DNA of 37,742 nucleotides from Laspinema palackyanum D2c (GTDB lineage Bacteria; Cyanobacteriota; Cyanobacteriia; Cyanobacteriales; Laspinemataceae): NCBI RefSeq assembly GCF_025370875.1, contig NZ_JAMXFD010000004.1:158935-196676 (forward strand), written 5' to 3'. This document shows, in pieces, positions 1 through 37,742 of the stretch; within the stretch, counting starts at the first letter, position 1, and the number at the start of each line of letters is the position of its first letter. A program made the position numbers and the translations under genes. The notes beneath the pieces are model-generated. The model was not told the origin of the DNA. It ran no database searches and saw only the letters and a list, made by a program, of their open reading frames with translations.

Positions 1-2517
1 GGTGAGAGTGCGTTCCTCCTCTCCTGTAGCCAAATTCCACACTTTCAGGGTTTTATCATGAGAACCAGAAACCACCTGTTGCCCATCGGGACTGATGGCG
101 ACCGCTTGTACAAAGCTATCATGCCCTGTGAGAGTGCGGATTAAGGGACCGCCGGGGGGGGTGAGGTTAGGGAAGAGGGGACGAATCCAGGGTTTTCTTT
201 GACATTGTTGCGCTTGAGTCAGCAGTTCCGTGATGGCGGGAAACGTCTCCCTTTGAGGAGTTGCCGGATACTTGGGTAAATGCTGACCAATGCCCGGAAT
301 CCCCTCCCAGAAATAGCGATAGGGAGGTTTAGGGGGAGTCATCTCCGCAAAAGACAACAACCGCCCCCAGAGTTGCCCCACCAGTTGGCTGGTATCCTGC
401 TGCACCACATGGGCGGACAAGCGCACCGCCTCCCCCACCAGCCCCAGGGTCCGACTTGCCACCGCCTCTGGAACTGCCTCAAAATCCGCCAACACCGCCC
501 CCACCCCCAGGCGCTCTATCTTCCCCTGCAACCACCGAAAATCCAGTAACAGGGGTGGGATGTGGTGTGGGCAAACTTGGAGATGGTGACGAATGGCATA
601 GCGACCAAAATACTCATCCGCCGTCGCCTCGTGATAGCCTGCGGGATAGCGTTGACCATAAGCGGTGAAAAACTTCTTTTGACGCGCCGTCAAATCTCCC
701 GCCTGTTGGCGCACATAATCCACCTGCAAATCGTGCAGACTCAGCCGCCCCAACTCATCCCGCAACAGCAACGACTTCGCCACCAAACAATCCACCACAT
801 CCTGCACCGCCGAGGCATCCAGCCCGATCGCCCCCCAGAAAATTTCCAGCACCCCCTCGGGAATCGGCGTATCCTCCGGGAAAATCGCCAAATCCAGATA
901 CCGAGTCGCCATATCTGACGGCAACGCATCCACACTCACTTGCAGCACTTTCAGCAAATCGGGATGGGGATAATCCGGGAACTCGTAGGCAATCCGGGCT
1001 AAATCCGCCGATCGCAATTTTTCCAGCACATTCCGCCAACGGTTTGCCCCGTTCCCACAAACCATCGCCCCGGCGATCGCCACCGCCAAAGGCAAATAGC
1101 CACATTCCCGCACCACCTCCACCGCCTCCGGTGGCAATCCTTCCGGCTGTTCCCCCGCCCACTGCGCCACCAACCCTAACCCCTGCTCCTCCGACAACAG
1201 CCCCACCTCATGACCTTGGGCCGCCAACCCCCTCACTAACCTCCCATCACGGGTCGTCAACAACAATTGACACCGTGGCCCCAACCCGTAAAACGCCTCC
1301 GCGTGGGACATCTGCCAAACATCATCCAACACCAATAAACAAGCGCGCCCCTCCAACTGTTGCGCCAGTGCCGCTTTCCCCTGGGCCAAATCCTCAAAAT
1401 AGGGGGGCGTCCCGGTAAAATAGGCCACACAGTCCACCAATCGCGCCTTCAGGTTCGGTTCTTGTCCCAACGTCACCCACAGCACCCCATCGGGAAACCG
1501 TTCTCCCACCGCCTCATCCCGCGCCACCGCCGCCGCCAGCACCGACTTACCAATGCCGCCCATCCCCTGCACCCCCACCCGCTGCGCCACCCCCGTCATC
1601 ACCAAAGTTTGGGACTCGGTTCCCAGCAGCTTGGCTTTAATCGCCTCAACTTCTTCTGATCGCGGCAAAAACTTCAGAGGCAAGGACGGCACATTAAACA
1701 ACCGGGAACGGGGTGCAGCGGTTGCCCCTTCCCCCCCTGCCAGTCCGTCAATCTTGCCTTCCATGCGCTCTAACTGTCGCGTCTGGCGCAAGAAATTCTC
1801 CTCTAAGCGACTCAGCACCCGCTCCACATCTTCCCGGTGCGCCAACTTCGGCAAATACAGCTGAATTTCCTGAAGCTGCGCCAAAGTTGCCCCATGCAAA
1901 TCCAACACCATCCCGGCAAACGCTTTCGGGTCATCCTTCAACACCTGCCGCAAATACTTGCCAAAATTCGCCGCCAACTCCCCCGCCAACGCCGCCACCA
2001 CATCCCCATACTTCGCCCTTTCCCCAGGCAACATCCCCCGCCCATAGCCCCACGCCACCAAATCCTCACTCAACTCCTGCCACTCATCCGCCTTCAAAAC
2101 CGGGTAGTTGCTGAACCCTTCCGGAGCTTGGCTAAACAGGTGATAAAGCTGCTCCTCCTGCAAGGTTTCAAACACATTAATACCCTGCACCCGCTCCAAC
2201 CAATAGGCTTCCACCCCATCCGCCAACCCCTGCAATCCCTCGCGCAACTTCGGGAACTGGGGGATGATGCGCTCCTCTAAAGTTTTCCTCACCGTCCGTC
2301 CCGCCGCCTTCGCTAAATCCTCATTCCGCAACACCTTCCCATGCTTGCGAAACCGCTCCCTCAACGCCCCTAAATTATTCGCCTCCATCCCCGCCAAAAA
2401 ATTGCCCACCATTGCCCAATGCGGCGCAGCACCCACCGTCAGCATAGCCAGCACCCCCAACAGCGCCGTTTCCCCCAATAGGCTTCGATTCACCTTCAGC
2501 CACCGCTTCGCATCCAT
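1..2517 (-). CDS. STAND NTPase, NB-ARC plus WD40 (3' end outside window)
   Basis: This is the first 839 codons of an AP-ATPase-like signal-transduction NTPase; the frame is open to the window edge. Residues 1-290 are a mostly helical region of unknown family with a hydrophobic stretch near residues 13-45. The NB-ARC core follows: P-loop GMGGIGKS at 318-325 (Lys324), Walker B LLVLDDVW with the acidic pair at 398-399, and GYLPLA (GLPL motif) at about 473. A winged-helix/helical segment lies after about 530, and the first WD40 repeat starts near 790 (TGHDSFVQAVAISPDGQ, then KVWNLATGE). The start is the ATG preceded by GGAGGT seven bases upstream; an in-frame stop lies further 5'. Known for the family: WD40 repeats sense a ligand, ATP drives oligomerisation, and the N-terminal domain is the effector. 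A role in defence, cell death or regulation is inference. The missing 3' end should hold more WD40 repeats. Confidence 0.9.
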   Translation of the reverse strand, partial: MDAKRWLKVNRSLLGETALLGVLAMLTVGAAPHWAMVGNFLAGMEANNLGALRERFRKHGKVLRNEDLAKAAGRTVRKTLEERIIPQFPKLREGLQGLADGVEAYWLERVQGINVFETLQEEQLYHLFSQAPEGFSNYPVLKADEWQELSEDLVAWGYGRGMLPGERAKYGDVVAALAGELAANFGKYLRQVLKDDPKAFAGMVLDLHGATLAQLQEIQLYLPKLAHREDVERVLSRLEENFLRQTRQLERMEGKIDGLAGGEGATAAPRSRLFNVPSLPLKFLPRSEEVEAIKAKLLGTESQTLVMTGVAQRVGVQGMGGIGKSVLAAAVARDEAVGERFPDGVLWVTLGQEPNLKARLVDCVAYFTGTPPYFEDLAQGKAALAQQLEGRACLLVLDDVWQMSHAEAFYGLGPRCQLLLTTRDGRLVRGLAAQGHEVGLLSEEQGLGLVAQWAGEQPEGLPPEAVEVVRECGYLPLAVAIAGAMVCGNGANRWRNVLEKLRSADLARIAYEFPDYPHPDLLKVLQVSVDALPSDMATRYLDLAIFPEDTPIPEGVLEIFWGAIGLDASAVQDVVDCLVAKSLLLRDELGRLSLHDLQVDYVRQQAGDLTARQKKFFTAYGQRYPAGYHEATADEYFGRYAIRHHLQVCPHHIPPLLLDFRWLQGKIERLGVGAVLADFEAVPEAVASRTLGLVGEAVRLSAHVVQQDTSQLVGQLWGRLLSFAEMTPPKPPYRYFWEGIPGIGQHLPKYPATPQRETFPAITELLTQAQQCQRKPWIRPLFPNLTPPGGPLIRTLTGHDSFVQAVAISPDGQQVVSGSHDKTLKVWNLATGEEERTLT

Positions 2518-2611
2518 CCTCTGTACCTCCACCAATGCACCTATTTTAGTGAAGGTTGATCAACTTGGGCAAGATTTATCAACCGCCTATTGTGAAAATC
2601 CACCCTCAATA

Positions 2612-2688
2612 GACTTCTTGCAAAATTCTCTTAAGCCCCCCTTCTTAAGGGGGGTTGGGGGGATCTCTTCGTTATTTTGCAAGAGGTC
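2612..2688. repeat. long hairpin repeat with nested G/C-run hairpin
   Basis: Outer arms GACTTCTTGCAAAAT (2612-2626) and ATTTTGCAAGAGGTC (2674-2688) pair with one mismatch. They enclose an inner hairpin of CCCCCC and GGGGGG around TTCTTAA (2636-2654), then a second G run. It looks like a dispersed intergenic repeat or small MITE-like element rather than a gene. It lies in the divergent spacer between the STAND gene and the small antitoxin genes. Confidence 0.65.
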
Positions 2689-2689
2689 C

Positions 2690-2723
2690 AATGTAGAGGC
2701 AATTCGCGAATCGCCTCTACATT
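2690..2723. repeat. 34-bp near-perfect palindrome
   Basis: AATGTAGAGGC pairs with GCCTCTACATT across a central ATTCGCGAAT, giving a 34-base palindrome with a single off-symmetry base pair. It directly follows the preceding hairpin repeat, so the two may be one composite element. It could form a cruciform or RNA hairpin. No coding content is seen. Confidence 0.7.
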
Positions 2724-2805
2724 GAGGGGTAATCATGAATTTCACCGCAGCAAACTGGAGCAATTAGAATAGAAAGGTGAATCTGGCTTAACCGGAGTGT
2801 TTGAC

Positions 2806-3024
2806 ATGGTGTCATCGGAATTAATCTCGACCTTGAAAGCTTTGAGTCGTTCAGATCAGTTCTATATCATGCAGATTCTGCTCTCAGAATTAGCCCAGCA
2901 GGAAACCCATCTGATTAAATCGGAGCAATCTTATCCAGTTTGGTCGCCTTATGGTGCAGATGAGGCAGCAGATACGATGTTTAAAGTGCTACAGGCGTCT
3001 AAATCTCAAGCCGTATATCCTTAA
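2806..3024 (+). CDS. small protein, probable antitoxin-type partner
   Basis: A 72-residue protein beginning MVSSELISTLKALSRSDQ. The ATG is chosen because GGAG lies eight bases upstream; the in-frame GTG at 2797 overlaps that ribosome site and is unlikely. The N-terminal half is amphipathic helix (LSRSDQFYIMQILLSELAQQE) and the C-terminal half contains YPVWSPYGADEAADTMFKVL. From memory this resembles small cyanobacterial proteins found beside toxin-antitoxin genes, but no Pfam domain can be named with certainty. It ends 37 bases before a DUF1778 antitoxin gene on the same strand, suggesting a two-gene transcript. No toxin is visible beside it. Function is inference only. Confidence 0.65.
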   Translation: MVSSELISTLKALSRSDQFYIMQILLSELAQQETHLIKSEQSYPVWSPYGADEAADTMFKVLQASKSQAVYP

Positions 3025-3061
3025 ATGCATAGCTCTTATCTCATATTACGGAGCAAACCTC

Positions 3062-3349
3062 ATGACTACTCCAACTAATTCTAAATCCTCAGCAAGGCTG
3101 GAAGGTCGTCTCAGCCAGGAAACTAAGGCTCTTGTGCAGAAGGCGGCTGATTTACAAGGACTAACCCTGACAGATTTTGTGGTGGCAGCTATTCAAGCAG
3201 AAGCCTACAGAGTGATTGAGCATCACCAAATTTTCAAGCTGAGTCTGGAAGACAGCGAAGCGTTTGTGGATGCGATTCTCAATCCTCCGAAACCTAATGA
3301 TGCCTTAAAATCAGCAGCTTTACGGTACAAACAGATGATGTCGGTTTAA
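3062..3349 (+). CDS. DUF1778 (TacA-type) antitoxin, orphan
   Basis: A 95-residue protein matching the DUF1778/TacA antitoxin pattern. A basic N-terminus (SSARLEGRLSQETKALVQKAAD) forms a ribbon-helix-helix, followed by LQGLTLTDFVVAAIQAEA and a C-terminal tail with FKLSLEDSEAFVDAIL, the part that in the family binds and neutralises a GNAT acetyltransferase toxin (established for TacA/TacT). The start has GGAG eight bases upstream. The GNAT toxin normally follows directly. Here the next 136 bases hold no such gene, so this is an orphan antitoxin. It may repress other promoters or immunise against related toxins (inference). Confidence 0.85.
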   Translation: MTTPTNSKSSARLEGRLSQETKALVQKAADLQGLTLTDFVVAAIQAEAYRVIEHHQIFKLSLEDSEAFVDAILNPPKPNDALKSAALRYKQMMSV

Positions 3350-3485
3350 GGATTCTTAAAATCAACCTGCTTGATGGTCGAACCCATATCCCCTCAAATT
3401 TTTACGGTGGAGAAGAAAGTTGAGAGACCTAAATCCCTAATCTGCTACAATTTCGATTTTAAAGTTCCATGTTCTGGCAAAAATT

Positions 3486-3716
3486 ATGCGGTCAATTGAG
3501 CAACTGACTGAGGAAATATTATCCTTGCCTAGTGAGTTGAGAGCACTTCTCGCTGATAAATTAGTGGAAAGTTTGGAGTTCAGTGCTGACTCAGCCATTC
3601 AGGCAGCTTGGGTGACTGAAGCCCAGCGCCGGAGAGATGAGGTCCGAAATGGCTCGGTTCAGCCAATTTCAGGGGAAGAGGCTTTAGCGCAAGTCAGAAG
3701 GCTGATTGAGTCATGA
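3486..3716 (+). CDS. PF09720/TIGR02574-type addiction-module antitoxin
   Basis: A 76-residue acidic helical protein with the layout of the unstable-antitoxin family PF09720 (putative addiction module component). IEQLTEEILSLPSELRALLADKLVESL is the N-terminal helix pair, then IQAAWVTEAQRRRDEVRNG, then the typical ISGEEALAQVRR tail. Family partners are RelE/ParE-type ribonuclease or gyrase toxins encoded directly downstream, often with an ATGA overlap. That overlap exists here (TGA at 3714-3716 with ATG at 3713), but the downstream reading frame stops after nine codons. No strong ribosome site is seen upstream. The antitoxin itself appears intact. Confidence 0.85.
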   Translation: MRSIEQLTEEILSLPSELRALLADKLVESLEFSADSAIQAAWVTEAQRRRDEVRNGSVQPISGEEALAQVRRLIES

Positions 3717-3742
3717 AGTATGTCTTTCATCCTATTGCCTGA
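3713..3742 (+). pseudogene. ParE/RelE-type toxin remnant, nine codons
   Basis: Starting in the ATGA overlap with the antitoxin stop, the frame reads MKYVFHPIA and then TGA. This is the characteristic opening of RelE/ParE-superfamily toxins paired with PF09720 antitoxins (compare MKYxFHPEA). The next about 40 bases in all forward frames show no continuation of the expected helical region, and the next gene starts at 3785. It therefore looks like a deletion that removed the rest of the toxin, not a single frameshift. Confidence 0.65.
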
Positions 3743-3784
3743 TATCATGAACCAATCCTGTCCTAAATGTCTGATTAAGCAACC

Positions 3785-5365
3785 GTGACTCCTGTGTTTG
3801 AATCCTTTGAACCCACACCCTCCCCGGAAGAACTCACCGATATTGTGATCATCGGCAGTGGGATTGGTGGATTGTGCTGTGCTGCACTGTTGGCACAGTA
3901 TGGGTTTGCGGTCACTGTCTGTGAGAGTCACAGCATAGCTGGCGGTGCAGCTCATAGTTTTTCGAGAAATGGATATACCTTTGATTCCGGTCCATCGTTG
4001 CATTCGGGTTTGTCGGACTCTCCCTCTGCTCACCCGCTTAAACAGGTGTTGGATATTATTGGGGAGACGGTGCCTTGTCTGACTTATGATACTTGGGGTT
4101 GTTATCTTCCCGAAGGTGAGTTAAAAATTGCGGTGGGTGCGGACCCGTTTTGTGAAGTGCTGCAAGAGGTGCGAGGTAGCGGCGCGGTGCAGGAATGGCG
4201 GAAGTTGCAACAGGTGATGGAACCGTTGGCGGCAGCAGCGAAGGCGATTCCTCCGACTGCTTTGCGGTGGGATTGGGGGGCGGCGATCGCCTCGGCACGG
4301 TTTGCACCGGCTGCTGTCTCACATTTGGGGAAAATGCTCAAACTCACCGGCCCTTTTAGTCGCATCATGGATGAGGTGATTCAGGATCCGTTTATCCGCA
4401 ACTGGTTGGATTTGCTCTGTTTTCTGCTCTCTGGACTGCCTGCATCGGGGACTAGCGCCGCAGAAATGGCCTTTATGTTTGCGGAATGGTATCGACCCGG
4501 AGTGGTGCTAGAGTATCCGATAGGCGGCAGTGGGGCGATCGCAGAGGCTTTGGTCCGAGGACTGGAAAAACACGGGGGACAGTTGCGGCTGAATGCTCAT
4601 GTTGAACAAGTGCTGGTAAAAGGCGATCGCGCAGTAGGGGTGCGTCTGCGGGGAGGAACGGTGATTCACGCCCGTCAAGCTGTGGTATCCAATGCATCGG
4701 TGTGGGATACGTTGAAATTGTTACCCGAGGATGCGGTTCCGAAATCATTTCGCGATCGCCGTCAATCCACTCCCGCTTGTGAGAGTTTCATGCACCTGCA
4801 CTTGGGAATTGATGCCACCGGATTACCGGCAGATTTAGCCTGTCATTATATCATCGTTAACGACTGGAGTCAAGGGGTTACAGCCCCGCAAAATGTCGTT
4901 TTAGTCTCCATTCCCTCGGTGTTAGACCCGTCCCTCGCCCCCCCAGGAAAACACGCGATTCACGTTTATACTCCTGGGAATGAGCCATATCACTTATGGG
5001 CGGGACTTGAGCGCAATAGTGCCGCTTATCAAGGGTTGAAGCAAGAACGGGCGGAGGTGATGTGGCAAGGATTAGAACGGATTATTCCGGATATTCGGCA
5101 GCGATGTGAGGTAACCTTGGGGGGAACGCCTCTGACTCATGAGCGGTTTTTGCGTCGCGATCGCGGTTCTTATGGTCCTGCCATTGCTGCCGGAAGCGGC
5201 TTTTTTCCGGGTCCAACCACTGCGTTATCGGGGTTATTCTGCTGTGGGGATTCTACTTTTCCGGGAATCGGTTTACCTGCTGTTGCCGCCAGTGGGGCGA
5301 TCGCCGCTAATACGATCGCCCCTTTGAACAAGCATCTGGCAATGCTAGAGGCGATCGGGTTTTAA
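3785..5365 (+). CDS. CrtISO/CrtI-like FAD-dependent oxidoreductase
   Basis: A 526-residue flavoprotein of the carotenoid isomerase/phytoene desaturase superfamily. The Rossmann FAD site GSGIGGLCCAALLA begins at residue 24, followed by the FAD-pyrophosphate region ESHSIAGGAAHSF. A GGSGAIAEALVRGLEKHGG substrate-region motif and the C-terminal family signature LFCCGDSTFPGIGLPAVAAS, which closes the FAD site, are present. Length is close to cyanobacterial CrtH (about 500). The likely role is carotenoid or other isoprenoid double-bond isomerisation or oxidation at thylakoid or plasma membrane. The sequence looks more divergent than housekeeping CrtH, so no symbol is given. The start is GTG: an in-frame TAA lies two codons upstream and no ATG is near. 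A clear ribosome site is missing. It begins only 42 bases after the broken toxin gene. Confidence 0.85.
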   Translation: MTPVFESFEPTPSPEELTDIVIIGSGIGGLCCAALLAQYGFAVTVCESHSIAGGAAHSFSRNGYTFDSGPSLHSGLSDSPSAHPLKQVLDIIGETVPCLTYDTWGCYLPEGELKIAVGADPFCEVLQEVRGSGAVQEWRKLQQVMEPLAAAAKAIPPTALRWDWGAAIASARFAPAAVSHLGKMLKLTGPFSRIMDEVIQDPFIRNWLDLLCFLLSGLPASGTSAAEMAFMFAEWYRPGVVLEYPIGGSGAIAEALVRGLEKHGGQLRLNAHVEQVLVKGDRAVGVRLRGGTVIHARQAVVSNASVWDTLKLLPEDAVPKSFRDRRQSTPACESFMHLHLGIDATGLPADLACHYIIVNDWSQGVTAPQNVVLVSIPSVLDPSLAPPGKHAIHVYTPGNEPYHLWAGLERNSAAYQGLKQERAEVMWQGLERIIPDIRQRCEVTLGGTPLTHERFLRRDRGSYGPAIAAGSGFFPGPTTALSGLFCCGDSTFPGIGLPAVAASGAIAANTIAPLNKHLAMLEAIGF

Positions 5366-5389
5366 ACCCTAAAAAATCCCGGTTTGTCA

Positions 5390-5407
5390 TAACGCCTGAA
5401 GGCGTTA
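5390..5407. terminator. hairpin between convergent genes
   Basis: TAACGCC and GGCGTTA pair around a TGAA loop in the short gap between the convergent oxidoreductase and GST genes. It abuts the GST stop codon. There is no strong U-run, so it may serve as a bidirectional 3'-end or RNA-stabilising hairpin, or be a small dispersed repeat. Confidence 0.5.
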
Positions 5408-6460
5408 CTACGAACTTAGAGAATGAGTTAAAGCCTCGCGATGGTGGGGTTCCTGTAGGTTTGTGATAGTCGGTCCTAATGGAATAATTCCCCCGGGATT
5501 TAAGGGGAAGAGGTTGCCGTAATAGTCTCGTTTGATACTATCTAAATCGCAAGTATCGGCTACTCCGGGGAGTTGATAGATGTCCCGCAGATATGCACCG
5601 AGATTTTGATAGTCCTGGATGCGGCGTTTGTTGCATTTAAACAAGCCGTGATAGACGATATCAAAGCGAAATAAGGTGGTAAATAGCCGCACATCGGCTA
5701 GGGTTAATTGGTCGCCGCATAAGTATCGATTTGTTTCTAATACGGCATCTATTTCATCGAGGGTGGTAAAGAGTTCAGTGCAGGCAGTATCGTAAGCAGT
5801 TTGACTTTGGGCAAATCCGCATCGATAGACGCCGTTGTTAATTGCTGGATAAATTTTATCGTTCCAATATTCTATTTTATCTTGCAATTGTTCGGGATAT
5901 AAATTGAGGTCGGGATGGGTGCTAAATTCGTTGAATTCCGAGTTAAGCATGATGATGATTTCAGCACTTTCATTGTTGACAATGGTCTGGGTTTGCGTAT
6001 CAAACAGGACTGGAACGGTGCAGCGTCCTTGATATCCGGGACGGGCGATCGCATATAAGTCCGGGAGGGTTTGGCAGCCGTATTCTGGTTCATCCAGGAC
6101 CCAGATTCCGGCATCGGGAGAGGGGGAGACGATCGCCACGGAAATTGCCGATTCTAATCCTTGGAGCGATCGCACCACTAGGGTCCGATGCGCCCAAGGG
6201 CAGCCTAATCCCACATAGAGGCGATACCGTGCTGTTGCCGGGGGATAAGGGTTTTCCGGTTGGGTTCCCACGGAATTTCTAAACTCGCTCGTCGGACGAA
6301 TATATTCCCCAGTCTGATTGCGCGGGGCGAGTTTGGACATCATCAATTGCCAGAGGGTTGTCCAGACAAATTTGCCCAGTTTAATTATAAGTTTTGAGGG
6401 CAATTTTTTCCCCTTTTTCGGGGGAGTATCGGCTTTTACAGTTGGAGTTTCTAAAGACAT
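5408..6460 (-). CDS. glutathionyl-hydroquinone reductase-like GST (ECM4/YqjG family)
   Basis: A 350-residue omega/xi-type glutathione S-transferase. The N-terminal thioredoxin fold carries LYVGLGCPWAHRTLVVRSL, with the catalytic Cys of the CPWA motif typical of S-glutathionyl-(chloro)hydroquinone reductases. Next come the cis-Pro/GSH-binding TVPVLFD and NNESAEII. The C-terminal helical domain has YPAINNGVYRCGFAQSQ and LTLADVRLFTTLFRFDIVYH, hallmarks of the family. It reduces glutathionyl-quinols with GSH in the cytosol, protecting quinone pools. The ATG at 6460 is preferred because an A/G-rich AAAGGGGG lies just upstream; a GTG 24 codons earlier has no better site. It lies 89 bases after an unknown same-strand gene, possibly co-transcribed. 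Confidence 0.9.
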   Translation of the reverse strand: MSLETPTVKADTPPKKGKKLPSKLIIKLGKFVWTTLWQLMMSKLAPRNQTGEYIRPTSEFRNSVGTQPENPYPPATARYRLYVGLGCPWAHRTLVVRSLQGLESAISVAIVSPSPDAGIWVLDEPEYGCQTLPDLYAIARPGYQGRCTVPVLFDTQTQTIVNNESAEIIIMLNSEFNEFSTHPDLNLYPEQLQDKIEYWNDKIYPAINNGVYRCGFAQSQTAYDTACTELFTTLDEIDAVLETNRYLCGDQLTLADVRLFTTLFRFDIVYHGLFKCNKRRIQDYQNLGAYLRDIYQLPGVADTCDLDSIKRDYYGNLFPLNPGGIIPLGPTITNLQEPHHREALTHSLSS

Positions 6461-6549
6461 AATGCCCCCTTTGAATGGTGTAAATTTAGGAAAACCTTTT
6501 TCGGTGTTGCAAGAGTTGAATCCTACGCCCACCGAAATGCCTTGCTATT

Positions 6550-7056
6550 TTAATCGGGTAATTGTTCTTTCAGGGAAGAAATAAGGGCAGAATCAAGCTT
6601 GAGTTTTACCTCAATTAATCGGGTTGTATCTCGTAAAATTAACATTTGATTGTCTTCTACAAAAATTTCGGGTTCTTTCAAGGTCAAAGTTTGATATTTT
6701 AAGGCAGCGAGTTCCATCTGCATGACGAGGGTGGGTTGGGATTGGGGATAAATGTAGAGTTGCTGGCGTTTGGGGTCGAGTTGCAGTTGTCTGACGGTGG
6801 TATTGCGTTCGTCTGACATTCCGGGTTTTGACCAATAGAGGGTAATGCCGCGTATATCCGGGTTGGCGATCGCAAAGGTTTCGTCAAAGCGTTGGGGTTC
6901 CCAATCCAAGTCTCGAACATCGCCGGTTTCCGACAGGATGCGCTGGCGCAAGGTGATCTCTTTGCCATTGAGATTGCGCCACCATTGCCGGATTGTCTCG
7001 AAATTTTCACCCATCTCGGGATTGCTATTCCCAGACTGCCAAGTGATGAATTGCAC
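6550..7056 (-). CDS. conserved-looking hypothetical protein
   Basis: A 168-residue soluble protein of unrecognised family. A GTG start is chosen because AGGAGG sits six bases upstream; the in-frame TTG at 7080 lies upstream of that site. The N-terminus is QFITWQSGNSNPEMGENFET. The middle and C-terminus alternate short beta-type strands (ITLYWSKPG, QLYIYPQSQPTLVMQMEL, EIFVEDNQMLILRDTTRLIEVKLKL), suggesting a beta-barrel or sheet protein. No signal peptide, membrane segment or catalytic motif is obvious. It precedes the GST gene on the same strand by 89 bases and is divergent from the HDAC-like gene. Functions such as phycobilin lyase were considered but no supporting motif was found. Confidence 0.75.
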   Translation of the reverse strand: MQFITWQSGNSNPEMGENFETIRQWWRNLNGKEITLRQRILSETGDVRDLDWEPQRFDETFAIANPDIRGITLYWSKPGMSDERNTTVRQLQLDPKRQQLYIYPQSQPTLVMQMELAALKYQTLTLKEPEIFVEDNQMLILRDTTRLIEVKLKLDSALISSLKEQLPD

Positions 7057-7152
7057 GATCGCCCTCCTGATTCCTATCAATAATTCCCATTTTAGAGTTT
7101 AAATTAGATTTTAAAGTTGACTCGGTACCGGCAACGCTAACCCTTCCCTGAC

Positions 7153-8070
7153 ATGGACTTACCCATCGTTTATCATCCGGACTATGTGGCCCCTATGCCT
7201 CCCTCCCATCGGTTCCCGATGGAGAAATTTCGGTTACTCTATGAAATGCTTGTAGGCGATCGCGTTGTCACTCCCGAACAGTGTCACACCCCGGAATTGC
7301 CCCCCCAGGACTGGATTGAATCGGTCCATGTCCCCGCCTATGTCCAGGCATACTGCCAAGGCACTCTAGACCCCAAAGCACAGCGACGGATTGGATTACC
7401 CTGGACGGAGGCGATCGCCCATCGCACTTGTATCTCCATTGGTGGGGCAGTTTTGACGGCTAAATTGGCATTAGAGTTTGGATTAGCGTGCAATACTGCC
7501 GGAGGAACTCATCATGCCTTTCCAGATTTTGGGTCCGGATTTTGCATTTTTAATGATTTGGCGATCGCCTCGCGGATGATCCAACAATTAGCGGGAATTC
7601 GCAAAGTCTTAATTGTGGATTTAGATGTGCATCAAGGGGATGGGACAGCATTCATTTTTAAAAATGACCCGGATGTATTTACCTTTTCCATGCACTGTGA
7701 GGCTAATTTTCCCGGGCGAAAACAAATCAGTGATTTAGATATACCCTTGCCGGTGGGAATGGAGGATGATGAATACTTGCAAACCGTCGCCGGTTATTTA
7801 CCGGATTTACTCGACCAATTCCAGCCGGATTTAGTCTTGTATGACGCCGGAGTGGATGTTCATGCAGGCGATCGCCTGGGTAAATTAGCCCTGAGTGATA
7901 CCGGGATTTTTCGCCGGGATATGCAGGTGCTGAGTACCTGTCTGGCAGCTAGATATCCCGTTGCCTGTGTGATTGGGGGCGGATATTGCGAGGATATGCG
8001 AGGGTTGGTGTATCGTCATTCGCTCTTACATCGTGCTGCCGCGCAAGTGTATAGGCAGTATCGACTTTAG
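7153..8070 (+). CDS. histone deacetylase-family (class IV/AcuC-like) amidohydrolase
   Basis: A 305-residue protein of the arginase/deacetylase fold. The His-His pair of the charge relay is in NTAGGTHHAF (His120-His121). Predicted zinc ligands are Asp158 and His160 in DLDVHQGDGT and Asp235 in AGVDVHAGDRLG, with the transition-state Tyr in VIGGGYCED. All catalytic residues expected for the family are present, so it should be active. Bacterial members deacetylate proteins (AcuC), polyamines or small acyl-amines; the substrate cannot be deduced here. The short N-terminus (VYHPDYVAPMPPSHRFPMEK) is typical of the HDAC11-like bacterial branch. No clear ribosome site precedes the ATG. A palindromic repeat begins seven bases after the stop. 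Confidence 0.92.
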   Translation: MDLPIVYHPDYVAPMPPSHRFPMEKFRLLYEMLVGDRVVTPEQCHTPELPPQDWIESVHVPAYVQAYCQGTLDPKAQRRIGLPWTEAIAHRTCISIGGAVLTAKLALEFGLACNTAGGTHHAFPDFGSGFCIFNDLAIASRMIQQLAGIRKVLIVDLDVHQGDGTAFIFKNDPDVFTFSMHCEANFPGRKQISDLDIPLPVGMEDDEYLQTVAGYLPDLLDQFQPDLVLYDAGVDVHAGDRLGKLALSDTGIFRRDMQVLSTCLAARYPVACVIGGGYCEDMRGLVYRHSLLHRAAAQVYRQYRL

Positions 8071-8077
8071 GTCGGGA

Positions 8078-8223
8078 GGCAACACCCGGCGGGGGTTTTA
8101 ACCCCCGCCTAACAGCTCAAGTCGGTTGAAACCGACTGAAAACACCACTGTATCAGGCTTGCAGTCGTCTTTAGACGACTTGATTCTATTAGGCGGGGGA
8201 TTTATCCCCCGCCGGGTGTTGCC
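8078..8223. repeat. palindromic intergenic element, copy 1
   Basis: Terminal arms of about 34 bases (8078-8111 and 8190-8223) pair with roughly three mismatches. Each arm is itself a hairpin of GGCGGGGG and CCCCCGCC type. The interior contains AGTCGGTTGAAACCGACT and AGTCGTCTTTAGACGACT hairpins plus AAAACACCACTG. The same building blocks recur at 35911-36048 and 37508-37742, so this is a dispersed non-coding family, perhaps a non-autonomous mobile element. It may also act as a 3'-end structure between two convergent genes. Confidence 0.8.
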
Positions 8224-8238
8224 ACTGGTGCAAGATCT

Positions 8239-8290
8239 CAGTTTCAACCGACTTGATCTATGAGCCGGGGGATTTATACCCCGCCGGTTG
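8239..8290. repeat. degenerate partial copy of the palindromic element
   Basis: Beside copy 1, TTTCAACCGACTTGA followed by GCCGGGGGATTTATACCCC and GCCGG repeats one arm of the element with losses. It ends just before the stop codon of the WD40 gene on the other strand. It suggests repeated insertion or unequal duplication at this place. Confidence 0.6.
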
Positions 8291-8295
8291 GACTA

Positions 8296-9879
8296 CTACT
8301 CCCGTTCCAAAATTCTCACCATCCCTTTAGCACTACCACTAACCAGAAATTGTCCATTCGGACTATAAACTAAAGACATCACGGCCCCACTTTCTTCCGT
8401 CAAAGCACAGACTAATTTACCCGTGGGTAAATGCCAAATCTTAACCGTCCCATCGGCGCTACCTGTAGCAAAACTGTTGCCATCGGGGGCGATCGCCACT
8501 GCGGTGACGGGTCCTAAATGGGCGCTCAGACTCCACAGCAGTTCTCCCGTTTCCAAATTCCAGAGTTGAATATTGCCATCGCCACTGCCTCCGATTAGGA
8601 GTTGTTGGGGAGAGATGACGATCGCTTCTACCGCCTCTAAACTGCCATTGAGGACCGAAATCGGCTGTTTGGTTTGGAATTGCCAAAGGGTAATCGTGCC
8701 ATCCCCACCGCCTCGGGCGAGAATTTGACCATCGGGGGAAATGGCGAGGGAAAAGATGGGTCCGGTATAGTCCGTGAGGGTATCGATTAATTCCGCTTTG
8801 GACAAATCCCACAGTTTAATTGTCTCGTCAAAACTGCCACTGACAAGGGTGTTGCCATCGGGGGCGATCGCCAAGGCGCGCACAGAACCTCCATGTCCCG
8901 TGAGGGTTTGTTTGGGAATTCCGGTCGGGAGTTCCCAGAGTTTGATGGTTTTATCCCAACTGGCAGAGGCGAGGGTTTTGCCATCGGGGGCGATCGCAAT
9001 GGAAAAGACCCCGCGTTTGTGTTCGGCGAGCACTTGCAACAGTTCCCCGGTGGCGAGTTTCCAGAGTTTAATACTGGTGTCAAAACTGCCCGTTGCCAGG
9101 ATTTGTCCATCGGGAGTAATCCCCAGCGATCGCACCCAGTCGGCATGGGCGGGCAAACTGTGGCGACATATCCAATTCTGGGCCGTGGGTTCCGAAGGGG
9201 CCGCAAAGGACGGCAGGACGACTTTTGACGAGGGCGGTTTGGATTTGGCGGTTTGAGCAGGGGTTGCCGATGTCGCCGGTTCCGGTTGCGGAGGAAGTGG
9301 GGGTGGCGGTTCCGGTTGCGGGCGCGGTGGGGGTGAGGGGACCACGATTTGCGAGGTTAATTGGGAAATTGCCTCTTCCACTCGTTCTAAGCGGTAGGCA
9401 AAGGATGAGCGATTCAGATAGGCGATCGCATTGCCCAGACTTTCATCTAACAGGGCATATTGCTCTTTCAACCCGGCGATTTCCCTTTGAATCTGGGAGA
9501 GGTCCACCGATTCTAATTTACCCAATCGGGTTTGCAACAGGGCCAACTCCTCCGGGGACCCGGTAGCTACGGGGGGGCGAGTGCCTTCCTCCCCTTCGAC
9601 TTGAGGGAGGGGAAATTGCTTCTGAGCTTCCACCCGTTGGGTGAGCATCTCCAGTTCTTCCGCCCATTGACGATGCAGGCGATTTGTGGTGCCACTGACT
9701 CGGCGAGTTTGGTGTTCCAGACGATACCGGACGATCGCATTCAGAATCAGGGCACTGCAAATGAGCAGGGCGGCGACATAGATGGCCCCATTAAAAAAGA
9801 CTGCCACTATCGACGCCACCACCGACGCGAACAAGGAAGCATATTCTACAGTTTCTAGCCAATGACGGTGATTTGACAT
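8296..9879 (-). CDS. membrane-anchored WD40 protein with seven repeats
   Basis: A 527-residue protein. Two closely spaced hydrophobic segments at about residues 13-50 (YASLFASVVASIVAVFF and YVAALLICSALILNAIV) predict an N-terminal membrane hairpin or anchor. A charged, probably coiled-coil stretch of about 120 residues follows, then a Pro-rich linker near 185-205. Seven WD40 repeats run from about residue 245 to the end (WVRSLGITPDGQILATGS and similar, with KLW/KIW closings), enough for a complete propeller. No catalytic domain is present, so it is probably a membrane-tethered scaffold (inference). The ATG is chosen with AAGGA upstream; a GTG six codons earlier is the alternative. Blades 5 and 7 are the most degenerate. 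Its repeat style is similar to that of the STAND protein at the left edge. Confidence 0.88.
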   Translation of the reverse strand: MSNHRHWLETVEYASLFASVVASIVAVFFNGAIYVAALLICSALILNAIVRYRLEHQTRRVSGTTNRLHRQWAEELEMLTQRVEAQKQFPLPQVEGEEGTRPPVATGSPEELALLQTRLGKLESVDLSQIQREIAGLKEQYALLDESLGNAIAYLNRSSFAYRLERVEEAISQLTSQIVVPSPPPRPQPEPPPPLPPQPEPATSATPAQTAKSKPPSSKVVLPSFAAPSEPTAQNWICRHSLPAHADWVRSLGITPDGQILATGSFDTSIKLWKLATGELLQVLAEHKRGVFSIAIAPDGKTLASASWDKTIKLWELPTGIPKQTLTGHGGSVRALAIAPDGNTLVSGSFDETIKLWDLSKAELIDTLTDYTGPIFSLAISPDGQILARGGGDGTITLWQFQTKQPISVLNGSLEAVEAIVISPQQLLIGGSGDGNIQLWNLETGELLWSLSAHLGPVTAVAIAPDGNSFATGSADGTVKIWHLPTGKLVCALTEESGAVMSLVYSPNGQFLVSGSAKGMVRILERE

Positions 9880-10184
9880 GGAGTCCTTCCCACCCACCGG
9901 AGCCTATATTACAATTCCCATTTTATCCACAATCCCCCTTATCTTTCCATTTTATGGAGAAATGTTGATATAAGGGGGATAAAAATTTTTCAGTCAAACC
10001 GGACACCATTGATAATGAATTTTCCGAAAAATTGTCATCCTGACTAACAAGGATGTATCTAGTTTCAACCCGAAGCATTTGAGTCTTAAAAATCGGGTAA
10101 AAAATCAATAAAGCAGTGAATCAATCCGATTTTTAAGGGTTGGCCCCCTCGTTATTGATTCAATCTGCTGTTACAAAGAAAAAT
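9880..10184. other. non-coding spacer with one inverted repeat
   Basis: About 300 bases upstream of the WD40 gene and downstream of mgtE. ATCCCCCTTAT (9932-9942) and ATAAGGGGGAT (9970-9980) form a perfect 11-bp inverted repeat with an A/T-rich flank. A 61-codon minus-strand frame is present but lacks a convincing start or composition. No promoter is assigned. Confidence 0.5.
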
Positions 10185-10211
10185 CCCCACCCTGAAAGCA
10201 GTGGGGTGGGG
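10174..10211 (-). terminator. Rho-independent terminator of the downstream mgtE
   Basis: On the minus strand CCCCACCC and GGGTGGGG form a perfect 8-bp G/C stem (10211-10185) followed by ATTTTTCTTTG. It begins five bases beyond the stop codon of the mgtE copy ending at 10216. Confidence 0.85.
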
Positions 10212-10215
10212 AAGA

Positions 10216-11616
10216 TTACAATCCGAGAAATAGCTTGGCAATATTAAAGTAAATGAGAACACCCAAAACATCGACAGCCGTGGTAATAAACGGCGCTGAC
10301 ATTAGGGCGGGATCTAACTTGATGGCGCGGAATAAAAACGGCAGGGCCGAACCGGATACCGAGGCCAAAATTGAAATAGCAATCAGAGAGATGCCGACAC
10401 AGAAGGCCACCTGGAGATTGACTTGCAAGAGGAAATAAGCCCAGATGGTGGCGAGGGTTCCCAAAATTGTCCCCAGTAATGCACCGGCAATTCCTTCGCG
10501 AAAGACCACCTTCAGGGGTCCGAGTAAGCGAATTTCATCGGTATTCATCCCGCGAATCACCACCGTGGAAGACTGGGCACCGACATTCCCTCCCGTACCT
10601 GTAAGCAGGGGGATAAAGGCGGTGAGGACGACCACTTGCTGCAATAAGTCTTGTTGGGAATTAATAATGGATCCGGTGACAGTATTGGTAAGCAATAAGA
10701 CGAACAGCCACACGACACGCCGTCGCGCCACTGTCCATAAACTCATTTCAAAATAATTATCCCCATCGGTTTGGACCCCACCCAAGGCATAAATATCCTC
10801 AGTGGTTTCCTGTTCCATGATGTCGATCGCATCATCGATGGTGATGACGCCGACTAAGCGTTGCTCGCGATCGACTACGGGGATCGCTAGGAAATCATAG
10901 CGTTGAATCAGGCGCGAGACTTCCTCGCCGTCGGTATCTGTATGGACAAATACCACATCCCGAGTCATAATTTCACTAATTTTTTCCTCGGGGGAACTAA
11001 TCACCAAGTCACGCAGGGAAACGATTCCGGTTAACCGGCGTTCGCTATCCATGACGTAGAGGTAATAAATAATTTCCGCTACTGGCGACAGGGTGCGAAT
11101 CCGTTCCAGGGTTTGGGCAACGCTCATATTTTCCCGGACGGAAATATATTCCGGGGTCATGATTCTCCCGGCGGTTCCCGATTCATAGCCCATCAGCAGG
11201 GCGGTGGACTGCCATTCTGTGGGAGACAGTTGTGCCCGCAATCGGCGCACGACTTTTGAGGGCAACTCATCCAGCAGTCGGGCGCGATCGTCCGGGGACA
11301 TATTGCCAATGATATCCAGAACGTCCTGGCGCTTGAAGTCTTCTAAAAGCACCTGTTGGACGCTGGTATCGAGATGTTCGTAAACTTCCGTTGCTTCCTG
11401 TTTGGACAACAAGCGAAAGGCGATCGCCTGCATCGCTTCAGGCATTCCTTCGATCGCTTCGGCGATATCCACAGGTTGAACCGGGACTAAAATCGCTTTA
11501 GCTCCCTGGAGGTCCCCATTTTTGAGGAGGGCTTCCAGTTGCGATCGCACTAAGTCAGGTATTTCTCTCCGCGACAGGGTCCCGAGAGGAGAGGATATCG
11601 GTTGAGGTTCAGTCAC
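10216..11616 (-). CDS. mgtE: MgtE-family Mg2+ transporter, copy 1
   Basis: A 466-residue Mg2+ channel/transporter of the inner membrane. The soluble MgtE N domain (about 20-135) has DIAEAIEGMP and MSPDDRARLLDELP. A tandem CBS pair (about 140-265) contains GRIMTPEYISVREN and FLAIPVVDREQRLVGVITIDD. The C-terminal pore domain (about 285-466) has GTGGNVGAQSSTVVIRG and ITTAVDVLGVLIYF, whose Asp corresponds to the pore Mg2+ site known in Thermus MgtE. The cytosolic domains sense Mg2+ and close the pore. The start is GTG with GGGAG six bases upstream. It follows a paralogue by 115 bases on the same strand, likely one transcription unit, and ends at a strong terminator. Confidence 0.95.
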   Translation of the reverse strand: MTEPQPISSPLGTLSRREIPDLVRSQLEALLKNGDLQGAKAILVPVQPVDIAEAIEGMPEAMQAIAFRLLSKQEATEVYEHLDTSVQQVLLEDFKRQDVLDIIGNMSPDDRARLLDELPSKVVRRLRAQLSPTEWQSTALLMGYESGTAGRIMTPEYISVRENMSVAQTLERIRTLSPVAEIIYYLYVMDSERRLTGIVSLRDLVISSPEEKISEIMTRDVVFVHTDTDGEEVSRLIQRYDFLAIPVVDREQRLVGVITIDDAIDIMEQETTEDIYALGGVQTDGDNYFEMSLWTVARRRVVWLFVLLLTNTVTGSIINSQQDLLQQVVVLTAFIPLLTGTGGNVGAQSSTVVIRGMNTDEIRLLGPLKVVFREGIAGALLGTILGTLATIWAYFLLQVNLQVAFCVGISLIAISILASVSGSALPFLFRAIKLDPALMSAPFITTAVDVLGVLIYFNIAKLFLGL

Positions 11617-11731
11617 GTTTAACTCCCTGGATCCAGTCCGATCACTATTCTATACAATTTGAGGGGACGCCAAGCCGTCACCCCCGGCAAAACAGGGCAA
11701 ATTGAAGGGGATCTCTCCAGTGGTTTCCCAG

Positions 11732-13135
11732 TCACGCCGCACCTCCCAAAAGCTGCTGTGCCACCGTTAAATAAATTAGCACCCCTAGGACATCCACAGC
11801 GGTGGTAATAAAGGGCGCTGACATTAAGGCTGGGTCAAATCCCACCCGATAGAATAAAAACGGCAGGGCAGATCCGGCGAAGGAGGCGAGGATGGTAATT
11901 GCCAGCAAACTCACGCCAACCGAGATAGCAACCAGCAGATTTCCCGCCAAGAAATAAGCCCAAACGGTGACGGCAATGGACAGCATGATCCCTAAGAGTC
12001 CCCCGGCGATCGTCTCCCGTCCGATCGTCCTCCAGGCTTTTCCTACCCGAATCGCATTGATATTTAATCCGCGAATTACCACGGTGGAGGACTGTGCACC
12101 CACGTTCCCCCCCGTATCAATGAGTAAGGGAATAAAAGCCGCAAGAGCAACAACTTGTTCGAGAATCTCTTCTCGGGACCGAATCACTGCCGAGGTGGCG
12201 GTATTGGTAATTAATAAAATCAACAACCAAACTACACGCTTGCGTGCCACGGTGAATATATTGGTTTGAAAATAGTTTTCTCCCCCGCTTTCCACCCCAC
12301 CGAGGGCATAAATATCTTCCGTGGTTTCAGCTTCCACCACATCCATGACATCATCCACGGTGATAATGCCCACAAGACGCTGTTCGCTATCAACAACAGG
12401 TAAGGCTAGAAAATCATAGCGCTGAATTAATCGTGCGGCTTCTTCGCGATCGGTTTCCGTGGAAACAAAGACGGGTTCTCGCCGGGTAATTTCTGATAAC
12501 CGTTGTTCCGGTTCTGAGACAACTAAATCCCGCAGAGAAATCGTGCCGATTAAGTGCCGATAGGCATCGGTGACGTAAAGATAATAAATGATTTCGCTGA
12601 CATTGGCTAAGTTCCTAATTCGGTCTAAGGCATTTTTGATGGTCATGTTTTCTTTGACCGCAATATATTCCGGGGTCATCATTCTCCCGGCGCTATCCGG
12701 GGGATAGCCTAACAGCAAAGAGGTGGTTTGGCGTTCTTCAGGACTGAGTTGTTCGAGGATGCGCTTGACCACTTTAGCTGGCAATTCATCAAACAACCGG
12801 GCGCGGTCATCTGGGGACATTTTATCGACAATATCCAGAACATCCTGGCGTTTAAATTCTTCGATTAAGGCATATTGAATACTAGAGTCCAGATATTCAT
12901 AAACCTCGATCGCCTCTTCTTTGGATAACAAACGAAAGGCGATCGCCTGCATGGTTTGCGGTAATCCTTCAATCGCTTCGGCGATATCTGCCGGTTGGAC
13001 TGGAACCAGTAAGGCTTTTGCTCCGGGTAGGTTATTTTGTTCGAGTAACGCTTGCAATTGCGATCGCACGAGTTGGCGCAATGCGTCTCGCGTTGTCGGC
13101 TGGACGGATGGCAATTCAGTATTATTATCGTTCAT
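11732..13135 (-). CDS. mgtE: MgtE-family Mg2+ transporter, copy 2
   Basis: A 467-residue paralogue of the next gene with identical domain order: N domain (DIAEAIEGLPQTM, MSPDDRARLFDELP), CBS pair (GRMMTPEYIAVKEN, FLALPVVDSEQRLVGIITVDD) and pore domain with DTGGNVGAQSSTVVIRG and ITTAVDVLGVLIY. It carries Asp where copy 1 has Gly just before the TGGN motif. ATG at 13135 gives a protein colinear with copy 1; a longer frame upstream to 13309 lacks family similarity and is not used. Tandem duplication is clear from near-residue-level agreement of motifs, but the copies have diverged, so different affinity or regulation is likely (inference). A long, highly structured non-coding stretch lies upstream. 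Confidence 0.94.
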   Translation of the reverse strand: MNDNNTELPSVQPTTRDALRQLVRSQLQALLEQNNLPGAKALLVPVQPADIAEAIEGLPQTMQAIAFRLLSKEEAIEVYEYLDSSIQYALIEEFKRQDVLDIVDKMSPDDRARLFDELPAKVVKRILEQLSPEERQTTSLLLGYPPDSAGRMMTPEYIAVKENMTIKNALDRIRNLANVSEIIYYLYVTDAYRHLIGTISLRDLVVSEPEQRLSEITRREPVFVSTETDREEAARLIQRYDFLALPVVDSEQRLVGIITVDDVMDVVEAETTEDIYALGGVESGGENYFQTNIFTVARKRVVWLLILLITNTATSAVIRSREEILEQVVALAAFIPLLIDTGGNVGAQSSTVVIRGLNINAIRVGKAWRTIGRETIAGGLLGIMLSIAVTVWAYFLAGNLLVAISVGVSLLAITILASFAGSALPFLFYRVGFDPALMSAPFITTAVDVLGVLIYLTVAQQLLGGAA

Positions 13136-13390
13136 GCTCCACTCTCTAATCGGTTCTATATTTCCGAGTGTGGTTGGGCGGTTTTTCCCCAATCGATAGA
13201 GTCTAATGCAGGCGAAATCAGGCAACAGAATCTCTAGGTTTGTTGCGATCTTTGTTGCAAAATTCCCATTCAGAAGAGTCCCCAGCGCATCCAGTTCGCG
13301 ATTGACCAACGGTTTATTTCCATAGGCGATCGCGACCCAAAACGCTAACCGAAATCAGCAGCAGGGACTTTAAATTTGCATTGGGGATTG

Positions 13391-13620
13391 GGTTAGGCTA
13401 ACTAACAGTTAGCCTAACCTTCACCCTTCGTTTAAATCATCAAGCTTTCGGTGATTCATGGTTCATCTCCATTCCTAGCATGACCGCCCTCTTCCCCGGG
13501 GGTCACGAGATGAACTATGAAAACTCCCAGATGGAGTCACCCTAGGTCATTTCACTGACTAAACCGCCCGGTTGTGGGGAAACGGTCGAGGTTCGTCTAA
13601 AGGCTCGTCAGCCATTGAGT
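13391..13620 (-). ncRNA. candidate structured RNA or leader upstream of mgtE copy 2
   Basis: Several mutually compatible helices can be drawn. A perfect 13-bp hairpin GGTTAGGCTAACT/AGTTAGCCTAACC is at 13391-13419. A 14-of-15-bp stem is at 13455-13469/13507-13521, with inner TGACC/GGTCA. A hairpin ACTCC/GGAGT is at 13523-13537. GGTG/CACC (13450-13453/13538-13541) closes the last two into a three-way junction. Beyond that, CTGAC/GTCAG encloses ACCG/CGGT. No reading frame explains this. Both neighbours are on the minus strand, so a minus-strand leader or small RNA is favoured, but orientation is not proved. It does not match the M-box Mg2+ riboswitch consensus as I recall it. Confidence 0.4.
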
Positions 13621-13815
13621 CTGCCTGAGTAATCGTTGCAATACAACTACTACCAGAGCTTTCCACTTGAGTATTCCTTACTTGTTTAAGTTGCGTTTAA
13701 GACCGGGAAGTTCAGAGGAGTCTGAAAGCCCTTTTTCCTTATAGCACTCTTCAGAAAACAGGTCAAGCTTTTTTTTGATTTTTTTTACGCGACAGGTTTT
13801 CCACTGTTCCCATCG

Positions 13816-13853
13816 GCTCAGAAGTTGGGTGAAGATTGCCCAGACTTCTGAGC
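13816..13853. other. strong hairpin in the mgtE-antiporter spacer
   Basis: GCTCAGAAGT and ACTTCTGAGC (10 bp) plus TGGG/CCCA pair with a single bulged base and a nine-base loop. It lies in the 826-base spacer between the antiporter and mgtE, which also has two runs of eight T at 13771-13788. It has no adjacent U-run on the minus strand, so it is not an obvious terminator. A 61-codon lysine-rich minus-strand frame overlaps it but is not convincing as a gene. Confidence 0.5.
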
Positions 13854-13920
13854 GTTTCCTCAAGTCGAAAACTCCCCCCTGAAAATCCCTCTATCCCGGT
13901 TTACAGGGGTAAATTTTATA

Positions 13921-13944
13921 GAAAAATTGCTCTTTTTCTGAGCA
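13921..13944 (-). terminator. probable terminator of the antiporter gene
   Basis: On the minus strand TGCTC and GAGCA form a 5-bp stem around AGAAAAA, followed by ATTTTTC. It lies about 18 bases past the antiporter stop codon. The stem is short, so strength is uncertain. Confidence 0.6.
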
Positions 13945-13961
13945 GTTTATCGGGCAATATT

Positions 13962-15578
13962 CTAGGTTTTTACCACCAAAACCGGAACGAGACTCCCCGC
14001 TAAAACCCCTTGAGAAACTACTCCCCCAGTCGCCCCTTCTCCCTCTGGATTATGGCGTTTCCCGACAATAATCGCCGTGACGGGATGAGCTTGCGATCGG
14101 GCCAAAATTATCTCCACCACTGCACCCTTTTCGGTTATAAACTGATGGCGAATATCCGCTAAAACTGTTTGAGTCATCTCCTGAATTGCTTTAATTTCCG
14201 ATAAATTTTCCTCCTGCACTACATACAAAACGATCGCCTCTCCATGACTACGCCGAGCTAACTCTGCCGTTTGTTTCAACACGGCCAATGCCCGAGGGGA
14301 ACTATCCACCGCTGCCAAAAACAGCGTTCGAGTATCAACGGTCACTTTGGTTGGGTCTACTTCTCCTTTTTGTAGTAATTTTGGAGCAAAAGTTGGAATC
14401 CCCCAAGCCCCCAAAGGAGCCGTTACTAAAATTGAAAGGGCAGCAATGGCTAAAATAATTTCTCCCCCTTCAATGTTGTAAGCTAACGGTAACGCACCCA
14501 AGGCGGCCTGCACTGTTGCTTTCGCCGAATTTCCCGGTAATAGAAACAGTTTTTCTTGCCAATTCCAATTACTTCCGGCGGTAGAAAGTGTCCAGCCAAT
14601 GGTGCGTCCGATTAATAAACCCACCGCTAAAATAGTCAAGCCCGGTAAGAACATCTCTCCCAAAACCTGGAGTTGAATACTCGCTCCCATTAACACAAAT
14701 AAGACAATTTCCGCCACAATCCACAGGGAATTAAATCCATTGCGGAGTCGGCGGGCCAAGGGTGCATCGAGTTCGATTAAAAAGAATCCCATTGACATCA
14801 CTGCTAGATAGCCCGAAAAGTAAGGGAATTGGCGGGCAGCAATCACAGCAAATGCGGCGACAACGGCGGCAATTAAGACATCTTGGACGGGATTTTTACT
14901 CCAGTTTTGTCTTTCTAGGAGGGAGACTAATAATTGAGCGGCTAAATAACCGGCCAGGATGCCTAAAATGACCTGGATAATGGCTTGCAGGGGAAGTAAT
15001 AAAAGTGGATTTAACGAGAGTCCCCCGGGTAAAATAATTCGCTCTAGTTCCCCTTGTTGCAGGAAATTCAACAGTAAACTGAAGACGAGTAAGAGGACAA
15101 CATCGGAGAGGGCTGACCCGGTTAAAATGGCATCGGGAATGCCTTTTTTGACCCCCCAACCCAAGCGTTTGAGACGCAACATTCCCGGGACAATCACGGC
15201 AGGAGATTCGGCGGCAATAATACAACCGAGGAGCAACCCGGTTAAGAGGTCAAACTGGAACAGAAACATCGCCGCAATGGCGATCGCCCCGGTTTCCAGG
15301 ATAGCGGGTAAAATGCCTAATCGGAGGGCCACGGTTCCCTGTTCCGCCAACTTGTCGCGATCGAGTCCAAGTCCCGCTTTCATTAAAATAATCATCACCG
15401 CCAGGGTTCGTAAATCATCGGCAGCAGCGAGAATTCCCGGTTCTAGGCGATTTCCGACTTCGGGACCGAGGATGATTCCCACCAAAATCATGCCAATGAG
15501 TGGGGGTGCACCGAGGCGACGGGCGAATTGACCCGCAAAAAAGCCCATCCCGAGGATCCAAATTGTACTGATTAACAT
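13962..15578 (-). CDS. cation:proton antiporter with C-terminal USP-like domain
   Basis: A 538-residue membrane protein. About a dozen hydrophobic segments span residues 1-415 in the Na+/H+ exchanger fold, with LGAPPLIGMILVGIILGPEV near the N-terminus and LLGCIIAAESPAVIVPGML in the position of the ion-binding helices. After about residue 425 a soluble alpha/beta domain follows, resembling a universal stress protein: TLFLAAVDSSPRALAVLKQT, HGEAIVLYVVQEENL, AIIVGKRHN and GSLVPVLVVKT. It would exchange Na+, K+ or H+ across the cytoplasmic membrane, with the tail possibly sensing nucleotide (inference). The start has AGGAG eight bases upstream. It is divergent from crtO across a 349-base spacer. 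Confidence 0.9.
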   Translation of the reverse strand: MLISTIWILGMGFFAGQFARRLGAPPLIGMILVGIILGPEVGNRLEPGILAAADDLRTLAVMIILMKAGLGLDRDKLAEQGTVALRLGILPAILETGAIAIAAMFLFQFDLLTGLLLGCIIAAESPAVIVPGMLRLKRLGWGVKKGIPDAILTGSALSDVVLLLVFSLLLNFLQQGELERIILPGGLSLNPLLLLPLQAIIQVILGILAGYLAAQLLVSLLERQNWSKNPVQDVLIAAVVAAFAVIAARQFPYFSGYLAVMSMGFFLIELDAPLARRLRNGFNSLWIVAEIVLFVLMGASIQLQVLGEMFLPGLTILAVGLLIGRTIGWTLSTAGSNWNWQEKLFLLPGNSAKATVQAALGALPLAYNIEGGEIILAIAALSILVTAPLGAWGIPTFAPKLLQKGEVDPTKVTVDTRTLFLAAVDSSPRALAVLKQTAELARRSHGEAIVLYVVQEENLSEIKAIQEMTQTVLADIRHQFITEKGAVVEIILARSQAHPVTAIIVGKRHNPEGEGATGGVVSQGVLAGSLVPVLVVKT

Positions 15579-15927
15579 TCGTTATGCTCCTGAACAGGTG
15601 TGGATGGCTGGTCCAGGAGTGGATTGATGCGATCGCCCTACCTCCTAAGCATTCAGCCCGGACAGGTAGGAGCCATCAGCCCTTCAGCCTCCCATCGGGA
15701 TCGCTGAATCGGCGGTTCTGGCGAGCTCCATCGCCTTCAATCTAAAATCATCACTTAATATAGCATAAATTTCAGCAACAATCCATCGATTGATTCATTT
15801 TTTGCTCGGGTACAGGGATTAAAAATCAGCCCTCCCCCTGGCACAATCTCTTTCTGGAGATAGAATCCACCGGAGGATTAAGTTTTGTAAAATTCACAGC
15901 AAGCGGGAATTTAACAGGAGTTTTTTG
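15579..15927. other. divergent promoter spacer, antiporter and crtO
   Basis: No gene is seen in this 349-base spacer. It must hold both promoters. CCTACCT and AGGTAGG form an inverted pair at about 15638-15671. A TAAAAT hexamer near 15887 is a possible -10 for crtO, but no convincing -35 partner was found. AGGAG at 15916-15920 is the crtO ribosome site. Confidence 0.4.
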
Positions 15928-17625
15928 ATGTCCCAGTACGATGTAATTATAATTGGAGCCGGTCATAATGGCTTAGTCTGTGCGGCGTACCTTTTAAAGG
16001 CGGGTAAAAGTGTTTTGCTATTAGAAAAACGCTCAGTTCCCGGGGGTGCAGCAACCACAGAAGAATCTTTGCCCGAAGAAGCACCGGGGTTTAAATTTAA
16101 CCTCTGTGCGATCGACCATGAATTTATCCATCTCGGGCCTGTGGTGGAAGAATTAGAACTGAAAAAATACGGATTAGAGTATCTGTATTGCGATCCGGTC
16201 CTGTTTTGTCCCCAACCCGATGGGAAATATTTCCTCGGTCATAAATCCGTAGACCAAACCTGTCGGGAAATTGCCCGCTACAGTGAGCGTGATGCCCAGA
16301 AATATGGAGAATTTGTCGAATATTGGCAGCGAGTGTTGAATGCGATCGCCCCCATCTTTAATGCGCCGCCTAAATCGATTATCGATATCACCGGCAATTA
16401 TAATTTCGATAAAATTAAAGACTTGCTATCCTTACTGGGAAGCCCCGATAAAATCCTGGATTTTGCCCGAACCATGCTCAGTAGTCCTCAAGATATGTTA
16501 GAGGAATGGTTTGATACAGAAGTTGTCAAAGCACCCTTAGCTAGACTTGCCGCAGAAATGAGCGTCCCTCCCTCACAAAAAGGGATGTCTGTGGGTGCAA
16601 TTATGATGGCAATGCGGCACAATCCTGGGATGGCAAGACCCCGAGGAGGAACCGGCGCACTCACCCAAGCATTAGTCAATCGAGTCACCAGTCTCGGGGG
16701 TGAAATTTTGTGCGATCGCGGCGTTGAACGCATTTTAGTCGATAATAATCGCGCCGTTGGTGTCCGCGTGGACGGAGGTCAAGAATACCGCGCCAAAGAA
16801 GGGGTGATTTCCAATATTGATGCCAAACGAGTCTTCTTAGATTTAATCAATCCGGGAGATGTTGATTCCAGCGACCCCAACTTACGCGAGCGAGTGGACC
16901 GCCGCATTGTTAACAACAATGAAAGCATCCTCAAACTGGATTGTGCCCTCTCAGAAATGCCCCGATTTGAAGCTTACAATCACCAAGATGAGTATTTAAT
17001 TGGGTCGGTGGTCATCGCTGATTCCGTTCATCATGTGGAAGAAGGGCATAGTTTCTGTCAACTCGGCAAAATTCCGGATGAAAATCCCTCCATGTATGCC
17101 GTCGTTCCCACAGTTCTTGACCCATCAATGGCTCCGGAAGGAAAGCATACCCTCTGGGTGGAATTCTTCGCCCCCTATCAAATTCATGGCGCAGAAGGAA
17201 CCGGACAAAATGGCACCGGATGGACCGACGAGCTCAAAAACAAAGTGGCCGATCGCCTGATTGATAAACTATCCGATTATGCGCCGAATATCAAAAATTC
17301 CATTATTGCGCGCCGGGTAGAAAGTCCACCGGAACTGAGCGCTCGCCTCGGGTCTTATAAGGGAAATCACTACCATATTGACATGACCTTAGACCAGATG
17401 ATTTTCTTCCGTCCTCTCCCAGAAATTGCCAACTACAAAACCCCCATTGATGGGTTGTTTTTAACCGGCGCTGGCACTCATCCCGGTGGTTCCATTTCCG
17501 GAATGCCCGGACGGAACTGTGCCCGGGTATTCTTATTCCAACAGCAACCGATGAGCCAAACCTTAAAGGATGCCACCAATTCGGTCAAATCAATGGCAAG
17601 TTCGGTGTTTAATTTGTCGAGCTAA
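15928..17625 (+). CDS. crtO: beta-carotene ketolase, CrtO type
   Basis: A 565-residue FAD protein that is recognisably the cyanobacterial CrtO, the CrtI-related ketolase converting beta-carotene to echinenone (and canthaxanthin in some hosts). Visible are the FAD motif GAGHNGLVCAAYLLKAGKSV at residues 10-29, then LEKRSVPGGAATTEES, the family block CAIDHEFIHLGPVVEELEL, RPRGGTGALTQALV, VISNIDAKRVFLDL, and the C-terminal LTGAGTHPGGSISGMPGRNC. These agree with Synechocystis CrtO as I recall it, except for an additional C-terminal tail of about 20 residues. It acts at the membrane. Echinenone is the carotenoid of orange carotenoid protein, so a photoprotection link is expected. The ATG has AGGAG seven bases upstream. 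A strong terminator follows about 150 bases downstream. Confidence 0.96.
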   Translation: MSQYDVIIIGAGHNGLVCAAYLLKAGKSVLLLEKRSVPGGAATTEESLPEEAPGFKFNLCAIDHEFIHLGPVVEELELKKYGLEYLYCDPVLFCPQPDGKYFLGHKSVDQTCREIARYSERDAQKYGEFVEYWQRVLNAIAPIFNAPPKSIIDITGNYNFDKIKDLLSLLGSPDKILDFARTMLSSPQDMLEEWFDTEVVKAPLARLAAEMSVPPSQKGMSVGAIMMAMRHNPGMARPRGGTGALTQALVNRVTSLGGEILCDRGVERILVDNNRAVGVRVDGGQEYRAKEGVISNIDAKRVFLDLINPGDVDSSDPNLRERVDRRIVNNNESILKLDCALSEMPRFEAYNHQDEYLIGSVVIADSVHHVEEGHSFCQLGKIPDENPSMYAVVPTVLDPSMAPEGKHTLWVEFFAPYQIHGAEGTGQNGTGWTDELKNKVADRLIDKLSDYAPNIKNSIIARRVESPPELSARLGSYKGNHYHIDMTLDQMIFFRPLPEIANYKTPIDGLFLTGAGTHPGGSISGMPGRNCARVFLFQQQPMSQTLKDATNSVKSMASSVFNLSS

Positions 17626-17777
17626 GGCTCATAAATTGTTGAGTTTAAGATTTGCAGAATGAATCTAAAGCCCTAATAATTACCCAGTCTTACTTCTCGA
17701 ATGGGTTGACAAATAGCTTGATTCAATATTCCGCATCCTCCCCAATTGGGGAGGACTATGGTATTTCATTGTACTCC

Positions 17778-17810
17778 GAAACCATAAACCTTCCGGTTTA
17801 TGGTTTCTTT
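17778..17810 (+). terminator. Rho-independent terminator after crtO
   Basis: GAAACCATAAACC and GGTTTATGGTTTC form a perfect 13-bp stem with a TTCC loop, followed by TTT. It is the likely 3' end of the crtO transcript. The rest of the spacer to the next gene holds no further gene. Confidence 0.85.
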
Positions 17811-17940
17811 AGACCTATTTAACCCGGCAATAAATAGCATAATTTTATCGGTTATTGAGATGATTTTTGTCTCTAATGTTGATAGAAAGTTTCGCTAATT
17901 ATTCGTAATTTTGATTCATGTTAAAAAAGGTGCGATCGCT

Positions 17941-19194
17941 TTGGTAGACATTTATATTCTTGATATGCTGGCTATCGGTGTGTTACTGCTGTCAGTAACT
18001 GTGTTTTCGGGGTGGATTAAGCGATTGCCGCTTTCTTATGCCCTGATTTATTTAGCCGTTGGTATTTTCATGGGTCCTTATGGGCTGAGATTAATTCTGG
18101 TGCGCCCGGATGCAAATTTTCTGGAGCGATTGACTGAATTAGTCGTGATTATTTCGTTGTTTAGTTGCGGACTAAAAATGAATCGTCCGCTCAAATTTTG
18201 GGCGTGGCAGACGACGGCCCGATTAATTGGATTTTTGATGCCGATTTCTATTGTAGGGATCGCCGTGGTTGGGCACTTGTTTTTGGACTTGGATTGGGGG
18301 GCGGCGATTTTACTCGGGGCCATTCTCGCCCCCACAGATCCAGTTTTGGCATCAGAAGTTCAACTGGCTCATGTTGAGGATAAAGATGAACTCCGCTTTG
18401 GCTTAACCTCTGAAGGGGGTTTAAATGATGCCCTGGCTTTTCCGTTTGTTTATTTTGGGTTATATGCGTTAAAAGATAGCAATGTCAACAACTGGATTTA
18501 TGAGTGGTTGGTGATTGATTTAATTTGGGCGCTCGCCGCTGGTATCGGCATGGGAATTGTCGTTGCTTCGGCCATTGTTTGGGTTGAAAAACAATTACAT
18601 CGCATTCGTCCGGTGGATGACCTCATGCAAGATTTTATTGCGTTGAGTACAATTTTACTGGCCTATTCCCTGACTGAAGTGATTAATGGATACGGATTTC
18701 TGGCGGTATTTGTCGCCGGAGTGACGGTCCGCAGAAGCTACAGCCGCGATTCGGAACGAACCGAGTCTCAACTGAGATTGACGGACCGGGTGGAAAAACT
18801 CCTAGAAGTAGGAACTATCTTGTTAATCGGTTCTATGTTGAGAGTAGAACCGAGCTTAAAGTATGCGGGAGATACTTTAATCGTGGCGGTATTTTTGTTG
18901 TTTATTATTCGTCCCCTAGGAACTTGGATTAGTACCATTGGCTCAAATTTTCATCGCTCAAAACGGTTATTGATGGGGTGGTTTGGGATTCGGGGCGTCG
19001 GTTCAGTGTATTATCTCACTTATGCGATGGGCGAAGGGTTAGAAGGAGAAACGGGGGAAAAAATCGCTTGGGTTGTGTTTCTCACTCTCGTGATTTCGGC
19101 CATTGTGCATGGAATTAGTGCGACTCCGTTGATGAATTGGTATGGATCGAGGTTGGAGAAAAGAAAGGTAACCCTCCGGGGCGATCGCCTCTGA
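17941..19194 (+). CDS. CPA1-family Na+/H+ antiporter (NhaP-like)
   Basis: A 417-residue integral membrane protein with about 12 hydrophobic segments. Family motifs are visible: LIYLAVGIFMGPYGL, LFSCGLKMNRPLKFWAW, GAILAPTDPVLASEVQL (the TDP ion-site region), LTSEGGLNDALAFPFVYFG (the GGLND region), and GWFGIRGVGSVYYLTYAM in the conserved R-G-V helix. It exports Na+ or other cations in exchange for protons at the cytoplasmic membrane. The start is uncertain: a TTG at 17941 has an A-rich AAGG about ten bases upstream and gives a family-typical N-terminus; a TTG ten codons earlier is the alternative. It is unlike the antiporter at 13962-15578 in sequence and has no USP-like tail. Confidence 0.92.
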   Translation: MVDIYILDMLAIGVLLLSVTVFSGWIKRLPLSYALIYLAVGIFMGPYGLRLILVRPDANFLERLTELVVIISLFSCGLKMNRPLKFWAWQTTARLIGFLMPISIVGIAVVGHLFLDLDWGAAILLGAILAPTDPVLASEVQLAHVEDKDELRFGLTSEGGLNDALAFPFVYFGLYALKDSNVNNWIYEWLVIDLIWALAAGIGMGIVVASAIVWVEKQLHRIRPVDDLMQDFIALSTILLAYSLTEVINGYGFLAVFVAGVTVRRSYSRDSERTESQLRLTDRVEKLLEVGTILLIGSMLRVEPSLKYAGDTLIVAVFLLFIIRPLGTWISTIGSNFHRSKRLLMGWFGIRGVGSVYYLTYAMGEGLEGETGEKIAWVVFLTLVISAIVHGISATPLMNWYGSRLEKRKVTLRGDRL

Positions 19195-19227
19195 TCCGGC
19201 AAATCCCCCCTCCCTGAAGGATGTTCT

Positions 19228-19259
19228 ATAGCTGCCCTAAATTTAAGGCAGCTATTTTT
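19228..19259 (+). terminator. Rho-independent terminator after the antiporter
   Basis: ATAGCTGCC and GGCAGCTAT form a perfect 9-bp stem with an A/T-rich loop, followed by a run of T. It ends the antiporter transcript and separates it from the saccharopine-dehydrogenase-like gene. The remaining about 230 bases of spacer show no other feature. Confidence 0.85.
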
Positions 19260-19487
19260 GCAAAAACCTGGTATTGAGGCAATGAATCCAAGACTTGAAG
19301 GCAAATTTAGGCCACCCTTCCTCTGGGGTTGGGCGAAGGTGACCCTTGATTCCCTGGAGTTGAGGAAAGTCCCGCCCACATCAAATCCAGAACCCATTCT
19401 GTACTCAGTCCCTGGCGATCTTTCTTCGTATAGATGCCAGATTTAGAGAAAAATGTTGCAATGAAGATATTGTTAAGGATTAAAGAC

Positions 19488-20594
19488 ATGAGCCAACGAG
19501 TTTTGATTATTGGCGGACGGGGACGCATCGGCAGCAGCATTGCCCAAGATTTGATCGCCCATACCGATGCAGAAATTACGGTCACCGGACGGGACAAGAC
19601 ACCGGGAAAATCCGTGGATGAGACTTTAGGCGATCGCCTGAAGTTTCGGGCGGTACATTTAGACGATCGCGCCGGATTATCCCAAGCGATCGCCGAAAGC
19701 GATCTCGTCATCCATAGTGCCGGACCCTTCCATCACCGCGATGCCCGAGTCCTCCAACTCTGCATCGAACAAGGCGTCAACTATACCGATGTTAGTGATA
19801 ACCGAGGATTCACCCGCAGGGCGCTGGCATTACAAGATTCCGCAGAAAAAGCAGGGGTAACCGCCATCATTAATACCGGCATTTTTCCCGGAATTTCTAA
19901 TAGTATGGTTCGCCAAGGAGTCGAACAACTTCAAGAAGCCGATCGCATCCATTTAAGCTATGTTGTCGGGGGGTCAGGCGGTGCAGGAGTCACCGTCATG
20001 CGAACCACCTTTTTAGGCTTACAAAACCCCTTTGATGCCTGGGTTGATGGTCAATGGCAACAGGTGAAACCCTATACTGATCGCGAAACCATCGAGTTTC
20101 CCGAACCCTACGGCAAGGTCGGGGTTTACTGGTTTGATATGCCCGAAGCCTTCACCTTACCCGACTCCTTCCCCGTTAAAACTGCCATTACCAAATTCGG
20201 CACTTCCCCGGATTTGTACAACCATTTAACCTGGATGGTGGCGAATTTATGGCCTTCAGCCGCCCTGAAAAATTCTGCGGTAGTCGAGTTTTTATCCCAA
20301 GTCAGCTACCGAATGACAGCAGTAACCGACAAATTTAGCGGGACCGGGGTGGCAGTGCGATCGGAAGTCAACGGACGCAACGCCGCAGGAGAACCCGCCA
20401 CAGTTTGCAGTGCGGTGGTTCATCATAGCGCCGCTGTTGCCACCGGAATCGGCACCGGAACCATCGCCGAATTGATGCTGAAAGGAAAACTCACTAAACC
20501 CGGTGTATGGCCGGTAGAACAAGCCTTATCCACTCCGTTGTTTGAATCAATTATGACAACTCGGGGAATCGAGATAGCTCATCATTGGTTGTAA
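19488..20594 (+). CDS. saccharopine dehydrogenase-like NAD(P)-binding protein
   Basis: A 368-residue protein of the saccharopine-dehydrogenase NADP-binding superfamily. The N-terminal Rossmann motif is VLIIGGRGRIGSSIAQDL (residues 5-22), followed by TVTGRDK and AGPFHHRDARVLQLCIEQGV. The family turn TGIFPGISNSMV lies near 140-150, and the C-terminal half is the catalytic/dimer domain. Family members include saccharopine dehydrogenase (lysine metabolism), spermidine synthases of the carboxy route and trans-acting enoyl reductases, so the substrate is not certain. The ATG at 19488 has AAGGA eight bases upstream; upstream in-frame codons to 19434 are rejected. An aldehyde dehydrogenase gene follows after 32 bases on the same strand, which favours an aminoadipate-semialdehyde link (inference). 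Confidence 0.88.
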   Translation: MSQRVLIIGGRGRIGSSIAQDLIAHTDAEITVTGRDKTPGKSVDETLGDRLKFRAVHLDDRAGLSQAIAESDLVIHSAGPFHHRDARVLQLCIEQGVNYTDVSDNRGFTRRALALQDSAEKAGVTAIINTGIFPGISNSMVRQGVEQLQEADRIHLSYVVGGSGGAGVTVMRTTFLGLQNPFDAWVDGQWQQVKPYTDRETIEFPEPYGKVGVYWFDMPEAFTLPDSFPVKTAITKFGTSPDLYNHLTWMVANLWPSAALKNSAVVEFLSQVSYRMTAVTDKFSGTGVAVRSEVNGRNAAGEPATVCSAVVHHSAAVATGIGTGTIAELMLKGKLTKPGVWPVEQALSTPLFESIMTTRGIEIAHHWL

Positions 20595-20626
20595 TCTGTC
20601 CCTATCTATCTTAGCCCGGATTAATC

Positions 20627-22114
20627 ATGCACAGTTGTCTGAATTATATTGAGGGTCACTGGTTACCCCCCGCCTCTGGGGAAACGATGGAAAGCCGCAA
20701 TCCCGCCCACTGGCGCGAACTGGTTGCCACCTTTGGGCGATCGGGCGATATTGATATAGAAATGGCCGTCAGTGCCGCCCGCCATGCCTATCGCACTTGG
20801 CGACTTGTTCCGGCACCCGAACGGGCGGAATTTTTATACCGCTTCGGGGAAATATTGCGCGATCGCAAAGCCGAACTCGCCTACTTAATGAGCCAGGAAA
20901 TGGGAAAACCCCTGACTGAAGCCAATGGAGATGTCCAAGAAGGCATTGACTGCGCCTTTTATTATGCCGGAGAAGGTCGCCGTCTGTTTGGACAAACCAC
21001 GACTTCGGAAATGGAGAATAAATTTGCGATGACGGTACGAATGCCCATCGGCGTCTGCGGGTTAATCACCCCTTGGAATTTTCCCGTGGCGATTCCCTGT
21101 TGGAAAGCAATGCCTGCCTTAGTCTGCGGCAATACCCTGGTTCTGAAACCGTCTGAAGACACCCCGGCGGTGACTCACTTGCTGTTTCAGGTTTTCCATG
21201 ATGCCGGATTTCCCCCGGGGGTCGTCAACCTCGTGCATGGGTTGGGAGAAGAAACGGGAAAAGCCTTGGTAGAGCATCCCGAGGTCAATTTAATTTCATT
21301 AACCGGGTCCTCACAAACCGGCGCAGAAGTAGCGGCAATCTGCGCCAAACAGCACAAGCGGGTTTGTTTGGAATTGGGGGGGAAAAATGCTCAAGTGGTG
21401 ATGGAGGATGCGGATTTAGAATTAGCCCTGGAAGGGGCAATCTGGGGGGCTTTTGGCACCAGTGGGCAACGGTGCACTGCCACCAGTCGTCTCCTCCTCC
21501 ATCGGGATATTAAGGATAAGTTTACCGAAATGCTGGTTAATCGCACCCGGAAACTCCGTCTAGGACCCGGTACGGACCCGAATACGGATATCGGGCCGAT
21601 TGTCAATGCCACGCAACTGAATACGATTGAGGAGTATATCGAAATTGCTCGTCAAGAGGGAGCGAAGATTTTAATCGGGGGCAATCGCACAACCGAGGGA
21701 ACCCTCACGGGGGGATTCTTTTTTGAGCCAACTATCCTGGATGGAGTAACGCCCAATATGCGGGTGGCGCGAGAAGAGATTTTCGGCCCAGTGGTGGCGT
21801 TGATAGAAATTTATTCCTTTGAAGAGGCGATCGCCATTCTCAATGATACCCCCTACGGTTTATCTTCTTCTGTTTATACTCGCGATGTGAATCGGGCGTT
21901 TCAGGCCATGCGCGATATTGAAGCCGGAATTACTTATATTAACGGTCCGACCATTGGTGCCGAGGTGCATTTACCCTTTGGAGGCGTCAAACAAACCGGC
22001 AACGGACATCGTGAGGCGGGGACAGCCGCGCTAGATGTGTTTACGGAATGGAAAACGGTCTATGTAGATTTTTCCGGACGCTTACAACGGGCGCAAATCG
22101 ATAATCGCGAGTGA
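20627..22114 (+). CDS. NAD(P)-dependent aldehyde dehydrogenase, semialdehyde type
   Basis: A 495-residue ALDH-superfamily enzyme of normal length. Catalytic residues are in place: Asn in [11 protein letters not shown], general base Glu249 in LELGGKNAQ, nucleophile Cys283 in [10 protein letters not shown] (34 residues later, as usual), and [20 protein letters not shown] near the C-terminus. The [17 protein letters not shown] and [14 protein letters not shown] blocks resemble semialdehyde dehydrogenases (2-aminoadipate semialdehyde, 2-oxoglutarate semialdehyde). It oxidises an aldehyde to an acid in the cytosol. It is 32 bases downstream of the saccharopine-dehydrogenase-like gene, almost surely one operon; this pairing suggests 2-aminoadipate semialdehyde as substrate (inference). 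The ribosome site is weak (CCGGA). Confidence 0.93.
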
Positions 22115-22148
22115 TTGGAGTGGATATGACCCCGGGATAAGTCTGCTG

Positions 22149-22239
22149 ACAAGAGTAGGTTGTTTACGCTTCAGGGGACCGGACCGTTCGTGATTTTCAA
22201 TGTGAGGCCAATCCCCTGAACGTAAAACCCTACTCTTGT
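22149..22239. repeat. imperfect palindromic repeat
   Basis: ACAAGAGTAGG...TTCAGGGGA (22149-22178) pairs with TCCCCTGAA...CCTACTCTTGT (22212-22239) with a few mismatches. The ACAAGAGTAGGGTTTTTAC block recurs at about 22990 in the next spacer. It is a non-coding element in the 264-base gap before the FMN reductase. Confidence 0.65.
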
Positions 22240-22378
22240 AAGGGATGAGTCTGGGAGGGGAATCAAATCAGAACAATTCTGTCCCGGACTGATTTGGCCC
22301 ACAAATGGGCTATGATAACTTGTGGGCTAAGTCCCTTTGGAATCATCCATTTTTGAACTAACAACCGTAGGAGTAACG

Positions 22379-22960
22379 ATGTCTAATCCCCCAAAAATTC
22401 TCGCCTTTGCCGGAAGCGCTCGCGAAGGGTCATTTAACAAAAAACTGGTCCAAATTGCCGCCAATGGCGGTAGAAAAGCCGGTGCAGAGGTCACCTATAT
22501 TGACCTGCGAGATTTCCCCATCCCTCTGTATGACCAAGACTTAGAAGCAGCAGAGGGAATGCCAAGATATGCTCAGGAGTTAAAATCGCTTTTCTTTGCT
22601 CACCAAGGCTTGTTGATTGCTTCTCCGGAGTATAATAGCACCCTTAGTCCCCTGCTTAAAAATGCGATCGACTGGGTATCTCGTCCTGCTCCCGGTGAAC
22701 CGATGCTGGCTGCTTTTTCCGGGAAATTGGTGGGAATTATGAGTACCTCTCCCGGTGGTTTAGGGGGATTACGGGGTTTGGCTCAACTGCGCGAAATGCT
22801 GGCGAATATTAGTATGGTTGTTTTACCGAATCAAATTGCTATTCCCCAAGCATTTGAAGCGTTTACAGAATCGGGGACGTTAAAAGACCCCCAAAAGCAA
22901 GAAGCGGTGGAAAATATTGGCGCAAAAGTGGCAGAAATGTTAACCAAGTTGAACGCTTAA
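22379..22960 (+). CDS. NADPH-dependent FMN reductase
   Basis: A 193-residue flavodoxin-fold reductase of the NADPH-dependent FMN reductase/ArsH-like family. The flavin phosphate loop FAGSAREGSFNKKL (GSxRxxSxN) begins near residue 9. SPEYNSTLSPLLKNAIDW is the typical isoalloxazine-contacting region, and SPGGLGGLRG follows near 125. It transfers electrons from NADPH to FMN, quinones or azo compounds in the cytosol. The ATG has AGGAG five bases upstream; the in-frame extension to 22337 is rejected. It stands alone between repeat-rich spacers and is convergent with the kinase gene. Confidence 0.92.
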   Translation: MSNPPKILAFAGSAREGSFNKKLVQIAANGGRKAGAEVTYIDLRDFPIPLYDQDLEAAEGMPRYAQELKSLFFAHQGLLIASPEYNSTLSPLLKNAIDWVSRPAPGEPMLAAFSGKLVGIMSTSPGGLGGLRGLAQLREMLANISMVVLPNQIAIPQAFEAFTESGTLKDPQKQEAVENIGAKVAEMLTKLNA

Positions 22961-22969
22961 GTTGAGAAC

Positions 22970-23135
22970 AAGGGGGGTATCAGAACCCTGACAAGAGTAG
23001 GGTTTTTACATTCAGGGGGATTTTCCTGTGCAGTGATACCTTTAAAAACGAGTAGGGTGGGCATTGCCCACCTGCACAGAAAGGTGGGCAGTGCCTTTTA
23101 CTTTTACCAACCGGATTCTGTATGATACCCCCCTT
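22970..23135. repeat. 166-bp element bounded by 13-bp inverted repeats
   Basis: AAGGGGGGTATCA (22970-22982) and TGATACCCCCCTT (23123-23135) are perfect inverted termini filling the gap between two convergent genes. Inside are ACAAGAGTAGGG, shared with the repeat at 22149, and GGTGGGCATTGCCCACC (23056-23072), plus a second partial copy of that palindrome. It looks like a MITE-like or composite repeat; it may also provide the 3' ends of both transcripts. Confidence 0.65.
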
Positions 23136-23137
23136 GG

Positions 23138-25486
23138 TTATGATTGCTCAATCTGTTGGCGGATTAAGCGTAGTAAATCGCGGGTTTTATAGGGTTTAGA
23201 TAAATAGGTGGGGGAACTATTCTCTCCCGATTTAGAGAGGGGAAGATTGCTGACGAGTCCGCTCACGGCAATAATTTTAACTGAGGGATTAATTTTTTGG
23301 AGGGCTTTTAAAGTGAGCGCTCCATCCATTAAAGGCATCATCATATCCAGAATCACCACAGCAATTTCTGAGGACCGTTGACTGTAGAGGGAAATGGCTT
23401 CCATGCCATCAGCAGCGGTTAAAACATGATAGCCAAATTTTTGCAGGAGGGCTTGAGCAATTTCGCAAATGGCAACTTCATCATCTACGACTAAAATTAA
23501 CTCACCGGAGCCAAAACAGAGTTCGGTGGGTTCTGAAGTGAGAGCTTGAGTTCCCTGAATGGCAGGCAAGTAGACGGTGAAGGCGGTGCCTTTCTCCACT
23601 TGACTGGAAACCAATAAAAAACCCCCATGATTTTTAACGATGCCTCGAACCGTGGGCAACCCTAATCCAGTGCCTTTTCCTAATCCTTTGGTGGTAAAAA
23701 AAGGTTCAAATAAGCGGCCTAAAATTTCCGGAGGGATGCCGGTGCCGGTATCTCGAACCGTGAGTTTAATATAAGCGCCAACTTTAGCCTCAGGGTCTAG
23801 GATTAACTCGGATTGGGTGAGGGTGATATTTTGAGCTTCAATGGATAAAATGCCCCCGTTGGGCATGGCATCGCGAGCATTGACGCACAGATTCATCAGG
23901 ATTTGATGGAGATGAGTCGGGTCCCCGGAAATTAACCAGAGTTTGGGGTCGATCGCCGTGGAAAGTTCAATGGATTTGGGAAAGGTTTCCCGGGCGATCG
24001 CCGTGATTTCATCAATCAGGTGTTTGAGTTGGATCAGGGTGCGATCGCCATCTAACCCTTTAGCAAATGAAAGCACTTGTTTCAGCAGGTCCGCACCGCG
24101 CAAGGTATTAATTTCTAGCATGGAAATTAAGCGCATTTGCTGGGCGTTTAACGGGAACATTTGCAGCAGTTGCACCGCCCCTAAAATGGGGGTGAGAATA
24201 TTGTTCAAATCATGGGCAATGCCACTAGCTAAGGTGCCGATACTTTCGAGGCGTTGCGCTCGCAAAAACTGGGCTTCTAGTTGTTTTTTCTCGGTAATAT
24301 CCGTATTCACCGCGAGGATGGAACGGGGGCGATCGCGCTCGTCCCGCACCAGGGTCTGGCGACTGGCAACGGTGATGCATTTACCCGATTTGGTGACTTG
24401 CTCTAACTCTCCATGCCATTCCCCCGTTGTGAGGACCGTTTGCTCCACCCTGTTGAGCTCTGTAGCGCTTTTAACATCAAACAGCTGACTGCTGGTTTGG
24501 GCGAGCGCTTCCTGGCGGGTCCAACCATATAATTTTTCTGCCCCTTTATTCCAAAACCGAATATTCTGCTCAAGGTCTTTGACCCAAATTGCATCGGTGG
24601 CAACGTCCAGGAGGGCTGCCTGCTGGCGCACCTGTTCTTCGGTGCGTTTGCGCTCAGTGATATCATATAAGGCCCCCACAATTTCTTCACCCTGCTTCGG
24701 CCCCCGGCAAATCAGCTTCATTTCATCTCGCACCCATCCATAGCTGCCGTCGGAGTGCTGGAACCGATACTCGCTGAGGGCATGACCCGTCTGGTACAAC
24801 TGTTTGATGCTGGAGAATAGTTCCGGTGCATCATCGGGATGAAGGCGATCGCGCCAAAACGAGCAGTCTCCGATAATTTCTTCCGGTCGATATCCCAGAT
24901 GTTCAAGAATATTCTCACTCACAAAAGTCGGACAATAGGGCTGATCATGGGGGCAAGTATAAATCACTGCCGGACTAGAAGACAACAAATATTGAAACTG
25001 GGTTTGAGTCGCGAGCAGCGCCGATTCAGTCCGTTTTAATTCCTTAATTTGATGTTGGAGTTCCGACTCCCGCAGGACCCGTTCTGTGACATCTTCAATC
25101 GTGGCGATCGTGCCAATCACCCGAGATTCTTCCACAATCGGAGCAATCCGGGCACTTTGGAGCATATAAGGCACACCCTTATAAACATCGGCTGGGAGCA
25201 TGGGTAACAAAAACCCATGTAAGCGCTGAGAGAGCAGAGCCACTTGTCCGGCGAGAGCTTGGTGAAAAAATCGATCTAATCGCCGGTGCTTTAATTCGGG
25301 ATAAATTTCTAGTAAATTTCTCCCCACCACCCGCTCCCCATTCAACCCACTATAAAGTTCCAGCCAATGATTCCAACTTTGGATATTTAACCCTGCATCG
25401 GTCGTAAATATTCCTCGGTCTGCTAAGTCATTGACCCAGTGAAGGAAGTCCTGATTAGAGTTGAAAGGGTCGGTGATCCTGCTCAT
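23138..25486 (-). CDS. PAS hybrid histidine kinase with C-terminal receiver
   Basis: A 782-residue cytosolic sensor kinase; no membrane segment is seen. Order: PAS-like domain (about 20-135, ending IATIEDVTERV), PAS/PAC (about 160-280, LGYRPEEIIGD, YDITERKRTEEQ), PAS (about 290-400, LYGWTRQEALAQ, NTDITEKKQLEAQ). Next come HisKA with phospho-acceptor His425 in GIAHDLNNILTPI, HATPase_c with NLCVNARDAMPNGG, VRDTGTGIPPE and GKGTGLGLPTV, and a receiver with VVDDE and Asp714 in VILDMMMPLMDG. The HDLNN H-box is the NtrB-like HisKA type seen in many PAS-PAC kinases. It is the third gene of a same-strand group: a CheC gene ends 40 bases upstream and a CheY-like gene precedes that. The signal is unknown. 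Confidence 0.93.
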   Translation of the reverse strand: MSRITDPFNSNQDFLHWVNDLADRGIFTTDAGLNIQSWNHWLELYSGLNGERVVGRNLLEIYPELKHRRLDRFFHQALAGQVALLSQRLHGFLLPMLPADVYKGVPYMLQSARIAPIVEESRVIGTIATIEDVTERVLRESELQHQIKELKRTESALLATQTQFQYLLSSSPAVIYTCPHDQPYCPTFVSENILEHLGYRPEEIIGDCSFWRDRLHPDDAPELFSSIKQLYQTGHALSEYRFQHSDGSYGWVRDEMKLICRGPKQGEEIVGALYDITERKRTEEQVRQQAALLDVATDAIWVKDLEQNIRFWNKGAEKLYGWTRQEALAQTSSQLFDVKSATELNRVEQTVLTTGEWHGELEQVTKSGKCITVASRQTLVRDERDRPRSILAVNTDITEKKQLEAQFLRAQRLESIGTLASGIAHDLNNILTPILGAVQLLQMFPLNAQQMRLISMLEINTLRGADLLKQVLSFAKGLDGDRTLIQLKHLIDEITAIARETFPKSIELSTAIDPKLWLISGDPTHLHQILMNLCVNARDAMPNGGILSIEAQNITLTQSELILDPEAKVGAYIKLTVRDTGTGIPPEILGRLFEPFFTTKGLGKGTGLGLPTVRGIVKNHGGFLLVSSQVEKGTAFTVYLPAIQGTQALTSEPTELCFGSGELILVVDDEVAICEIAQALLQKFGYHVLTAADGMEAISLYSQRSSEIAVVILDMMMPLMDGALTLKALQKINPSVKIIAVSGLVSNLPLSKSGENSSPTYLSKPYKTRDLLRLIRQQIEQS

Positions 25487-25526
25487 TTTCTATAGCCCTT
25501 GTTGTCAGCTAAATATGATTATTCAA

Positions 25527-26171
25527 TTATGAAGAAATGGAAAGGTTAGGGGGCGCTATCTCCTCACTGGCCCACTTATCAATCTCTTCGAGTAATTTCT
25601 CTAAAGAGACCACACTCAAGACCATGACTAAATACCCGTGAATGGAATTTTCCTTCATCCGAAATCCGGTATAAACCACCATTGCATACCGCATTTCCGC
25701 CTTACCAATGCTCAGAGAATGGAGTAACCCATCCAAGGCTTCTAAATGTAAACGAGGAACGGAAAAGGAGATTTGCATTTGTAACAAATTTCCAAAGACA
25801 CTCAGGCAGGCGTTGAGTAAAATATTGCCAATTTCCGTGAGCACTTCGGCCGCCGAGGCATCGAGGCGATCGCGATGGATATCTTGTTCTGGAGTCACCA
25901 ACTCGGTCAGTTGCACCGCCCCATCATAGTTCAACAATAACAGGGCATTGCCTGAAACCCGTCCGGTAAAAATTTGCTGGACTGTGGCAATTTCACCCTT
26001 GACAAAGGTCCCGAGTTTGGCACTGAGTTCTTCAATCGGGTGAATGGAAACCTGGGGAACCTCTAATAACACCCGATGACCCGTAAGTTCCGAAAGGGCC
26101 GAGGCGGTGCGAGCAAAACCCATATTCAGCAGTTCGCTTAAGGCATCCTGTTGGGTTTCTGTCAGTTTCAT
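25527..26171 (-). CDS. cheC: CheC-family phosphatase of CheY-type receivers
   Basis: A 214-residue CheC-like protein. The family has two pseudo-symmetric active sites of form [D/S]x3Ex2Nx22P. Site 1 is complete: Asp9, Glu13, Asn16 and Pro39 (DALSELLNMG...EVP). In site 2 the Glu, Asn and Pro are conserved with identical spacing (TEIGN...SVP), but the first position is Glu rather than Asp or Ser. The protein should dephosphorylate CheY-P or a similar receiver. Its start overlaps the stop of the CheY-like gene by four bases, strongly indicating translational coupling and that this receiver is its substrate. No cheA, mcp or cheD is in the window, which is unusual for a chemotaxis adaptation protein. 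Confidence 0.92.
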   Translation of the reverse strand: MKLTETQQDALSELLNMGFARTASALSELTGHRVLLEVPQVSIHPIEELSAKLGTFVKGEIATVQQIFTGRVSGNALLLLNYDGAVQLTELVTPEQDIHRDRLDASAAEVLTEIGNILLNACLSVFGNLLQMQISFSVPRLHLEALDGLLHSLSIGKAEMRYAMVVYTGFRMKENSIHGYLVMVLSVVSLEKLLEEIDKWASEEIAPPNLSISS

Positions 26172-26545
26172 CCTACCCCTCCCGGGATCCCTTGGAGGAC
26201 CTGATTGACCATCTCCAGAACCGCATCGGGATTATAGGGTTTAGTCAGATATCCCAATGCTCCGGCTGCCATCACGGAAGCGCGGGTCAGTTCTTGCAGG
26301 TCAGCAGTTGCCATCACGATCCGGGCGCGATCGTCGAAGGCGAGTAATTTTTCCAGCACTTCGGTTCCCTGCATATCTGGCATCGCGATATCCAGTAAGA
26401 CGAGATCGGGTTTCTCTATATAGTAACTCTCAATGCCCATCAATCCATTTTTGGCCTCAATAATCGAGTAGCCTTCGCTCTGGAGGATGCGACGCAGTAT
26501 TCCCCGAGAAAGGGTAGAGTCATCCACAATCAAAATTTTTGCCAT
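26168..26545 (-). CDS. CheY-like single-domain response regulator
   Basis: A 125-residue stand-alone receiver. The acidic pocket Asp8-Asp9 is in KILIVDDS, the phospho-acceptor Asp52 is in LVLLDIAMPDMQG, the switch Thr is in IVMATAD and the Lys in GYLTKPYN. There is no output domain, so it signals by protein contact. The ATG giving MAKILIVDDS is chosen, with AAGGA about nine bases upstream; an in-frame start 11 codons earlier is less likely. It overlaps the following cheC-like gene by four bases, and a hybrid kinase follows that. It probably accepts phosphate from one of the neighbouring kinases (inference). Confidence 0.93.
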   Translation of the reverse strand: MAKILIVDDSTLSRGILRRILQSEGYSIIEAKNGLMGIESYYIEKPDLVLLDIAMPDMQGTEVLEKLLAFDDRARIVMATADLQELTRASVMAAGALGYLTKPYNPDAVLEMVNQVLQGIPGGVG

Positions 26546-26705
26546 TGCCTTGCGTCCTTCTATCGGATTGGCAGTCAAGCTCTAACCCTGAGATTGAGGG
26601 AGCCAGCTTTATCGCGGGTCCGCTTCATTTCGCCCCGAATTTGTTCATGCCCTTATCTTAACTCTGAAGGGGAATGGTGGATAGCCGGATCTTCCAACTC
26701 CTCTT

Positions 26706-29700
26706 TCACAAAGTCGAGGCTAACTGAGCGAGGACTTTCGCTAATTGGGCGGCTTCTACAGGTTTAGGGAGGTGTTTTTGAAAGCCTGCTAGGAGGGATT
26801 GGGCCCGGTCCTCCTCCGAGGCAAATGCCGTCAAGGCGATCGCCGGAATATGACGGTTGCGGTCCGCTTCATACTGGCGGATTTGGTGAATTAAGTGATA
26901 TCCGTCTTCTCCAGGCATTCCAATATCGCTGACTAAAACATCAAATTTGAATTGGTCCATCACGGCGATCGCCTCAGAAACCGAAGTCACCACCTGAACC
27001 CGCACCCCGTAATCCGTCAGCATTGCCTCCATTAAATCCCCGGTATCCGGGTCGTCATCCACCACTAACACCTGCAACCCATCCAGGGCCCAGAGTTGAC
27101 TCGACAATCCCTCTTCTTTAGAGGAAGAAGTCTGGAGAGCTTGCTGTTGTGGCGGTTTGGGCAGAATCGGTAACTGGACAATCAACGTGGCCCCTTGGCC
27201 TTCACCCTCACTCAGCGCTTGGACCTGGCCCCCGTGGAGTTCCACTAAGTGACGGACGATGGTCAATCCTAACCCTAATCCCCCATAAGCGCGAGTCGTA
27301 GAACTATCGGCTTGACGGAATCCATCAAAAATATGGGGCAGAAAGTCTGGATGGATGCCAATTCCCGTATCCTGAACCTGGAGGGTAATATAGGAATCCG
27401 TCTGGGCGATCGCCACGGCAATTTGCCCCCCTGACGGGGTAAACTTGATCGCATTAGACAACAAATTCCAAGCCACTTGCTGCAAGCGATCGCTATCTCC
27501 TGAAATCAAGGCGATCGCTGGGTCAACGTTGAAATCAATCTCAATTCCCTTAGATTCAGCAGTCGGAATCATCGTATCCAGGGCCGCTTCAACAATCGGA
27601 ATTAAATTTAACGGACGCAGTTGTAAGCGAATTTTGCCGCGAATAATCCGAGAAACATCCAGGATATCATCAATCAAACCAACCTGTTGTTTAGCATTGC
27701 GCTCGATAGTTTCCAAGGCTTTCTTCTGCATGGTTTCATTCAGATTGCGAGTCCGCAGCAACTGAGTCCAGCCCAGAATCGAATTGAGGGGGGTGCGAAG
27801 TTCATGGGAAACAATGGATAAAAACTCATCCTTAATTTGATTGGCCTTAACTAATTCTTCCGACTGTTGCTGTTGGAGAATCAAGGCGGCTTCCAGTTCT
27901 CGCTTATGGAAAGCCAGTTCCGAGGCGAGGACTTCTACATCGGAGTTTTGAGAGGTCAACTCCTGCTGTAACAAATCCCGCACTCGTTTAATGGCGATCG
28001 CATTGCCCACCCGCGCCCGCAATTCTTCCACAGAAAAGGGTTTCATCAGATAATCTTGGACCCCTTCACGCAATAACTGCACCCGCAAATCATCATCATC
28101 TTTCGCCGTCAACATGATAATGGAAACATTGGCGAAATCTGGATTACTGCGTAATAAAGACACCAGGCGATCGCCGCCAATTTCGGGCATCATCACATCA
28201 CTCAGGATTAAATCCGGATGCAGAGTGAGTGCCTGTTCCCACCCTTCCTGCCCGTTAAACGCCGTAGCAATTTGATAGTCCCGTCCCAGGATATCGCAGA
28301 CAAAGCGATTCATTTCCCGGTTGTCTTCCACAATTAAAACCAGGGGGCGAGGGTCATTGGCAAGGAGAATCGAGGGAGTGGTCTCGACTTCGAGCTTCAG
28401 TTCCGCGATCGCAGATTCAGCCAACTCCTCCCAGAGGGAAGATTCGGAAGCCGTTTTATGGAGATCTGGGAAAACCTCTAGGGGAAGCTGGACCGTAAAC
28501 ATCGCCCCACCTAGGGGTGCATCCGAGACGGTAATCGTCCCCTGATGAAGTTCGACAAATTCCTTGACAATCGCCAATCCCAACCCTGTCCCGCCAAAGC
28601 GACGGGTACTCCCCCCTTCAATTTGGCTAAACCGCTCAAAGATGGTTTCGCGCAGTTGCGAGGGAACCCCTGGACCACTATCTTGGATGGCGATCGTCAC
28701 CGGATTGTGAGTTCCCTCCCCCCCTTCCAGAGACAGGGAACAGTCAATTTGGCCTCCCGGGGGGGTGAACTTAAACGCATTGGAGAGTAAGTTTAAAACC
28801 ACCCGTTCGATTTTTTGGCGGTCCAATTGGGTCCCCAAGGACTCGGGAGTTTTGATATTGAGGGTAATTTCCCGTTCGAGGGCTAAAGCGTCAAAGTTCG
28901 CTGCCACTTGGCGGATCAGACTCGCCAAGTCCAGGGGAACCGCTGCCAGTTCCATCTTGCCTGCTTCTAGCTTAGAGATATCCAGGAGATCATTAACCTG
29001 TTTGAGCAGCATTCGGGCATTGCGTTCGATTACCAGCAGGTCCCGGCGTTGTTCCTCCAAGAGTTGGCGATCGGCGAGCAACTTCTGAGTCGGGCCTAAA
29101 ATTAAGGCCAGGGGGGTTCGCAATTCGTGACTGACATTGGCAAAAAATTGGCTTTTGAGTTCGTCGAGTTGCTTGAGCTGACGATAAAGGGCTTGTAGTT
29201 CTTGATTGGCGCGTTCCAGATTCAAGCGGCGTTCTTCTGAAATCTGAGCCGAGTCCAATAATTTTAAGGCTCGGGGAATTAACGGGGGTAAAGAAATTGC
29301 CGTCGTCACTGAGGCCAGGGCGGTGAGTAATTTCACATTTCCCGATAACCAGTAGGTGGGATTCCATAAGGTCCAGACTGCGAGAAAATGGGTCATGCTA
29401 CAAGCGATAATAAAAGCCCCAAAGGCCAAAAACATCCAATGGAAGGGGATATTTGGCCGCGCCTTATAAACAAAATAAGCAAGGCTAGTCGAAATGGCGA
29501 CATAGGCGACGGCAATCAGGGTATCTGATGTCACATGAAGCCACACTAACGAGGGCTTCCAGAGATAACAATGGCCGTGGGGAATAAACCCATCCTTTGC
29601 GAAGAGATTCGCCAGCAGGTCGGGCCAGAGCAGGAGAGTTAAGAGGGCTAGGAACCCCACTATACTACTACCTAATAGAATTTTTTGGGGCTGGCTACTG

Positions 29701-29795
29701 TTGGTTGGGGGGGGATTTTTTAATGCTGTTTCCTCAGTTTCTGGACTAAGAGTGGCAAGATTAAGATTAATTTTTTTCATAAGATTTTCAAGCAT
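26706..29795 (-). CDS. ethylene-receptor-like double hybrid histidine kinase
   Basis: A 1029-residue membrane kinase. After a first hydrophobic segment (about 40-60), a three-helix ethylene-binding-type domain spans about 78-185. Asp91 and Tyr98 (SDTLIAVAYVAI) and Cys132/His136 (IIACSMTHFLAVWT) align with ETR1 Asp25, Tyr32 and the copper ligands Cys65/His69, and Ile35 and Ile62 equivalents are kept. Ser stands where ETR1 has Pro36. A coiled coil follows, then HisKA (His223, ANVSHELRTPLAL), HATPase, receiver 1 (Asp533, ILSDVMMPEIGG), a second HisKA (His664, IVSHELRTPLNSI), HATPase, and receiver 2 (Asp957, VSDIGMPGEDG). Two full kinase-receiver sets in one chain are unusual. It is a cousin of Synechocystis SynEtr1. 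Two ATGs (29795, 29780) are possible; neither has a strong ribosome site. Confidence 0.92.
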   Translation of the reverse strand: MLENLMKKINLNLATLSPETEETALKNPPPTNSSQPQKILLGSSIVGFLALLTLLLWPDLLANLFAKDGFIPHGHCYLWKPSLVWLHVTSDTLIAVAYVAISTSLAYFVYKARPNIPFHWMFLAFGAFIIACSMTHFLAVWTLWNPTYWLSGNVKLLTALASVTTAISLPPLIPRALKLLDSAQISEERRLNLERANQELQALYRQLKQLDELKSQFFANVSHELRTPLALILGPTQKLLADRQLLEEQRRDLLVIERNARMLLKQVNDLLDISKLEAGKMELAAVPLDLASLIRQVAANFDALALEREITLNIKTPESLGTQLDRQKIERVVLNLLSNAFKFTPPGGQIDCSLSLEGGEGTHNPVTIAIQDSGPGVPSQLRETIFERFSQIEGGSTRRFGGTGLGLAIVKEFVELHQGTITVSDAPLGGAMFTVQLPLEVFPDLHKTASESSLWEELAESAIAELKLEVETTPSILLANDPRPLVLIVEDNREMNRFVCDILGRDYQIATAFNGQEGWEQALTLHPDLILSDVMMPEIGGDRLVSLLRSNPDFANVSIIMLTAKDDDDLRVQLLREGVQDYLMKPFSVEELRARVGNAIAIKRVRDLLQQELTSQNSDVEVLASELAFHKRELEAALILQQQQSEELVKANQIKDEFLSIVSHELRTPLNSILGWTQLLRTRNLNETMQKKALETIERNAKQQVGLIDDILDVSRIIRGKIRLQLRPLNLIPIVEAALDTMIPTAESKGIEIDFNVDPAIALISGDSDRLQQVAWNLLSNAIKFTPSGGQIAVAIAQTDSYITLQVQDTGIGIHPDFLPHIFDGFRQADSSTTRAYGGLGLGLTIVRHLVELHGGQVQALSEGEGQGATLIVQLPILPKPPQQQALQTSSSKEEGLSSQLWALDGLQVLVVDDDPDTGDLMEAMLTDYGVRVQVVTSVSEAIAVMDQFKFDVLVSDIGMPGEDGYHLIHQIRQYEADRNRHIPAIALTAFASEEDRAQSLLAGFQKHLPKPVEAAQLAKVLAQLASTL

Positions 29796-30020
29796 TAATC
29801 ATTAAAGTCATGAGTTTTTCCACCATCGTTTTTGAGGTTGAAAAAGGTTAAATTCATGAAGTTGGTTACAACCTAAAGAGTCTTCCAGACCCAAAGGGCA
29901 GGGATAGGTTTTAATTTGGAGAAAATCGCCTGACGACGAACGGGTGCTTCCCTAAGTTTAATTCTAGCGTTTAAACCGTCAGAACTTCTGCGTATCAAGA
30001 GGGAATCTGAAATTCTGGGA

Positions 30021-33000
30021 TTAGATTAAGCCTGTTTGTTGGGCAATTTCCGCGAGGGCAGTTGCTAATTTCAAGGGTTCCACAGGTTTAGCAACATGAA
30101 GATGAAATCCGGCTAAAAGGGCCTGTTGACGATCCTCTTCCCGAGCGAAAGCGGTCAAGGCGATCGCCGGAATCGGCTTAGAGTATCCCGCCTCACGCTG
30201 GCGAATTTTGCGGATCAAAACATAGCCGTCTTCATCGGGCATTCCGATATCGGAAATTAAGATATCATGACGCGATCGCTCCGTAGCGGCTAAGGCTTCG
30301 GCAGCCGATAAAACTACCGTCGTCTGGACTCCATATTCCGCTAGGACTTGAGCAATCAACTCTCCCGTATCGCGATCGTCATCCACCACCAGCACCTGTA
30401 AACCGGCGAGGTTCAACGAATGGTTCGCCATTGCTTTCTCGTCCCCAGTCAGGGAATCGGGAGCGGGGTGAGAGTTCTGGGAGACTCCGATGGGGAGTGC
30501 TACGGTAAAGGTTGAGCCAGTCCCTTCTCCCAGGCTGAAGGCAGAGATGGTCCCCCCATGCAGTTCGACGAGGTAGCGCACAATAGTTAAGCCTAGACCG
30601 AGACCCCCGTGGGTGCGGGTGGAGGAACTGTTGGCTTGGCGGAAGCCCTCAAAGACGTGAGGTAGGAAGTCCGGACTAATTCCAATCCCGGTATCCTGAA
30701 CCTGAAATTCTAGGTAATTCCCCACCCGATCGATCGCCACCGTCACCCGTCCATCATTGGGGGTGAATTTTACGGCATTAGAGAGCAGATTCCAGACAAT
30801 TTGATGCAGACGGCTACTATCCCCTAAAATCGGCTGTCCGTAGGAGTTGAACTGGGTATGGATTTCAATCGATTTTGCTTCGGCTGCCGGAGTCAGGGTG
30901 GCGATCGCCTGTTCCACCAGAGTTTCCAGATACAAGGGAACTCGGTTCAGGCGAATTTTTCCGCGAACAATCCGCGAGACATCCAAGATATCGTCAATCA
31001 AAGTCACCTGATGCTTGGCATTGCGTTCGATGGTTTCCAGGGCTTTATTTCGCGTCTCTTCTTTCAGGCTGCGCGCACGGAGTAATTGCGCCCAGCCGAG
31101 AATGGAGTTGAGGGGAGTCCGCAATTCATGAGAGACGATCGCCAAAAATTCATCCTTGAGTCGGTTGGCTTTTTCGGCGCGATCGCGGGCTTGCTGCTGG
31201 GCCTCATAGAGGTTGGCCCGGTCAATGGCAAGTGCGACGCGATCGGCCACCAGTTGCAGCAAATAGACATCTTCTGCCATGAATTCTCGCGGCGACTCGG
31301 TACTGACATGGAGTACCCCAAGCACCCGGTCTTGTAACAGCATCGGTGCACCCATAATCGACTCGATTTTTTTATGTCGGAACAGTGGACTAATAACTTG
31401 AGCATGAGCATTGCGCTCAATCAGCATCGGTTGCCGAGTCTGGGCAATTTTGCCCGCAAACCCTAGCCCGATCGGGACGGGGATACTAGGAGAGAGGGGT
31501 TGCTCTAAATCTAAGCCTTTGGTGGCGGTCACTATTAAGGCCGTTTGGTCCTCATTGGTCAATAAAATAACGGCAGCATCTACTTCTAATACCACCGTGA
31601 GGCGATCGAGCAACTCTTGGAGTAGATCATGGAGAGACAAAGGGGCGATCGCCACATCCACAATCGCTTGTAATCGATGCACCATTGTCGTCGCCCGTTC
31701 GGACAAAATTCGGGCCGCTTTCTCCCGTTCCAACAACTCCATCCGCTCTTGCTGTGCCTGCTTGCGTTCGTGAATATCCGTATTCGTCCCAAACCACTTG
31801 ACAATCTCCCCCTGATGATCACGCATGGGCACTGCTAATCCCAGATGCCAGCGGTAAGCGCCATCGCCACCCCGACGCATCCGCGCTTCAATTTCATAAG
31901 GTTGTCCGTTTTCCAGGCAAACGGTCCACTTTTCGAGACATTCCGCCAAGTCGTCCGGATGCACGATCGGCTCCCATCCCCAGCCTAAAAGTTCCGTCTC
32001 GCTAAAGCCGGTGTACTCACTCCAGCGGTGACTCAGGTAATCTAGGGTCCCATCCGGTAGGGCAGTCCAAACCATTTGCGGAATCGCTTCGCTGAGGAAT
32101 CGATAATACTGCTCACTGGCTTCGGCTTGAGTTCGGGCGGCTTGTTCCAGTTGCAAGAGTTTAATCCGTTCCGCTTCCGCCTCTTTGAGGGGGGTAATAT
32201 CGATCACCGACCCAATGAACCCCAGTAAATTGCCTTCGGGACTCAACCGGGGAACCCCGGTTTCTAGCACCCAGCGATAGGCTCCATCCGCTCGTTGCAA
32301 GCGGTATTCTTGGGTAAAGGATTGGCTGGCTTTCACCGCTTGTTGGTAACTCAAGAGGCACGGGCCCTGGTCCTCGGGATGGATCCGACCCCAATGGTTG
32401 AGGTCCGGGTCCGCTTCCAGTCGCGCGCCAATGAAGTTTAAGCCCCATTTATTTAAAAAGGTCCACCGCCCCTGGCAATCCGCTACCCACAGCAGCACCG
32501 GGGCCGTATCTGCCATATCCCGGAAGCGTTTTTCACTGTCGCGCAGGGCTTCTTCGGCCTGTTTCCGTTGGGTAATATCATAGCGGATGGCTAAATATTG
32601 GAAGGGTTTTCCATGACTATCTAAAAACGGGACGATCGCCGTATCCACCCAATAATAAGTCCCATCTTTGGCCCGATTTTTAATTTCTCCTCGCCACACT
32701 TCCCCGCGAGCAATGGTTGCCCAGAGATTGAGAAAAAATTCTTTAGAATGATAGCCGGAATTGACCAACCGATGGTTTTGTCCAATCAATTCACTTTGGG
32801 AATATTTAGAAATTTCACTAAATTTATCGTTAGCATATTGAATCGTTCCTTTAGCATCCGTCGTCACCACAATTGCTGATTTATCTAAAGCAAATTGGAA
32901 ATCGGATAATTCTTTCAAGGTTTGTTGGAGTTCCGCTTCTGCCCGTTTGCGATCGCTAATGTCCCGCACCGATGCCATCCACACGGAGTGACCCAAATAG

Positions 33001-34127
33001 AGGGTCGGTTGCATAACTGCTTCTAGGATCACCGTTGTCCCATCTTTTTTGATCCCGACCGCTTCCGATGCTCCCTCCTGTGTCCATTGGCCCTCCTTTA
33101 ACATTAACGCTACCGTTTCCTCTGTAAAAATATAGGCTAAAGGCCGTCCGTTTAGTTCGTCCGGGTCATATCCAAATATCTTTTCCAAGGAGGGATTTAC
33201 GGCCATTATGCGATCGCCCTGATAAAATAAAATCCCTTCCACTGTCGATTCAGCGAGGGTTTTAAACCGTTGTTCACTCGCTCTGAGTGCCGCCGAAGCC
33301 TGCTTGCTTTGGGTGATATCTCGGCTAATTTTAGAAAACCCGTAAAGATTCCCCTGATTATCATATAAAGGTGTAATCACTTCATGGACCCAAAAGCGGG
33401 TTCCGTCCTTTCGCAGTCGTTCTCCTTCTTGTTCCCACCGTCCCTGTTCTACCGCCTGTTTCAAGTCTCGTTCCGGTTGACCTTGGGCCACCGCTTCTGG
33501 GGGATAAAAGCAGGAAAAATGTTGGCCAATAATCTCCTGGGGTGCATACCCTTTGAGGCGTTCTGCTCCCGGATTCCAGCTATTTACTCGTCCATCGGGG
33601 GCGAGCATATAAAGTCCATAATCTTCGATGCCCTCTACCAACAACTGAAACTGCTGTTCGCTGCGCCGAAAAGATTCGAGATGTCTTTGAGCAGTTCTGG
33701 CACTTTGGGAACACTGTTGTTTCTTTTGTTGCAATGAACCGATGGCGATCGCGATTGCCGATCCTTCCATTAGAAATAAAATTAACCGGAATGTTTGGCC
33801 CGGACTACTTTCTATCTGGGGATAAAGGGGAGATAAAAATAAGTAACTGCTGACTAATCCGGCCCCAAGGGTGGCTATCAGTCCCGCTTTCTTGCCCCCA
33901 AACCACGCACTGACCATAATCGCCGCAAAATACACCAAAAATGGGCTTTCCCGTAAGATTAAGGGTGCTATGGCGCTTTTAATCGCCGTGGCGAGGGTGA
34001 CACTGACGAGGGCAATGCCCACTGGGTGCAGGAATTGTAGCAATGGTGTTGAATACTGGTTTCTGGGGTAGCAAAGCTGAGGCAGTTTGCTAAATAGACG
34101 CAGGAGGACAGATGGACTTATTTTCAT
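30021..34127 (-). CDS. DUF4118-PASx5-GAF hybrid histidine kinase
   Basis: A 1368-residue sensor. The N-terminus has four hydrophobic segments (about 30-135) with VYFAAIMVSAWFGGKKAGL, the KdpD-like DUF4118 membrane module. Five PAS domains follow (about 155-790; examples LKGYAPQEIIGQ, IFGYDPDELNG, ISKYSQSELIGQ, YTGFSETELLGW), most closed by a PAC motif such as RDITQSKQ. A GAF domain (about 815-970) starts LQAIVDVAIAPLSLHDLLQE. HisKA has His1000 in IVSHELRTPLNSI, then HATPase_c (VQDTGIGISPDF, GGLGLGLTIV) and a receiver with Asp1293 in ISDIGMPDEDG. From HisKA to the end it is closely similar to the second core of the neighbouring ethylene-receptor-like kinase. Ligands are unknown. It starts at ATG without a strong ribosome site. 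Confidence 0.93.
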   Translation of the reverse strand: MKISPSVLLRLFSKLPQLCYPRNQYSTPLLQFLHPVGIALVSVTLATAIKSAIAPLILRESPFLVYFAAIMVSAWFGGKKAGLIATLGAGLVSSYLFLSPLYPQIESSPGQTFRLILFLMEGSAIAIAIGSLQQKKQQCSQSARTAQRHLESFRRSEQQFQLLVEGIEDYGLYMLAPDGRVNSWNPGAERLKGYAPQEIIGQHFSCFYPPEAVAQGQPERDLKQAVEQGRWEQEGERLRKDGTRFWVHEVITPLYDNQGNLYGFSKISRDITQSKQASAALRASEQRFKTLAESTVEGILFYQGDRIMAVNPSLEKIFGYDPDELNGRPLAYIFTEETVALMLKEGQWTQEGASEAVGIKKDGTTVILEAVMQPTLYLGHSVWMASVRDISDRKRAEAELQQTLKELSDFQFALDKSAIVVTTDAKGTIQYANDKFSEISKYSQSELIGQNHRLVNSGYHSKEFFLNLWATIARGEVWRGEIKNRAKDGTYYWVDTAIVPFLDSHGKPFQYLAIRYDITQRKQAEEALRDSEKRFRDMADTAPVLLWVADCQGRWTFLNKWGLNFIGARLEADPDLNHWGRIHPEDQGPCLLSYQQAVKASQSFTQEYRLQRADGAYRWVLETGVPRLSPEGNLLGFIGSVIDITPLKEAEAERIKLLQLEQAARTQAEASEQYYRFLSEAIPQMVWTALPDGTLDYLSHRWSEYTGFSETELLGWGWEPIVHPDDLAECLEKWTVCLENGQPYEIEARMRRGGDGAYRWHLGLAVPMRDHQGEIVKWFGTNTDIHERKQAQQERMELLEREKAARILSERATTMVHRLQAIVDVAIAPLSLHDLLQELLDRLTVVLEVDAAVILLTNEDQTALIVTATKGLDLEQPLSPSIPVPIGLGFAGKIAQTRQPMLIERNAHAQVISPLFRHKKIESIMGAPMLLQDRVLGVLHVSTESPREFMAEDVYLLQLVADRVALAIDRANLYEAQQQARDRAEKANRLKDEFLAIVSHELRTPLNSILGWAQLLRARSLKEETRNKALETIERNAKHQVTLIDDILDVSRIVRGKIRLNRVPLYLETLVEQAIATLTPAAEAKSIEIHTQFNSYGQPILGDSSRLHQIVWNLLSNAVKFTPNDGRVTVAIDRVGNYLEFQVQDTGIGISPDFLPHVFEGFRQANSSSTRTHGGLGLGLTIVRYLVELHGGTISAFSLGEGTGSTFTVALPIGVSQNSHPAPDSLTGDEKAMANHSLNLAGLQVLVVDDDRDTGELIAQVLAEYGVQTTVVLSAAEALAATERSRHDILISDIGMPDEDGYVLIRKIRQREAGYSKPIPAIALTAFAREEDRQQALLAGFHLHVAKPVEPLKLATALAEIAQQTGLI

Positions 34128-34496
34128 TGGGATTTAGAGGAGTCTCGATCTTGGGGATGGCACTTTCAATGCGCGAGCAGGAGAACGTTAAGAAACTGCT
34201 TCATCATAGAGAGAGGTGCTTTTTTCCTTGTTTTGTGCTAACCCCAGGTTCCGATTTAACCTCAGCCTCTTTTTTGTTCTATGCCTACCATTTTAGAATT
34301 TTGACTTAATTTCTGGGGAAACCAACAGATAAAACCCCGTCAACCCGAATTCCCCAAGTAAATATACTTAGCTTGACTCATTCTATTTTCTCCTCAAATT
34401 GTTCTGAAGTCAACTCCACTTGCTCCCGGGGTAAGTTTAATTACATTAGAATCGCAGAATCGCGTCGAGTAGGCATTAATAAATCATTCGAGTGGA
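34128..34496. other. divergent spacer, kinase and aminotransferase
   Basis: This 369-base spacer separates two divergent genes and should contain both promoters. Short forward reading frames are present but lack ribosome sites and recognisable composition. TTGACT at about 34373 with A/T-rich sequence downstream is a weak promoter candidate only. No repeat was noted. Confidence 0.4.
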
Positions 34497-35819
34497 ATGG
34501 CTATGGATAAAATTGTAACGGACCAATCCTTACCTCGCAGGCCCCATCTGGTCACCCCCTTACCGGGACCTCGCGCCCAAGAACTGGTCCAGCGCGATCG
34601 CGCCGTGACCTCTCCCTCCTATACCCGGGGATACCCCTTAGTTGTAGCCCGAGGAGAGGGCTGCTCTATCCAGGATGTGGATGGCAATGTCTTCCTTGAC
34701 TTTACCGCAGGCATCGCCGTCACCGCCACCGGACACGCTCATCCCCAGGTGGTGCAAGCGATTCAAGCTCAGGCAGCCCAGTTGCTACATATGTCGGGAA
34801 CCGATTTTTACTATGAACCGATGGTGGAACTGGCGGAACAGTTGGCAAAACTTGCCCCATTTCCCGCAGGTGCCAAGGTCTTTTTCAGCAATTCCGGGGC
34901 GGAATCCAACGAAGGGGCGCTCAAATTAGCCCGCTATGCTACAAGAAGGTCTCAGATTGTCGCCTTTCTGGGGGCTTTCCACGGGCGCACTTTTGGGGCC
35001 ATGTCCCTCACGGGTTCAAAAGCCGTGCAGCGTCAAGGATTTGGGCCGTTATTACCGGGAATCACCCATATTCCCTACGGCACTCATGCCAGTTTAGATT
35101 ATCTGGAGTTTCAACTGTTTAAGACGGTGTTACCCCCGGAGGAATTGGCGGCGATCGTTGTCGAACCGATTCAAGGGGAAGGGGGATATCTGGTTCCAGA
35201 AGAGGGATTCCTGGCCCGAATTCGGGAAATTTGCAGCCGCCATCACTGTTTGATGGTGGTGGATGAAGTACAATCGGGCATGGGTCGCACGGGCAAGTTG
35301 TTCGCCGTGGAACATTGGAATGTCATGCCCGATATCATTACTCTGGCCAAAGGGATTGCCAGTGGATTACCCCTCGGGGCAATTCTCGCTCGTCCAGAGT
35401 TGATGACATGGCCCCCGGGTTCTCACGCCACTACCTTTGGCGGGAATCCGGTTGCTTGTGCCGCAGCGAATGCGACGTTACAAATCCTCCTTACCCAAGG
35501 GGTGATTGCTAATGCCACCGAGATGGGTGAGTTATTACAGGAAGGTCTCAGGAAATTAGCCATACTCTATCCCCAACTCTCACAACCGCGAGGGAAAGGG
35601 TTAATGGTGGCGGTGGATTTACTCGATGAATCTGGTGCTTTCGACCCGTCCTTACGCGATCGCGCGATCGATGAGGCATTCTATCACGGACTGTTACTGA
35701 TCGGCTGTGGCAAATCCGCCATCCGCTTTTGTCCCCCGTTGGTGGTTGATGCTGAACAAATTCAGGTGGCGTTAGAGATTCTCGACTCCTGTTTCTCCAA
35801 ACTGTTGACAACACGATAA
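34497..35819 (+). CDS. class-III PLP aminotransferase (AcOAT/GABA-AT family)
   Basis: A 440-residue fold-type I PLP enzyme. Visible motifs are [20 protein letters not shown], the phosphate-binding [53 protein letters not shown] and the Schiff-base Lys285 in [14 protein letters not shown]. It belongs to the acetylornithine/4-aminobutyrate aminotransferase group, whose members use omega-amines (GABA, lysine epsilon-amine, ornithine) with 2-oxoglutarate. Some archaeal relatives are amino-acid racemases, so the reaction is not certain. The next gene encodes a DUF1338 2-oxoadipate enzyme, which makes 2-aminoadipate or lysine a reasonable substrate (inference). Start ATG 34497 or 34503; ribosome site weak. 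Between this gene and the next lies a palindromic repeat. Confidence 0.92.
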
Positions 35820-35910
35820 CGCCTTGGGGTTGTGGCATGGGGTAACAGAGACAGGAAACCGGGTTTCTTAACCAAAATGTTGGTGATTACTGAGATCTTG
35901 GACCCGTTGC

Positions 35911-36048
35911 AACAACCGGCGGGGGATCAATCCCCCGCCTCATAGCTAAAGTCGGATAAATCCGACTAAAAACACCATCCCATAAGACTTTTAGTCGGTT
36001 TTAACCGACTTTAGCTGTTAGGCGGGGGATTGATCCCCCGCCGGTGTT
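35911..36048. repeat. palindromic intergenic element, copy 2
   Basis: Termini AACAACCGGCGGGGGATCAA... (35911-35939) and the matching inverted arm (36021-36048) are almost perfect, with one indel. The inside repeats AGCTAAAGTCGGATAAATCC and its inverted partner. It is the same family as 8078-8223 and 37508-37742. It sits between the aminotransferase and DUF1338 genes and ends 18 bases before the ribosome site of the latter. Confidence 0.85.
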
Positions 36049-36077
36049 TATCTCTCACAATTTTTGGAGGCATTCCC

Positions 36078-37037
36078 ATGAAACCCGCATTAATCGCCCA
36101 AGAACTATGGCATCAACTTTGGCTAGATTACAGTCACCGGGTTCCCTACGCCCGAATTTACGAGACGGCAATTTCTGAAGCGGGGGGAACCGTTGCCAAT
36201 GATCATATTGCCTTTCGGTCCCTGGCCCTCTCTATTGAAACGGCGATGGGAACCGTGAATTTAGGTATCCCTCACCTGGAACAGGTTCTGGATGGGTTGG
36301 GTTATGTGCAAATGGGAGAGTTATCTTTCCCCTCCCAACACCTCTATGCGCGTCACTATCGCCATCCCCAACAGGACGAGTTTGATTTGCCGAAATTGTT
36401 TATCAGCGAGTTAATCGTGGATCAGTTGCCGCCCGAGGTGCGATCGCCTCTGGAAACAACGGTGCAGTCGGGTTTAGATATCGAAGGGTTATTAGGGTGC
36501 CAGTCTGCTATTCAAGACTTACGGGCGATGGATACTCATCCCACGGACCCTCACATTCTGGTCCAGCGACTCAAATCTCTGTTTGTTCGTCCCTGGATGC
36601 CTCCTTTGCGATCGCACCTGGAAACAGTCAATGCCGTGAGTCAGTATGGGGCTTGGGTGTTGCTGCATGGCTATACCGTCAACCATTTTACCGGCTATGT
36701 GAACCGCCAAAATACCCCCGCTTACCCGGATATCGAAACCACGGCCCAAGCACTCCGCAGTCGGGGCGTTCCCATGAAGGCGGAAATTGAAGGGACTGCC
36801 GAAGTCGGATTACGTCAAACTGCAACCCGGGCAGTACAGGAATCCGTCACCGTCCGCAGTCGGCCCGAGGGTCCTTTTCTGCAAATTCCTTGGACTTACG
36901 CTTATTATGAAATCGCTCAACGATTTGCGATCGAACCCACCCCGGGACATCCTCAACTCTTTCAAGGGTTCCTAGGCCCCAACGCCGCCCAACTCTTTGA
37001 AATGACCCGTTCCCAGGGAAGCATCCATCCGGGGTGA
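36078..37037 (+). CDS. DUF1338 protein, probable 2-oxoadipate dioxygenase/decarboxylase
   Basis: A 319-residue member of the DUF1338 family, whose characterised members (Pseudomonas putida HglS, plant FLO7-type proteins) convert 2-oxoadipate plus O2 to D-2-hydroxyglutarate and CO2 with a mononuclear Fe(II), late in lysine degradation. The expected ligands are visible: His43 and Arg47 in NDHIAFRSL, His203 in YTVNHFTGYVN and Glu278 in YYEIAQRF. Spacing is close to HglS (His70, Arg74, His226, Glu294 from memory), but the protein is about 140 residues shorter after the Glu, nearer the compact plant form. The start is ATG with GGAGG seven bases upstream; a longer frame running back into the repeat is rejected. 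It lies downstream of a class-III aminotransferase that could supply 2-oxoadipate. Confidence 0.85.
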   Translation: MKPALIAQELWHQLWLDYSHRVPYARIYETAISEAGGTVANDHIAFRSLALSIETAMGTVNLGIPHLEQVLDGLGYVQMGELSFPSQHLYARHYRHPQQDEFDLPKLFISELIVDQLPPEVRSPLETTVQSGLDIEGLLGCQSAIQDLRAMDTHPTDPHILVQRLKSLFVRPWMPPLRSHLETVNAVSQYGAWVLLHGYTVNHFTGYVNRQNTPAYPDIETTAQALRSRGVPMKAEIEGTAEVGLRQTATRAVQESVTVRSRPEGPFLQIPWTYAYYEIAQRFAIEPTPGHPQLFQGFLGPNAAQLFEMTRSQGSIHPG

Positions 37038-37310
37038 TTTTGTAAAATTTTTCCATAAATTCAGTTAACGGTAACTTTCAATACAGTTTTGCCCTCTGGC
37101 TTTTGCTACAAATTATTAAATAGAAAGCATTGCAGAACTAAAAACTGTTGCTAACGGTAAAGCAGAGAACTTAATCCTTAATAGAATTCTGATTTGAATT
37201 GACGAATTTAAACCTGGATTCAAAAGAATTGAGTCAACCTCGGAGTGGTTCTGTTTCTAAAGTTTACGTTCAGATTTTAGAAACAGTTGTTGGTTACACG
37301 GCGGGATAAA

Positions 37311-37358
37311 AGCCCGAAAGATAATAGCAGGAAATCTGTGACTATCTTTCGGGCTATT
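37311..37358 (+). terminator. terminator-like hairpin downstream of the DUF1338 gene
   Basis: AGCCCGAAAGATA and TATCTTTCGGGCT form a perfect 13-bp stem with a 19-base loop, followed by ATTTGTTT. It lies about 270 bases past the DUF1338 stop. The 37038-37310 stretch before it is A/T-rich and shows no gene. Confidence 0.6.
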
Positions 37359-37376
37359 TGTTTATCTATTCTCCTC

Positions 37377-37473
37377 GTTCAACGTCCCGACTTCAGTCGT
37401 TATGTTATCTTAGTTCAACGTCCCGACTTCAGTCGTTCTCTTTCCCCCGTTCAACGTCCCGACTTCAGTCGTT
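37377..37473. repeat. three direct repeats with a 36-base period
   Basis: Identical 25-base units start at 37377, 37413 and 37449, separated by 11-base variable segments, so the period is exactly 36. Each unit contains the small palindrome CGACTTCAGTCG. Spacers are far too short for CRISPR. Because 36 is twelve codons, a forward frame repeats VQRPDFSR, but no ribosome site or protein family supports it. Confidence 0.8.
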
Positions 37474-37507
37474 ATCTTCCACAAATCGGATTGTTCGTAG
37501 CCAACAA

Positions 37508-37742
37508 CCGCTGGGGGTTAAAACCCCCAGCTAATAGCTAAAGTCGGTTAAAACCGACTAAAAACACCACTGAATAAGATTTTCACAGCCCGCTGGGGGT
37601 TAAAACCCCCAGCTAATAGCTAAAGTCGGTTAAAACCGACTAAAAACACCACTGAATAAAATTTCCACAGCCCGCTGGGGGTTAAAACCCCCAGCTAATA
37701 GCTAAAGTCGGTTAAAACCGACTAAAAACACCACTGAATAAA
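37508..37742. repeat. 82-bp tandem array of double-hairpin units (runs off window)
   Basis: Units start at 37508, 37590 and 37672, a period of 82 bases, with near-identical sequence; the third is cut by the window edge. Each unit holds two perfect hairpins, GCTGGGGG/CCCCCAGC around TTAAAA and AGTCGGTT/AACCGACT around AA, followed by AAAAACACCACTGAATAA. The second hairpin and the AAAACACCACTG tail are shared with the palindromic elements at 8078 and 35911, so the array is a tandem form of that family. Confidence 0.88.

Follow-up and report, generated by a model that had tools for sequence, protein, structure and literature searches.

The described systems closest to the receptor analysed here are the bacterial ethylene receptors SynEtr1 (Synechocystis), GeiEtr1 and GeiEtr2 (Geitlerinema) and AzoEtr1 (Azospirillum), which share with it a three-helix N-terminal domain, copper residues and a kinase output but differ in having PAS and/or GAF domains between sensor and kinase and a single kinase core. 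Within the sensor, Pro36 is regarded as indispensable for ethylene binding, on the basis of ETR1 mutagenesis and the tomato Never-ripe mutant. Its importance for binding, asserted in the initial annotation of this locus, is backed by the available portions of two papers, one of which lists Pro36 among the essential ethylene-binding residues (PMC6586836) while the other describes the tomato Never-ripe Pro36Leu receptor (ETR3) as ethylene-insensitive (PMC6727826). GeiEtr1/2 and AzoEtr1 are reported to have all seven binding residues (accessible sections of PMC6682694 and PMC11819568, respectively). Binding can survive when canonical residues are missing, since two mushroom receptors with two of three essential residues were reported to bind ethylene in yeast, albeit less than AtETR1 (PMC9603746, in excerpt).

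In its kinase half the receptor resembles LvrA of Leptospira, which has the same DHp-CA-REC-DHp-CA order but lacks a membrane domain and has no REC2 described. The dual hybrid histidine kinases of fungi, a group named in PMC5285503, are eukaryotic and carry other sensors than the receptor's. They too have two kinase modules per chain. According to the accessible part of the LvrA report, the first histidine of LvrA passes phosphate to its own REC, and LvrB (REC-HK) is a more active kinase with LvrA present unless the REC aspartate of LvrB is changed (PMC5863495). A further protein, encoded on a plasmid of Rhodovastum atsumiense (L255), has two PAS, two HisKA and two HATPase domains and one receiver between the cores by Pfam, with a soluble PAS input in place of ETR1_N, so the HK-REC-HK module also occurs without an ETR sensor. 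The statement in the initial annotation that known cyanobacterial ethylene receptors have a single kinase core holds for the two described Geitlerinema receptors (PMC6682694, sections available), whereas the HK-REC-HK chain itself has a precedent in LvrA (PMC5863495, same part). Among the best-ranked literature matches, which included few subscription papers, we found no paper on a Ser36 clade or on tandem cores with an ETR1_N sensor.

The receptor lies in a window of 37,742 nucleotides (the whole stretch of DNA that was analysed) from Laspinema palackyanum D2c. Two complete HisKA-HATPase-REC sets in one chain had been proposed, and Pfam and motif searches confirmed them, the order in the 1029-aa protein being ETR1_N and then HisKA-HATPase_c-Response_reg twice. 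The features of the locus are as follows.

23138..25486, minus strand: PAS hybrid kinase, downstream of the receptor on the same strand (Pfam, synteny)
25527..26171, minus strand: CheC-family protein, likely a CheY-P phosphatase (Pfam CheC; CheC structure match)
26168..26578, minus strand: stand-alone CheY-like receiver (Pfam Response_reg)
26706..29795, minus strand: tandem-kinase ETR1_N sensor, ATG start, 1029 aa (ORF and Pfam scan)
26721..27074, minus strand: receiver REC2, D957 (Pfam, motifs)
27141..27845, minus strand: kinase core 2, HisKA and HATPase, H664 (Pfam, motifs)
27846..28001, minus strand: helical segment linking REC1 with core 2 (AF2 helix; invariant columns)
28002..28343, minus strand: receiver REC1, D533 (Pfam, motifs)
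28476..29171, minus strand: kinase core 1, HisKA and HATPase, H223 (Pfam, motifs)
29259..29549, minus strand: ETR1_N three-helix sensor domain, aa 83-179 (Pfam PF25487, E 1.1e-35)
29286..29288, minus strand: Pro170, clade-specific helix-3 proline, at about ETR1 V106 given K155 = K91 (alignment)
29388..29390, minus strand: His136, ETR1 H69, copper ligand (alignment)
29400..29402, minus strand: Cys132, ETR1 C65, copper ligand (alignment)
29490..29492, minus strand: Ser102, at the ETR1 P36 position (alignment; Ser in 36/36 clade rows)
29502..29504, minus strand: Tyr98, ETR1 Y32 (alignment)
29523..29525, minus strand: Asp91, ETR1 D25 (alignment)
29604..29684, minus strand: extra N-terminal hydrophobic helix ahead of the sensor, aa 38-64 (AF2 and hydropathy)
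30021..34127, minus strand: upstream PAS/GAF hybrid kinase (Pfam; core compared with core 2)

Against PF25487 (ETR1_N) the receptor scored 122.1 bits, exceeding the curated cut-off of 27. An AF2 model of the first 225 aa (pLDDT 75.7) placed the sensor helices at 81-112, 119-141 and 152-224, with helix 3 drawn continuous into HisKA1; hydropathy rose above 1.6 for helices 1 and 2 only, helix 3 peaking at 1.53. In the N-terminal segment AF2 drew helices at 38-55 and 58-64 with low to middling confidence, and a hydropathy peak spanned 39-57. The full-length model, which was poor overall (pLDDT 66.5, pTM 0.32), contained single helices at 148-240, from TM3 into HisKA1, and at 589-682, from REC1 into HisKA2, the latter with low to middling confidence; several columns of the linker between REC1 and core 2 were invariant among 22 full-length proteins aligned. 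A histidine kinase output behind the sensor was present as two full cores by Pfam and motif, with SHELRTP at 222 and 663 (H223 and H664), the N box NLLSNA at 335 and 777, and G boxes at 372/401 and 809/838. The receivers contained SDVMM at 532 (D533) and SDIGM at 956 (D957), with lysines at 585 and 1011. Both kinase cores and both receivers look catalytically complete from these motifs. The best NCBIfam match was LvrA (634 bits, under the cut-off of 1200), and the receptor has the LvrA-type HK-REC-HK order with all phospho-sites by Pfam and motifs; although we do not file it as LvrA, it may work like it.

Alignment of the sensor to ETR1, in a numbering part of which we take to be the conventional one, bore out the proposed correspondence of Asp91, Tyr98, Cys132 and His136 to the copper and ethylene residues, as well as the serine in place of Pro36, which is Ser102. 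Further matches were I101, I129 and K155 to ETR1 I35, I62 and K91. Thus, of the seven residues that are reported to be necessary for ethylene binding, six are kept and only Pro36 is changed, so that a definition of an ethylene receptor by all seven residues leaves this protein out through Ser102 alone. Because Pro36 is reported to be indispensable in ETR1 and the Pro36Leu change makes tomato ETR3 insensitive, ethylene binding by the receptor may be weak or absent. Given the missing Pro36, we file the protein as an ETR1_N family member and not as a proven-type ethylene receptor, although it probably works like one.

A fusion of two genes in assembly, or a sequencing error splitting or fusing them, had been named as a possible source of so long a frame. 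The same reading frame is intact in five other genomes (three Laspinema, Phormidium pseudopriestleyi and Oscillatoria sp. HE19RPO; L025-L029), which led us to reject this; the frame measures 1025-1030 aa stop to stop there, with 86-97% identity to the receptor. In five pairwise comparisons dN/dS was 0.00-0.29 across the sensor, both cores and both receivers; the sensor values (0.00-0.10) were the lowest or tied lowest of the receptor domains, and the N-terminal tail gave 0.39-0.49 in the same pairs. Judged by these ratios, the sensor is under strong purifying selection.

The alignment of the helix-1 proline across cyanobacterial homologues that the initial annotation had suggested showed that proline predominates and that serine is a clade trait; the changed residue is real, but it is not private to the receptor. 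In 129 deduplicated sensor domains, from which six duplicate loci (L001-L004, L105 and L109) had been dropped, position 36 was Pro in 89, Ser in 38, Thr in 1 and Val in 1. As the named loci were the 80 best-ranking among at least 566 relatives, a set that leans to the query, a sample of the phylum was added. PF25487 matches occurred in 90 of its 386 genomes, and 140 stretches among the matches listed, a partial sample, gave 145 domains, 144 of them distinct. Here position 36 was Pro in 132, Ser in 7, Ala in 2 and Val, Gly and Leu in one each; it is the most variable of the seven binding residues, yet proline is found in 132 of 144. The Laspinema palackyanum D2c genome itself has four ETR1_N genes including the receptor, the other three having Pro36 (two genes, one of them on contig C18) or Val (one, on contig C12).

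In a sensor tree built without column 36, 36 of the 38 Ser rows formed a single clade (SH-aLRT 96) that contained no Pro row; the tree was made by a quick method from 129 rows and 107 columns, with 73 of 124 inner branches open and L110 on a long branch. The other two Ser rows (L063 and L132) fell elsewhere and had further residue losses. Within the clade the copper-site residues were kept, Cys65 in 35 of 36 rows and His69 in 36 of 36; the outlier, L110, has Ser36, no helix-3 proline and Gly at Cys65. By direct identity search, close clade members (69-100% identity) were found in 5 of the 386 genomes, with a sixth, weaker match (56%) whose frame holds a stop. Two-core members came from nine named families: Laspinemataceae, Oscillatoriaceae, Microcoleaceae, Leptolyngbyaceae, Coleofasciculaceae, Aerosakkonemataceae, Oculatellaceae, Aphanothecaceae and Trichocoleusaceae.

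Several other sensor positions changed together with position 36. A proline at helix-3 position 170 was present in 34 of the 35 clade rows with letters there and in none of the 89 Pro36 rows. The remaining comparisons set 34 Ser rows against 89 Pro rows, leaving out L063 and L132 (outside the clade) and L110 and L082 (inside it, L082 having no letters at Pro170). Ser102 was found in 34/34 against 0/89; Ala124 in 31/34 (Pro rows: Leu 77, Met 11, Cys 1); Val99 in 28/34 (Tyr 69, Phe 19, Val 1); Ala106 in 25/34 (commonest among Pro rows: Phe 31, Val 25, Ile 23, Leu 9); Ala161 in 29/34 (Ile 44, Val 40, Ala 3, Leu 2); and one additional loop residue, at receptor position 112, in 31/34 and in no Pro row. 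Several of these changes in the clade are from bulky to small side chains. In the phylum sample, Ser36 and Pro170 occurred together in all five tandem proteins, and Pro170 was absent both from the domains with Pro36 (0/132) and from the non-tandem ones without it. A sequence found later, L256 from a plasmid of Kovacikia minuta, shows the expected combination of Ser36, Pro170 and two cores. The clade amounts to a natural experiment, in which sensors spread over nine named families do without Pro36 while keeping the other binding residues, bar one outlier, and almost always show the same partner changes; its sensor could tell whether Pro36 serves binding itself, affinity or coupling to output. 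Such natural variants are useful because a sequence search of the PDB at E up to 1 gave no relative of the sensor; searching the PDB by fold with the sensor model likewise returned nothing under E 0.001.

Two cores were found in 30 of the 36 clade rows and in none of the Pro36 receptors examined. The 30 comprise the window, 26 loci and L235, L252 and L254 (refetched from the places of L108, L107 and L106); the rows not counted are L032 (contig end after HisKA2), L038 and L062 (frame-split), L082 and L110 (layout could not be judged) and L047. The last lies inside the clade and has a GAF domain, one core and three receivers, so the layout rule has an exception. Outside the clade, two cores were seen in 0 of 69 ETR1_N genes of the locus table (66 with Pro36), and two HisKA-HATPase pairs in 0 of the 132 Pro36 domains of the phylum sample, which overlaps the 69-gene set; L176 in that sample has two HATPase pieces but one HisKA, and the domain counts were made with home-made profiles, to which some types of HisKA are invisible. 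Most often a clade member reads ETR-HisKA-HATPase-REC-HisKA-HATPase and measures 865-933 aa from stop to stop; PAS and/or GAF domains lie between REC1 and core 2 in six proteins (L030, L049, L050, L051, L061 and L254). The proposed pair of full kinase-receiver sets thus describes the receptor but not the clade at large, where a C-terminal receiver is present in 9 of 30 tandem proteins (the window, L025-L029, L030, L051 and L254).

The two cores have different histories. In a core tree, core 1 of 27 rows formed one clade (99) separate from core 2, and internal duplication of one core was rejected on this ground. Core 2 was scattered among other kinases in that tree and required eight label changes, four of them forced by well-supported branches, with a long-branch warning for the comparison kinases. 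The window-group core 2 joined the core of the upstream neighbour (99; 6 core 2 rows and 5 neighbours), to which it is 65-67% identical, against 61-62% to the nearest core 2 elsewhere in the clade. Among 88 cores compared, the upstream kinase core and its orthologues were nearest to core 2 beyond the receptor orthologues, and in the same genome the two-core region has ten further strong matches, all of which cover core 2 only. From these trees, identities and genome matches, we conclude that the sensor and core 1 travel together while the second kinase is exchanged. Core 2 has been swapped repeatedly in the clade, and that of the window group was probably exchanged by copying between neighbours, in either direction. 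With its front end fixed and its second kinase swappable, the tandem layout clearly exemplifies how a membrane sensor can be rewired in modules.

We give a probability of about 0.55 to the reading that the receptor, as a member of a distinct cyanobacterial clade, senses a gas in the ethylene-receptor manner and with the help of copper, through a remodelled bundle and a path from core 1 through REC1 and a gated core 2 to an output receiver. The binding bundle would have been remodelled by loss of Pro36, gain of the helix-3 proline and smaller side chains, and would still bind copper and a ligand. The ligand state of the three helices would pass straight down helix 3 to core 1, without an intervening PAS or GAF domain, and core 1 would phosphorylate REC1. 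Phospho-REC1 would then gate core 2 via the continuous helix, and core 2 would phosphorylate an output receiver (REC2 and/or the adjoining CheY-like protein, which the adjacent CheC would reset). By analogy, gating of core 2 by phosphorylated REC1 is the likeliest mechanism; we favour this route because of the AF2 helices, the invariant linker residues and the LvrA precedent. More tentatively, and with the odds against so full an account, the clade may have shifted a helix-breaking proline from helix 1 to helix 3, shrunk side chains and kept the copper site, thereby retuning ligand or affinity, with sensor and core 1 as an inherited front end and the output kinase as a plug-in.

One alternative, which we consider doubtful, is that the clade changed its ligand, keeping copper but sensing another small molecule (for instance a larger alkene or CO) or copper itself. 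The linked changes at positions 33, 36, 40 and 57 and in helix 3, made while the copper residues stay, are consistent with this, as is the presence of three other ETR1_N genes in the genome, two with Pro36, by which ethylene sensing could be covered elsewhere; against it, there is no copper-handling gene among the 15 ORFs of the window scanned by Pfam. It is unlikely that core 1-REC1 and core 2-REC2 are two kinases with independent outputs, joined in one chain but not in a cascade: although neither core and neither receiver lacks a motif and core 2 has an evolutionary history of its own, the several invariant linker residues in the 22 full-length proteins, and the 21 of 30 tandem proteins without a terminal receiver (among them L049, cut by a contig end), argue against it. 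This last alternative concerns output wiring and is compatible with either view of the ligand. That the sensor no longer binds gas and is a membrane anchor and dimeriser, with constitutive or partner-driven signalling, is improbable in view of the near-complete retention of Cys65 and His69 in the clade and of the sensor being the most constrained domain or tied for it, even though plants that lose Pro36 have their ethylene perception abolished or blocked (PMC6586836 and PMC6727826, portions as above) and the outlier row has lost its Cys65.

The genes beside the receptor bear on the putative output. The CheC neighbour scored 36.1 bits against Pfam CheC (cut-off 22) and 80 bits against NCBIfam CheC_Thtogales, below its cut-off of 250; residues 1-195 aligned to the CheC structures 2f9z and 1xkr at E about 7e-14 (2f9z_A, 6.9e-14). 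A promoter and terminator scan returned about as many sites as in shuffled sequences, and a search for phage gave no hits. Four bases are shared by the overlapping CheY and CheC genes, and the order kinase-receptor-CheY-CheC-PAS kinase on one strand is common to the window, L025, L026 and L029. L028 has the receptor-CheY-CheC-kinase part, its contig beginning close to the receptor gene, and L027 has the upstream kinase with no CheY or CheC within 3.9 kb beyond the receptor. CheC was in view at 5 of 32 Ser-clade loci, many of which have short flanks. CheC relatives occurred in 16 of 194 genomes; at the 18 CheC places besides the window, a receiver gene adjoins CheC in 13, and an ETR gene was present within roughly 3.5 kb at none. 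With 5 of 32 loci and with occurrences elsewhere that have no ETR gene nearby, CheY-CheC as a dedicated output of the clade was not supported; the 13 of 18 places point to a general pair that here adjoins the receptor. AzoEtr1 likewise has a single-domain receiver gene just downstream (accessible sections of PMC11819568). Within the clade, a small same-strand receiver gene lies within about 750 bases at L015, L035, L039, L040, L042, L043 and L045, and at L259 (in longer view, L277), one of the 18 CheC places, the tandem ETR gene has a different CheC about 8 kb upstream.

The genome that carries the tandem-kinase sensor has a further ETR1_N gene (locus L007, contig C12; 1236 aa). Alignment of the sensor domains places Val at the ETR1 Pro36 position of its ETR1_N domain, and the helix-3 proline is absent from that domain. 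Other residues also stand at this position in single-core ETR1_N proteins:

L251, Leu
L246, Gly
L232, Ala
L194, Ala

The Leu of L251 is the residue of tomato Never-ripe (PMC6727826).

Two Ser36 sequences carry further changes. The second ETR1_N gene of locus L063 (13624-16344) has His in place of D25 and Val in place of I62, together with Ser in place of P36, in the alignment, and from its sequence this gene looks decayed. In L110, the clade outlier, Ser36 is aligned together with Gly at the copper ligand Cys65 and without the helix-3 proline, and a stop lies inside the reading frame.

Among the matches listed in the phylum profile search, ETR1_N matches occur in pairs, ∼1.7 kb apart on the same strand, in four genomes, which suggests tandem receptor genes:

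G129, contig C6
G203, contig C161
G336, contig C93
G099, contig C1

Directly past the last gene of the run in the window lies a hairpin of 15 pairs:

23059-23096, + strand, terminator-like score in the terminator scan, where shuffles gave about as many sites

Upstream of its tandem ETR gene, and on the same strand, genome G157 (locus L277, 2227-10365) encodes a further pair of receiver and CheC as well as a kinase with seven PAS domains.
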